Of a DNA stretch of 53,941 bases, positions 1 through 53,941 are shown piece by piece. How positions within the stretch are numbered: position 1 is the first letter of the stretch; each line of letters begins with the position of its first letter. Source of the stretch: Spirochaetaceae bacterium (GTDB lineage: Bacteria; Spirochaetota; Spirochaetia; DSM-27196; SLAA01); contig PUPD01000302.1 of assembly GCA_003552985.1 (NCBI GenBank), positions 1-53,941 on the forward strand, in the 5' to 3' direction. The position numbers and the translations under genes are program-made. The notes below the pieces were generated by a model. That model did no database searches. It was given only the letters and a program-made list of their open reading frames with translations, and was not told the DNA's origin.

Positions 1-303
1 CCGGAGACCTCGAGCCCATCCGTCATAGTCTCGATCGCGCGCTCGAACAGGCCAAGCTGCTCGTACACCACCCCAAGGTACAGATACACCTCTGGGTTAT
101 CCGGCTCCTCTTCAAGCGCCTGTTCCAGCCAGCGCACCGCGCGCTCCGGCTCGTTGTTGATGTAGAGCTTCTCTCCCCGGCTAAGCGCCGAGTCTTCGGC
201 AAACACTGCGGGAACTGCCAGGACAGCGCTCAACACCGCTACCGCCGCGAACACCAACGCGGCCCGCGCGCGGCGACCGCCTGCCGCCCGGCCGCAACCG
301 CGC
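1..303 (-). CDS. TPR-containing exported protein (5' part only; C-terminus runs off the window)
   Basis: Reverse-strand reading gives ...LVFAAVAVLSAVLAVPAVFAEDSALSRGEKLYINNEPERAVRWLEQALEEEPDNPEVYLYLGVVYEQLGLFERAIETMTDGLEVSG: hydrophobic signal-like segment followed by TPR-like repeats. Exact start codon unclear. Confidence 0.6.
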
Positions 304-381
304 TGACGGGCAAATTGACACAGGGGGATAAAGCGATTACTCTTGCCTCGGAATCTCGGCTGTGGAGCTTGAAAGCGTTTC

Positions 382-1737
382 ATGGGGCTCATCATAACTA
401 TTATTATCCTCGGTGCCGCAGTGATAATCGTTAGCCTTCTACTGGCAAAAGCACTGCTTGCACCGCGGCGCGTGGCTTCGATCGCGGGGTTGTTGAAACA
501 GAACAAGTCCTCGGCAGCAATCCGAGCCGCTAAACGGGTGCTTGCCAAGGACACCCGCAACACCCAAGCCCGTTACCTCTTGGGGCTTGCGTACCTGGCC
601 GAGAACAAACCGGAACTCGCCCTGATCGAGTTCCAAACCGTCAATCAGATCGGCCATTTCGAGGGGTACGTAAAAGAAGTCCCCTTCAGAAAGAAGATAG
701 CAGAGCTGTACTCGAAATTCAATCAACCTGAAGAAGCGCTCAAAGAATACCTCTTGCTGCTGAAAAAGGAACCGGGAAACGCCGAACACTACGTCGCCGC
801 GGCGCAGCTATTCGAGGAACGCAACCGCAGCAGCAAGGCGATGGCTCTCTATCGCAAGGCCGTCGAGCTTGACCCGCGTAATCACGACGCGCACCTGCGG
901 CTCGGGACGCTGTACTATCGCTCACAAAAGACAATCGATGCGCGCGCTGAGCTGGAGGCAGCTCTCAAGCTGCAGCCCGAGAATCCTGAGGCGCGCTATT
1001 TCATGGGCAAAATCCAGAAGGAGTTCAAAGAGTTCACCGCGGCCCTCGGCTCCTTTGAGAAGGCCTCACGCGATGAGCGCTTCCGCGTGCGGGCGCTGGT
1101 CGAGCGCGGCGCGGTGTACATCAGCATGAAGAATCTCGACGCCGCCTCGTCCGAGCTAGAGCGCGCGCTCAAGCTCTCAACCGACGACGGAACGAACGAA
1201 ACCTTGCATGCTCGTTACTTTCTGGCAGCGTGCTACGAGCGCCAGCGTCGTCTCGATCGGGCGGTCGAACAGTGGGAAAAGATTTACGCCAAAAAGCCCA
1301 CCTTCAAAGATACCGCCGAGAAGCTCGGCCAGTACCATGAGCTGCGCACCGACGACCGCATGAAAGACTACATGACCAGTCACGATGAGGAGTACGGTGA
1401 GATCTGCAGCGCTGTAGCAACACATCTCGGCCTGCAGGTTCGCGATATTTCGGTTCACGGCGACGGTTGCGAGGTATGGGCAGTAGAAGGCCAGTCCAAG
1501 TGGCGGAATGCGCGCAAGATGCCCCAGCTGTTGCGTTTTCTGAGGGTCACGCACCCGGTCGACGAATCCGGAGTACGCAGTCTGCATGAGGACATGAAGA
1601 AGCAGAACATCACCCGCGGGACGATCATCACGAGCTCTGGTTTTTCGCGCACCGCGGTTGAGTTTGCCGAGACGCGCCCGATCCACCTCGTCAATCGCGA
1701 CAAGCTACAGGAGCTGTTGAAGGAAATTGAGTGGTGA
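382..1737 (+). CDS. Membrane-anchored TPR protein with C-terminal Mrr-like (restriction-endonuclease-fold) domain
   Basis: N-terminal TM segment MGLIITIIILGAAVIIVSLLLA, many TPR repeats, C-terminus GTIITSSGFSRTAVEFAETRPIHLVNRDKLQELL resembles the Mrr_cat signature. Confidence 0.8.
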   Translation: MGLIITIIILGAAVIIVSLLLAKALLAPRRVASIAGLLKQNKSSAAIRAAKRVLAKDTRNTQARYLLGLAYLAENKPELALIEFQTVNQIGHFEGYVKEVPFRKKIAELYSKFNQPEEALKEYLLLLKKEPGNAEHYVAAAQLFEERNRSSKAMALYRKAVELDPRNHDAHLRLGTLYYRSQKTIDARAELEAALKLQPENPEARYFMGKIQKEFKEFTAALGSFEKASRDERFRVRALVERGAVYISMKNLDAASSELERALKLSTDDGTNETLHARYFLAACYERQRRLDRAVEQWEKIYAKKPTFKDTAEKLGQYHELRTDDRMKDYMTSHDEEYGEICSAVATHLGLQVRDISVHGDGCEVWAVEGQSKWRNARKMPQLLRFLRVTHPVDESGVRSLHEDMKKQNITRGTIITSSGFSRTAVEFAETRPIHLVNRDKLQELLKEIEW

Positions 1738-2408
1738 AGATCCTCTGCGTCGCAGACCACATAGACCCGCTCGTCTACAGCACGCAGGTCAAACAGCGAT
1801 TCCATGACATTGACCTCGTGATCAGCGCCGGCGATCTGCCGATGCGCTACCTCGGTTTTATCGCAAGCTCATTGAACACACCGGTTGTGTTCGTATTCGG
1901 CAACCACAACAACGAGGAGATCTCGGTGTTCTGCCCGTCGCGGCACCTACCGTTGGAGGATGTCAACAGCGCAGCACACCACATGCGCAACCGCTACGGC
2001 TCCACCTGCGCCGAGGAGCGGGTGGTGCGCACCAAAGGCCTTCTGATTGCAGGACTCGGCGGGTCACCGCGATATAATAGGGGACCACACCAGTTCACTG
2101 AAGGCCAGATGCGTCTGCGAATCGCGAAACTGATCCCCAAACTGCTATGGAATAGGATCCGCCACGGACGGTATCTCGATATTCTGGTGACTCACGCGGC
2201 ACCGCACGGGCTACAGGACGGCGCGGACAAATGCCACGCCGGGTTCACGAGCTTCCTGTGGTTCATGCGCTGGTTCCGTCCGCGCTATCTGCTGCACGGT
2301 CATATCCATCTCTACGATCGTAATGCGCCGCGAACTACCCTGTACCAGGACACCACTATCATCAACGTGTACGATCATTACGTTCTTGAACTGAGCGCAG
2401 GAAGCTGA
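1731..2408 (+). CDS. Calcineurin-like metallophosphoesterase
   Basis: MVKILCVADHIDPL...VISAGDLPMRYL...VFVFGNHNN...LVTHAAPHG...LLHGHIHLYD: D..H / GD / GNH / H / GHxH motifs. Overlaps the upstream stop. Confidence 0.85.
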   Translation: MVKILCVADHIDPLVYSTQVKQRFHDIDLVISAGDLPMRYLGFIASSLNTPVVFVFGNHNNEEISVFCPSRHLPLEDVNSAAHHMRNRYGSTCAEERVVRTKGLLIAGLGGSPRYNRGPHQFTEGQMRLRIAKLIPKLLWNRIRHGRYLDILVTHAAPHGLQDGADKCHAGFTSFLWFMRWFRPRYLLHGHIHLYDRNAPRTTLYQDTTIINVYDHYVLELSAGS

Positions 2409-2411
2409 ATT

Positions 2412-3347
2412 ATGAACAATGCATTGGATCAGGTTGCAGCCGACGACTTCAATCGCGCACGCATGCAGGAGATCATCGCGCGGATTCTGTCGTTGATGAA
2501 GCCTTCCAATCAGGAGCTTCTTTCGCTGAATGAGGTGAAGGAAGTCCTGAAACCTAAGAGCGAAACCTACCGTGGGCTACAGACGGTTTCAATCGGCAAG
2601 ATCGTGGGAAGCGAGGGTCGCTATCAGGACTTCAACCGCGGCTTCCTGCCGAAACGCGAGCACCTGCGCGGTCGGTGGACCAACGTCGACAAAGCCTATA
2701 TCAAGGACATCATCCTGCCGCCGATCAGGTTATACGAGATCGGAGGCGTATATTTCGTACGCGACGGCAATCACCGCGTTTCGGTCGCCAAAGCTCAGGG
2801 CGTGTATGCGATTGACGCCGAGGTCACCTCGCTGACCAGTGAAGTTCAGCTTCCCACCACCATGACTCGCGAAAACCTGCGTCGGGCTGTCATCGAGTAC
2901 GAGCGTAAGCGGTTCCTGGAAGAGACGCGCTTCGATCAGCTCATACCTGAAGAGTCCCTGCTGTTCACCGAGCCGGGACGATACGACGAGGTTACCCAGC
3001 ATATCCACGGTCACAAGTACTTTATCAACCAGGACAAGACCGAGGAGATCGCGTGGGAACGGGCAGTGCGCTCATGGTACGAGAACGTCTATCGTCCGAT
3101 CGTCCAGGTTCTCCAGCGCGAGCGCCTGCTCAGCAGGTTTCCCGGACGCACGCACAGCGACCTCTATATCTGGATCGTGAAGCACTGGCATTTTCTCAAA
3201 GCCGGATGCAACCCGGAGTACGGTGTAGAGCAGGCGGCCGTGGACTATTCAAAGCGCTTCGGCCGCCCCGGTCTGTGGCAGCGCGTGGCGGGTTCCATTC
3301 GAGCGACGCTCGGCCGGTTCACCGCTGAGCCCCGAGGCAAAGACTGA
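2412..3347 (+). CDS. ParB/sulfiredoxin-fold-like protein
   Basis: YEIGGVYFVRDGNHRVSVAKAQG is a ParB-N-like motif; C-terminal FPGRTHSDLYIWIVKH motif. Confidence 0.6.
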   Translation: MNNALDQVAADDFNRARMQEIIARILSLMKPSNQELLSLNEVKEVLKPKSETYRGLQTVSIGKIVGSEGRYQDFNRGFLPKREHLRGRWTNVDKAYIKDIILPPIRLYEIGGVYFVRDGNHRVSVAKAQGVYAIDAEVTSLTSEVQLPTTMTRENLRRAVIEYERKRFLEETRFDQLIPEESLLFTEPGRYDEVTQHIHGHKYFINQDKTEEIAWERAVRSWYENVYRPIVQVLQRERLLSRFPGRTHSDLYIWIVKHWHFLKAGCNPEYGVEQAAVDYSKRFGRPGLWQRVAGSIRATLGRFTAEPRGKD

Positions 3348-3353
3348 ACCCTG

Positions 3354-4088
3354 CTACGGCTCCGGCACTCGACCCGGACCAACGAGCACCAGATCGCTGT
3401 CGGCCATATGGGCGAAGACGAGCAACGATCCTGCCGCTGAGCGACGGTCGGCTCCGACCTTACTGCCGAGCTCGACCAGCTCCTCGATATCTGCCTCGTC
3501 CATCTCCCCATCCTCTACCGGCACCGCTGCCACAAATCGCCCTTCCTCATCATAGGCGCGAACCAGAATCCGCTCAGTGCCGGTGGGGAAGCTGAGCTCA
3601 ACTCGCCCGTCCAGCGCAACGAGCTGCGGCATATCAAGCTCCCTGCGCTCCGCAGCCGGCGGCACCCGCAGCGGTGCGCGCTGTTCAACGGCAGCCTGAT
3701 CGCGACCGTACAGCAACACTCGGTACTGCCCGTCCGGAAGCTCGCCCGACCCGGCCGGCGGGACGATGCCGTCAAACACATGGGTATAGGCTGCATCGGC
3801 GTCGTCCAGCTTCGCCCGCTCCAGATCATCGCTTTCAAAGCGCCAGACAAGCTCGGATTCGTCGTGAACCAGATACATCTCTTCCGGCCGCGGTCCGCTC
3901 AGTCGCACCCCCAACGAAAGGCTCTCCCCGCCGTCAGCTCCGCCTGTTTGCGAACCGCTGAGAACTGGACGAACCTCGGGCGCATACCGCACGAGCGTGA
4001 GCTGCACCTCCTGCAGCGCAGGACGTTGCTCGCTGCAGGAGAGCACCACCACGGCCGCCACCAGCAGCAGCGTCTGCTTCGTCCTCAC
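3354..4088 (-). CDS. Putative lipoprotein of unknown function
   Basis: From a GTG start: VRTKQTLLLVAAVVVLSCSEQ, a signal peptide plus lipobox-like LSC. The longer ORF start at 4148 overlaps the rpsU terminator. Confidence 0.6.
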   Translation of the reverse strand: MRTKQTLLLVAAVVVLSCSEQRPALQEVQLTLVRYAPEVRPVLSGSQTGGADGGESLSLGVRLSGPRPEEMYLVHDESELVWRFESDDLERAKLDDADAAYTHVFDGIVPPAGSGELPDGQYRVLLYGRDQAAVEQRAPLRVPPAAERRELDMPQLVALDGRVELSFPTGTERILVRAYDEEGRFVAAVPVEDGEMDEADIEELVELGSKVGADRRSAAGSLLVFAHMADSDLVLVGPGRVPEP

Positions 4089-4115
4089 GATATAACCCCC
4101 GCCACACCGGTCCTC

Positions 4116-4164
4116 AAAAAAAAGAAGGCTGAGACAATAGGGCTGCACCTATCATCTCAGCCTT
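4116..4164 (-). terminator. Rho-independent terminator of rpsU
   Basis: On the minus strand: AAGGCTGAGA-N20-TCTCAGCCTT followed by CTTTTTTTTG; perfect 10-bp stem and U tract downstream of rpsU. Confidence 0.9.
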
Positions 4165-4189
4165 CCAGCACGACATGTCAAACGACACG

Positions 4190-4408
4190 TCAGTAGTTCT
4201 TCGACGCTTGCATCTTGCGCACTTTCTTCGCGATCTTGCGCTCGAGCGATTTCTTCTTCCGATTGCGGATTGTCGACGGCTTTTCGAAGTACTCCCGCTT
4301 TTTCCATTCGCGTATGATTCCTTCTTTCTCAACCATGCGCTTGAAGCGCTTGATGGCTCGTTCAAGATTTTCACCGTCGTCAAGCTTGATATAAGCGATA
4401 GACCTCAC
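4190..4408 (-). CDS. rpsU: 30S ribosomal protein S21
   Basis: 72 aa, lysine/arginine-rich, [53 protein letters not shown] is typical of S21. Confidence 0.95.
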
Positions 4409-4422
4409 CCCCTTTCGTCGTG

Positions 4423-5469
4423 TTAGACACCGGATTCGCCCCGTGCCATCAGGATGCCCATAATGGTACTGAATATTGAGACTTTGTCAACTAACGGCTC
4501 CTCGACGAACTGATCCGGGTCAACCGCGACGCCACCGACGCGCAGCTCCCAATGTAGATGCGGTCCGGTCGCCAGGCCGGTCGCCCCTACCGTTCCGATG
4601 TGCTCGCCGCGGCGCACGATATCGCCCGCAGTCACGACAAGCTCATCGAGGTGATAGTAGATGCTGTAGACCCCAGGCAGGTGCTCGATCACAACCGAGT
4701 TACCCGAGATTACGCGGTCCTCAGACAGCGCGACGCGTCCGCCGCCGGCAGCCTTCACCGGCTCACCGGTGGGGGCCGCCATATCGATCCCGGCGTGCAC
4801 CGCGGTCGCCGATTCACCGTCGTGATAGCGATACACTCTGCGATCACCGAACCCCGCCGAACGGCGTCGATACTCTACCGGAATCTCGAACCTGCCCTTG
4901 TAGTACAGCCCTTCCTGGCGATGACTCGCGAGCAGCGCCCGCAGCTCACGCGCCTGTTCAACCCGCTCGGGGTCCGGATCGCGCCGCAGTGAGGTCATCG
5001 CGGGGCTCAAAGCGATCTCCATCGAATGGAACTCGTAGTCCTGAACATCGAGCGAACTCGAAAGCTCGATCATCTCCTCGTCTTTTAGCGCAAGCGCCCG
5101 TACGGTATACTCCCCGGCCGGAAGATCGTCAGGTATGCCGAGCATCGCCGTCCAGACTGGAACGTCGCGCAGCGGAAAGATTTGGAACCCGCCGGCGCGG
5201 CTGAGCATTTCTCCATCGTCGTCCTCCAGAGTGACGCTGAGCGCACGAACGCCCGGCGCAGGATGCAACACCACGGTCGTGCCGTGCCCCTGTCGCACCT
5301 CGGAGCTCACCGCAACCAGCTGCGGATCGGGCAACTCGGCAAGCACCGCCGCCGCGGTACTGAGGTCCTCCTCCTGATCCTCGATTCGATGCCCGATTCC
5401 CAGAGTCAGCGCCGAGAGGGTGACCGCCACCACCGCTGCAAAGTCACAACCAGCGCCGTCATCTGCCAC
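4423..5469 (-). CDS. M23 family metallopeptidase (LytM/peptidoglycan DD-endopeptidase type)
   Basis: [22 protein letters not shown]...[21 protein letters not shown]...[17 protein letters not shown]: HxxxD and HxH motifs. Confidence 0.9.
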
Positions 5470-5502
5470 GACACTCTCCTCATTGACTTAGGCCCCCGGT
5501 TT

Positions 5503-7650
5503 TCATCCTTCCCCGGCCCTCATCGCGAGCACGGTTAACTGCACGGTTTCATTGTTCCGAAAGTAGTTCTTCCCGACCTCAAACACGACGTCGACACGGT
5601 CGTTCGGCCGGAAGCTCTTTCCAACCTCACCGGCCCCGTTCCAGTATACCGCGGGGATGCGCACGACTTCATTGCCGCCGACTGGCTCGCGATCACCGGC
5701 GATCAGCAGCTTCAGGTGTTTCTGTTCCTCGCGCCCAATGAACTCTATATTCTCTATCGAGACGTTTCGCGCCAGGAACACCAGGGGCGGATTCCCCTGA
5801 CCGAACGGCTCGAAGCGTGCCACGGTCCGTTCCAATTCCGGATGCAGGTAGTGATGCGGCAGCTCGGCATCGATCTGTACGATGGGCTCGGCAATCGATT
5901 GAAGCTCAAGCGAAGGAACCAGATCGCGAACCCGTTGTACAAACCTCTCGAACTGCCCCCACTCCAAGTTGAAGCCGGCGGCAAGATCGTGCCCGCCCCA
6001 CGCAAGGAGCAGGTCATCGAACTGTCGCAGGAACTCGGTTGCGGCGATCTCACCGCGGGTCCGAACCGAGCCCACCGCCCGGTCCTCGCAGCGCGTAATC
6101 ACGGCGGCAGGCGCCTTGAAATGATGAGCGAGCTTCCCCGCGAGAAGCCCGGTGACCCCGCGGTGCAGGCTTTCGTCGTGAACCAACACCAATCGTTCGG
6201 CGTGCTCGCTGAAGCTCCGAGTCGCGAGCGGAAGCACCTGCTTCCAGGCTTCGTCCCCAACCCGGCGGCGCTCTTTGTTGAGTTCGTTGAGGCGGACCGC
6301 GAGCTCGCGCTGCTCCTCGGGATCCTTGGCAAGCAGCTGCCGGACTGCCGTTCCCGGCTCGCCCATGCGGCCTGAGGCGTTGATCACCGGCGAAACCTTC
6401 CACCCGAGATCGGTTGCGGTCAGAGTCCTACCGCTGAGACCGAGCTGATGCAACAGCCGAGCAAGGCCGCCCGACTGGTTTAGATTCAACACCTCGAGGC
6501 CGCGCTTTACGAGAATCCGATTCTCGTTCTGCAGCGGCATCATGTCGCCGACAGTCCCCAGGGCGACGAGATCAAGCAGCGTCCGAAACTCATCGCCCAA
6601 CGCCGGATAAATCCTCGAGATATAGGCGCGAAACAACGCGTGCAGCAGGTCAACCTCGGCCGGTTTCTGCTCCCGGTAACGGGTGATACGGGCCTGCGGG
6701 CGCAGCGCGAACAAACTCTTGTCGCGCAGCTTCGGAAACACGCGCGCCACCTCGGGCGCCAGATCCACGAGCTCGTCTGTATCAACCCCCGGACCGAAGA
6801 GTGTGTGGAGCATCCGCTTCTGCGTAGGCGCATCGTAAACGAGAATCTGGTTACCGAACAGGAACTCGCCAACGCGGGTTTGCTGCAACGAAACCATCCC
6901 CGGAACAACGTTCTCCTCCAGCCGATCAACTTCAACCAGGTTCTCCAGCTTGATCGCCTCGATCACATAGGTATCGTTCGCGGGTCTAATCTGCATCAAA
7001 ACGAGTGGCGCCTTGTACAACGGCGTGGCGGCGAACCCAACGGCCCAACAGAACTTGGCAACTACCCCGCATGCCGCGAGACCGTCAAACGGATAGCTGC
7101 TGTCGGGCAGTTTCGGGTTCACGATCGCTACCGCCGGCGGCCGCTCCGCCTGCGGATTGTGATGGTCGATCACGATGGTGTCGACCCCCAGCTGCGAAGC
7201 GTGCGCGATCTCAGCGACGCTCGTCGTGCCGCAATCGACGGTGAACAGAAGCGTACCGTCACGCGCCGCGAACTCTTCGATGATCTCAAGCGTGACCCCG
7301 TAGGGGCTGTCACCTTCGGGCACGCGCCACTCAACCTCGAGCCCGAGCCGCTGCAACTGCGTGACGAGCAAGACCGTGCTGGTGATACCGTCGACGTCTC
7401 GATCACCGAAAACCATCACCCGCTCGCCCTCATTGACGGCATCAAGTAGGCGGTCCACGGCGTCCTCCAGATCATCGAGCAGGAACGGGTTGTGGAGGTA
7501 CTGCAGGTCATCCTCGAGCACGTAGAGGATCTCTTCAGGACTGCTGATCCCGCGCCGGGCGAGAATCGCCGCTTCCAGCTTGTCTATGCCGTAACGCCCG
7601 GCGAGACGGCGGACCTCTTCAGCGTCGAGCGGTGGCTTACTCCAACTCAT
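5503..7650 (-). CDS. recJ: Single-stranded-DNA-specific exonuclease RecJ
   Basis: DHH motifs FGDRDVDGITS, VDCGTTS, VIDHHNPQ, LDLVALGTVGDMMPL, and DHHA1 GGHDLAAGFNL; large insertion between motifs III and IV. Confidence 0.92.
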   Translation of the reverse strand: MSWSKPPLDAEEVRRLAGRYGIDKLEAAILARRGISSPEEILYVLEDDLQYLHNPFLLDDLEDAVDRLLDAVNEGERVMVFGDRDVDGITSTVLLVTQLQRLGLEVEWRVPEGDSPYGVTLEIIEEFAARDGTLLFTVDCGTTSVAEIAHASQLGVDTIVIDHHNPQAERPPAVAIVNPKLPDSSYPFDGLAACGVVAKFCWAVGFAATPLYKAPLVLMQIRPANDTYVIEAIKLENLVEVDRLEENVVPGMVSLQQTRVGEFLFGNQILVYDAPTQKRMLHTLFGPGVDTDELVDLAPEVARVFPKLRDKSLFALRPQARITRYREQKPAEVDLLHALFRAYISRIYPALGDEFRTLLDLVALGTVGDMMPLQNENRILVKRGLEVLNLNQSGGLARLLHQLGLSGRTLTATDLGWKVSPVINASGRMGEPGTAVRQLLAKDPEEQRELAVRLNELNKERRRVGDEAWKQVLPLATRSFSEHAERLVLVHDESLHRGVTGLLAGKLAHHFKAPAAVITRCEDRAVGSVRTRGEIAATEFLRQFDDLLLAWGGHDLAAGFNLEWGQFERFVQRVRDLVPSLELQSIAEPIVQIDAELPHHYLHPELERTVARFEPFGQGNPPLVFLARNVSIENIEFIGREEQKHLKLLIAGDREPVGGNEVVRIPAVYWNGAGEVGKSFRPNDRVDVVFEVGKNYFRNNETVQLTVLAMRAGEG

Positions 7651-9013
7651 GCAACTCCTCGATTATCCAGGACGAGGGCCGCGAGCCGCCGGTGCCGGGC
7701 TCGATCATGAACGCCGATTCGGCGCGCTGCGACGCCGCAGTCATCGCCTGTTCCCCGGTCGCAAACAACCGGCACAACGGCGTGCCGGCGGCTATCTCGT
7801 CACCGCACTTGACGAACAGCTCTATCCCCACATCGGGCTCAACATCGTCCTCAGCCTGGTTACGCCCCACGCCCAGATCAATCCCTGCCATCCCGATCTT
7901 AAACGCGTCGATCCCGGTGACGGTCCCGGCGGTTGGGCATATGACCTCGTGCGTAACCGGTGCGCGGCGGCTACCTAGCCCCGCTTCGAGTTTCTCCACT
8001 GCGCCCCCTTGGGCGGTCACATTTTTCCGGAACACCCGATACGCACTACCGTCCACCAACCTCGCACGCGCGAGCTCCAGCGCGGCCTCGTGCCGTGACT
8101 CAATACCGGACAAAACGATCATCCAGGCGGTCAGATGGAGCGTTACCTCAACCAGATCGCGGAGCCTGTGGTCCCAAAACGCCGGCAGATCAAACAGGCT
8201 GCTCGGCTTGTCCGGCGCCGACAGCAGCCGGCAGGCTTCCTCTACCTCGAGGAAGTTTCCGACCATCGCGCCGAGCGGCTCATCCATACGGGTCATCACC
8301 GCGACAACGTTCCGCCCCAACGAGCGGCCGGTGCTCACCAGCGACTCGGCCAGCGCGCGCGCGTCATCCGGAGTCTTCATGAACGCTCCGCGCCCGCACT
8401 TCACGTCCATGACCAGCGCGTCGGCGCCTTCGGCGAACTTCTTCGAAAGTATGCTCGCGGTGATCAGCGGGATCGATTCCACCGTTGCGGTGACGTCGCG
8501 CAGGGCGTAGAGTTTCCGATCGGCGGGAACGATCTGCTCGCTCTGGCCGGTCATCGCGAAACCGACCTCCGAAACAGCTCGGGCGAACTGTCCGGGGTCG
8601 AGAACGCTGCGGTACCCGGGAATGGAGTCGAGCTTATCCAGGGTGCCCCCGGTATGTCCGAGCGCCCGCCCGCTCATCATCGGCACCCGCACTCCACAGG
8701 CAGCGGCAAGTGGAGCGAGAATCAACGAAACCTTGTCCCCCACCCCGCCGGTCGAATGCTTGTCAACATACGGCCTGGCTGACTCATCCAACGCAATGGT
8801 GTCGCCGGAAGCGATCATCTCCCGCGTAAGCGCTCCGGTCTCGTCACCCGTCATCCCCTGAAAATAGACCGCCATAAGCCAGGCGGAGACCTGATACTCC
8901 GGTATTGAGCCGTCAAGGTACCCGCGGATCAGGAAACGTAGCTCCTCGGCGCTTAAGGTTCCCCCGTCGCGCTTATGGGCCACAATCTCACTTGCGCGCA
9001 TTCTCTGCCCCAC
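7637..9013 (-). CDS. Pyrimidine-nucleoside (thymidine) phosphorylase
   Basis: AWLMAVYFQGMTGDETGALTREMIASGD...DKHSTGGVGDKVSLILAPLAAACGVRVPMMSGRALGHTGGTLDKLDSIPG: glycosyltransferase family 3 signature. Confidence 0.95.
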   Translation of the reverse strand: MGQRMRASEIVAHKRDGGTLSAEELRFLIRGYLDGSIPEYQVSAWLMAVYFQGMTGDETGALTREMIASGDTIALDESARPYVDKHSTGGVGDKVSLILAPLAAACGVRVPMMSGRALGHTGGTLDKLDSIPGYRSVLDPGQFARAVSEVGFAMTGQSEQIVPADRKLYALRDVTATVESIPLITASILSKKFAEGADALVMDVKCGRGAFMKTPDDARALAESLVSTGRSLGRNVVAVMTRMDEPLGAMVGNFLEVEEACRLLSAPDKPSSLFDLPAFWDHRLRDLVEVTLHLTAWMIVLSGIESRHEAALELARARLVDGSAYRVFRKNVTAQGGAVEKLEAGLGSRRAPVTHEVICPTAGTVTGIDAFKIGMAGIDLGVGRNQAEDDVEPDVGIELFVKCGDEIAAGTPLCRLFATGEQAMTAASQRAESAFMIEPGTGGSRPSSWIIEELHELE

Positions 9014-9183
9014 TTGCTTGGATTTTCGGTCGGCAGTACCTTAACACAAAAACCTGCCCCTGCAAACGGCCGGTCGCGCCGCAAGCACGGTGCCGGTCAC
9101 CCACGCACCGCCACGCGAACCGTCGCGAGCGAGTGCCGGCGGGACTACTGCTAACCGAGAACACAAGGAGCCAGTCATCAATC

Positions 9184-9690
9184 ATGAGCGATACCGGAAA
9201 GACGACAGTCAAGCTGTTCCTCGACCTCGACGGCGTGCTCGCCGATTTCGACCGTGGCGTGATCGAGCTCACCGGATCACGCCCCGAAGAACTGCCCAAG
9301 CGCGAGATGTGGCGCCAAATAGCGTCGGCCGACGGGTTCTACGACCGGCTGCCCTGGACACCCGACGGCCCCCGGCTCTGGCGGTTCGTTCACTCACTGC
9401 AACCCAGTATTCTGACCGGACTTCCACGCGGCGACTGGGCCGAGCCTCAGAAGCGCAGCTGGTGCCGGCGCGAGCTCGGACCGCAGGTGCCGGTGTACGC
9501 CTGGATGACACGCGAGAAACCGCTGGTCGCGCAGCTCAACTGCGCGCCGGAGGAGACCCCGGTCCTGGTCGACGACCGCAGCACAATCGCGGACGCCTGG
9601 CGGAAGATCGGCGGCATCTTCATCCATCACACTTCGGCCGCCTCGACGACCGAACAGCTGGAACAGATTCTCGATGCGTTTGAACTGTAA
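9184..9690 (+). CDS. HAD-family 5'(3')-deoxyribonucleotidase-like protein (NT5C type)
   Basis: LFLDLDGVLADFDRG motif I and VLVDDRSTIADAWRKIGGIFIHH. ATG at 9184 preferred over the upstream-extended ORF start at 8905. Confidence 0.75.
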   Translation: MSDTGKTTVKLFLDLDGVLADFDRGVIELTGSRPEELPKREMWRQIASADGFYDRLPWTPDGPRLWRFVHSLQPSILTGLPRGDWAEPQKRSWCRRELGPQVPVYAWMTREKPLVAQLNCAPEETPVLVDDRSTIADAWRKIGGIFIHHTSAASTTEQLEQILDAFEL

Positions 9691-9787
9691 TGTTTGAACT
9701 GTAGGTAGTGGTGCGAACCCTGCTACGCAGCTCGGCCCACCTGCCCGCGCCGGCCGCCGGAATCAGGTGATCGCCCGGCAGCCGGGA

Positions 9788-10582
9788 TCAGCGGCGAGCG
9801 TACAATACCGCCGCACCGCTTTCCAAGGTCTTGAACCGCCGCTCAAACGCCTGCTCCAGGGCAGTCACGAGCACGGCGTGGAGGCTGCATGCCTGATCAG
9901 GCTGCAGCCGCGCCTGCAGCGTCTCGACCGCACCACACCCCGGCGCGGCAACGCGCCGCAAGTGGGCGCGCGTCGGCGGCTCGATCACGAGCGCGCTGTG
10001 CGCTCCGCCGGTCGCGCCGGCCCGGCAGTACTCACAGCGGAGCTCACCCCCGCCGACAGCCCAGTACGCCCGCGCCTCACGCGAAAGCTCCCTCCCACAC
10101 TCGCCGCAGTGCCCCAGTTGGGGGGCAAGCCCCGACAATGCGAGGTACCGCCACAGCAGGTAGATCGAGAGCTCGAGCACGCGGCGCTCCTCCAGCGGAT
10201 CAAGCACCGCAAGGGCTTCCGACAGCAAGCTATAGACCTCACCAGCGGTTTCCTCACCGCCGGCGTACGAGGCTGCAACCAGCTCGAGCCACAGCGAAGC
10301 GGCGTAGTAGCGCAGCAGGTTTTCGCGCACGCCGTAATGCATGGTTGAGACATCGAGCTCGGTGAGCTTGGTGCTCTGTTTCACCGGGTTGTGGTAGAGT
10401 GAAGCCTCGCCCTCAACAAACAGTTCAGCCACGGCGCGCAGCTTCCCTTTTGACGACGCTGCGCCGTGCGCGATCGCGTGCACGACGCCGTAGGCGTCGG
10501 TCAGCAACACCGTGCCCTTGTGAATATCTCCGATCGGGTAGGTGCGCAGAACGATGGCGCGACAGCGATGGTTACGGTCCAT
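9788..10582 (-). CDS. recO: DNA repair protein RecO
   Basis: N-terminal OB-like AIVLRTYPIGDIHKGTVLLTDAYGVVHAIAHGA and zinc-binding CGECGRELS...CEYC. Confidence 0.85.
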   Translation of the reverse strand: MDRNHRCRAIVLRTYPIGDIHKGTVLLTDAYGVVHAIAHGAASSKGKLRAVAELFVEGEASLYHNPVKQSTKLTELDVSTMHYGVRENLLRYYAASLWLELVAASYAGGEETAGEVYSLLSEALAVLDPLEERRVLELSIYLLWRYLALSGLAPQLGHCGECGRELSREARAYWAVGGGELRCEYCRAGATGGAHSALVIEPPTRAHLRRVAAPGCGAVETLQARLQPDQACSLHAVLVTALEQAFERRFKTLESGAAVLYARR

Positions 10583-10604
10583 GGCCTACCTATAGCATAC
10601 AAAC

Positions 10605-10633
10605 TTGACGTCTGTCGGCACGAACAATATTTT
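10605..10633 (+). promoter_or_regulatory. Candidate promoter for lon
   Basis: TTGACG-N17-TATTTT in the recO/lon divergent spacer. Confidence 0.35.
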
Positions 10634-10677
10634 TGGATGGAATACGCCGACCAAGCTCACACAAGGGTGGAATACAT

Positions 10678-13023
10678 ATGTCGAGTCCTCAACCGATTGT
10701 ACCGGCGGCCCAAGTTCTGCCGGCGAAACTGATCATCGTGCCTCTCGTCGGTAAGCCGATCTATCCCGGAATCTTCACGCCGGTGATGATCAGTTCCGAC
10801 ACCGACCTCGCTACTGCGCAACAGGCGCTGGAGGGCGACAACATGATTGGGCTGGTCATGACCAGGGAGGCTGAGCCCGACGCTCCGCCGGCCGGCAACG
10901 ATCTGCGCGAAATAGGCACCGCGGCGAAGATCGTAAAACGCATCAATCTTCCGGACGGCGGAATGAACCTGTTTATCTCCACGGTCAAGCGCTTTCGCAT
11001 CAAGAAGCTGCTGCACGAGACAGCACCGATCACGGCCGCGGTGGAGTACCTGGAAGAGGAGGAAACCGGCAGTGACGAGGTGAAGGCTCTCACGCGTGCG
11101 CTGATCGGTGAGATGAAGCAGGTCTCGGAGAACAATCCGTTGTTCTCCGAAGAGATGCGCCTCAACATGGTGAACATCGATCAGCCCGGCAAAATCGCCG
11201 ATTTCATCGCCTCGATGCTGAACGTGGACCGCGAAGAGCAGCAGAAGGTGCTCGAGGAGCTCAACGTACGCAAACGCATGGAGCTCGTGCTGACCTTCAT
11301 CAAGAAGGAGCAGGAGCTGCTGCAGATTCAGAAGAAGATCCAGAAACAGATTAACGAGAAGATCGAGAAGAGCCAACGCGAGTACTTCCTGAAGGAGCAG
11401 CTGAAGGCAATCAAAGAAGAGCTCGGCATGCCCGGCGACGCCAAGTCAAGCGAGTACCAGCGCTTCAAGGAGGCGATCGAGAAGCTGCGCCTCGATCCCG
11501 AGGTTCGCGAGCAGGTCGAGCAGGAGCTCGAAAAGTTCTCGCTCATGGAGCCGAACTCCTCGGAGTTCACCGTTACCCGCAACTATCTCGACACGATCGT
11601 CAACCTCCCCTGGGGGACGCCGAAGCCGGCTGAAGTCGATCTTCCCAAAGCACGCAAGATCCTTGATGCCGACCACTACGGGCTCGAGGACGTCAAGGAA
11701 CGGATCCTCGAGTTCCTGACGGTACGGAAGCTCAAGAAAGACTTCAAAGGCTCGATTCTCTGTCTGGTTGGACCGCCTGGCGTCGGAAAGACCTCAGTAG
11801 GCCGATCGATCGCGCGTTCGCTCGAAAAGCAGTTCTTTCGTTTCTCGGTCGGCGGCATGCGCGATGAGGCTGAGATCAAGGGCCACCGCCGCACCTATGT
11901 AGGAGCCATGCCGGGCAAGATCATCCAGGGGCTGAAGATCGTGAAGACCAACGATCCGGTGTTCATGATCGACGAGATAGACAAGCTCGGCGTCTCGTTT
12001 CAGGGAGACCCGTCTTCTGCCCTGCTGGAGGTTCTCGACCCCGAGCAGAACGTCGCGTTTCGCGACAACTACCTCGACCTGCCTTTTGATATATCGAACA
12101 TCTTCTTCATTACAACAGCCAATACGCTCGACACCATTCCATCGCCACTGCTTGACCGCATGGAGATCATCAGGCTGTCCGGCTACATCGACGAAGAAAA
12201 GGTGGCGATCGCGCGTAGGTACATCATTCCGCGCTCGCTCGAGCGCACCGGCCTGGAAAAGAAGAGCATAACCTACAGCAAGCGCGCGTTACTCGAGATC
12301 GCGAACGGCTATGCCCGTGAAGCCGGGGTGCGGAACTTCGAGAAATCGGTCGACAAAATTCACCGTAAGCTCGCTAAGAGGATCGTCGGCGGTGAGATCG
12401 AGCCTCCGGTCAAGATGGAACCGGACACGGTCACCGAGCTTTTGGGGCGGCCAACATTCCGCGGCGACGAAGTGAAAAAGATCACCGCGCCGGGCATGGC
12501 GATTGGGTTGGCGTGGACGCAGTTCGGTGGTGATACCCTGATGGTGGAAGCCATCTCAAACCCCGGCAAGGAAGGGTTCGCCCTTACCGGGCACCTGGGC
12601 GAGGTCATGCAGGAGTCGGCGCGCATCGCCTATACCTATGTCCGGCACGTGGCGCCGCAGTTCCAGGTCCCGCAGGAGGCGTTCGAGAAACACCACTATC
12701 ACCTGCACATCCCCGCCGGTGCCACGCCCAAGGACGGCCCTTCGGCGGGAGTCACGATGGCGGCCGCGCTGTTGTCACTCGTCACCGAACAGAAGATTAA
12801 AGGCAAGCTCGCAATGACCGGCGAGCTCTCGCTTGTCGGCAGCGTCCTCCCGATAGGAGGTCTGAAGGAGAAGACGATTGCAGCGCGTCGAGCGAAGATC
12901 AAGGAGGTCATCATCCCGAAAGACAACGAACCGGACCTTGAAGAGATCCCGGATCATGTCAAGCGCGGTATCACCTTTCACCCGGTGAGCTCGATGGACG
13001 AGGTTGTCGGGCTCCTGTTCTGA
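10678..13023 (+). CDS. lon: ATP-dependent Lon protease
   Basis: Walker A GPPGVGKTS, Walker B VFMIDEIDKLG, proteolytic Ser motif PKDGPSAGVTMAAALLSL. ATG at 10678 after aagggtgg. Confidence 0.97.
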   Translation: MSSPQPIVPAAQVLPAKLIIVPLVGKPIYPGIFTPVMISSDTDLATAQQALEGDNMIGLVMTREAEPDAPPAGNDLREIGTAAKIVKRINLPDGGMNLFISTVKRFRIKKLLHETAPITAAVEYLEEEETGSDEVKALTRALIGEMKQVSENNPLFSEEMRLNMVNIDQPGKIADFIASMLNVDREEQQKVLEELNVRKRMELVLTFIKKEQELLQIQKKIQKQINEKIEKSQREYFLKEQLKAIKEELGMPGDAKSSEYQRFKEAIEKLRLDPEVREQVEQELEKFSLMEPNSSEFTVTRNYLDTIVNLPWGTPKPAEVDLPKARKILDADHYGLEDVKERILEFLTVRKLKKDFKGSILCLVGPPGVGKTSVGRSIARSLEKQFFRFSVGGMRDEAEIKGHRRTYVGAMPGKIIQGLKIVKTNDPVFMIDEIDKLGVSFQGDPSSALLEVLDPEQNVAFRDNYLDLPFDISNIFFITTANTLDTIPSPLLDRMEIIRLSGYIDEEKVAIARRYIIPRSLERTGLEKKSITYSKRALLEIANGYAREAGVRNFEKSVDKIHRKLAKRIVGGEIEPPVKMEPDTVTELLGRPTFRGDEVKKITAPGMAIGLAWTQFGGDTLMVEAISNPGKEGFALTGHLGEVMQESARIAYTYVRHVAPQFQVPQEAFEKHHYHLHIPAGATPKDGPSAGVTMAAALLSLVTEQKIKGKLAMTGELSLVGSVLPIGGLKEKTIAARRAKIKEVIIPKDNEPDLEEIPDHVKRGITFHPVSSMDEVVGLLF

Positions 13024-13048
13024 GCACTCTCCTGCTTCTGAGCGCCGC

Positions 13049-13078
13049 TTGACATAGACATCGCCGGAGCCGTACAAG
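13049..13078 (+). promoter_or_regulatory. Candidate promoter upstream of the VanY-like gene
   Basis: TTGACA-N18-TACAAG immediately upstream of the CDS at 13087. Confidence 0.35.
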
Positions 13079-13086
13079 AGTACCCG

Positions 13087-14025
13087 ATGCTTGCTAAGCG
13101 ATTCCTTGGGTATAGACTGGACCCGACGGCGCCTACCGCCGGCCGGCTGCGTGTTCTGATACTAGCTGTTCTCGTCGTCTTGTTGGTCGGCTGTGAACCG
13201 GGAGACATGCTCTCACGCCGCAGCCCGGGCGAACCCGCTTCGCCCTCGGAGCAGGGCACCCGGACTGCCGAACGCCCCGGCCCGCACCCGAAGTTCGATC
13301 TGTCGTACGATGAGCTGGAACAGATGACCGCCGCGCTGCCCGAGCGCATCGCCGAGAGGATCCTCAAGGAGCCGGCAGAGTTTCTTGAGGCACTGAAACC
13401 GGTGCTAGCCCAACCTTCGGAGCTCACGCGGCTGGTGAACAAGGACGTGCACCTTCCCGACGACTATGAGCCTGAGGATCTCGTGGCGCTCGATGACTAC
13501 CGTCACCGCTTTGTCCTTAACCGCGCCGGAATGAAGCTGAGCAGGCGAGCGCTCGACCCGCTGACCGAGATGGTGGAAGCAGCCCGCCGGGACGGCATTA
13601 CCCTCGATCTGAGCTCGGTGTACCGCAGCATCGAGTATCAGCGCGGGCTCTTCGCTCGCTATGCACGCGTGCACGGTCGAGAGGAGGCTGAGCGGTTCTC
13701 GGCTGAGCCGGGCGCCTCGGAGCACCATCTAGGCACCGCCATAGATTTCGGCTCAATCGCGCCTGAGTTCGCCGAGACCGCCGCCGGGAAGTGGCTGCGT
13801 GAGCATGCCTGGCGGTACGGGTTTTCGCTGAGCTATCCTGAGGACAAGGAATGGCTCACCGGCTACATCTACGAACCGTGGCATTATCGCTACATCGGGC
13901 GTCCTGCAACCGAGCTCAAACGCCGGTTCTTCGTCGGCATTCAGCATCATCTGCTCGTTTTCCTGCACGCACATCGCGACGAGCTCGAAGCTCGCCGCCG
14001 GGTTGCGGATTCCGGCGACGCTTAG
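13087..14025 (+). CDS. M15 family D-alanyl-D-alanine carboxypeptidase (VanY-like), probable lipoprotein
   Basis: VLVVLLVGCEPG lipobox; SSVYRSIEYQ, SEHHLGTAIDFGS, EPWHYRYIG motifs of M15B peptidases. Confidence 0.88.
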   Translation: MLAKRFLGYRLDPTAPTAGRLRVLILAVLVVLLVGCEPGDMLSRRSPGEPASPSEQGTRTAERPGPHPKFDLSYDELEQMTAALPERIAERILKEPAEFLEALKPVLAQPSELTRLVNKDVHLPDDYEPEDLVALDDYRHRFVLNRAGMKLSRRALDPLTEMVEAARRDGITLDLSSVYRSIEYQRGLFARYARVHGREEAERFSAEPGASEHHLGTAIDFGSIAPEFAETAAGKWLREHAWRYGFSLSYPEDKEWLTGYIYEPWHYRYIGRPATELKRRFFVGIQHHLLVFLHAHRDELEARRRVADSGDA

Positions 14026-14040
14026 TATGCTGAACATGCT

Positions 14041-15363
14041 ATGCGAAACACAGACAATCGACTGGCTACGCTCGCGGTTCGCGTACCGGATATTCTTCTC
14101 CCCCGCGACGATCTCGACCTGTACCGCTGGGCGGTGATCGCCTGTGACCAGCACACTTCCGACCCCGGCTATTGGAACCGCGTCGAGGAGATCGTCGCGG
14201 AGGCGCCGTCGACCCTGCACACCATCTTCCCGGAAGTGTACTTAGAGGAGCCGGACCGCGAGGTCCGCATCGAGCGGATCCGGCACACTATGCAGACGTA
14301 TATCGACGAGCAGATTCTCTCCCCTCGTCAGCGCACTGCGGTGTACCTCGAACGCCGCACCGGTGGCGAGCAGCCCCGACGGGGGCTGATGCTCGCCTTC
14401 GACCTCGAGCGGTACGATTTCGCTCCCGAGTCGCGCAGCCTGATCCGGGCGACCGAGGAAACCATCGTCGATCGGCTTCCCCCGCGTGTGAAGATACGTG
14501 ACGGCGCACCGATCGAGCTCCCGCATATCATGGTGTTGATCGACGATCCTGAAGACCGCGTGTTCGGGGGCTTGCAGGAGCGCTCCGGACGGCTCAAGCC
14601 GTTATACGATACCGAGCTCATGCTCGGCGGCGGTAAGGTTCGCGGTTACCCGGTCGCCACCGAAGAGGAGTTCGGTTTCCTCGCTACTGAGTTCGAACGC
14701 CTTTCGGCCCCTGAGCGCATGAGCGAGCGCTACGGCAGCGATGACCCGCTGTTGTTTGCGATGGGCGACGGCAATCATTCGTTTGCCACCGCGAAGCAGG
14801 TCTGGGAAGAGCTGAAACGCCGCGACCCCTCCGCAGCCGAGAACCCGGACCACCCGGCGCGCTACGCGCTTGCCGAGCTCGTGAACCTACACGACCCGGC
14901 CCTGGTATTCGAGCCGATTCACCGGGCCGTGTTCTCGGCAGATCCGGAGGAGCTCTTGAGCGCTGCTGAGGGGTACCACGTATTCGACGTTGTGCGCAAT
15001 GACGGCGACGCCGGCCCGGCCCGGCTGCCGCCGGCCGACCGGATCGCAGTGTATGCAAACCGGGCATGGCACACGTTGCGACTGACCGAAGACAGGAACA
15101 CCCTCGCCGCGGCGGTACTGCAGCGTTTTCTCGACGACTACCTGCGTGCGCACGCCGGGGCGACGATTGACTATATCCATGGGGTCGCAGAAACCATTCG
15201 GCTTGCCGACGAACAGGACGCAGTCGGATTCCTGTTGCCGGAGTTCGATAAAGGCGCGTTGTTTTCCACGGTCGCCCGCTCCGGTCCGCTGCCGCGCAAG
15301 TGCTTCTCGATGGGTGAGGCTCACGAAAAGCGCTACTACCTCGAAGCTCGACGCATATTGTAG
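14041..15363 (+). CDS. DUF1015 family protein
   Basis: VPDILLPRDDLDLYRWAVIACDQHTSDPGYW...FAMGDGNHSFATAKQVWE, typical of DUF1015. Confidence 0.85.
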   Translation: MRNTDNRLATLAVRVPDILLPRDDLDLYRWAVIACDQHTSDPGYWNRVEEIVAEAPSTLHTIFPEVYLEEPDREVRIERIRHTMQTYIDEQILSPRQRTAVYLERRTGGEQPRRGLMLAFDLERYDFAPESRSLIRATEETIVDRLPPRVKIRDGAPIELPHIMVLIDDPEDRVFGGLQERSGRLKPLYDTELMLGGGKVRGYPVATEEEFGFLATEFERLSAPERMSERYGSDDPLLFAMGDGNHSFATAKQVWEELKRRDPSAAENPDHPARYALAELVNLHDPALVFEPIHRAVFSADPEELLSAAEGYHVFDVVRNDGDAGPARLPPADRIAVYANRAWHTLRLTEDRNTLAAAVLQRFLDDYLRAHAGATIDYIHGVAETIRLADEQDAVGFLLPEFDKGALFSTVARSGPLPRKCFSMGEAHEKRYYLEARRIL

Positions 15364-15372
15364 GCCGTTTTC

Positions 15373-15401
15373 TGTTTACCGGGCGAAGATCATGGTATAC
15401 T
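15373..15401 (+). promoter_or_regulatory. Candidate promoter
   Basis: Extended -10-like TGGTATACT with TGTTTA 17 bp upstream, just before the CDS at 15418. Confidence 0.3.
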
Positions 15402-15417
15402 TGAGGCGGAAATCACA

Positions 15418-16377
15418 ATGACTAAAGTGTTAATCGGCTTGCTATTGACTGCGCTCACCGTCTCACTGCCGGCCCAGCCGCGGACACAGATCGTGTTCGC
15501 GTTCCTGGGCCTCACCAGCGGTGATGAGAGTGTTTCGGCGTCGCAGCTACGGGTACTCGAGAACCGCCTCACCACGAACCTCGTGCAGATCGCCGAGCAG
15601 GAGCGCTTCAGCATCATCGTTCCACGCAACCGCGACCGGGTGCTTGAACAGCTGTCGCACTACCGAAACGGCGGCGGCAGGCCTAACGACCTTCCGTCGC
15701 TTCGCGACGTCGTCTCTGCTCATGGGCTGATCACCGGCGAGATTCACAAAGTCAATTCGCGAATGTATCTTGACGTCCAGTTGATTCAGACCGAAACCGG
15801 CGCCACCTTGTTCGCTTACTCGGGAGAGTTCGAGGACTACGAGCATGCCTTGGGAGCCTCGCCCGCTGCGATCTACGCCCTGTTCGATCTTGATCCCCCC
15901 GCGGAGGTGATAGCGGCGCTGGAACGGGCTGAAACCGAGATCGAAGGGCGTCCCGCCGGCAGTGCCGCCTTGCACCCGGAGCGTTACGTCGAGACGGTTG
16001 ACCTCGACCGCATATCGGGAATCTGGAAAGGTGATGACGGACTCGAGGAGGTCGAAATCCGGGACGGAGGCAAGGCTACTGCCAGATTGGAGTCCGGCGA
16101 GACGATGAGCTTGCGGGTCGCCATCGATAACGGGACCGTGATCATTCGGCAGGACGAGCCGAACTCACCTAAGATGTACCTGCACGCCTTTCCCTATAGT
16201 ATCGCCGTTCAGGTAGTGGAGCTCGCGCGCCCCATGCGCTGGCGCTTCCGGTTGAGCGAAGATCGGCGCACGCTGATTGGAACTAAAGAGACGACGTCGC
16301 TCCAGATTCGTCAGGGGCGGGTCACCTCGGCCGACAACACCTACACGCGCAGCGCGGTTTGGACCCGGTTGGAATAA
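15418..16377 (+). CDS. Exported protein with CsgG-like/stress-sensing type N-terminal domain (uncharacterised)
   Basis: Signal peptide MTKVLIGLLLTALTVSLPAQP; RVLENRLTTNLVQIAEQERFSIIVPRNRDRVLEQLSHY...HGLITGEIHKVNSRMYLDVQLIQTETGATLFAYSGEF resembles CsgG/LpoB-type alpha/beta domains. Confidence 0.55.
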   Translation: MTKVLIGLLLTALTVSLPAQPRTQIVFAFLGLTSGDESVSASQLRVLENRLTTNLVQIAEQERFSIIVPRNRDRVLEQLSHYRNGGGRPNDLPSLRDVVSAHGLITGEIHKVNSRMYLDVQLIQTETGATLFAYSGEFEDYEHALGASPAAIYALFDLDPPAEVIAALERAETEIEGRPAGSAALHPERYVETVDLDRISGIWKGDDGLEEVEIRDGGKATARLESGETMSLRVAIDNGTVIIRQDEPNSPKMYLHAFPYSIAVQVVELARPMRWRFRLSEDRRTLIGTKETTSLQIRQGRVTSADNTYTRSAVWTRLE

Positions 16378-16391
16378 GGCCGGTCGGTGAA

Positions 16392-16946
16392 CTAAGCTTC
16401 AAAAGCGTGAGAGCGGCTCCGCGCAGCGCTTCGTGTTCTCCCCTGCTCTCGCTTGCCGGGGCGTTGTTCAGCGCGGGAAGGCCCGTTGCGACGTTGTCCG
16501 GCCGGCGCGCCCGGTTTCTGTAACCCCAAAGCGAAAACATAGGCAGCGAGCCCGGCGCTGGCTGCAACCCCTCGGAAGACCGGCGAATAGTCGGGAAACT
16601 TAGCTTGCCGCCGCAGCACCGACCCGGGCGAGATTGAGCCGCGAAGCGCCCCTCGTGGCAACAGCGAATCGCCCGTGCTGTTTTGTAGACGGATCAAGTG
16701 TTCACCGGGAGCCAACACTTGCTGCTCGCGCACTGCGGTTTTGATCGCTTGTGGATCCTCCTGCAGGCGAGCGATCCTCTGAGCGAGCTCGTCCCGGCGT
16801 TCGGTGAGGCGTTCCACGTTGCGCTCGAGCGCCAGGCGATACTGACTGCGATGCCGATGAGCGACAACGCCCCGCGGTCCGAACAGCAACGCGAGCACAA
16901 GGTAGGTTGAGATAGCAAGCAACAATGCCGGACCCAGTCTTCCCAT
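16392..16946 (-). CDS. FtsB/DivIC-like septum-formation-initiator protein
   Basis: MGRLGPALLLAISTYLVLALLFGPRGVVAHRHRSQYRLALERNVERLTERRDELAQRIARLQEDPQAIKTAVREQQVLAPGEHLIRL: single TM, coiled coil, then a DivIC-like segment. Confidence 0.65.
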   Translation of the reverse strand: MGRLGPALLLAISTYLVLALLFGPRGVVAHRHRSQYRLALERNVERLTERRDELAQRIARLQEDPQAIKTAVREQQVLAPGEHLIRLQNSTGDSLLPRGALRGSISPGSVLRRQAKFPDYSPVFRGVAASAGLAAYVFALGLQKPGAPAGQRRNGPSRAEQRPGKREQGRTRSAARSRSHAFEA

Positions 16947-17067
16947 ACCCCCCTTAACGGACGAACCTGATCGCCGCTTTAGCTGTGGACCGCTGCCGGC
17001 AGGGCTCACGCGTGATTATTACCGCGATAGCCGTTGTTCGTGCCGGCGATGCGCGAGGCGGGCGTTG

Positions 17068-17097
17068 TTGACAAGGAAAAAGCCGGTGGAGTAGATT
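17068..17097 (+). promoter_or_regulatory. Candidate promoter of the acidic-protein/GAF/DUF115 operon
   Basis: TTGACA-N18-TAGATT about 70 bp upstream of the CDS at 17167. Confidence 0.4.
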
Positions 17098-17166
17098 TTG
17101 AGGTAACTGTTTAACGGGTGGGGAAATGCTGCCGATACTCTTCACAAGTCTGCCCAGGAGTGAGCG

Positions 17167-19128
17167 ATGAGCAAAGAAAAGCCTTCCGAGTTTCCGGCTC
17201 AGGCCGAGCAAGACTTGGAGGAGTACGGTGTTTGGGTCAAATCTGGGCCTGAAGATATCGACGAAGGGCCTCCCGATAGCCCCGAATACACGATGGAAGA
17301 TCTTGACCACGCCGGTGGCGGAGATAACGTCTCTCTGACCGACGAGGAAGAGCAACTGCTCGCCGAGCTCGATGGCGATCAGGCCGAAGACAGGCATCAG
17401 CTACCCGAACACCGCAATTCCGCAAGCGCGGAGGCAGGCACCGAGGATATCGATCTGGACTTTGACCTCGAGATCGATGATTTCGACGAAGAACCTCTCG
17501 ACCTTGTCGAAGACATTGACGATCTCGGCAGCCCGGACCTGGACGATGAAGAGCATGATCCGGGCTCAACCGGTGCTGCCGCGGATAGCGATTCATCGGA
17601 CGATGTTCCGTCGATCGAAGAGCTCAGCGAATCCGCGAACTTCGATCTCGAGAGGATTTCACTGCCTGACGACGAGCCGTTCCCTGAGTTCAGCTTCGCG
17701 GACTCAGATGATTCGGAATCAGACGACGATCCCCTCAGCGCTGAGAATATTCCTGAGCTGGACGCCGAGACCGACGACCAGCAGACGCAGCACGCATCGG
17801 TGCCGGGGCCGGAGGAAGAAGCCGTGCGTTATCCTGCCGAGGAACCATCCTCATCCGGCGATCGGGTGCATGCCGTTGGAACCGACCAGGACCCCGAGCA
17901 GCTAGCCGGGGTGCTTCGGGCGGTACAGAATGACCTGAGTACTATTCGATCCGAAATAGCTGAAATCCGTGCTGAGGTGGCCGAGTTGCGGACGAGCGCC
18001 GGCGCACCGGACAGCGCTAGTGAACGCGTCCACCCCGCCGGAGAACCGGAGCCGGGCGACGCCGGATTCTTTGACGATTCCGCCGATGAGGACGACGAGA
18101 CGATCGCGCTAACCGGCGATGAGCTGGACAACATTCTCAACACCGCCGAGTTTGTCGACACCGCAGCTGATAGCGAGATGCAGAGCGACGAGCTCGCCGA
18201 GCTCGAGATTCCGGTCGAGCCGCCGGACGACGACGAGGGGATCCCGGCGTTCGGGTACTTCGGCGACGAAGAAGAGCTAATGGCCGAGGAGGATGACGAT
18301 CGCGAGGAACCGATCGACAGACTGAATCAGGGGCACGACGGGGAGCTCGCGATCGAGGAGAGCGCGACTGAAGAGCTCGGACCGGATGAGGATGTGATCC
18401 CGATCGATCTCGGCGACCAGCGGCCGCATGCTGCCGAACCACCGGACGAGCCTCAAGCCGCCGAGGATGACGCTGATCAGACCTCACCAGGACGGGAGGA
18501 GGAATCAGGGTTCGACTTCACTCTCGACGACTTAGATTTTGACGAAGAACCCGACGAAGACTCGTCCGAGCCGACCGAGGAGCTTGAGCTTAGCGAGTCG
18601 CCCGAGGAGCTCTCGTTGGAGGAAGAACTCGCTCAGGAGCAGGAGCCTGCGCTCAGTGTAGATGAGCCCGAAACCGGTTCCGGCGATGATGAAGTGGATG
18701 CGCTGGCCGAGATGGATATTGATTCCGAGCTCGCCGGAATCGAAGAGCTCAGCGATATCCCTGAAATCGATGACCTCGAGTACTCCACTGATGAGCTACA
18801 CGGAGTACGCTTCGATATGGACGACGCGGGGGATGAGGCCGAAGAACTGGAGCGGGCCGAACAGTATGCCGAGGAACAACAACGCTCGGATGCAGTTGAC
18901 GACGCGGCAAGCGAGCCCGCAGATGCGCATGCGACAGTCTCAGCCGGTACCGCGCCTGACCGTAGCGAGGAGATTCCGGGCGACCTCCGTGAGGAAATCC
19001 GATCGGTGCTGCACTACATGGATCAACTGCTTGAAGCGCTTCCCGAGGAGAAGATCAAGGAGTTCGCCGAGTCGGAGCATTTTGAAGTCTACAAACGGCT
19101 GTTCGAAGAGCTGGGTCTGGAGCAGTAA
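17167..19128 (+). CDS. Highly acidic, Asp/Glu-rich low-complexity protein with a short ordered C-terminal helical domain
   Basis: 653 aa, extremely rich in D/E; C-terminus DLREEIRSVLHYMDQLLEALPEEKIKEFAESEHFEVYKRLFEELGLEQ looks structured. Confidence 0.85.
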   Translation: MSKEKPSEFPAQAEQDLEEYGVWVKSGPEDIDEGPPDSPEYTMEDLDHAGGGDNVSLTDEEEQLLAELDGDQAEDRHQLPEHRNSASAEAGTEDIDLDFDLEIDDFDEEPLDLVEDIDDLGSPDLDDEEHDPGSTGAAADSDSSDDVPSIEELSESANFDLERISLPDDEPFPEFSFADSDDSESDDDPLSAENIPELDAETDDQQTQHASVPGPEEEAVRYPAEEPSSSGDRVHAVGTDQDPEQLAGVLRAVQNDLSTIRSEIAEIRAEVAELRTSAGAPDSASERVHPAGEPEPGDAGFFDDSADEDDETIALTGDELDNILNTAEFVDTAADSEMQSDELAELEIPVEPPDDDEGIPAFGYFGDEEELMAEEDDDREEPIDRLNQGHDGELAIEESATEELGPDEDVIPIDLGDQRPHAAEPPDEPQAAEDDADQTSPGREEESGFDFTLDDLDFDEEPDEDSSEPTEELELSESPEELSLEEELAQEQEPALSVDEPETGSGDDEVDALAEMDIDSELAGIEELSDIPEIDDLEYSTDELHGVRFDMDDAGDEAEELERAEQYAEEQQRSDAVDDAASEPADAHATVSAGTAPDRSEEIPGDLREEIRSVLHYMDQLLEALPEEKIKEFAESEHFEVYKRLFEELGLEQ

Positions 19129-20218
19129 TGGGGCTGTATAATCGCGTGCTTTCAACTACTCGTCGCCGCCGCACTCAGGAGGTGTTTGGTAGTGCGTACG
19201 AAGGACGCGACGGCGCGCGATCGGGTGCTTCGGCCGTAACGGACGCGCACAGCGTTGAGCTCGGTAAAAAAAAAAGAAGTTAGACAAAGCCCTGGCCGAG
19301 CCGGGAGCCTTGGAGCTCGAGCCGCATCGCGATCTCCTAAGACTGATCGCCGGAGTGCAGGAAGCCCCCCGGGGGCTCGAGACCCCCGCAACCATATTCG
19401 CAGCGATCGATCGGGCGGTCGGCGTCCGCAGCGGAGCACTGCTGCTTCCCGACCATGCCGACTCGGTGTTCTCTCCATGGGTGCTGCGGAACGTCGGCCC
19501 AACTACCGAGCACCGCCTTCGCCCGCCGTTCGAGCTCATCGCTCAAACCGCGACCGACTCCGATACCGTAAGCCCGCAGTTGCTCGCTCCGTATGTCTCG
19601 CTCCAGGATCGCGACAATCTCGACCACGGCGTGCTAACCCCTTTCGTGTACGCCGGTACGGCTCACGGACTACTTGTCGTTTTCGACTCTCCCTACTCCG
19701 TGTATCGCGATAAGCTGGAACTGATGCTCGCCGCGGTAGCCGACCGTTGTGCGGTGCTCCTCGCGCGCACACGCACCGGGATTTTCAGCTCCACGCGGCA
19801 GGTGATTCCCCTCGAGCAATCGGAGTTTTTGCAAGCCGCACAACAGCTCAGTGATAAGACGTCGCAGACAGGCATGGCACTCACCTGTATCGTTGTCCGC
19901 TATTGGAACGCGATCGACCTGATATGCGAGCAACACGCCGAGCTGGACCGGCGCCGGGTGGTGCAGGATCTTGAAGCCGTGCTCACAGCCACTTTTGCGG
20001 GCGTAGCGGCGTTGACACAGACGAAGGACGGGCGTCTGGCTGCTCTGATGGTGCGCGGTCGCGCACCGGATCACGAGTTGCTCGAGCACCAACTCGCCAC
20101 CTTACTCGGCAGACTGTTCCCGTCGCTGGAGGATCAGGCGGCGATCAGACTCGAGGCCTTGAGTGCGGGCACCGAATCGGGCGAGTTCGCTGCTGAGCTG
20201 GCTGCTAAGCTGACGTAA
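19128..20218 (+). CDS. GAF-like domain protein, reading frame interrupted by a -1 shift at an A10 tract
   Basis: ATG at 19128 (taATG overlap with the upstream stop) reads MGLYNRVLSTTRRRRTQEVFGSAYEGRDGARSGASAVTDAHSVELGKKKRS* (19128-19283). The downstream ORF lacks a convincing start; a -1 shift in the A run joins them as ...ELGKKKKKLDKALAEPGALELEPHRDLLRLIAGVQEAPRGL... The downstream part has a GAF-like fold pattern. Confidence 0.7.
19266..19275 (+). repeat. A10 homopolymer within a coding region
   Basis: gagctcggtAAAAAAAAAAgaagttagac; longest A run I saw inside a coding region of this GC-rich window. Confidence 0.95.
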
Positions 20219-21921
20219 TGGTCCATGTAGAACCGGGTCGCTCCGGTACCCCTACCGCGCGCATCGGCTCCCACACGCTGGTGTCGCGCTATGACCCACG
20301 GCGCGAAGCGCTGCGATTCGTGCAGGACCGCCTGGCACATGCAGCCCCTCGCGTCGTGGTTGTGCTCGGTGAGGTCTTGGGCTACCTGACCGAAGCGATC
20401 CGCACGATGCATCCCGAGGCCACTGTCGTAGCGGTCTATTACAGCGCGGAAACGGTGGTTCACAGCGTTGCGACGCCCGATGCGCTCTGGCATCCTGACC
20501 TCGGTCTGCCGCTGAAAGCCTTCCTGGAACGCAGCCTGCCTGAAGAGTATCTGGAAGCTGTCGAGGCGCTCGAATGGGCCCCTGCGAGCCGGGCTTTTCC
20601 CGTGCCGGCTGAACAGGCTCGTGGACAGCTTCGCGCCGTGATCCAGCGGCTCTCGGCCGGCGCGATAACGGCTTCCTATTTCGCCCCGCGCTGGTTCCGC
20701 AATGCCGTGGTGAACTATCTCTGCATCAGCACCTTCGCCAACCTCCAGATAGAGCCGGAGACAGCGGTTGTGATCGCAGCCTCCGGCCCTTCGCTGAACC
20801 ACTATATTCCGGCCCTCGAACAGGTTCGGGACCGGATTCTCCTCTGGGCCCTTCCGTCGGCGGTGCTTCCTCTAAGATCGGCGGGCATAGTTCCCGACCT
20901 GGTGATAGCCACCGATGGAGGGGTGTACGCCGCCGAGCATCTGGAAGCGCTACGCGGACGGGCGGTCCCGGTAGCGATGCCGCTCACGGCCGGCAGGGGG
21001 ATCTGGCGCTCCGGTTCACCGGTGGTCCCGTTATGCCAGGGCGGGATCGTCGAAACCGCTATTAGCGAGCTGATAAGACCTCCGGCCGTCGCTTTACCGC
21101 CCAACGGCACGGTAGCAGGCAGCGCGCTCGAGCTGGCACTACGATTCGGGCCGCGAAGCGTCACGTTCGTGGGGCTCGACCTTTGCAGTGACGATATCCG
21201 GCTGCATGCACGGCCCCATGCATATGAACACTACTATCGGCGGGCCGAGAGTCGGTTGTCGCCCTACCTCTTGTTCCAGTTCGCCGCCGCCGAGCCGCTC
21301 GAACGCATCTCCACACGCGCACGACGTTCGCGCGCACTGGAAACCTACGCCACCTGGTTCTCGGAGCGCGTGTCGCGCTGCGCGACTCCGGTATACCGGG
21401 TCCCTCCGGCTGCAGCCGCCGTGAAAGGAATGATCGCACTCGAAACTCTGGAAACCGGCCCTAGCGCTCAGGACACGGGCCTGCGCGCTGCCACTCCGGA
21501 GCATGCTGCCGCTCGGGGGCGCGCTACAGCTCAGGGGCGGTTCTCACCCGGGGACTTCTTGCCGGGGAGATCCGAGCCGAGGAGTGCCTCGCCGGAAAGC
21601 TCGCCGCGGCGGCATACACAGATGCAGACGCGCTGTGTGAGTGCAGCGCCGCTTGCCGAGCGCAAAGCTGGTGTTGATAGACTGCTCGCCGCGTGGCGAG
21701 CCGCTGCCGCCAATCTGGACAACCTCGCCGCAAGCCGGCTTGAAGGGCCGTTAGACGATACTGAGCGTCTGCTTGCCCGGGAGCTGGCACGCTACCTTAC
21801 TCCCCAGCTGTTCCGCAGATGCACCGTCGCAAGCTCGGAGCACAAGCGACGTACGCTCCTTAGGGAAGCCCGTGAGCGGTTGCTCGGCGAGCTGGACCAT
21901 GTTCGCAGGTGGCTTCGATGA
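20218..21921 (+). CDS. DUF115 / MptE-like (motility-associated factor, Maf-type) protein, copy 1
   Basis: TAVVIAASGPSLNHYIPALEQVRDRILLWALPSAVLPLRSAGIVPDLVIATDGG...SALELALRFGPRSVTFVGLDLC; overlaps the upstream stop (taATGg). Confidence 0.82.
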   Translation: MVHVEPGRSGTPTARIGSHTLVSRYDPRREALRFVQDRLAHAAPRVVVVLGEVLGYLTEAIRTMHPEATVVAVYYSAETVVHSVATPDALWHPDLGLPLKAFLERSLPEEYLEAVEALEWAPASRAFPVPAEQARGQLRAVIQRLSAGAITASYFAPRWFRNAVVNYLCISTFANLQIEPETAVVIAASGPSLNHYIPALEQVRDRILLWALPSAVLPLRSAGIVPDLVIATDGGVYAAEHLEALRGRAVPVAMPLTAGRGIWRSGSPVVPLCQGGIVETAISELIRPPAVALPPNGTVAGSALELALRFGPRSVTFVGLDLCSDDIRLHARPHAYEHYYRRAESRLSPYLLFQFAAAEPLERISTRARRSRALETYATWFSERVSRCATPVYRVPPAAAAVKGMIALETLETGPSAQDTGLRAATPEHAAARGRATAQGRFSPGDFLPGRSEPRSASPESSPRRHTQMQTRCVSAAPLAERKAGVDRLLAAWRAAAANLDNLAASRLEGPLDDTERLLARELARYLTPQLFRRCTVASSEHKRRTLLREARERLLGELDHVRRWLR

Positions 21922-23756
21922 GCCGACAAGACACCGGAGGGCAACTGCCGCCTTCAGACCACCCGGGCTCGGTTCCGTCGGAGCTTCTGCTGAGGCGGAA
22001 TCTCGAAGCGCTTGCGGCCGGCGGACGGAACCGGGCTGCAGTGCAACGGATTGAAGCGGCGCCCTACGACCGATCGGTGCAACTGCTGAGCTCGCGCAGC
22101 GGCCTTCCGGTCGCGCTCGTGGCGGACGCTGAGCGCGAGGTATGGCTGCATTCGCGCTACGATCCGCTGCGTGAGTCCGAGCGTGCGGCCGCCGGCGCCG
22201 GTTTCGGGGGCTACGTGTGTGTGTTCGGTCTCGGCCTCGGCTACCACCTGGAAGCGTTGCTACAGAGCCGCCGAGTGGAAGCGGTAACGGTCATGGTGGA
22301 AAGCGCCTCACGAACGCGCTCGCTGCTGGCGATGCGCGACCTAAGCGATACCTTGGGCGACACTCGACTCACGGTATTGGCAGAACCCGACGCAAGCGAA
22401 ACCAACATCGCGGTCCGCGACAGTTACCTGCCCGCCATCCACGGAGCGATGGAAACCGTCGTGCTGCAGGGCGCGCGCCGGCTGTCTCCCGGCTGGTATG
22501 CTGCGGCCGCCGAATCGGTGAGGTCGGCCGCTGAGCATGCCCTAGCCGAGTATCACACCCAGCGCCGGCTCGGCCGCCGCTGGTATATGAATACGCTCGT
22601 GAACCTCGCCGCCGGCGCGCGCGGCGCCGCCACACAGTCTCGCTCCGCCCTCCGGACGCTCCTCCATCCGGAGCGCCCGGCTGTGATCACCGCTGCCGGG
22701 CCGTCCCTGCGGCGTGCGCTGCCGCGCCTCGTCAAGCAGCCGGAGACCCGTAGCCTAATCGCCACCGATAGCTCTCTACCGGTGTTGCTCGCAGCCGAGA
22801 TCACCCCCGACCTCGTGATATCCATCGACTGCCAACAGGCCTCCTACCACCACTTGCTGGGAAGCGGCTCGCGCGATCTGCCCGCGCTGCTCGATCTTGC
22901 CGGGCCGCCGGTGATGCATCGCCGCTTTCCCACTGCAGCCGTCGTCACCAGTGCACACCCGCTCTCACGCTACGTTCGTGCGCGGCTCGGAGGTCCACCG
23001 GAGATCGACCTGGCAGGAGGCACCGTGACGTACGCCGCGGTTGCACTGACCCTGGAACTGGAGCTCGACGAGATAGAGCTCTTGGGCGCGGACTTCGGCT
23101 ACCCCTCACGCGTGCCGTACTGCGTTGACAGCTACCTTGACCACCACTTCAGAACCGGCGCGACGCGGATCGATCCTCTCGAGCAACGGCATCTGGAGTT
23201 TGTGTTCGGCGAGCCCGGCCTCGAACCAGACGCCCGTGTCCCCGAGCTGTACCGCTCTCCGCGGATGCTCCGCTATCAGACGGCCACCGCAGGCCTTGCC
23301 CGCCGGTATGGGCGCGAGCTCGTTCCGCTCGAACCGGAGCTGGGGCGCTGGACGATCCGTGCCGCCTCCGGCCCGCCTTCGCGCTCGCCGAAGCCGCAAC
23401 ACGACAGGGAGAGCGGTCCGGCGTTCTCCGGTTCGGTCCGAAACCTGCTGCGCGATTACCATGCGTCGATCGCGGCTCTGCGCTGGTCAGCGGATGAAAG
23501 CTATGCGGCCTATCTCGCCGGTTTGAGTTACGCGCAGCGCGAAGTCTGGAATACGCTGCTTCCGCTCCTTCCGGCTTTCTACCGGGAGGACTGTACGCAC
23601 TGGACGCAAACTGCCGGTCAGGCATGCCGTTGGGCGCTAACGCGGTTAAACCGGATTCTCGAACGCAATCCCAGCGTATCCGACGATCGTATCGCCGCCG
23701 ATGACATCAAAGCTGGTATAGTACCCGACGAGCTTCCCGGCGGCGGATCCACATAG
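21918..23756 (+). CDS. DUF115 / MptE-like (Maf-type) protein, copy 2
   Basis: PAVITAAGPSLRRALPRLVKQPETRSLIATDSSLPVLLAAEITPDLVISIDCQ...EIELLGADFGYPS; ATGA overlap with copy 1. Confidence 0.82.
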   Translation: MSRQDTGGQLPPSDHPGSVPSELLLRRNLEALAAGGRNRAAVQRIEAAPYDRSVQLLSSRSGLPVALVADAEREVWLHSRYDPLRESERAAAGAGFGGYVCVFGLGLGYHLEALLQSRRVEAVTVMVESASRTRSLLAMRDLSDTLGDTRLTVLAEPDASETNIAVRDSYLPAIHGAMETVVLQGARRLSPGWYAAAAESVRSAAEHALAEYHTQRRLGRRWYMNTLVNLAAGARGAATQSRSALRTLLHPERPAVITAAGPSLRRALPRLVKQPETRSLIATDSSLPVLLAAEITPDLVISIDCQQASYHHLLGSGSRDLPALLDLAGPPVMHRRFPTAAVVTSAHPLSRYVRARLGGPPEIDLAGGTVTYAAVALTLELELDEIELLGADFGYPSRVPYCVDSYLDHHFRTGATRIDPLEQRHLEFVFGEPGLEPDARVPELYRSPRMLRYQTATAGLARRYGRELVPLEPELGRWTIRAASGPPSRSPKPQHDRESGPAFSGSVRNLLRDYHASIAALRWSADESYAAYLAGLSYAQREVWNTLLPLLPAFYREDCTHWTQTAGQACRWALTRLNRILERNPSVSDDRIAADDIKAGIVPDELPGGGST

Positions 23757-24494
23757 CTGCGCGTAGCGCGCTGCGCAGGCGCCGGCGCCCATCGAGCAGG
23801 CAGCGCGGTTGCTGATCGCCGCCTCGAGCGCGGCGTGCGGGTCAAGCTGCAACAGCGGCTCGATAGCACTAGGATCGTTCTCGCGTTTCACCCAGTCCAC
23901 CGCTTCGGCTGCCGGACCGTGCGGCGTAAACCCGAAGCCCGCTCCGTAATGCGTGAGATCCGTCGAGCCAACTACTCCAAGCCTGGAGTTGGTCTGCCGT
24001 GCAACCTCGGCCAGCTGTTCCGCCAACCGCAGCGCCTGTTCGTCCGGCGGAGCTCGCAAGTAAAGCAGCTGCGCCTGCGGGAACAGCTTCTTGACGAGCG
24101 GCAGCTGAACTTCAACACTGTTGTCGACCTCACGGTCCTCAACCAGCTGAAGCGCCTCACGCAGCCTCCGTCGAGCCGTCTCGGCGGCCTGAAGATGTCC
24201 CAGCGGCGTCTCGAACCTATCCTCGAGCGCCACATGGATAGGGTCTCCCGGCCGCAGGTGACCTCCAACTACCGCTATGCAGTCGAGATCGGGGGCCAGG
24301 CTGCATAGCGTGGCATACGCCAACGCCCCTGAAAATGCCCAGCCTGCATGCGGCACTACAACCGCCCGGGAGGAATCGGCTGATTCAAACCGGCTGCGCT
24401 CCTGTTCGAGCTCCCGGACCGCCTCGTTCAGTTCCGTCGCGCCGACCGGATACCATCCGGGCGGAAGCTTCCGTATCCTCGTCCTGTCGCTCAT
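23646..24494 (-). CDS. Memo-like protein (AmmeMemoRadiSam system protein B)
   Basis: AVVVPHAGWAFSGALAYATL...HSVEVQLP-like NSVEVQLPLVKKLFP...LVGYYTSFDVIGGDTIVGYAGIAFE; start ATG at 24494, not the extended ORF start at 24794. Confidence 0.85.
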   Translation of the reverse strand: MSDRTRIRKLPPGWYPVGATELNEAVRELEQERSRFESADSSRAVVVPHAGWAFSGALAYATLCSLAPDLDCIAVVGGHLRPGDPIHVALEDRFETPLGHLQAAETARRRLREALQLVEDREVDNSVEVQLPLVKKLFPQAQLLYLRAPPDEQALRLAEQLAEVARQTNSRLGVVGSTDLTHYGAGFGFTPHGPAAEAVDWVKRENDPSAIEPLLQLDPHAALEAAISNRAACSMGAGACAARYAQLCGSAAGKLVGYYTSFDVIGGDTIVGYAGIAFENPV

Positions 24495-24503
24495 TGATTC
24501 TAG

Positions 24504-24512
24504 ATTATAACA
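24504..24512 (-). promoter_or_regulatory. Extended -10 element (TGTTATAAT) for the Memo-like gene
   Basis: Minus-strand TGTTATAAT lies 9 nt before the ATG at 24494. Confidence 0.45.
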
Positions 24513-24578
24513 TCGGCGATTAGTTGCCGATACTAGGAGCGTTGATAGTAACCCGAATTTCTGCCTGAACTGGAGCTT

Positions 24579-25862
24579 ATGAACAAATCGTTTCCGGCGG
24601 TGCTTACAGCACTCACGGTTATCTTTCTTGTAGCCCTCGGCATGACATTCGTCCTGCGCATGGAACACCGTCGCTCCGTGAACCTCGCCGACCGTGAGGC
24701 GCAGTTTCGCGCCGTCGCCCGCTCGCTCGGCGAAGCCTACCGTGAGGGCGAGGAGCCGGCATCTACCGCTACCCGGGAAATCGTCACAGAGCACCTCGAG
24801 GCCGCGCGCGGGCCACGCGTGTTTGCGGTCTACAGTTACGATACCGGTCTTGAATACCTCTGGACCTACTCACCCGCATATATCCGCTCGAGCCCGAGCG
24901 CGAATGTCGCGGTGCCGGGCCTCCCGAGTTTTTCGTACAACGATCTGACCGAAGGCCAGCTTTCGCGTTCGGTGCAAGGACACGACGAGGAGGCCTGGAT
25001 CGTCGAAGCAATCTATCCGTTGCTGCTCGGGTCGGACTTTTTCATCCCCCTGCGTGACTCGCTCGTCGCGTTGGTGGCGTTCGCAACGCTGATGCTGATC
25101 ATCGCCTTGGTCGCAAGCTACCGAGAACGGCAGGTCGAAGACGGAGCGCACTACGCTACCGCCGGGCCGCACACGCCGGCAGGCCGGCCTCGACGTCACT
25201 CTGAGCCGACCGGGCCCCGTCCGGAACACCCGACAACGCCGGCAGAGATCGAATCCTTCGACGAGTTCGATTTCGACCTCGACCATGAGCTGCCTCCGGT
25301 GGAGGGGCCGGAGCAGGGTGTCGGCAGACCGCCCGGCCACGAAGCCATTGAGTCGCTGCGCGGTTCGGACGGCAGTCAGCCCGGCGCTCACGCCGCAGCC
25401 GCAGCCGTAGCCTCCGTGCCGGACGAGCGCACCCCCCTTGCGCAGCAAGTCGGTGAAGCGGTTGAACGAACCGCAGCCGAAGGGGAAAACCTGGTGCTCG
25501 CGTTGCTGCAGTTTCCCGAGCCCACCGAGCTGCGCGGTATCGAGCGTGTCTTTGACCGCGAGGTTGAGATCAGCGATCTCGAGGACGGACGCTACGCCGT
25601 ACTGATCCCTGACCAGGACGTGCGCGGGGCGTTTCAGCGCTTTGAACGGTTTCAGGCACACCATGCCGAACAGACCGGACGGTACGACCGACCGGCGCCC
25701 AGCGTCGGTATCACCGCCAGAAACGACCGGCTGGTTTCCGGCGATCGCCTGATTACCGAAGCCCGGGTAGCGCTGCAGAGAGCGAAGAGCGAGCCGCGCC
25801 GAATCGTGGGATTCTCGGCTGATCCCGATCGGTTCCGCAACTACATCGTTCGGCGCAGCTGA
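24579..25862 (+). CDS. Membrane sensor-like protein with degenerate GGDEF-like C-terminal domain
   Basis: Two TM segments (TALTVIFLVALGMTFVL; LVALVAFATLMLIIALVAS) flanking a periplasmic domain; C-terminus SVGITARNDRLVSGDRLITEARVALQRAKSEPRRIVGFSADPDRFRNY resembles the C-terminal half of GGDEF domains, without a recognisable GGDEF motif. Confidence 0.6.
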   Translation: MNKSFPAVLTALTVIFLVALGMTFVLRMEHRRSVNLADREAQFRAVARSLGEAYREGEEPASTATREIVTEHLEAARGPRVFAVYSYDTGLEYLWTYSPAYIRSSPSANVAVPGLPSFSYNDLTEGQLSRSVQGHDEEAWIVEAIYPLLLGSDFFIPLRDSLVALVAFATLMLIIALVASYRERQVEDGAHYATAGPHTPAGRPRRHSEPTGPRPEHPTTPAEIESFDEFDFDLDHELPPVEGPEQGVGRPPGHEAIESLRGSDGSQPGAHAAAAAVASVPDERTPLAQQVGEAVERTAAEGENLVLALLQFPEPTELRGIERVFDREVEISDLEDGRYAVLIPDQDVRGAFQRFERFQAHHAEQTGRYDRPAPSVGITARNDRLVSGDRLITEARVALQRAKSEPRRIVGFSADPDRFRNYIVRRS

Positions 25863-25913
25863 CCTGCGCCGCAGCTGAACTGCCCGGCCAAGGCAGCCAA
25901 CCCGGCTACCGGC

Positions 25914-26843
25914 TCAGGGCACGCCGGCGAGGTCACGCAGCGGCCTAAGCACTCGGACCACGTCGTCAGGGTGCAGTCGCGACGCAAATCCTCCCGGCAA
26001 ACTGCCGGGACCGCGGCCTACGGCCCAGACATCGTGGTCTAGGATATGGAGCTCGAGCTCGTAGCGCCTCCCGGTATCGCTGACCGCGCTCACCCGAGCA
26101 TCCGGATCATCCAGCTGCAGCTCCCCGACGTTCCGCAGATCGTCACCGTTCAGGCGATCAAGCGCGGCCAGCATCACCCTTACCTCGGGCGCGTGCGGCT
26201 GCAGTTCGCGCTCCGGCGCCAGCCAGGACTCGAACCGTTCGTACTGCAGCTCATAGCGGTCCCCGGGCGCGTCTACCTGAAGCCGCCGTATCCGGCCGGG
26301 CTCAATTCCTTCAGGAAACACGCGTCGCTCGAGATAATGAGCGAGCTCATCCGGCAGGAGCCTGCGCAGCGCCCGATCAGACAGCGCCCCCCCCTCCCCC
26401 TCCGGTTCGCGATAGTATGTGCCTTCTTCCGCATCAGACCCGAGAGTAAGCTCGTGGGCAGTGCCGTCCCGCAGGCGCACGCGCAGCGTAAGCCGGTTCG
26501 CCTGATCCAGCCCGTAACGCTCAGACCGCTCCGGCGCTTGTGCGGTAACGGTGCGCGCCCGCCGGGCCGCGCTCAGCTCCGACAACGCCGCCATCACTCT
26601 GTCACCACGCGCCGGGCGTCGCGGCTCGGGACGGAGCACCCACCAGGTTCCGTCCTCGCGCTGCAGCTGCAGCTCCGCCTCACCGTAGCCGAGCCACAGC
26701 TCGCGCACCTCCTCAGCGGAGAACCGTACCACTGCAGGCGGCCGGTCGCGCCCCCCAAGCAGCCCGAGGAGGGCTCCGCCCAGAAGCGCGGCAAGCAGGA
26801 CGATGCCGGCCACAGCTCTCAGCTGTTGCCGATTCGACACCAT
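25914..26843 (-). CDS. DUF4340 domain-containing protein
   Basis: Single N-terminal TM then VVRFSAEEVRELWLGYGEAELQLQREDGTWWVLRPEPRRPARGDRVMAALSELSAARRARTV, typical of DUF4340; last gene of the Gld-like ABC operon. Confidence 0.75.
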   Translation of the reverse strand: MVSNRQQLRAVAGIVLLAALLGGALLGLLGGRDRPPAVVRFSAEEVRELWLGYGEAELQLQREDGTWWVLRPEPRRPARGDRVMAALSELSAARRARTVTAQAPERSERYGLDQANRLTLRVRLRDGTAHELTLGSDAEEGTYYREPEGEGGALSDRALRRLLPDELAHYLERRVFPEGIEPGRIRRLQVDAPGDRYELQYERFESWLAPERELQPHAPEVRVMLAALDRLNGDDLRNVGELQLDDPDARVSAVSDTGRRYELELHILDHDVWAVGRGPGSLPGGFASRLHPDDVVRVLRPLRDLAGVP

Positions 26844-26844
26844 A

Positions 26845-28407
26845 TCAGCGGTCTTCAGCTTGGGCGCCGCTCCACACCCGCGCCGCGCGTCGCACGCGTC
26901 TTCTGCGATACCATGCGCCCGCGACAATTATCGCCAGTGGAATCACTGCCGCGTTGAGGACGGCAGCCAGCCAACCGTGGAAGGCGCGCGCGGCCGGCTG
27001 CGTCACCGCATCGAGACGCCGTTCAGTGGGCGCCTCGCGTCGCAGAACCGCCAGGTCCTCGTTACCGGTCACCCAGTGCGCCGCATTGTCGAGAAACCAC
27101 AGCGTGCCTCGGGGAGCGGCAAGCTGCAGCATATCGCTGAAACTGCGGGACCCTGATACGATTACCACACGCCCTCCTTCGCGATTCTCCGGTCGCTCGA
27201 GGGCAACCGCCAACGGGTATCCTCCGCTGAACCGTTCCTGCGGCGCGGGCTCACGGAGAGCTCCCGGGGAGACCTCGTTCGGATCTTCGAGATACCACGA
27301 CTCGGGCGAGCTCCGCGCCAGCACCGTCGCCTTGAAGCCCACCGGCGTCATTCCCTCGACCACGTCCAGCTCCAGCCGGCTCGGCCACAAAAGGCTTATG
27401 CCCGGGACGGCATGGTTCACGGGGTGCTCCCCGGCCAGGTCCTCCAGGGCCGGCCAGAACGGGTACGGTTCCTCGTCCTCAACGCGCGCATCGCCGACCT
27501 CGCGCTCAACCGGAATGGGCCGGTTACGAGGGTCAAGCACCAGCGCCGGATGCAGGTTGACGCCGTAATCGCCCAGAAGCTCGGTCATATACAACTGCTC
27601 CACGGGCTGCACGCGAGCGCCGATCTCAGGCTCAACCCGCAGCCCGTCGGCGGCGATCACCGCGCCGCCCCCGGCGGCGATAAACGCTTGCAGACGATCG
27701 ACCGCCTCGCTCCCGAGCTCGCTGTTACCGATCACCAGAATGCCCGAGAGAGAGTCGGGGATCGTCTCTCCCGGGTCAACAACCCGCAACCTAAAGCGGC
27801 GCGACAGCTGGTTCGCCGCAAGCTGCAGCGAATCCCGGATCGAGATCCCCGGATCGCCGATCACGACCCCCAGCTCAGGGCGCTCTCCACGCTCCAGAGC
27901 CGCAATCGCGGCGGTAAGCTCGAATTCGATTTCATTGGCGTCGAACGCCAACGGGATCACCTCCCGCCGGTCACGGTACTCCAGCACGATACCGGAATAG
28001 ACCGTCACCGCTTGCTGCTCGGGACCGCGCTGCAACTGGACCCGCTGAGGCACCACGCCGAGCTCTTCCGCCTCGCGTCGCCGGGCTTCCGATTCGTCAG
28101 GGTCCAGGACCCGATACTCGATCCTGCCGCCTGCGCGACCTGCGTACTCTTCGAGATACTCCTCAATATGCCGCGTCTCGACCGTCCGGTCACGCAAGGT
28201 TCCCGACAGATAGTAGCGCACGGCCACCGGGTCATCGAGGCGCTCCCAGACCGCACGCGTCTGCGGCATTACCGAGAACGCCCGCTCGGCGGTGAGGTCC
28301 ACTCGGACCGAAAACAGCATGAGGTTCAGCGCGAGCAACCCCAACCCGGTGAGCACGCTCGCCGCAACCAACCGTCGCCGCAGATCTTCTCGCATCTGCT
28401 CAGTCAC
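26845..28407 (-). CDS. GldG-like ABC-type auxiliary substrate-binding protein
   Basis: GTG start with GTGA overlap; VDLTAERAFSVMPQTRAVWERLDDPVAVRYYLSGTL...EEYAGRAGGRIEYRVLDPD...; TM near both ends. Confidence 0.8.
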   Translation of the reverse strand: MTEQMREDLRRRLVAASVLTGLGLLALNLMLFSVRVDLTAERAFSVMPQTRAVWERLDDPVAVRYYLSGTLRDRTVETRHIEEYLEEYAGRAGGRIEYRVLDPDESEARRREAEELGVVPQRVQLQRGPEQQAVTVYSGIVLEYRDRREVIPLAFDANEIEFELTAAIAALERGERPELGVVIGDPGISIRDSLQLAANQLSRRFRLRVVDPGETIPDSLSGILVIGNSELGSEAVDRLQAFIAAGGGAVIAADGLRVEPEIGARVQPVEQLYMTELLGDYGVNLHPALVLDPRNRPIPVEREVGDARVEDEEPYPFWPALEDLAGEHPVNHAVPGISLLWPSRLELDVVEGMTPVGFKATVLARSSPESWYLEDPNEVSPGALREPAPQERFSGGYPLAVALERPENREGGRVVIVSGSRSFSDMLQLAAPRGTLWFLDNAAHWVTGNEDLAVLRREAPTERRLDAVTQPAARAFHGWLAAVLNAAVIPLAIIVAGAWYRRRRVRRAARVWSGAQAEDR

Positions 28408-29129
28408 TCCTCCGCCCGTGCTAACCGAAGCTCGGCCAGATACAACATCGCTGCGGTGAGCGTTAGGTAGTACCCCACCGAGCCGGTGTCGACTACTCCG
28501 CGGGCAAACCCGCGAAACTGGTGCTCGAGCGATACCGAACGCAGAATCTCGGCCGGCCAGCCGGGTAGATTCACGAACAGCGGCAGCTGGTGCACCGCGT
28601 TCAGCACCAGTAAAACGAGCAGCCCCCCGAGATATGCGCTCACCTGGCTGCGCATTCGGCATGAAACCGCCATCGCGACCGCCACGCTTGCTGCGGCGAG
28701 CAGGACCGCACCGATATACTCGGCCGCGATCGCGCCGAAATCAAACGCGCCGAGCCGCATCACCGAGAGCGGGACCGCCGCTGTGAGCAGCAACATGCAA
28801 AGCACAACGCACATGACTGCCGCAAACTTGCCGAGGACAATGGCTCTATCGCTGAGCGGCGCGCTCCGCAGTAGCTCGAGGGTGCCGGTGCGCCGCTCCT
28901 CGACCCAGGTGCGCATCGTCAACGCCGGGAGTATCACGACGTACAGCACCGGAAAGGCTGCAAAGTAACCGCGCAGGCTCGCCAGATCGGTTCCGAGGAA
29001 GTCGTAGAACCAGACGAACCAGACCGCGGCCGGCACCAAGAACCCGGCTACCACCAGGTAGGGCATGCCGGTAGCGGAATACTGCCGCAGCTCTTTGCGC
29101 AGGACGGTTGTCAGCGCTTGTCGGGTCAT
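28404..29129 (-). CDS. ABC-2 type permease (GldF-like)
   Basis: Multiple TM helices; PALTMRTWVEERRTGTLELLRSAPLSDRAIVLGKFAAV. Confidence 0.85.
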   Translation of the reverse strand: MTRQALTTVLRKELRQYSATGMPYLVVAGFLVPAAVWFVWFYDFLGTDLASLRGYFAAFPVLYVVILPALTMRTWVEERRTGTLELLRSAPLSDRAIVLGKFAAVMCVVLCMLLLTAAVPLSVMRLGAFDFGAIAAEYIGAVLLAAASVAVAMAVSCRMRSQVSAYLGGLLVLLVLNAVHQLPLFVNLPGWPAEILRSVSLEHQFRGFARGVVDTGSVGYYLTLTAAMLYLAELRLARAEE

Positions 29130-30106
29130 CGTCTGCCCCCAACCGCGCCGGAATCGGAAGACCCGTCTTCCGAGCTGGTGAGCTCTCCGAACACCGCTTC
29201 CAGGTCGGTCGAGAGCTCCTGCAGGCCCTCGAGCCTGTAGCCGGCCTCCACCGCCCAATCAAACAGCACGCTACCTTCGATATTGCCGCCGGCCAGCACC
29301 ACCTCCAGACTCCACGGCTTGCCGCCGTCGCCGCGTTCGAGTAGCTCTACCGACTGCACCCCGCTATGCCGCGCGAGGGCGGTCTCCACACCGGCATCCG
29401 CCGGAGCGTGAACCCGCACCCGAAAACGCCTTACCCCGCTGTGTCGGCCGCTAAGCTCCTGCGTAGCACCCGCCCCGGCCACCCTTCCCTGCGACAGGAG
29501 CACCACCCGCTCGCACAGTGCCTCAACCTCTCCCAACAGGTGCGTGGAAAGAATCACCGCCTTCTCGCGCGCGACGCGGCGTAACAGCCCCCTGATCTCG
29601 CGCATTTGGTTCGGATCCAGCCCCGAATGCGGCTCGTCGAAGATCAGAATCGGCGGATCGTGCACCAGCGCCTGGGCGATCCCGAGACGCTGCCGGTACC
29701 CTCGGGAGAGCTCCCGCACCGGTCGGTGCATCACGTCTTCCAGTCCACACTGGTGGGCAACCCGTTCAACGGCAGCGCGGCGCGAGCCGGCAGCCACAAA
29801 ATGCGCCTCGGCTGCGAAGCGAAGCTGCTCGACCACCAGCAGCTCCTCATAGCTCGGGGCGTTTTCCGGCAGATATCCCACCGCCGCTTTGGCATCGGTG
29901 GAATCGCGCCGAATCGATCGGCCGCAGAGAACCGCATCCCCGGAATCCGGAGCGAGCGTTCCGGCGAGCATACGCAGCAGCGTGGTTTTGCCGGCGCCGT
30001 TCGGGCCCAACAAGCCAACGAGATCGCGCTCCCCGACAGTGAAACTGACGCCGTCAACGGCGCGAATCTCACGATAGCGTTTTCTGAGCTCGTGAACTTC
30101 GATCAT
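29126..30106 (-). CDS. ABC transporter ATP-binding protein (GldA-like)
   Basis: Walker A GPNGAGKTTLLR, signature LSRGYRQRLGIAQ, Walker B ILIFDEPHSGLDP. Confidence 0.93.
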   Translation of the reverse strand: MIEVHELRKRYREIRAVDGVSFTVGERDLVGLLGPNGAGKTTLLRMLAGTLAPDSGDAVLCGRSIRRDSTDAKAAVGYLPENAPSYEELLVVEQLRFAAEAHFVAAGSRRAAVERVAHQCGLEDVMHRPVRELSRGYRQRLGIAQALVHDPPILIFDEPHSGLDPNQMREIRGLLRRVAREKAVILSTHLLGEVEALCERVVLLSQGRVAGAGATQELSGRHSGVRRFRVRVHAPADAGVETALARHSGVQSVELLERGDGGKPWSLEVVLAGGNIEGSVLFDWAVEAGYRLEGLQELSTDLEAVFGELTSSEDGSSDSGAVGGRR

Positions 30107-30177
30107 GGTCTCTCTCAGCTACCACGTCTCAACGCGTACCACGGCTTAGCGGGTGAGCTCCCGGCCGTCGGGCTCGA

Positions 30178-31119
30178 TCACTCGTCACGGTACGGCAGTT
30201 GAATCGCCTGGCGGTCCCGCGTCAAGAAGGAATTGGGGAAGACCCTACGCGCCTCTTTGACGAGCAGCTTCAGCTGACCGTCGGCATAGCGGGGGCTGTA
30301 ATGGATCAGCCCCATCCGTTGCACGCCTCCGGCGGCGGCCGCCAGCTCACCCGCATCGGCCGCAGTCATGTGCTTCTTCTCATGCGCGGTTTCGCGAAAC
30401 TCACTATGAAACATTCCTTCACAGATCAACAGGTCCGAGCCGGCGACTTCTCCCGGCAGATCGCTGCGAAACAGCGAATCGGTGATAAACGAGAACTTCC
30501 GGCCCGGCCGCGGTGGACCGAGGACCTGCTCGGGAAGCACTACAGCGTCGTTTTCCAGCGTAACGCGCTCGCCCCGCTGCAGCCGAGCCCACAGCGGCCC
30601 GCGCGGTACGCCGAGCTCAAGCGCACGTTCCGGATGGAATACGCCGGGGCGCTGGTCCTCCTCGAGAATGTAGCCGACACAGGTCCGCGTGTGGTTAAGC
30701 GGAACCGACCGAACCGTGAACCCCTCGCCTGTATATACTACCCCGCCGACGCGCGGATTTTCGATCTCCAGCACCACGATTTCGTAGTTGATGTACATCT
30801 CGAGCACGTCGCGCGCCCAGTCGACGAACTCCTTGATCCGCGGTGGACCGATGATATACAGGGGCTCACTGCGGTCGACCTGTGCCGAAAGCATCAGCAT
30901 CCCGGGGAGACCGGTCACATGGTCGGCGTGCGTGTGCGATACGAATATGGCGCTGATCTTCTTCCAGCGCAGGTTGAGCTCACGCAGCGAGACCTGGGTA
31001 CCCTCTCCGCAATCGAACAGAAGAAGCTCCCCTTCCCGCCGCAGGAGAATTGAGGTGAGGTGTCGCCCCGGCAGCGGCATCACTCCGCCGCACCCGAGGA
31101 CAAAAGCTTCCATGTTCAT
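30178..31119 (-). CDS. rnz: Ribonuclease Z
   Basis: LTSILLRREGELLLFDCGEGTQVSL...IFVSHTHADHVTGLPGML: RNase Z / metallo-beta-lactamase motif. Confidence 0.92.
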   Translation of the reverse strand: MNMEAFVLGCGGVMPLPGRHLTSILLRREGELLLFDCGEGTQVSLRELNLRWKKISAIFVSHTHADHVTGLPGMLMLSAQVDRSEPLYIIGPPRIKEFVDWARDVLEMYINYEIVVLEIENPRVGGVVYTGEGFTVRSVPLNHTRTCVGYILEEDQRPGVFHPERALELGVPRGPLWARLQRGERVTLENDAVVLPEQVLGPPRPGRKFSFITDSLFRSDLPGEVAGSDLLICEGMFHSEFRETAHEKKHMTAADAGELAAAAGGVQRMGLIHYSPRYADGQLKLLVKEARRVFPNSFLTRDRQAIQLPYRDE

Positions 31120-32282
31120 TACGGGGTGACGTCCGCCTCGTAGTCCACGTTGTCGTAGCCGAAACCGTGAATCTGGAGGAACTGTTTGCGATAGTCCTCA
31201 AGATCGGCCAGCTCGTGAATGTTGTCGTTGTTTACAAGCTCCCATCTGCGCCGAACCTCGTCCTGCACATCATCGCGTAGCTCCCAATCGTCGAGCCGGA
31301 TGCGGCCCTCCTCATCGGTCGGGATTTCGTCGCCTCTGTACAGTCGGTCCGAAAACAATCGATAACACTGCTCGATACAGCCTTCCTCCAGGCCCTTTTC
31401 CTGCATTACGCCGGACAGAAGCACGAAGTAGAGCCCCACCGGTATTACCGCACTCGAGCGCGTCACCACCGCCTTGTTGACCGAGACGTATGCCCGCCCA
31501 CCGTACCGCGCCATCCGCTGCTGCAGCTCTTTCGCGGTCTGCTCGAGATGGTCTTTCGCTCGGCCGATGGTACCGTCCCGATAGACCTCACGGGTAAGCT
31601 CGGACCCAATATATGAGTACGCTACGGTCAGCGGGTTCTCTGCAAGCACGCCGGCCTGTTCCAACGCCTCGATCCAGAGCGTCCAGTCTTCGCCGCCCAT
31701 GACCTTCACGGTGGTCTCAATCTCTTCTTCGTTCGCCGGTTCGAGATGTACTTCTCCGATCTCACCCTTCATCAGATCAAGCGACCGGCCGGTAAACGGC
31801 TTCCCGATCGGCTTGAGAACCGAACGATACATGGTTCCGGTTTCCGGATCGGTGCGAACCGGGCTCGCAAGGCTGTAGATCACGAAATCGACCTGACCAA
31901 GATGCTCGCGCACAGCCTCTATTGTCTGCTGCTTTATCTCCTGCGAGAACGCATCGCCATTGAGCGAGACTGAGCGCAACCCGGACTCCCGCGCACACTC
32001 ATCAAACGCCTGCGTGTTGTACCAACCGGCGGTTCCGCTCCGCTTCGCTGAGCCTTCCTTCTCGAACGCCACGCTCACGGTGGTCGCCTCGCAACCAAAG
32101 GCGGCCACGATTCGGGAAGCCAACCCGTACCCGGTTGATCCGCCGATCACCAGTACTCGCTTCGGGCCGTCGACTGAGCCGGCTTGCCGTACGTACTCGA
32201 TCTGCCGGCGAACATGCTCACCGCACCCGACCGGATGCGCGTTCATACAGATGTTATTGCGAATCATCGGCTTAATGACCAT
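31119..32282 (-). CDS. fabV: Trans-2-enoyl-CoA reductase FabV
   Basis: MVIKPMIRNNICMNAHPVGC...RVLVIGGSTGYGLASRIVAAFGCEATTVSVAFEKEGSAKRSGTAGWYN is diagnostic of FabV. Start at 32282 instead of the extended ORF. Confidence 0.95.
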   Translation of the reverse strand: MVIKPMIRNNICMNAHPVGCGEHVRRQIEYVRQAGSVDGPKRVLVIGGSTGYGLASRIVAAFGCEATTVSVAFEKEGSAKRSGTAGWYNTQAFDECARESGLRSVSLNGDAFSQEIKQQTIEAVREHLGQVDFVIYSLASPVRTDPETGTMYRSVLKPIGKPFTGRSLDLMKGEIGEVHLEPANEEEIETTVKVMGGEDWTLWIEALEQAGVLAENPLTVAYSYIGSELTREVYRDGTIGRAKDHLEQTAKELQQRMARYGGRAYVSVNKAVVTRSSAVIPVGLYFVLLSGVMQEKGLEEGCIEQCYRLFSDRLYRGDEIPTDEEGRIRLDDWELRDDVQDEVRRRWELVNNDNIHELADLEDYRKQFLQIHGFGYDNVDYEADVTP

Positions 32283-32479
32283 AGCTGCCTTCCTGTTTCG
32301 GTGTGCCGGGACGATAACGCGTATCAACCCCGGTATCGGGTGTCCGCAAAAACCTAACGCAGAGCGCGAAAAAAGGCAATAACGACCACGCCCGCGCGCG
32401 CACCAAGTCGGCCACACCCCCACGCACTCCGTTGACGAAGCCGCGGCGGGCGAGTACCGTAAGCGCCGGAGGCTGAGGT

Positions 32480-33787
32480 ATGACACTGAGCATTAAGCGC
32501 TGGAATCAGCTTACGGAGGACGAGCAGCGGCGCTTGCTTGCCCGTTCCGAGATCGATATCAATCGCGTTACCCCACAGGTTGCGAAGATCGTAGAGCGGG
32601 TCAGGCAGGAAGGCGACCGGGCGCTTGTGGAGATCACTAGAGAACTGGACCGAGCCGAGCTTGGTGAGCTCGGAGTGCGCGTCACCGCCGACGAGATCAG
32701 GACGGCCGCCGATCAGCTGGAGCCGCAGCTTCGCCGGGCGCTCGATTATGCGATCGAAAACGTCGAACGTTTTCACTCGCAGCAGCGCAGCGAGGCCTTC
32801 CCATTGACCGAGGTTCGTCCCGGGATTCTCGCCGGCGAACGGAGCACGCCGATTGATTCCGCCGGTCTCTACGTCCCGCGCGGTCGGGGAAGCTTCCCGT
32901 CGATGCTCTACATGCTCGCCGTGCCGGCGAGCTTAGCCGGTGTCGAACGCATTGTGGTTGCCACACCGCCGGCGACAGATGGAACGGTAGATCCCGCCTG
33001 CCTGTATGCAGCCGAACGCTGTGGGGTGCATGAGGTCTATCGGGTGGGCGGCGCGCAGGCAGTGGCGGCCCTGGCATACGGAACCGAGAGTCTCAAACCG
33101 GTTGCCAAGATCGTCGGCCCGGGAAGCATGTATGTAGCCGCGGCCAAACATCTTCTGCATCATGTGGTTGATGTCGGCCTCCCGGCCGGGCCGTCGGAGT
33201 CGATCATTCTGGCAGACCGCCATGCCGACCCATGGCGAGTTGCGCTGGACCTTTTGATCGAGGCCGAACACGGTTCCGACTCGCAGGCCCTGCTGATTAC
33301 GCCGAGCACCGCGATTGCGGAGGCCGTTGTTGAGCTGATCCCCGAGTTAGTCGGTCGCGTTCCCGAGCCTCGCAAGACCTATCTACACGACGTGCTCAGC
33401 GGTTACGGCGGCATTATCCTCGCTGAGTCGGTTGAACACGCGGCTGAGATCGTGAACCGGTTCGCGCCGGAACACCTGCAGTTGCAGACAACTGCCCCGT
33501 GGGAGACGCTGTCGTTGATCCGCAACGCCGGAGAGGTGCTCCTCGGGGAGGACACCCCCTTCAGCGCTGCCAACTACGCCACCGGACCGAACGCGGTTCT
33601 ACCGACCGGCGGCACCGCTCGAACTTATTCGGCGGTCTCGGTCCGTGACTTCAGCAAGTACTCCTCGGTGATACACGTGACTCCACGCGGTTATCACGAT
33701 CTAAAGGACCACGTGATCGTTCTCGCCGAGTACGAAGGCTTCTTCAGTCACGCCGAAGCACTGAAGCGCCGAGACGAAACACTGTGA
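32480..33787 (+). CDS. hisD: Histidinol dehydrogenase
   Basis: VGGAQAVAALAYGTESLKPVAKIVGPGSMYVAAAKHLLHHVVDVGLPAGPSE...NRFAPEHLQLQT. Confidence 0.95.
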   Translation: MTLSIKRWNQLTEDEQRRLLARSEIDINRVTPQVAKIVERVRQEGDRALVEITRELDRAELGELGVRVTADEIRTAADQLEPQLRRALDYAIENVERFHSQQRSEAFPLTEVRPGILAGERSTPIDSAGLYVPRGRGSFPSMLYMLAVPASLAGVERIVVATPPATDGTVDPACLYAAERCGVHEVYRVGGAQAVAALAYGTESLKPVAKIVGPGSMYVAAAKHLLHHVVDVGLPAGPSESIILADRHADPWRVALDLLIEAEHGSDSQALLITPSTAIAEAVVELIPELVGRVPEPRKTYLHDVLSGYGGIILAESVEHAAEIVNRFAPEHLQLQTTAPWETLSLIRNAGEVLLGEDTPFSAANYATGPNAVLPTGGTARTYSAVSVRDFSKYSSVIHVTPRGYHDLKDHVIVLAEYEGFFSHAEALKRRDETL

Positions 33788-33824
33788 GCCGGGTCCCAAG
33801 AGCCGGGACGCCGAGTACCGTGCG

Positions 33825-35144
33825 ATGAACGATGCACGATTGCAGGCCGTCGATGCCGGCTTCGCGTATTTCGAGAGCTTCACCAATCTCGAGCGCGACG
33901 CAGGGGCTGCAAGAACGCCGATGCGTCTCGAACGCATGCGCGATCTCCTCAGCTCGTTCGGAAACCCGCAGGAGCGGTTTCGGTCCATTCATATCGCCGG
34001 ATCCAAAGGCAAAGGCTCCACCGGCGCCTTTCTCGCGAGCGTGCTGCGCTCTCTCGGTCATCGGGTTGGGTTCTACACCTCGCCCCATGTCAGGGATTAC
34101 CGCGAGCGGATCACGGTCGACAACGGCTACGCCTCCGAGGTCGTCCTGCGGGATGCCTTCGCCGCGATCCGGCGACACGTCGAGACAACCTATCCGGCTT
34201 CCAACACCGAGCGCCCGACGACCTTCGAGCTTCTGACCCTGCTTGCCTTCCTCGTGTTCCGCGAGACCGGATGCGACTGGGCGGTCGTCGAAACCGGTTT
34301 GGGTGGGCGTTTGGACGCAACCAACGTGCTCCGCCCGCAGGCCTGCGTGCTTACCCGGATCGAGCGTGAGCACGTGGAGTACCTGGGCGACCGCCTGGAG
34401 CAGATAGCCGCCGAGAAGGCCGGTATTATCAAGGCGAAAACGCCTGTGTTCTGCTCAGCCCAATACCCGGAGGTGATCAATGTTATTCGCACCCGGGCTT
34501 CCGAGCTCGAGGCGCCCCTGTTCGAGCTGCCTGCGGCTTTGAGGCTGTGCGACACCACCTTCACACGCGGTGGCATGCATCTGCGTCTGCGGATCGAGGG
34601 CTTCCCGGAGCTCTCGACCGACCTGCGGCTGACCGGCAGTGTCCAGGCGCAGAACGCAGCCCTTGCCGCTTATGCGCTGTTTTCGTTGTTTCCGCAGACG
34701 CCCCTCGCCGCAATGGAAAGCGGGATTTCGGCCGCATGGCTCCCTGCCCGCGGCGAGCTACCGGCCACGGTTCCCCCAATCATGATCGACGGAGCGCATA
34801 CTCCGAACTCGGTGGAAGCGGTAACGGCGGAGTTCTGCAGGTTGTTCGAAGCTCCGCGGACGCTGGTGTTCGGCGCCGTGCGTGGCAAGGATTACCCGGC
34901 GATGGCAGCGGCTTGCGCCGGAGCGTTCGAGCGCGTCATTATCTCGCGTCCGGGACGGTTCAAACCAAGCGACCTAGAGGAGCTCGCCGCGGCATTCCGC
35001 ACGGTGCACCCCAGAGTCGAGCTGTGTCCGGAGGCCGACGAGGCCTGGGCGCGGGTGCGTAGTCACGGCGACCCGGCCCTCATCACCGGCTCGTTCTATC
35101 TGGCAGCCGAGCTTCATGCCGTTCTGGACAAGAGCAGCGACTAG
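33825..35144 (+). CDS. folC: Folylpolyglutamate synthase / dihydrofolate synthase
   Basis: SIHIAGSKGKGSTGAFLASVLRSLGHRVGFYTSPHVRDYRERI...VETGLGGRLDATNV. Confidence 0.93.
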   Translation: MNDARLQAVDAGFAYFESFTNLERDAGAARTPMRLERMRDLLSSFGNPQERFRSIHIAGSKGKGSTGAFLASVLRSLGHRVGFYTSPHVRDYRERITVDNGYASEVVLRDAFAAIRRHVETTYPASNTERPTTFELLTLLAFLVFRETGCDWAVVETGLGGRLDATNVLRPQACVLTRIEREHVEYLGDRLEQIAAEKAGIIKAKTPVFCSAQYPEVINVIRTRASELEAPLFELPAALRLCDTTFTRGGMHLRLRIEGFPELSTDLRLTGSVQAQNAALAAYALFSLFPQTPLAAMESGISAAWLPARGELPATVPPIMIDGAHTPNSVEAVTAEFCRLFEAPRTLVFGAVRGKDYPAMAAACAGAFERVIISRPGRFKPSDLEELAAAFRTVHPRVELCPEADEAWARVRSHGDPALITGSFYLAAELHAVLDKSSD

Positions 35145-35188
35145 GTCTTACACTGGAAGCGCACACCGCATAAGAACGCAAAAGCAGC

Positions 35189-36649
35189 ATGTCACTGAAT
35201 TGGCGTGAGATAGATCTCGTGCTCGACGAGCTGAGCCTGTTAGGGGCACGAGTACAACGCATTGCCCAGCCTCGATTCTCTCAGCTCAGGCTGGAGCTGT
35301 ATCGGCGACGCGAGGCGCTCACGCTGCTGATCGCAATGGAACAGGGGAAGACGCGCCTACATCGCACGGTCGCCGGTTTCAGCAAGCCCGGAACCCCGCA
35401 ACGATTCCAGCAGCTGTTGCAGGCGCGGCTGCGCGGAGGGGCGATCACCGAGATCAAGCACGTCCATCGTGACCGGATCATCCGTTTCGGGATCTCGAGA
35501 GCCGGGGAGCAGTATCAGCTCTGGACCCGTCTCTGGGGCGGCTCGGCAAACGTAATTCTCACCGACGATGAGGGGACGATCATCGACGCGATGTACCGCC
35601 GGCCGAAGCGCGGCGAGGTAAGCGGCAGCGTGTTCTCGCCGCCGCCACCCGACGCTGAGGCCGCACAGAAGGCAGAAGCGCTAGAGGTGCGCCCGTTTCT
35701 CATACAGCCCGCCTCCACCGGTGACGGCCGGTATCCGGTCAGCGCCGCGATTGAAGCGCGTTACGCGACCCTTGAGCACGAGGAACACCTTGCCCGCCTA
35801 CGCCGTGACGCCGACAAGGCGCTCGCCTCTCGAGAAGCGGCGTTGCGCCGTCGCTTCGAAGAGCTGCAACGGCGCAGTAGTGAAGGCGAGCAGAGTGAGC
35901 GCTATAAGGTGATCGCGGATGCGATTATGACGGGGCTGCACCGTGTGGATCCCGGAACCGGCTGGCTCAAAGTCGAGAATCCTTATGATCCGAGCGAGGT
36001 TCTCGAGATTCAGCTCGACCCCACACTGAGCGGCAGTGATAACGCCGAGCGTTATTACCGCAGATACAAGAAGGCACGGGCCTCCCACGAAGCGACCGAG
36101 CACGAGCTCAGCGAAACCACCGCTGCACTCGAACGCGTCCGTACACGGCGGCAACGGGTGCAACAGCTCGGCGATCCAAACGAGCTCGCGGCGCTGATCG
36201 GCACTGCGCGCAAGCGGCGGCAACGCGGGGCGAGCGAAGATCGCGCTCCGGCTGTCCCGGGCCTGCAGTTCCACTCGGGAAAGCTGCAACTCTATCTCGG
36301 CCGTACGGCGATGGAAAACGACGAACTGCTGAGACGACACGTGCGCGGCAACGACCTATGGTTGCATGTTCGCGATCGGCCCGGCCCCTATGTGTTTGTC
36401 AAAACCCCCAAAGGCAAGAGCGTTCCGCTCGAGACGCTCCTGGACGCCGGAAACCTGGCGTTGGCCTATAGCAAAGCCAAGGCCGAAGGACGTGCCTTGA
36501 TCCAATACACGCAGGTAAAGAACCTGCGTAGGGCGAAGGACGGTCCAAAGGGCCGCGTTATCCCGTACCATGAGAAGACGATTGAGGTTGAGCTCGATCA
36601 GGAACGACTACAACGGCTCCGCAGGCCGGGAGATGAGGAGAGCCCGTGA
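35189..36649 (+). CDS. NFACT family protein (RqcH / fibronectin-binding-like)
   Basis: N-terminal NFACT-N-like domain, coiled coil, C-terminal NFACT-R: GNDLWLHVRDRPGPYVFVKTPKGKSVPLETLLDAGNLALAYSKAK. Confidence 0.85.
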   Translation: MSLNWREIDLVLDELSLLGARVQRIAQPRFSQLRLELYRRREALTLLIAMEQGKTRLHRTVAGFSKPGTPQRFQQLLQARLRGGAITEIKHVHRDRIIRFGISRAGEQYQLWTRLWGGSANVILTDDEGTIIDAMYRRPKRGEVSGSVFSPPPPDAEAAQKAEALEVRPFLIQPASTGDGRYPVSAAIEARYATLEHEEHLARLRRDADKALASREAALRRRFEELQRRSSEGEQSERYKVIADAIMTGLHRVDPGTGWLKVENPYDPSEVLEIQLDPTLSGSDNAERYYRRYKKARASHEATEHELSETTAALERVRTRRQRVQQLGDPNELAALIGTARKRRQRGASEDRAPAVPGLQFHSGKLQLYLGRTAMENDELLRRHVRGNDLWLHVRDRPGPYVFVKTPKGKSVPLETLLDAGNLALAYSKAKAEGRALIQYTQVKNLRRAKDGPKGRVIPYHEKTIEVELDQERLQRLRRPGDEESP

Positions 36650-37233
36650 AGGAATCAGATTATGATCAACTGACTAAGGCTGCCGGCCGCACCCTGCTGC
36701 GCGTGGCGCGTGAAGCGCTTCGGTCGGAGGTGGGGAACGCCCCGTTTGAGCCGCCGGAGATCCCGTACGAGTTGGAGCGCCCGGGGGGCGCGTTCGTAAC
36801 GCTTAAGCGCGAGGAGCAGCTTCGCGGCTGCATCGGTGCGCTCGAAAACACCCTCCCGATCTGGCAGACCGTCGAGAAATCCGCAAGACAGGCGGCGACG
36901 ATCGATTACCGCTTTGATCCGGTCCGACCGGAAGAGCTTCCGCAGATCAGGATCGAGGTTTCGGTAATCTCACCGCTCGAGCGCGTCCCGGAGCCGAGAA
37001 ACTCGAGCTCGATCACGATTGGTCAAGATGGGCTGTGCATTCGCTACAAGCAGCACAGCGGGGTTTTGCTGCCGCAGGTAGCCGCAGACCGAGCGTGGTC
37101 CGCGGAAGAGTTCCTGGAGCACGTATGCCTCAAAGCGGACCTCAAACCGGACTGCTGGCAGCGCCCGGAGGCCGAGCTGTTTCGGTTCACTGCCGTGGTG
37201 TTTGACGAGCGCTCGATAGACGTGGAATACTAG
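36646..37233 (+). CDS. AMMECR1 domain protein (AmmeMemoRadiSam system protein A)
   Basis: GGAFVTLKREEQLRGCIGALENTLPIWQTVEKSARQAATIDYRFDPVRPEELPQIRIEVSVISP: LRGCIG motif. Confidence 0.93.
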   Translation: MKESDYDQLTKAAGRTLLRVAREALRSEVGNAPFEPPEIPYELERPGGAFVTLKREEQLRGCIGALENTLPIWQTVEKSARQAATIDYRFDPVRPEELPQIRIEVSVISPLERVPEPRNSSSITIGQDGLCIRYKQHSGVLLPQVAADRAWSAEEFLEHVCLKADLKPDCWQRPEAELFRFTAVVFDERSIDVEY

Positions 37234-37237
37234 GTTT

Positions 37238-38749
37238 ATGCAGTTCGCCGAAGCAGTTGCCGATATGCTGGTCAGGTTGCGCGACGATGAGCGCAGCTAT
37301 CTGGCACTCGACCTGGGGCTTTCGGCCACAGGATTCGCCCGCACTCGCCTCGTTCAGGTGGCCCGTACACCGGCATGGGTGATCCGTGGCGAAGAGGTTG
37401 AGGAGTGGCGCCCGCTCGGTTTCACTGAGCATCAGGGCGCGTTTTGCCTCTACGGCCCGGATATACAGGCCGTAACCCTGCACGAAGTCCTGCATTCGCG
37501 CTCCGGCGAGCAGGCGCTCGGCTACCTGAACCGATTGGCACGGGCGCTCACAACCGCCACCCATAACGGCTTCACGTTTCCGCGCATCGCCACCTTCGGG
37601 GTGTGGTTCCTGAATGACGGGGGCGTATTGCTGTTGCCCCGGCAGTTGGTCGACACCATCTGTGAGTCCCTGCCGCGGGAGCGCACATTGGAGATGGTGG
37701 ATCGTTTCAACCATCCGGACTATGCGGGCGAGAAGGCGCTTGATTTTGCGCTTGCAGCGCTCACCTACACCGCAACGGTCGGGCGCTACCCCTACGGCGG
37801 GATGACGCTCGAGGAGCTGCGCGAGCGGATGCGCGACCGTCCTCCGACCGAGCCCCTGGTCGTTCGTCCTGAGCTGAAGCCCCGTCTGGCCGAGGCTCTG
37901 ACGTCATCGCTTTCTCCCGAGCGTGCGGCCGGAGCGGGAATCGAGCGCTGGCCGCACCTGCTCGAAGACCTTCGCAGCGCAGGGTTGTATGTAAGCGGTA
38001 TCGACGAGGAGCACGAACGTCTACTCCGCGAGGCCGAACGGCGCGAGAAGCGCTTCGAGCGGAGCTACCATCGCGCCGGTTACCTGCGGCGCAACGGTTT
38101 TCGGCTGGTGGTCTCCGCTCTGGTGATCGCACTGGTCGGCGGGGTCGCGGGTAATATCATCTATCAGCAGCTGCAGCCCCGGAGTATCTCCGGCTATGCC
38201 CCCGAAGAAGTGGTCCGCGTGTTTTACGAGAGTATCAACACCCTTAACCACGAGACCATGCAGGAAGCCGTCGTCGACGGTGCCGGCCGACAGGAGATCG
38301 ACCAGGTGATGCGGATGTACGTCGGCAGCCGGGTGCGGCTGGCTATGGAGCATCGCGAGGGCTTTCTCAACGCTCAGGACTGGCGCGACCAGGGCAAGCC
38401 TGAGATCGAGCCCGGCGAGATGCTGTTCGGAATCGCGGAGCTCGAGATTGAACACCTGGACGCGGAGGACGAGCTCGATCCGGAGGAGGAGCAACGCTTC
38501 ATCGCCCGCTATGAGCGCTGGTACGTTACCGATACCGGAGAGCCCGGCGAACCGGAGCCCGGAGAAGCCGAGCTCGGCACCGGTAACGGCGAGGAGCAAC
38601 TCGCCCCCGCACCGGGACGCCCGCCGGAGATCGAGGGTTATCGCCATGAGGACCGGCTCTACCTGCGACGCGACCGGGAGGATTGGGTGATCTATAGGAT
38701 AGAAAACCTCGTCACCGAGCCGATCGACGTACCGGAGCCGGTTCAATGA
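37238..38749 (+). CDS. Uncharacterised protein: pseudokinase C-lobe-like N-terminal region, one TM helix, extracytoplasmic C-terminal domain
   Basis: FGVWFLNDGGVLLLPRQLVD...DYAGEKALDFALAALTYTATVGRYPYGGMTLEELRERMRDR...LVVRPELKPRLAEALTSSLSPE; TM LVVSALVIALVGGVAGNIIY. Confidence 0.6.
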   Translation: MQFAEAVADMLVRLRDDERSYLALDLGLSATGFARTRLVQVARTPAWVIRGEEVEEWRPLGFTEHQGAFCLYGPDIQAVTLHEVLHSRSGEQALGYLNRLARALTTATHNGFTFPRIATFGVWFLNDGGVLLLPRQLVDTICESLPRERTLEMVDRFNHPDYAGEKALDFALAALTYTATVGRYPYGGMTLEELRERMRDRPPTEPLVVRPELKPRLAEALTSSLSPERAAGAGIERWPHLLEDLRSAGLYVSGIDEEHERLLREAERREKRFERSYHRAGYLRRNGFRLVVSALVIALVGGVAGNIIYQQLQPRSISGYAPEEVVRVFYESINTLNHETMQEAVVDGAGRQEIDQVMRMYVGSRVRLAMEHREGFLNAQDWRDQGKPEIEPGEMLFGIAELEIEHLDAEDELDPEEEQRFIARYERWYVTDTGEPGEPEPGEAELGTGNGEEQLAPAPGRPPEIEGYRHEDRLYLRRDREDWVIYRIENLVTEPIDVPEPVQ

Positions 38750-40167
38750 AGCTTCACGCGCCGGCGGACCTCAACGGAATGCGGGCCACGGTGATGGGCC
38801 TCGGCCTGCACGGCGGCGGACTGGCGGCCGCGCAATACCTCGCGGCCCACGGTGCCGAGGTTACCGTCACAGACCTCCGCGACGAACAGGTGCTCGCGCC
38901 ATCGCTGGAGCAGTTGTCCGGAACCAGTTATCGGGCAGTGCTCGGACGGCATGAAAACGAGGACTTCACCAAAGTCGATCTGGTGATAAAAAACCCGGGA
39001 GTGCCCCGCAGTTCACATTACCTGGCGCTTGCTCGCCGCGTCGAGACCGATATCTCACTGTTCCTGCGTTTCGGCACCAATCCGTTGCTCGCCGTCACCG
39101 GCAGCAAAGGCAAGTCCACCGTCGCCTCGGCGGTCGCGCATGGACTTCACCGCTACCATCCTGACACGCAGCTCGGTGGCAACATCACGATTTCGCCGCT
39201 CGGCTTTCTTGACCGACTGGGTGGTGAGGAGCCTGTGGTGCTGGAGCTCTCCTCGTTTCAGCTCGGGGACCTGCGCTGTACCGGCACAGCGGATGACCCG
39301 ACCCCGGCCCTGGATCCGGCGGTTGCTGTCCTGACCAACATCATGCACGACCATTTGGACTACTATTCGCGTTTCGAGGATTACGTGCTCGACAAAGAGT
39401 TTCTGTTCGCCGCGCAGGAACCCGAGCGGGCGGCAATCTACAATCGCGACGATCCCGTGGTCCGTCGGCTTGCCGAGCACCATCGAGCGCGAGTCCACTG
39501 GTTTTCCGAAACTCCGCTGCCGCCGGAATGCAATGGAGTGTATCTGGAGGATCATGAGCTCTATCTGCAGGACGCCGGAGGTCAGCACCTTCTCGGCACC
39601 ATTGCCGATGAATCCTCTGATCGGGTGTTACCGATCAACCGCGCGGTTGCGGCTCTGGCGCTGTGGTGTTACGGGATCCCGGCGCAGCAGGTCTTTGAAT
39701 CGTTAGCTGAGTTTAGCGGCATCGAACACCGACTGGAGCTCGTCGCCGAGATCGCCGGCGTGCGCTACATCAACGATTCGGCCGCTACCATTCCGCCCGC
39801 CGCCGCAGCTGCAGCAGCGACAATCAGCGGCCCGCTGCGCCTGATCGCCGGCGGGGCGGACAAGAACCTTGACCTTGAGCCGTTCGCCCGAATCGCCGAA
39901 CGGGTAACCGGACTGTATCTACTCGCCGGGAACGCGACCGACCGCATCGTCGAGCTGCTGAGGTCTCGCGGCCTGCCCTATCGCGGTCCGTATGCGGATC
40001 TGGCGAGCTGTCTGCGCGCCGCGGTCTCGGAAGCCGAACCGGGAGACGCGGTGGTGCTGTCCCCTGGTTGCGCCTCGTTCGGGATGTTTCTCAATGAGTT
40101 TGATCGGGGGCGGCAGTTCAAACAACTGGTAGAGCAACTCACAATCACCGTAAAGGGGGCGATATGA
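38746..40167 (+). CDS. murD: UDP-N-acetylmuramoyl-L-alanine--D-glutamate ligase
   Basis: VMGLGLHGGGLAAAQYLAAHGAEVTVTD...LAVTGSKGKSTVAS...INDSAATIPPAAAAA. Confidence 0.92.
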   Translation: MKLHAPADLNGMRATVMGLGLHGGGLAAAQYLAAHGAEVTVTDLRDEQVLAPSLEQLSGTSYRAVLGRHENEDFTKVDLVIKNPGVPRSSHYLALARRVETDISLFLRFGTNPLLAVTGSKGKSTVASAVAHGLHRYHPDTQLGGNITISPLGFLDRLGGEEPVVLELSSFQLGDLRCTGTADDPTPALDPAVAVLTNIMHDHLDYYSRFEDYVLDKEFLFAAQEPERAAIYNRDDPVVRRLAEHHRARVHWFSETPLPPECNGVYLEDHELYLQDAGGQHLLGTIADESSDRVLPINRAVAALALWCYGIPAQQVFESLAEFSGIEHRLELVAEIAGVRYINDSAATIPPAAAAAAATISGPLRLIAGGADKNLDLEPFARIAERVTGLYLLAGNATDRIVELLRSRGLPYRGPYADLASCLRAAVSEAEPGDAVVLSPGCASFGMFLNEFDRGRQFKQLVEQLTITVKGAI

Positions 40168-41387
40168 CCTATCCGCGCGAGTTTCTTCAGGCGATTCCGA
40201 AAACCGACCTGCATCTGCATCTCGACGGCAGCCTGCGGCTCGATACCCTGATCGAGCTCGCCAGGGAGGAGGGAATCAAGTTGCCGTCAGAGACTCCTGA
40301 AGGACTGACCGAAACCGTGTTCAAACCACGCTACGCCAACCTTGATGAGTATCTCGCCGGCTTCGCCTGGACGGTCGCGGTTATGCAGCGCGCCGAACAC
40401 CTTGAGCGCGTCGCCTACGAGCTTGCGCACGACAACGCCGATGAGGGCGTTCGCTATATAGAGGTACGCTTCGCCCCGCAGCTGCACATTCACCCCCAGC
40501 TTTCGTTCGAACAGGTATTAGAGGCCGTCGATCGGGGGCTGCGCCGGGCCCGCGATGAGATCAACGCACAGAACGCGACCACCGGTAACGGAGCGCCGCC
40601 GTTTGAGTACGGGATCATCGTCACCGCGATGCGCTTTTTCATGCCGCAATTCTCCACGTATTTCGGCCGCCTCGCCGAGGTGCATCCGCACGCCGACGCG
40701 CACGAGCTGGCGCGATCCGCTTCATACGAGCTCGCGCGCGCCACAGTGCAGCTGAGGGATCGAAGTGAGGTCCAGATCGTCGGGTTCGACCTCGCCGGAA
40801 GCGAGCATGGGTACCCCGCGGGCAATCACAAGGCGGCATTCGAGTTTGTGCACAAGCACTTTATTAACAAGACGGTTCACGCCGGCGAGGCCTACGGACC
40901 GGAATCGATATTTCAGGCGATCACCGACCTCCACGCCGACCGTATTGGTCACGGTTTTCACCTGTTCGACGCCAAACTGATCAGAACGCCTGAGATCTCC
41001 GACCCCGAACGCTACGTGCAGAACTTGATCGACTACATCGCCGACAACAGAATCACGATCGAGGTCTGTCTCACAAGCAACCTCCAGACCTCCCCGTACC
41101 TCGAGAGCCTGCGTGACCATTCGGTTTCCAAGATGCTCGAGTACAAGCTCTCGATCGCGATCTGCACCGACAACCGGCTCGTCTCGCACACGAGCGTCAC
41201 ACGCGAGCTCGAGCAGCTGCTGAACAATGCCGACGTCTCGCCTAAGCAGTTGAAGAACATAATCGTGTACGGATTTAAGCGCTCGTTCTTCTACCGTCCC
41301 TATAACGAGAAACGCGAGTATGTGCGCGCGGTCATCGATCACTTCGACCGGGTTGCCCAACAGTATGGGTTCGACGCTGCCGGGTAA
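40164..41387 (+). CDS. add: Adenosine deaminase
   Basis: IPKTDLHLHLDGSLRLDTL, HAGEAYG, DRIGHG, CLTSNLQT, CTDNRLVS motifs. Confidence 0.9.
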   Translation: MTYPREFLQAIPKTDLHLHLDGSLRLDTLIELAREEGIKLPSETPEGLTETVFKPRYANLDEYLAGFAWTVAVMQRAEHLERVAYELAHDNADEGVRYIEVRFAPQLHIHPQLSFEQVLEAVDRGLRRARDEINAQNATTGNGAPPFEYGIIVTAMRFFMPQFSTYFGRLAEVHPHADAHELARSASYELARATVQLRDRSEVQIVGFDLAGSEHGYPAGNHKAAFEFVHKHFINKTVHAGEAYGPESIFQAITDLHADRIGHGFHLFDAKLIRTPEISDPERYVQNLIDYIADNRITIEVCLTSNLQTSPYLESLRDHSVSKMLEYKLSIAICTDNRLVSHTSVTRELEQLLNNADVSPKQLKNIIVYGFKRSFFYRPYNEKREYVRAVIDHFDRVAQQYGFDAAG

Positions 41388-41487
41388 CGCCGGCGAACGC
41401 ACCCCCGCCCGCGCGCGGCGGCAGGCTACCGCTGGGCGGCGCCGGAGATGAGCGTGTCCGGTATCCATCGCCCCCGCGCGCCGGTTA

Positions 41488-42606
41488 CTACCGCCGCTTG
41501 CCTGGTTTGCGTAGTCGGACGCGGGCGGCGCGCAGCGTTTCGGCCGCCCGGAACGCGCCATAGCGAACCGCCTGCAGCCGATAATCAACGCATCCCGGCC
41601 GTTCGACAACACGCCCGCCGAATCCGGTTTTGAAACGGTAGAGCCCCTGCATGCGGTGCTTCTCGTCCGCCGATCGCGGGATGCCGAAGAGATCGTACAC
41701 TTGCATCCCGGCATCGCGCGCTCGCTGCATTGCTTCCCACTGCAGCGCATATGTCGGCATCAGATTGCGTTTGCGGTCGGCGCTCGCGCCGTACAGATAC
41801 GTGGCCCGACCGCGATAACGCGCCACGACGATTCCGGCAAGGAGATCTCCCTCATGACGGGCAAGCATCAACTCGAGCGCAGGACCGTCACGGACCTCAG
41901 CTGCAACCTCGAACACCGCCCGATAGTAGGATTCGGAGTGAATCGCGATACGGTCGCGAGCTGCTGTTTCCCGGTAGAGACGATACCACTCGCCGAGGTA
42001 CTCCGAGCCGACGGTTTGCACCGTTACGCCGCGGCGCGCGGCGAGGCGAATGTTGTAACGCCACTTGCTCTTCATTCCGGCAAGCAGCGCCTCATCATCG
42101 CCATCGAGATCGATGAGCACCGTCGCCCGGGGCTGGATCTCGCTGTAACTGCGCCGCAGGCGCCCGGTCTGTGCAAGCGTATTTCGAGCTCGGCTGAGCT
42201 CGGTCGGCTCAGCGTGAGGGTCTTCACCCGCAGCGCCTACATTGAACTCCCACGGCAGGTCAAAACGTATGAAGCTTGTGTGCTGCGGAAGCCGGCGTGC
42301 GAGGGATTCGCCCAGCTCTGCCAGGGCCGAGACGGCCGCGTTGGACGATGCCGCCGGCTGTCCGTGCGTTGCGGAAGCTCCCGCTGTAACCGTCGACAGC
42401 TCCGGGCCGTGAGGGACGTAAGTCAGCGTAATTCCCGGCACCGGGCTTCGCACCAAAACGAGGAGGCTTGCATTGAACGGCCCGGGATTTTCGAGAGTGA
42501 ACGCGTATGGCCGCCATCCGAAGCGCCGCTTGAGCTCGGCCCAGTAGCTCGACTGCAGGAGACTGCGGCGCGGGTTCAGGCTGTCTACGGCGGCGGCATG
42601 AACCAC
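41488..42606 (-). CDS. FemAB-like aminoacyltransferase (GNAT-type, lipid II peptide-bridge family)
   Basis: SSYWAELKRRFGW...TVLIDLDGDDEALLAGMKSKWRYNIRLAARRGV...YDLFGIPRSADEKHRMQGLYRFKTGFGG. Confidence 0.85.
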   Translation of the reverse strand: MVHAAAVDSLNPRRSLLQSSYWAELKRRFGWRPYAFTLENPGPFNASLLVLVRSPVPGITLTYVPHGPELSTVTAGASATHGQPAASSNAAVSALAELGESLARRLPQHTSFIRFDLPWEFNVGAAGEDPHAEPTELSRARNTLAQTGRLRRSYSEIQPRATVLIDLDGDDEALLAGMKSKWRYNIRLAARRGVTVQTVGSEYLGEWYRLYRETAARDRIAIHSESYYRAVFEVAAEVRDGPALELMLARHEGDLLAGIVVARYRGRATYLYGASADRKRNLMPTYALQWEAMQRARDAGMQVYDLFGIPRSADEKHRMQGLYRFKTGFGGRVVERPGCVDYRLQAVRYGAFRAAETLRAARVRLRKPGKRR

Positions 42607-42611
42607 GTCGG

Positions 42612-44888
42612 TCAGCCGACCTTTCCCTCGGAAACCTGGGTCGTGGTAACCGTCCTGTCGCCTACCTGCAACGGACGTCCGCCTACCTGCACCACGTGAT
42701 TCCGCACCTCAATCGGAATCTCGAAAAACTCGTCGATGCTTACCTGTGACGGCTCGGATCTCGGCGCGGGCATATCGGCGAGCGTGACTCGCGTGCCGGG
42801 CTCAACATCATCGGCGAACAACACCTCGACAACCTCCTCGGCCCGTTCGGCGGGCGCAGCCTCTCCTGCCCCAGCGTCCGCACCTTCCGAGCCTTCGGCC
42901 GGCGCTTCAGCAGGCGCCGGTTCAAAAGCCGGCGGCGCAGCCGCTACCGGCTCGGCGGCAAGCAGCATCCCTTCGCTCTTCTCGCCACGCAGCTTGGCCG
43001 GTTTCAGATTGGCCGCGAGGATGATTGTCCGTCCTTCGAGCTCCTCGGCGCGGTAGTGCCCTACAAGGCCTGAAACGATCTGCCGTGTAACACCTCCGCC
43101 GAGGTCAATCTCCTCGATGTACAGCTTGTCCGCCTTCGGATGAGGACGCACTGCGGTAATGCGCGCCGTGCGGAGGTCAAGCCGTTCGAGAAACCGTTCG
43201 GCCGGCCCAGTTTCACGCTCGCGACGTTCGCGCTCGGCACGCTCGGTCTGCGTTCCCGAAAAGCGCGCTTGCAGAGCGGTGACAAGCTCGTCCTCAAGCC
43301 GCTCGAACAGGATCTCGGGCTTGGAGACCTCACCGAGCCCGCCGGTAGTCCCGAGATCATCCCACCGCGGTTGCTCGGCTCCAATCATCCGTGCGATACG
43401 CCCGGCAGTATTGGGGATATACGGTTCAACCAACACCGCCAGATCGCGAATAAGATACACCAGCCGCGACAGCAGGAGGTGCGTACTCTGCGGGTCATCC
43501 TTGCGCGTCTTCCACGGCTCGGCGTTTTGGAAAACGCGGTTGCCGTAGCTTGCAAGCGCAAAGACCTTGCGAAAAGAATCGCGCAATCGCGCCTGCTCGA
43601 GCATCGCCGTGATCTCAGCCTCCTGCTCGCGCACCGTGGCAAAGAACTCGTGATCGGCGTCTACCTCGGCCACACGACCGTCGTAGTAGCGGGCGACGAA
43701 GGTCAGCGTCCGGTTCACCAGATTCGAAAGATTACCGATCAGCTCTCCATTGACCTTCTCCTGGAAGTCTCGCCAGGTGAAGGTGAAGTCTGACGTCTCG
43801 GGACGGTTGTAGAAGATGTAGAATCGCCATACATCCGCCGGAATACCGGTATCTATGGCGTCGTTACCGAATACGCCCACACCCCTGCTCTTGGAAAACT
43901 GACCGGTCTCGTAGTTCAGGTATTCGCTCGACGACATCGTCTTCAGCAACGTCCACGGCTCGCCGGTTCCGAGCAGGCTCGAAGGAAACACGACGGTGTG
44001 AAATGGGATGTTGTCCTTCCCGATGAACTGAAACAGCTCCACTTCGTCCGGATTCTTCCACCAGCGCTCCCACTCATCGGTCAACGTTGCGGTGATCGAG
44101 ATGTAGCCGATCGGCGCATCAAACCACACGTAAAACACCTTGTCGCGATATCCGTCCAGCGGGACCGGGATCCCCCACTTGAGGTCGCGGGTGATCGCGC
44201 GTTCCTTCAGGCCGTCGCGGATCCACCCGTAGGTCATCTGCACCGCGTTGCGCGACCAGTTGCCTTGTTCGGCCGCAACCTTCAGCCATTCCTGCAGTTT
44301 GGGTAGAATCGCCGGCAGGTTGATGTAGAGGTGTTTCGTCTCACGCATCTCGGGGATCGAGTTGTCGATGGCGCTGCGGGGGTTGATCAGCTCGGCCGGA
44401 TCAAGCAGCTTTCCACAGTGCTCACACTGATCTCCGCGAGCATCTTCATACCCGCAATGCGGACATGTTCCACGAACATATCGATCGGCGAGGAACATAT
44501 CGGACGCCGGCGAATAGAGCTGCTGTATCGTCTTGGCGGTGATATAGCCGTTTTCGTAGAGCTTTAGAAAGATCCCCTGGGTGATCTCGGTGTGCTCAGG
44601 CGTCGAGGTGCGGCCGAAATGGTCGAACGCGATATTGAACCAGCGGTAGATCTCGTCGTGAATCTTGTAGTAGCGCGTGCATAGCTCTTGCGGAGTAATC
44701 CCCTCCTCATGAGCCCGAGTCTCGGTTGCGGTACCGTACTCATCGGTGCCGCACACGTACAGCGTTTCATAGCCTCGCGAGCGGCAGAACCGCGCAAAGA
44801 CGTCGGCCGAAAGAACCTGAATTAGGTTTCCAAGGTGCGGAATGTTGTTGACGTAAGGCAAGGCCGAGGTGATAAGCCGCTTTTTCAT
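42612..44888 (-). CDS. metG: Methionyl-tRNA synthetase
   Basis: LITSALPYVNNIPHLGNLIQ, YVCGTDEYGTATETRA, C-terminal EMAP-like tRNA-binding domain with a low-complexity insert. Confidence 0.96.
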   Translation of the reverse strand: MKKRLITSALPYVNNIPHLGNLIQVLSADVFARFCRSRGYETLYVCGTDEYGTATETRAHEEGITPQELCTRYYKIHDEIYRWFNIAFDHFGRTSTPEHTEITQGIFLKLYENGYITAKTIQQLYSPASDMFLADRYVRGTCPHCGYEDARGDQCEHCGKLLDPAELINPRSAIDNSIPEMRETKHLYINLPAILPKLQEWLKVAAEQGNWSRNAVQMTYGWIRDGLKERAITRDLKWGIPVPLDGYRDKVFYVWFDAPIGYISITATLTDEWERWWKNPDEVELFQFIGKDNIPFHTVVFPSSLLGTGEPWTLLKTMSSSEYLNYETGQFSKSRGVGVFGNDAIDTGIPADVWRFYIFYNRPETSDFTFTWRDFQEKVNGELIGNLSNLVNRTLTFVARYYDGRVAEVDADHEFFATVREQEAEITAMLEQARLRDSFRKVFALASYGNRVFQNAEPWKTRKDDPQSTHLLLSRLVYLIRDLAVLVEPYIPNTAGRIARMIGAEQPRWDDLGTTGGLGEVSKPEILFERLEDELVTALQARFSGTQTERAERERRERETGPAERFLERLDLRTARITAVRPHPKADKLYIEEIDLGGGVTRQIVSGLVGHYRAEELEGRTIILAANLKPAKLRGEKSEGMLLAAEPVAAAPPAFEPAPAEAPAEGSEGADAGAGEAAPAERAEEVVEVLFADDVEPGTRVTLADMPAPRSEPSQVSIDEFFEIPIEVRNHVVQVGGRPLQVGDRTVTTTQVSEGKVG

Positions 44889-44979
44889 ACCGCCAACTAT
44901 AGGTTTCGCCGATTCTGTGTGTCAAGCAGATACACTCGCGCTCCCGCATCCGCAGCCGCAAACCCGACGCACCCGAGGT

Positions 44980-45715
44980 GTGGACCGTATTTTGCCCGAG
45001 GCAATCGACGGTTACTGCGTGATGCAGATTTTGTTCGACCATGACGGTAGCCCGCACGACTACCGTTTTTTGGAAGCCAACGCCGCGTTCGATCATCATA
45101 CCGGCTTAAGAATGCGGTCGGCAGAACCGCGCGCGAGTTAGTCCCGAACATAGAGGCAACCAGCCGAAGCGTTACGGACGGGTGGCCACCACCGGTGACC
45201 CCGAACGCTTTATCGAGGGGTCGGCCGCGATGGGAAGGTGGTTCGAGGTAGAGACATTCCGCGTGGGCGTAGCCGGGGAGCACACGGTCGCGCTATTGTT
45301 TCGCGACGTCACCCAGCGCATTCACGCCGAACAGGAGCTGAAGGAGGCGAAACGAGCCGCCCCCGTGTTGCAACCCTTCGACCCTGCCGGCCTCACCCGT
45401 GAGGTTGCCCTAACCCACCAAGAGGCGGCCGGCGCGCTGCGGCTATCACCGGAAGACTCCTCGCACCCTGAGCTTGAGCTCACCGTAACCGATTCCGGCG
45501 TCGGGATTCCGGCCGAAAGACTCGCGACAGTGTCGGAGCCGTTCGCCCAAGCCGACAGCAGCTCCTCGCGCGAGTTCGGCAGCACAGGGCTCGGCCTGAT
45601 GATCGCGCGAAAAACCATAGAACGGATGCACGGTACCATCGAGGTTGAAAGCACCCCGGGGGCGGGCAGCACCTGCCGGATCCGGCTCACGGTCACCCTA
45701 CCGGAACCGGATTGA
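44980..45715 (+). pseudogene. Degraded PAS-sensor histidine kinase relic
   Basis: Three reading frames must be joined: ...DGYCVMQILFDHDGSPHDYRFLEANAAFDHHTGL / KNAVGRTARELVPNIE / GNQPKRYGRVATTGDPERFIEGSAAMGRWFEVETFRVGVAGEHTVALLFRDVTQRIHAEQELKEAKRAA, then directly a HATPase tail TVTDSGVGIPAERL...GSTGLGLMIARKTIERMHGTIEVESTPGAGSTCRI. HisKA and N-box are missing. Confidence 0.8.
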
Positions 45716-45784
45716 CCTCCCTTCGCGGCCGAGCGCGCCGCTCTCGGAAGCGCGTTTGCTTCGCATAGAAAACCTGTCAGGTTG

Positions 45785-45813
45785 TTGCGCTGCAATCGGC
45801 AAGCCCATATACT
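45785..45813 (+). promoter_or_regulatory. Candidate promoter of the adenylate cyclase locus
   Basis: TTGCGC-N17-TATACT about 50 bp upstream of the ATG at 45865. Confidence 0.4.
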
Positions 45814-45864
45814 TGGTAGCATGCGGTCGAAGTCCGGAAGGATCAATGAGCGCGACAGATTAGA

Positions 45865-47523
45865 ATGCAAGTAAAAACCAAAATCATGTTGGTTGTGCTG
45901 CCGGTGGTAGTTGCAACCGCCGTACTGGTCGGCATTTCGTCGTTTTACGCTTCGACGAGCGGCATAACCAGAGTCACCACCGAGTTCCTTCAGTTCAAGG
46001 CACAGCAGCTCTCAACCTATGCTCAGGGACAATGGGACCTTCTGGTCGAAAACGAGCTGCAGCATCGCGACGAGATGCGGCGGGCGGCACAGCGAGGAGT
46101 GGCGGCCTTTGCCCGGTCAATCGTGGAGCGCGACTCGGAACTGATCCTCGCCGTTGACCTTGATGGGAATCTGACCATGAATACCCATGCAGTGGAGCTG
46201 AGTGACGCTGAGCGCGCGCAACTAGCGACTCTCGCTGCACGCGATGAGCGCGACTTGCTCCAGCTTACAATTGACGGAGTCGAGCACGTGGGAGCAGGCT
46301 TTTACTTTGAACCGTTCGAGTTGTACTACGTCGTCAGCGAGGAGCGAGCAGTCTTTTTCGCCGAAACCGATCGCATGGCCCGCCAGACCTTCCTTATTCT
46401 TTTGGTCTCGATCGCTGCTGCGATCGCGGTATTGTTCACCTTGTCGAGTTTCCTGACGCGACCGTTGAACCGCGTGGTGCGTGCAATGTAGGATATCATC
46501 GCAACCGGAGAGCTCTCTTCGCGTGTGGAAGTGGAGTACCGCGATGAGATCGGTGCTCTCTCGCACACCTTCAACCTCATGACGAGCGAGCTGCAGAGAG
46601 CCTACGAACAGATCAAGAGCTACGCCTTCGATGCGGTGCTGTCCCAGAAGAAAGAGCAACGCATCCGGCAGATATTTCAGAAATACGTACCGCAGGACCT
46701 CATCAGCCGTTTCTTCGAGAATCCCGAGGAGATGCTGGTGGGCGACAATCGTCAGCTTGCTATCCTTTTCTCCGATATTCGCGGCTTCACCGGAATCTCG
46801 GAACACATGCGTCCTGACGAGCTCGTGAACGCGCTAAATCGCTATTTTTCCTACATGGTCGATGTGATTCTCGAACAACACGGAATCGTGGACAAGTATA
46901 TCGGCGATGCTATCATGGCTTTTTTCGGCGCGCCGCTCGCCCGCGGAGACGAGCCGGACCGCGCAATACGAGCAGCGTTGGGAATGATCGCGGCATTGGA
47001 TTCCTTTAACGCTGAGCAACGCGAGTCTGGAAATGCGCCTTTCACGATCGGAATCGGGGTTGCTTTCGGAGAGGTTACAGTCGGCAATATCGGGACCGAT
47101 CGCAAGATGGACTACACCGTGATCGGCGACGCGGCGAACGTCGCGTCCCGCCTTGAAAGCCTGACCAAAGAGTATGGGGTTTCCTTACTCGTAGCCGAGA
47201 ACGTGCGCGAACAGTCGAGTCTTGAGATCCCCTGGCGTCTCGTCGATACCGTAGCGGTGAAAGGCCGAAGCGCCGGCATTAGGCTCTATACCACCGAGCC
47301 GGACCCTGATCCCCACCGCCGCGATCACTGGCAACGGCATAACCGGGCGATGGAGCTGTACTATGCCAAGCATTTCGGCGAGGCGGCGGAAGAGTTCCGC
47401 GAGTTACTGCGCAGCGATCATACCGACCATCTCGCCGAACGTATGCTCGAGCGTGCTCTCTCCTATAGCAGGGAAGATCCCGGGCCCGAATGGACCGGGG
47501 TTGAAGTAATGACGATGAAGTGA
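45865..47523 (+). pseudogene. Membrane adenylate/guanylate cyclase (sensor-HAMP-CYC) interrupted by one in-frame TAG
   Basis: 45865-46491 encodes TM, periplasmic sensor, TM and start of HAMP (LTRPLNRVVRAM*). The same frame resumes DIIATGELSSRVEVEYRDEIGALSHTFNLMTSEL...LFSDIRGFTGISEHM...VDKYIGDAIMAFFGAP...DYTVIGDAANVASRLE to 47523. Confidence 0.85.
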
Positions 47524-47531
47524 GCTTTCGT

Positions 47532-48791
47532 ATGCGAGTTAAGCTTAAATTCCGGTTGCGTGCGGCCGCGGCCTTGCTATCGACCCTGACCTTTGCGGCC
47601 GGAATCGCGACGATGCTTCCGGCGGGGGAGAGCCAGCGGATTTCGCTGGCCCTCTCGGCCCCGCAGGTATTCGACCTGGCAGATGCGGATACGGGCGTCC
47701 TCGACCCAGATGAGCTCCGCGACACCTTTGTGGAGCTGATTCGGAAACAGCTGACAGCGGAGCCTGAGTTGTCGCCGGAGATGATCTCCAGCCAACAATT
47801 GGATTCAGAAACTCTTGTGCGCCGGGCGCGAGACCTCGGTTATCCGCTTGCGGCTACCGTATACGTTATGCGCGACGCTAACCTGCGCCTCGGTATAGGC
47901 GTAAACATCTACGAAACTGAGACAGGCTACGTGGTGTCGGGCAGGTCCGCGTTCGGTGCCTCGGATGTGGCGCTGGCACACGCGCTGGAACGCGGGCTCG
48001 CAGGCCTCGGTAACGAGCTCCGAACCTACCTCAGCACCCGTGAGCTCGAACGCCGGCTGAATGTGCGCCGCATCACGTTACTCTCACCCGTTCCCGACGT
48101 GGTCGTGACTTTCGCCGATGGCCGCAGCGTCGCGTTTGACGACAGCGGTGCGATCGTCCTTGACGACCCGCCGTACCGCGTAGGACAAACGATAACGCTC
48201 TCCGCCCATCGGCCGGGATACTATCCCCAAACGGTCGATCACTATATCGACGCGCCCGAGACGACCGTCTCGGTTCCCAGATTACAGCGTCGCACGCGCT
48301 ACAGCCTGGGCGGAGCCGCCTTCCCGGCTCACGGGATCGGGCTGTTGGCAGTCGGTCGCTGGTATCCGAGAACCGACACCGTGTTTGCCGAACTGACCGG
48401 CGGAACGTTTCGGGTGAGTCCAAGGACCGAGTTAGCCTCTCAGCTGGAGGAGGACCTGGACGATCTGCAAGCCGGGGAGATCGAGGCTTTTCGTCTTGAT
48501 GAGCTTGGAATGAGCGTCGGCGCGTACTTGTTCGCGACGCCCGCGAGACCGATAAGGCCGGGTCTTCAACTCGGCGCGGGTGTGATGCACGCGCAAGGTT
48601 CGGGCTGGGACGCAACCATCCCCTATCTCGCACCGATCAATCCCTTCGTATCGTTCGGCACACAACGCCTGCGGGCGCGGGTCGTTACGGCATTGCGGTA
48701 TACCTTCGGCGCCGAAGCGGCAAACCGGAGGTGGCTGATCACCGAAGGCCCTATACCGTACGGTCGTCTTGAGGTGAGCTATACATGGTAG
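47532..48791 (+). CDS. Probable outer-membrane protein, PEGA-like segment plus C-terminal beta-strands
   Basis: Signal peptide; tail ...GPIPYGRLEVSYTW ends in an aromatic residue; alternating beta-strand pattern. Confidence 0.55.
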   Translation: MRVKLKFRLRAAAALLSTLTFAAGIATMLPAGESQRISLALSAPQVFDLADADTGVLDPDELRDTFVELIRKQLTAEPELSPEMISSQQLDSETLVRRARDLGYPLAATVYVMRDANLRLGIGVNIYETETGYVVSGRSAFGASDVALAHALERGLAGLGNELRTYLSTRELERRLNVRRITLLSPVPDVVVTFADGRSVAFDDSGAIVLDDPPYRVGQTITLSAHRPGYYPQTVDHYIDAPETTVSVPRLQRRTRYSLGGAAFPAHGIGLLAVGRWYPRTDTVFAELTGGTFRVSPRTELASQLEEDLDDLQAGEIEAFRLDELGMSVGAYLFATPARPIRPGLQLGAGVMHAQGSGWDATIPYLAPINPFVSFGTQRLRARVVTALRYTFGAEAANRRWLITEGPIPYGRLEVSYTW

Positions 48792-50158
48792 TGGTAGCCA
48801 CAGGAATCACCGAGCTATTAGCGGGAGTAGCGGGCCGACGCACCGCGAGTGAGTCAGTCATCCGACGGAGAGGATCAACCGCGCGACGGTCCGGACCGCG
48901 GCGGGCTCGGCTTCGCTTAAGGGTGCGCGTAGTGCTCGCTGTCATCGCCCTGCTCAGCGCTGTCATCGCCCAGCCCTTAGCGGCACAGTCTGAGTCCGTC
49001 AATGATGATAGTCTTCCCGATCCGCGGCCGCGCCGAATCATTGTTATTGTGCAATCAGTGGATGACCCGGCATTCCCCTCTGGGGTCCTAGCTGAATCCC
49101 TGGCCGCCGCACTGGCTGCCTCTCGCGAGGACCTACAGGTGCGCGTGACCGCTTCGAGTGACGAGACACCGCAGCTCGGAGCTGATCGGGCTCACGCGAA
49201 CGCCTACGCCCGCGGGCATGACGCCGACGCCTATCTGCTGGTGAACCTCGAGCGCGATGACCCAGACGTCCTGACCGTACGGTGGCGGATCGGCGACGTT
49301 CTTCAGAACACCGACTCGACCGGACAGTACAGAACACCCCTCACAGGCCCCCGCGAGCTGCACAGGCGTACCTGGATACCAATCGTTGAAGCGATAGCCA
49401 CCGACGTTCCTCCTCGCTCCGAAGCAGTAACGCTCGAGATTCGCGGGGTCCCCGATACCCGGATACGGATTGACCCGGGAACACAACTCACACTCGATGA
49501 GCACGGAGTCGCAACCGCTTCGCTACCGGTACCGGGTGAGTACCATCTGGAAGCCCATCATCGCGAGTTTCTAAACGTCCGAAAACGTGTGGCTCTGGAG
49601 TCCCACACCGCTCTCCTCCTCGATCAGCAACGCCGACCGGCTGTCATGGCACAAGCGTCCTTGTTCAACGCCCAGTTCCCTGAAATTGCTGCAGCCTGGC
49701 TCCCGCGCCGCCAGGAATGGTATATCGGCGCCGCCGCTACATTCTTTCAGCTGGGCGTTGCGCTTCGAGAACGCGATGATCAGGGTAATCAGGACGGAGT
49801 GTTCGTTTCGCTTCCCCTTGCTCACCTCGGACTGATAGGCGGTTACCGGTTCGGCGCTGAGGAGCTCCGCACGCGCCCCTACGTGGGCTTGAACCCGTTT
49901 CTACGGGTGAAGACAGACGGTGGGTTCGCTTTGGAACCCAATGCTCCGATCGGCATCGCGGTGAACGCCGGGGTAGAGTACCGCCTCTTCGCATCCGATG
50001 CTATCTCGTTTGAATGGACCCCCACCTTCTATCCGACCGACGGCCGCGTGGCGAGAGAAGATTTCTATGACGGCGACCCCGGTACGGCGACTGTCTCGCT
50101 CGACGGGCTGTTCATGGAGCTCACCCTCATCCGCATCGGGTACCGCCGCAGGTTCTGA
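48785..50158 (+). CDS. Probable outer-membrane protein related in layout to the preceding gene
   Basis: Signal peptide VVLAVIALLSAVIAQPLAAQ; PEGA-like VTLEIRGVPDTRIRIDPGTQLTLDEHGVATASLPVPGEYHLEAHH; C-terminal beta-strands ending RIGYRRRF. Confidence 0.55.
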   Translation: MVVVATGITELLAGVAGRRTASESVIRRRGSTARRSGPRRARLRLRVRVVLAVIALLSAVIAQPLAAQSESVNDDSLPDPRPRRIIVIVQSVDDPAFPSGVLAESLAAALAASREDLQVRVTASSDETPQLGADRAHANAYARGHDADAYLLVNLERDDPDVLTVRWRIGDVLQNTDSTGQYRTPLTGPRELHRRTWIPIVEAIATDVPPRSEAVTLEIRGVPDTRIRIDPGTQLTLDEHGVATASLPVPGEYHLEAHHREFLNVRKRVALESHTALLLDQQRRPAVMAQASLFNAQFPEIAAAWLPRRQEWYIGAAATFFQLGVALRERDDQGNQDGVFVSLPLAHLGLIGGYRFGAEELRTRPYVGLNPFLRVKTDGGFALEPNAPIGIAVNAGVEYRLFASDAISFEWTPTFYPTDGRVAREDFYDGDPGTATVSLDGLFMELTLIRIGYRRRF

Positions 50159-50249
50159 CGCATCGCCGCGAACGGCGAGGCAGTCACGGGAGCGGAGCGC
50201 TACTTTCAGCAGTGTGCCGGCAGACAGTTGTGTGGCAACAGGTTACGGG

Positions 50250-52100
50250 TCAGTTCCGCGCGGTCTGATTGCTTTCAACGAGGGAGACAAGCTGTTCGAG
50301 CAATTCGCGCAGCACCGGGTCGTCCTCACCCAAGCGCAGAGCGCGCTCCAGATACTCCTTGCGTTCCCGGTTTGAAGAGAGCGCGGTCACGCCGTGAAGC
50401 ACATCCACGACTTCCGCTAATCCATCTTCCCTGCCCGCCTCAAAGTGCGCTTGCTGCAGACGCATGATCTCCTCAGCGAGCCCTGGGAACGACTGCTCGA
50501 ACTCGGTGGACCTGAAGACCTGGAGCAGGAGCTCGCGGGCCGCCAACAGTCGTGCAGCCGAGTCCCGGCCCTGTGCCTCCCGCCGGTCTCGATAACCGTC
50601 AAAGCGCTCTTCCATAGCAGCCAGCCGGTCCACCGAAGCTCGGAGTAGTTCAGTCTCGCGCGGATCGCGGTCCGGCACGTCGGGCTCAACTCTCAGGGTT
50701 GCCGCCAGCGCAGCCGCAGCCCGCGCCTGCGCCAGCTCGGCCTTCAGTCCTGCCTCGCGCTCCTCGTGCTCCTGCTCAAGCAGGGCCAACTGAATTGCGG
50801 TCGCCTGCTGCAATTGCTCCATCGAGCGGCGGGCTTCCGCGACCTCTTGCTGCAGAAGCTCGCGCTCTGCATCCACCTCGTCCTCCCATGCCAATCTCTG
50901 AGAATCCATAGCCCGTTCGAGCAATACCTGGTGCCCGGCAAACAACTCAGGCACAGCCTGTAGCGCTTCGCGATAATACTGCTCAGCCAGCTCGACATCA
51001 CCGGCTTCGAGCGCTTCATCGCCTTGCTCTACGGTTCGCAACAGGTTACTGCGCAATAGATCGAGCGGAGGTTCGGCACCGAACTGTGCAGCGATCATCG
51101 TTTCCAATTGTTCGGCGATAAACAAGTCTATCTCAGTCCGACTCTCTCCTCTCAGGCTCCGTACGTGTGGATCGCGGAGTACGGTGCGCAGCTCTTCGAG
51201 CTCGGCATTCGCCCGCGGATAATCACCGTTCAGAACGGCTGCACGCAAGGATTCGAACGCTCCCAGAACCTGTGTGTCCACCTGTTCGCCGCGGCGCGCG
51301 CGTCGCTCTATTTCGCTGAGCTCTGCGAACGCAGCTTCCAGCTCCGCATCAGTCTCCTCGCGCGCAGCGTGCAGTTCGCGCTCCATACGCTCCCGTTCCT
51401 CCGCGAGAGCCGCCTGATCTTCCTGAAGCTGCTGTTCCAGAGCTTTTAGCTCTTGGGCTAGTCGTTCGCGATCACGCTCGAGCGACTGAACTCCCGCGAC
51501 TAACTCCTGGTCAAACTCGACGCGCTGCTCCGTTTCGTAATCCTCAAGGCGTTCCTGCAGCTCAGTTCCGGCTATGCCCTCGCGTTCCAGTCGCCGGCGT
51601 TCGGCCGCCAGCGCCGCCTGCAGCTCATTCTCGAACTCATCGCGATATTGCTGCTCGCGTTGCTCCAGTTCTTCGATAACGGCTTCGTGCTCGCGCCCCA
51701 GCTCGGCGGCCCGCTGCTCAGTCGCGGCGATTTCCGCCTCACGTTCGGCGATTTCACTCTCAAACTCCCGCCGAAGCTCCCCCAAGAGGACGCCTTCCGC
51801 ACTTTCAAGCGCGCGCAGTTCGGCCGCTTGCGTCGCAGCGAGAGCGGGGTCAAATACTGCGCTGAACGCCGTCACCCCTACGGCGATCGCGAGCAGCGCA
51901 GCGAGGTTCACCACAAGCGGGAACACGATCCCTCGTCGTCCTTCCTCGGCTTTGAGGAGTTCCGGAGTAACCTCCAGGCGGTTACGCTCCGTAAGGTAGG
52001 CAATCTCGCGCCGAATCTCTTCCTGATCGGCGGGGGAGATTCCGCCAAGATCACGCCGCTTGCGGCGTTGTTCGATCGCCCGTTTGAGGAGAGATCCCAT
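50250..52100 (-). CDS. Single-TM protein with very long coiled coil
   Basis: Cytoplasmic N-terminus, TM GIVFPLVVNLAALLAIAVGVTAFSAVF, then about 500 aa of E/R/A/L/Q heptad-rich sequence. Confidence 0.75.
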   Translation of the reverse strand: MGSLLKRAIEQRRKRRDLGGISPADQEEIRREIAYLTERNRLEVTPELLKAEEGRRGIVFPLVVNLAALLAIAVGVTAFSAVFDPALAATQAAELRALESAEGVLLGELRREFESEIAEREAEIAATEQRAAELGREHEAVIEELEQREQQYRDEFENELQAALAAERRRLEREGIAGTELQERLEDYETEQRVEFDQELVAGVQSLERDRERLAQELKALEQQLQEDQAALAEERERMERELHAAREETDAELEAAFAELSEIERRARRGEQVDTQVLGAFESLRAAVLNGDYPRANAELEELRTVLRDPHVRSLRGESRTEIDLFIAEQLETMIAAQFGAEPPLDLLRSNLLRTVEQGDEALEAGDVELAEQYYREALQAVPELFAGHQVLLERAMDSQRLAWEDEVDAERELLQQEVAEARRSMEQLQQATAIQLALLEQEHEEREAGLKAELAQARAAAALAATLRVEPDVPDRDPRETELLRASVDRLAAMEERFDGYRDRREAQGRDSAARLLAARELLLQVFRSTEFEQSFPGLAEEIMRLQQAHFEAGREDGLAEVVDVLHGVTALSSNRERKEYLERALRLGEDDPVLRELLEQLVSLVESNQTARN

Positions 52101-52190
52101 CGTACTTTACAGTATAGCGCGCCGATCAAGCGCCTGCCAGTTCCCCGAATCCTCTGAAATGCTTCCCGTTACTCGGATAACCGCCCAAGG

Positions 52191-52220
52191 TTGAGATTGG
52201 CAGTTACCAAGGAGTATAAT
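52191..52220 (+). promoter_or_regulatory. Strong candidate promoter
   Basis: TTGAGA-N18-TATAAT upstream of the CDS at 52331. Confidence 0.55.
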
Positions 52221-52330
52221 CTGAGCTACACCCTACCTAACTGCTGGGTTATGTGCTTCGACTGCGGGGTGTTCGTGAAACCGCCGTGATACAAGGGCCC
52301 TTCGGCGTCACGCGGGAGGACAACAACAGT

Positions 52331-53377
52331 ATGCCTGATGCTGGTCGGAGATATCGAAGACTCACCGGAACCCACGGCATACCACTGACATCCGTTGCCG
52401 TCCACCTGATCCGCGCAATAACGCTCGCCGCGTTTGTGACCATGTTCGTCGCTTGTTACATGCCGATCGGCCAGTATCAGTCGGACTCCGAAACGGCAAA
52501 ACCAAGCGCTAAGGATCCTGGTGATGAGGGCTCGGGAACGGAAGAGGATCCGTATATCGTCGACTCCAAGGACAGGCTTGTTGAGCTACTGCAGAGCGAC
52601 GATCCCGAGGCGCTTTCGGCCCACTATCAGCTGGCCGACGATCTCGATCTTACTGGCGAAGAGTGGGAGCCTATCGACGAATTCACCGGCAGCTTCGACG
52701 GAAAGGGCTACATCATCTCGGGCCTTACCCCCAAGACCGGCGCGGGGCGCAGCAGCACCGGGTTCTTCGGGACAATCGAGGAAGGCGCCGTGGTATGTAA
52801 CGTGCAGCTCGAGGTTCACATTGATGATCCAGAGCAAAACAATGTTGGCGCGATCGCCGGCATTAACAAGGGCACGATCGCGAACTCGTTTGCCACCGGC
52901 TTCATGCGCGGCAACCATGAGATCGGTGGATTGGTCAGCATCAATGAAGGCCTGATCGAGTATAGCTATGCGCGCATGGAACTCGAGCTGGACGGCGGCC
53001 GCTCCGGTTCCGGTGGCCTGGTCGGGGTCAATAGAGCGGGTGGGGTTATCTACGACAGCTATGCGGCTGCCGCGATTCGTGACGCCGACGGGGAAGCACT
53101 GCACGCTGACGTCGGTGGGCTCGTCGGAACCACGCGGTCGGGCAGTACAGTTGAGCGTTCGTTCTCCGACAGAGATTTGGAAGGTCCCGACGTAGCGATC
53201 GGCGATCCCAGGGGTGGCGCCACGATAAGCAACGTGGAGGCGCTTTCCACCGGCCAAGCCAAATCCCAAACGCACCTCAGCAGTGAACTGCAGTTCGATT
53301 TTGACGCGGTCTGGGCGATCGATCCCGATATCAACGACGGCTATCCATACCTGAGGAATAATCCGCCTGAGGCTTGA
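52331..53377 (+). CDS. GLUG-motif-like repeat protein, probable exported/lipoprotein
   Basis: ATG 52331 preceded by cgggagga; hydrophobic segment ending VACYMPIG; repeats such as VGAIAGINKGTIANSFATG, IGGLVSINEGLIEYSYA, SGGLVGVNRAGGVIYDSYAAA, VGGLVGTTRSGSTVERSFS. Confidence 0.7.
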   Translation: MPDAGRRYRRLTGTHGIPLTSVAVHLIRAITLAAFVTMFVACYMPIGQYQSDSETAKPSAKDPGDEGSGTEEDPYIVDSKDRLVELLQSDDPEALSAHYQLADDLDLTGEEWEPIDEFTGSFDGKGYIISGLTPKTGAGRSSTGFFGTIEEGAVVCNVQLEVHIDDPEQNNVGAIAGINKGTIANSFATGFMRGNHEIGGLVSINEGLIEYSYARMELELDGGRSGSGGLVGVNRAGGVIYDSYAAAAIRDADGEALHADVGGLVGTTRSGSTVERSFSDRDLEGPDVAIGDPRGGATISNVEALSTGQAKSQTHLSSELQFDFDAVWAIDPDINDGYPYLRNNPPEA

Positions 53378-53442
53378 CTGAGCCTCGTCCATCCGAGTAG
53401 GCTCGAAGCTTATAGTATCTCTCTATATTATCGGAGGCGGAT

Positions 53443-53941
53443 TTGTCTACGAAGAATGTCACTCCGCCGAAACTGCCCTTTACAATCAAGCCACGGTTCA
53501 TAGTTCTGTTTTTGATTGTTGTAGCGGTTCTCGGCGCGGCGAGCACAATGGTGTTCATGGTCGATCAAAGTGAACGCGCGGTTGTGACTCGTTTTGGGGC
53601 CGTGGATCGGACGGTGCCCCCCGGCCTGCATTTCAAGCTCCCGTTCGGGATCGAGCGTAACTTCAACGTTCCGACTGAGGAAGTACAGCACGAGCTTTTC
53701 GGTTATAGAACCCGAGCGGCCGGTTACTCCGAGCAGGCAGCCGATCGCGATTATCCCCACGAGTCGATTATGCTCACCGGGGATCTCAACATCATCGATG
53801 TTGAGTGGAGCATGCAGTATCGGATACAGGATCCGGTGAAATGGTTGTTTGAGGTCGAGGATCAGCGTCGCACGGTGCGGGACATCTCGCAGTCGGTGGT
53901 GAATCAGCTGGTCGGCGATCGGGCGATTCTCAATGTGATCG
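53443..53941 (+). CDS. hflK: HflK-like SPFH/prohibitin protein (3' end beyond the window)
   Basis: TTG start after tcggaggcgg; IVLFLIVVAVLGAASTMVFMVDQSERAVVTRFGAVDRTVPPGLHFKLPFGIERN...VQHELFGYRT...MLTGDLNIIDVEWSMQYRIQDP. Confidence 0.9.
   Translation, partial: MSTKNVTPPKLPFTIKPRFIVLFLIVVAVLGAASTMVFMVDQSERAVVTRFGAVDRTVPPGLHFKLPFGIERNFNVPTEEVQHELFGYRTRAAGYSEQAADRDYPHESIMLTGDLNIIDVEWSMQYRIQDPVKWLFEVEDQRRTVRDISQSVVNQLVGDRAILNVI

Follow-up and report, generated by a model that had tools for sequence, protein, structure and literature searches.

An in-frame amber codon in the HAMP domain of an otherwise intact class III adenylate cyclase gene of a spirochaete, probably a recent nonsense allele

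The window, that is the whole 53,941-nt stretch of DNA analysed here, is contig 118 of a 305-contig draft genome (3.93 Mb, 91.5% complete, 4.7% contamination) that is probably metagenome-assembled, and its closest named matches were spirochaete genomes, most of them metagenome-assembled. An adenylate cyclase gene occupies positions 45865-47523 of the forward strand and consists of 552 codons plus TGA, reading in frame 1 from the ATG at 45865 to the TGA at 47521-47523. As an earlier note on this DNA had described, the frame is interrupted by one internal TAG at codon 209 (46489-46491), within the HAMP domain; neither a second stop nor a frameshift was found in the 552 codons, and a whole-genome search recorded '1 TAG' within an otherwise open 557-codon frame at this locus. 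The encoded layout is transmembrane helix, extracytoplasmic sensor, transmembrane helix, HAMP and class III cyclase, with hydrophobic stretches near residues 3-30 and 171-198. With the TAG read as one residue, the Pfam HAMP profile (PF00672) matched residues 193-244 with 46.0 bits, comfortably over its cut-off, and ran across the stop, and the genome search placed the domain at 46441-46596 of the forward strand with 46.6 bits and one TAG inside. The class III catalytic domain (46753-47268, forward strand) matched Guanylate_cyc (PF00211) over residues 297-468 with 80.5 bits versus a cut-off of 21.9, and the six catalytic positions, D304, K344, D348, T418, N425 and R429 in read-through numbering, were present and were invariant in 53 related loci. 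From class III cyclases in general, we take D304 and D348 to be the two metal aspartates, K344 and T418 the base-recognition pair, and N425 and R429 the transition-state pair.

The stop divides the gene into an upstream fragment (45865-46488, forward strand) of 208 aa, which comprises the two membrane helices and the first part of HAMP and had no Pfam match when searched alone, and a downstream fragment of 332 aa from a GTG (46525-47523, forward strand), which holds the end of HAMP and the complete cyclase domain. The cyclase is one of six PF00211 proteins that a profile search found in the source genome; one of the others, on contig C175, is an intact full-length paralog of 553 aa with ~50% identity to the interrupted protein, four further cyclase-domain proteins lie elsewhere, and no stop was found in any of these other five cyclase domains.

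The locus was compared with a same-genus genome (G003, hereafter the sister) and with the next relative (G002), which was used as the outgroup. Between metG and the cyclase, the window carries a decayed sensor histidine kinase remnant (44908-45715, forward strand), in which PAS/histidine kinase pieces lie in three frames, the HisKA region is deleted and only the C-terminal HATPase part is left after frameshifts. At the same place the sister has a 375-residue ORF with HisKA and HATPase that is without a stretch kept in the window, and no kinase was found between metG and the cyclase in the outgroup; the comparison suggests that the kinase is a dispensable, independently eroding insertion. The earlier note's remark that some 550 codons show no other decay therefore holds for the cyclase itself and fails for its neighbourhood, where the upstream kinase is broken. 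Downstream, the next gene (47520-48791, forward strand) starts at a GTG that overlaps the cyclase TGA, an arrangement also present in the sister, and may be translationally coupled to the cyclase; the gene after it in turn overlaps its TAG. Because these start/stop overlaps link the cyclase with the next genes, expression of the overlapping downstream genes might also fall if the stop is real. The two overlapping genes (47520-50158) encode proteins of 423 and 457 aa that are 90-93% conserved with the sister and had no Pfam matches, and are perhaps envelope proteins, judging from their sequences.

The stop codon was then set against its counterparts in related genomes; the earlier note had proposed such a comparison with sister strains. 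The sister ortholog has an open frame within the same gene order over ~19 kb, at 92.8% DNA and about 95% protein identity, and its alignment to the interrupted gene spans residues 1-552 without a gap, bearing out the note's statement that exactly one residue stands opposite the stop. Codon 209 is TCG (Ser) in the sister and ACG (Thr) in the outgroup, whose ortholog has 71% protein identity and lies at the same position after metG. The compared genome collections hold one genome per species, and no stop at codon 209 was found in any of the 53 related loci, among which a few records occur twice, from two collections, and one locus is the genome's own paralog. At this column R or K were commonest and N, Q, E, S, T and D also occurred, and since it is so mixed among the 53 loci, position 209 tolerates many residues. 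The origin from a CAG (Gln) codon that the note had supposed finds no support in the TCG of the sister and the ACG of the outgroup; instead, the simplest origin of the TAG is likely one C-to-A change from the serine codon TCG. A stop absent in close relatives, in a frame that is otherwise intact, is the pattern of a recent nonsense pseudogene. A separate window-lineage change at codon 216, shortly after the stop, makes GAGAGCTCTC, a 10-base palindrome at 46508-46517, and this is probably a chance occurrence.

Purifying selection was observed on both sides of the stop. Against the sister, dN/dS was 0.069 for the whole gene, with values of 0.093 for the part preceding the stop and 0.057 for the part following it, and no other full-length protein in the syntenic block is as conserved as the cyclase (95.5% identity versus 70-95% for the others). 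When the changed codons were polarised with the outgroup, 8 nonsynonymous and 17 synonymous changes were assigned to the window lineage and 6 and 30, respectively, to the sister lineage, a difference that was not significant (Fisher p = 0.22). From these branch counts, the hypothesis that the window copy had been unconstrained along its entire branch is rejected (p about 3e-6), and with it that of a long-standing pseudogene. For the unconstrained share of the branch, the upper 95% limit came to 0.27 with the gene taken as a whole and to 0.18 with only the codons that follow the stop, by which estimate any lost constraint covers no more than about the final quarter of the branch. Together with the purifying selection seen before and after the stop, these limits indicate that the stop is either young or not real.

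We consider it probable (roughly 0.6) that a recent, ordinary nonsense substitution has broken this membrane-bound class III adenylate cyclase within its HAMP domain, in keeping with the first of three options that the earlier note had offered, a very recent mutation, which is the best supported of them. Most simply, TCG (Ser) would have become TAG through the one C-to-A change, translation would end at residue 208 and leave a membrane stub without the catalytic domain, and the gene copy would be non-functional or nearly so; both the reality of the base and this phenotype are what we infer. The stop is probably an allele at the strain or population level, and the remaining frame would still be intact because the change is young. 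The decay of the neighbouring histidine kinase indicates that the locus tolerates loss, and the intact paralog and four other cyclase-domain proteins may make the loss of this copy tolerable.

The main rival to a recent nonsense allele is that the TAG stems from a consensus or assembly error, or from the collapse of a minor allele, and that the gene is intact in the organism; we regard this as possible, if rather unlikely. One wrong base in a draft of this contig number, completeness and contamination would look identical, the remainder of the cyclase frame looks functional, and many internal-stop pseudogenes in assemblies were found to be technical errors in a 2024 study by Cooley and Wright (PMC11017572). 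Against an error stands the nature of the change, a clean single substitution with no homopolymer indel, and so does the rest of the assembly: stops were found in none of the 88 ABC ATPase domain matches and in none of the 14 other HAMP domains of the source genome. These two counts give no sign of a poor, stop-rich assembly. Scanning 443 kb for coding potential brought up 39 candidates for a stop within the same frame, and when five of the scan junctions were checked with Pfam on both sides, four proved to be different neighbouring genes and one was uninformative. The clean frames make random error rare but real nonsense equally rare, and they therefore cannot decide between the two.

A functional split, in which a membrane stub would be made together with a HAMP-less soluble cyclase from GTG 46525 or ATG 46579, possibly with sensor-independent activity, appears improbable. 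The downstream piece does keep the cyclase domain whole, including the six catalytic positions, a GGAG lies upstream of GTG 46525, and, as the next gene overlaps the cyclase stop, some restart would preserve coupling. However, this GGAG (46507-46510), the best Shine-Dalgarno-like match with a duplex energy of -5.5 kcal/mol, is 14 nt upstream of the GTG, a spacing that is longer than usual and poor, and no relative examined is divided at codon 209. Furthermore, the GGAG and the GTG are both already found in the intact sister and predate the stop, so that no new start has evolved. Of the note's proposal of a split through a downstream GTG, the start with its GGAG does exist and a split is possible, whereas the spacing is poor and nothing in the sequence suggests selection for a divided gene. 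A single-sequence fold of the 332-aa fragment had a pLDDT of 39, and the model was left out of the conclusions. The bolder form of this idea, that one point mutation rewired cAMP signalling into a two-protein arrangement with a free, sensor-independent soluble cyclase from GTG 46525, is more doubtful still; production of an active free cyclase, if demonstrated, would make an elegant example of a single mutation rewiring signalling.

The decoding of TAG in this genome was ordinary. TAG ends 64 of the 245 long ORFs in the 443 kb of genome sampled, all three species use TAG to end a gene near the cyclase (36646-37233), and release factor RF1 is present (539 bits), so neither the avoidance of TAG as a terminator nor the RF1 loss expected of a recoded codon was found. 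No CTA-anticodon tRNA, the amber suppressor for which the earlier note had advised a search, occurred among the 36 tRNA genes found, in a draft whose tRNA set is incomplete; judging from their sequences, two truncated tRNA genes, each located at a contig end, encode serine tRNAs (anticodons TGA and GGA). Directly after the serine tRNA (GGA), a bacterial small SRP RNA lies at that contig end (L141, G000:C275, 105-203). The sole PylS match scored 21.5 bits, below the 178-bit cut-off, and comparable sub-threshold matches turned up in most control genomes. Given how TAG is used, the presence of RF1, the tRNAs found and the PylS result, recoding or suppression is unlikely. Programmed readthrough, for which a stop shared across species would be expected, is unlikely because the stop is in no relative examined. 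A 2021 survey argued that many in-frame stops are read through, with purifying selection as the signature, but also observed that such stops generally last no longer than population polymorphisms do (PMC7918605). That signature is visible on both sides of codon 209, but with the stop in no relative examined the selection signal mostly predates it. Together with the frequent use of TAG as a true stop, the presence of RF1, the lack of a CTA anticodon among the tRNAs (though their set is incomplete) and the sub-threshold PylS match, this makes it very improbable that a suppressor tRNA, pyrrolysine or a leaky context lets translation continue past the UAG to give full-length cyclase, the option of the earlier note that fares worst.

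A recent nonsense allele thus remains the preferred reading. Draft genomes commonly contain single nonsense alleles in redundant signalling genes, and one alone carries little weight; the case serves rather as a worked example of how a recent nonsense change or error can be told from a recoded stop by the codon of the sister, the usage of TAG, the tRNAs present and the branch counts.

Compared with bacterial HAMP-linked class III cyclases (PF00672 plus PF00211), the interrupted gene likewise has two membrane helices, HAMP and a cyclase domain with the six canonical catalytic positions: its PF00211 match lies above the gathering score, and HAMP stands between a membrane helix and the cyclase. 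Intact orthologs and paralogs from across the spirochaete order and class are ~50% identical to it, and the window copy alone differs by the stop at codon 209, which makes it other than a single uninterrupted reading frame. The orthologous stops from which readthrough was argued (PMC7918605) are shared among species, whereas the TAG at codon 209 is not. With known recent nonsense pseudogenes and population-level in-frame stops (PMC7918605, PMC11017572), it shares a single stop in a conserved frame that is absent in relatives, and, like them, when seen without reads it has the same look as an assembly error. Either a short-lived allele or such an error would account for the case, which shows no essential difference from the known nonsense pseudogenes, the position of the stop within HAMP being incidental.
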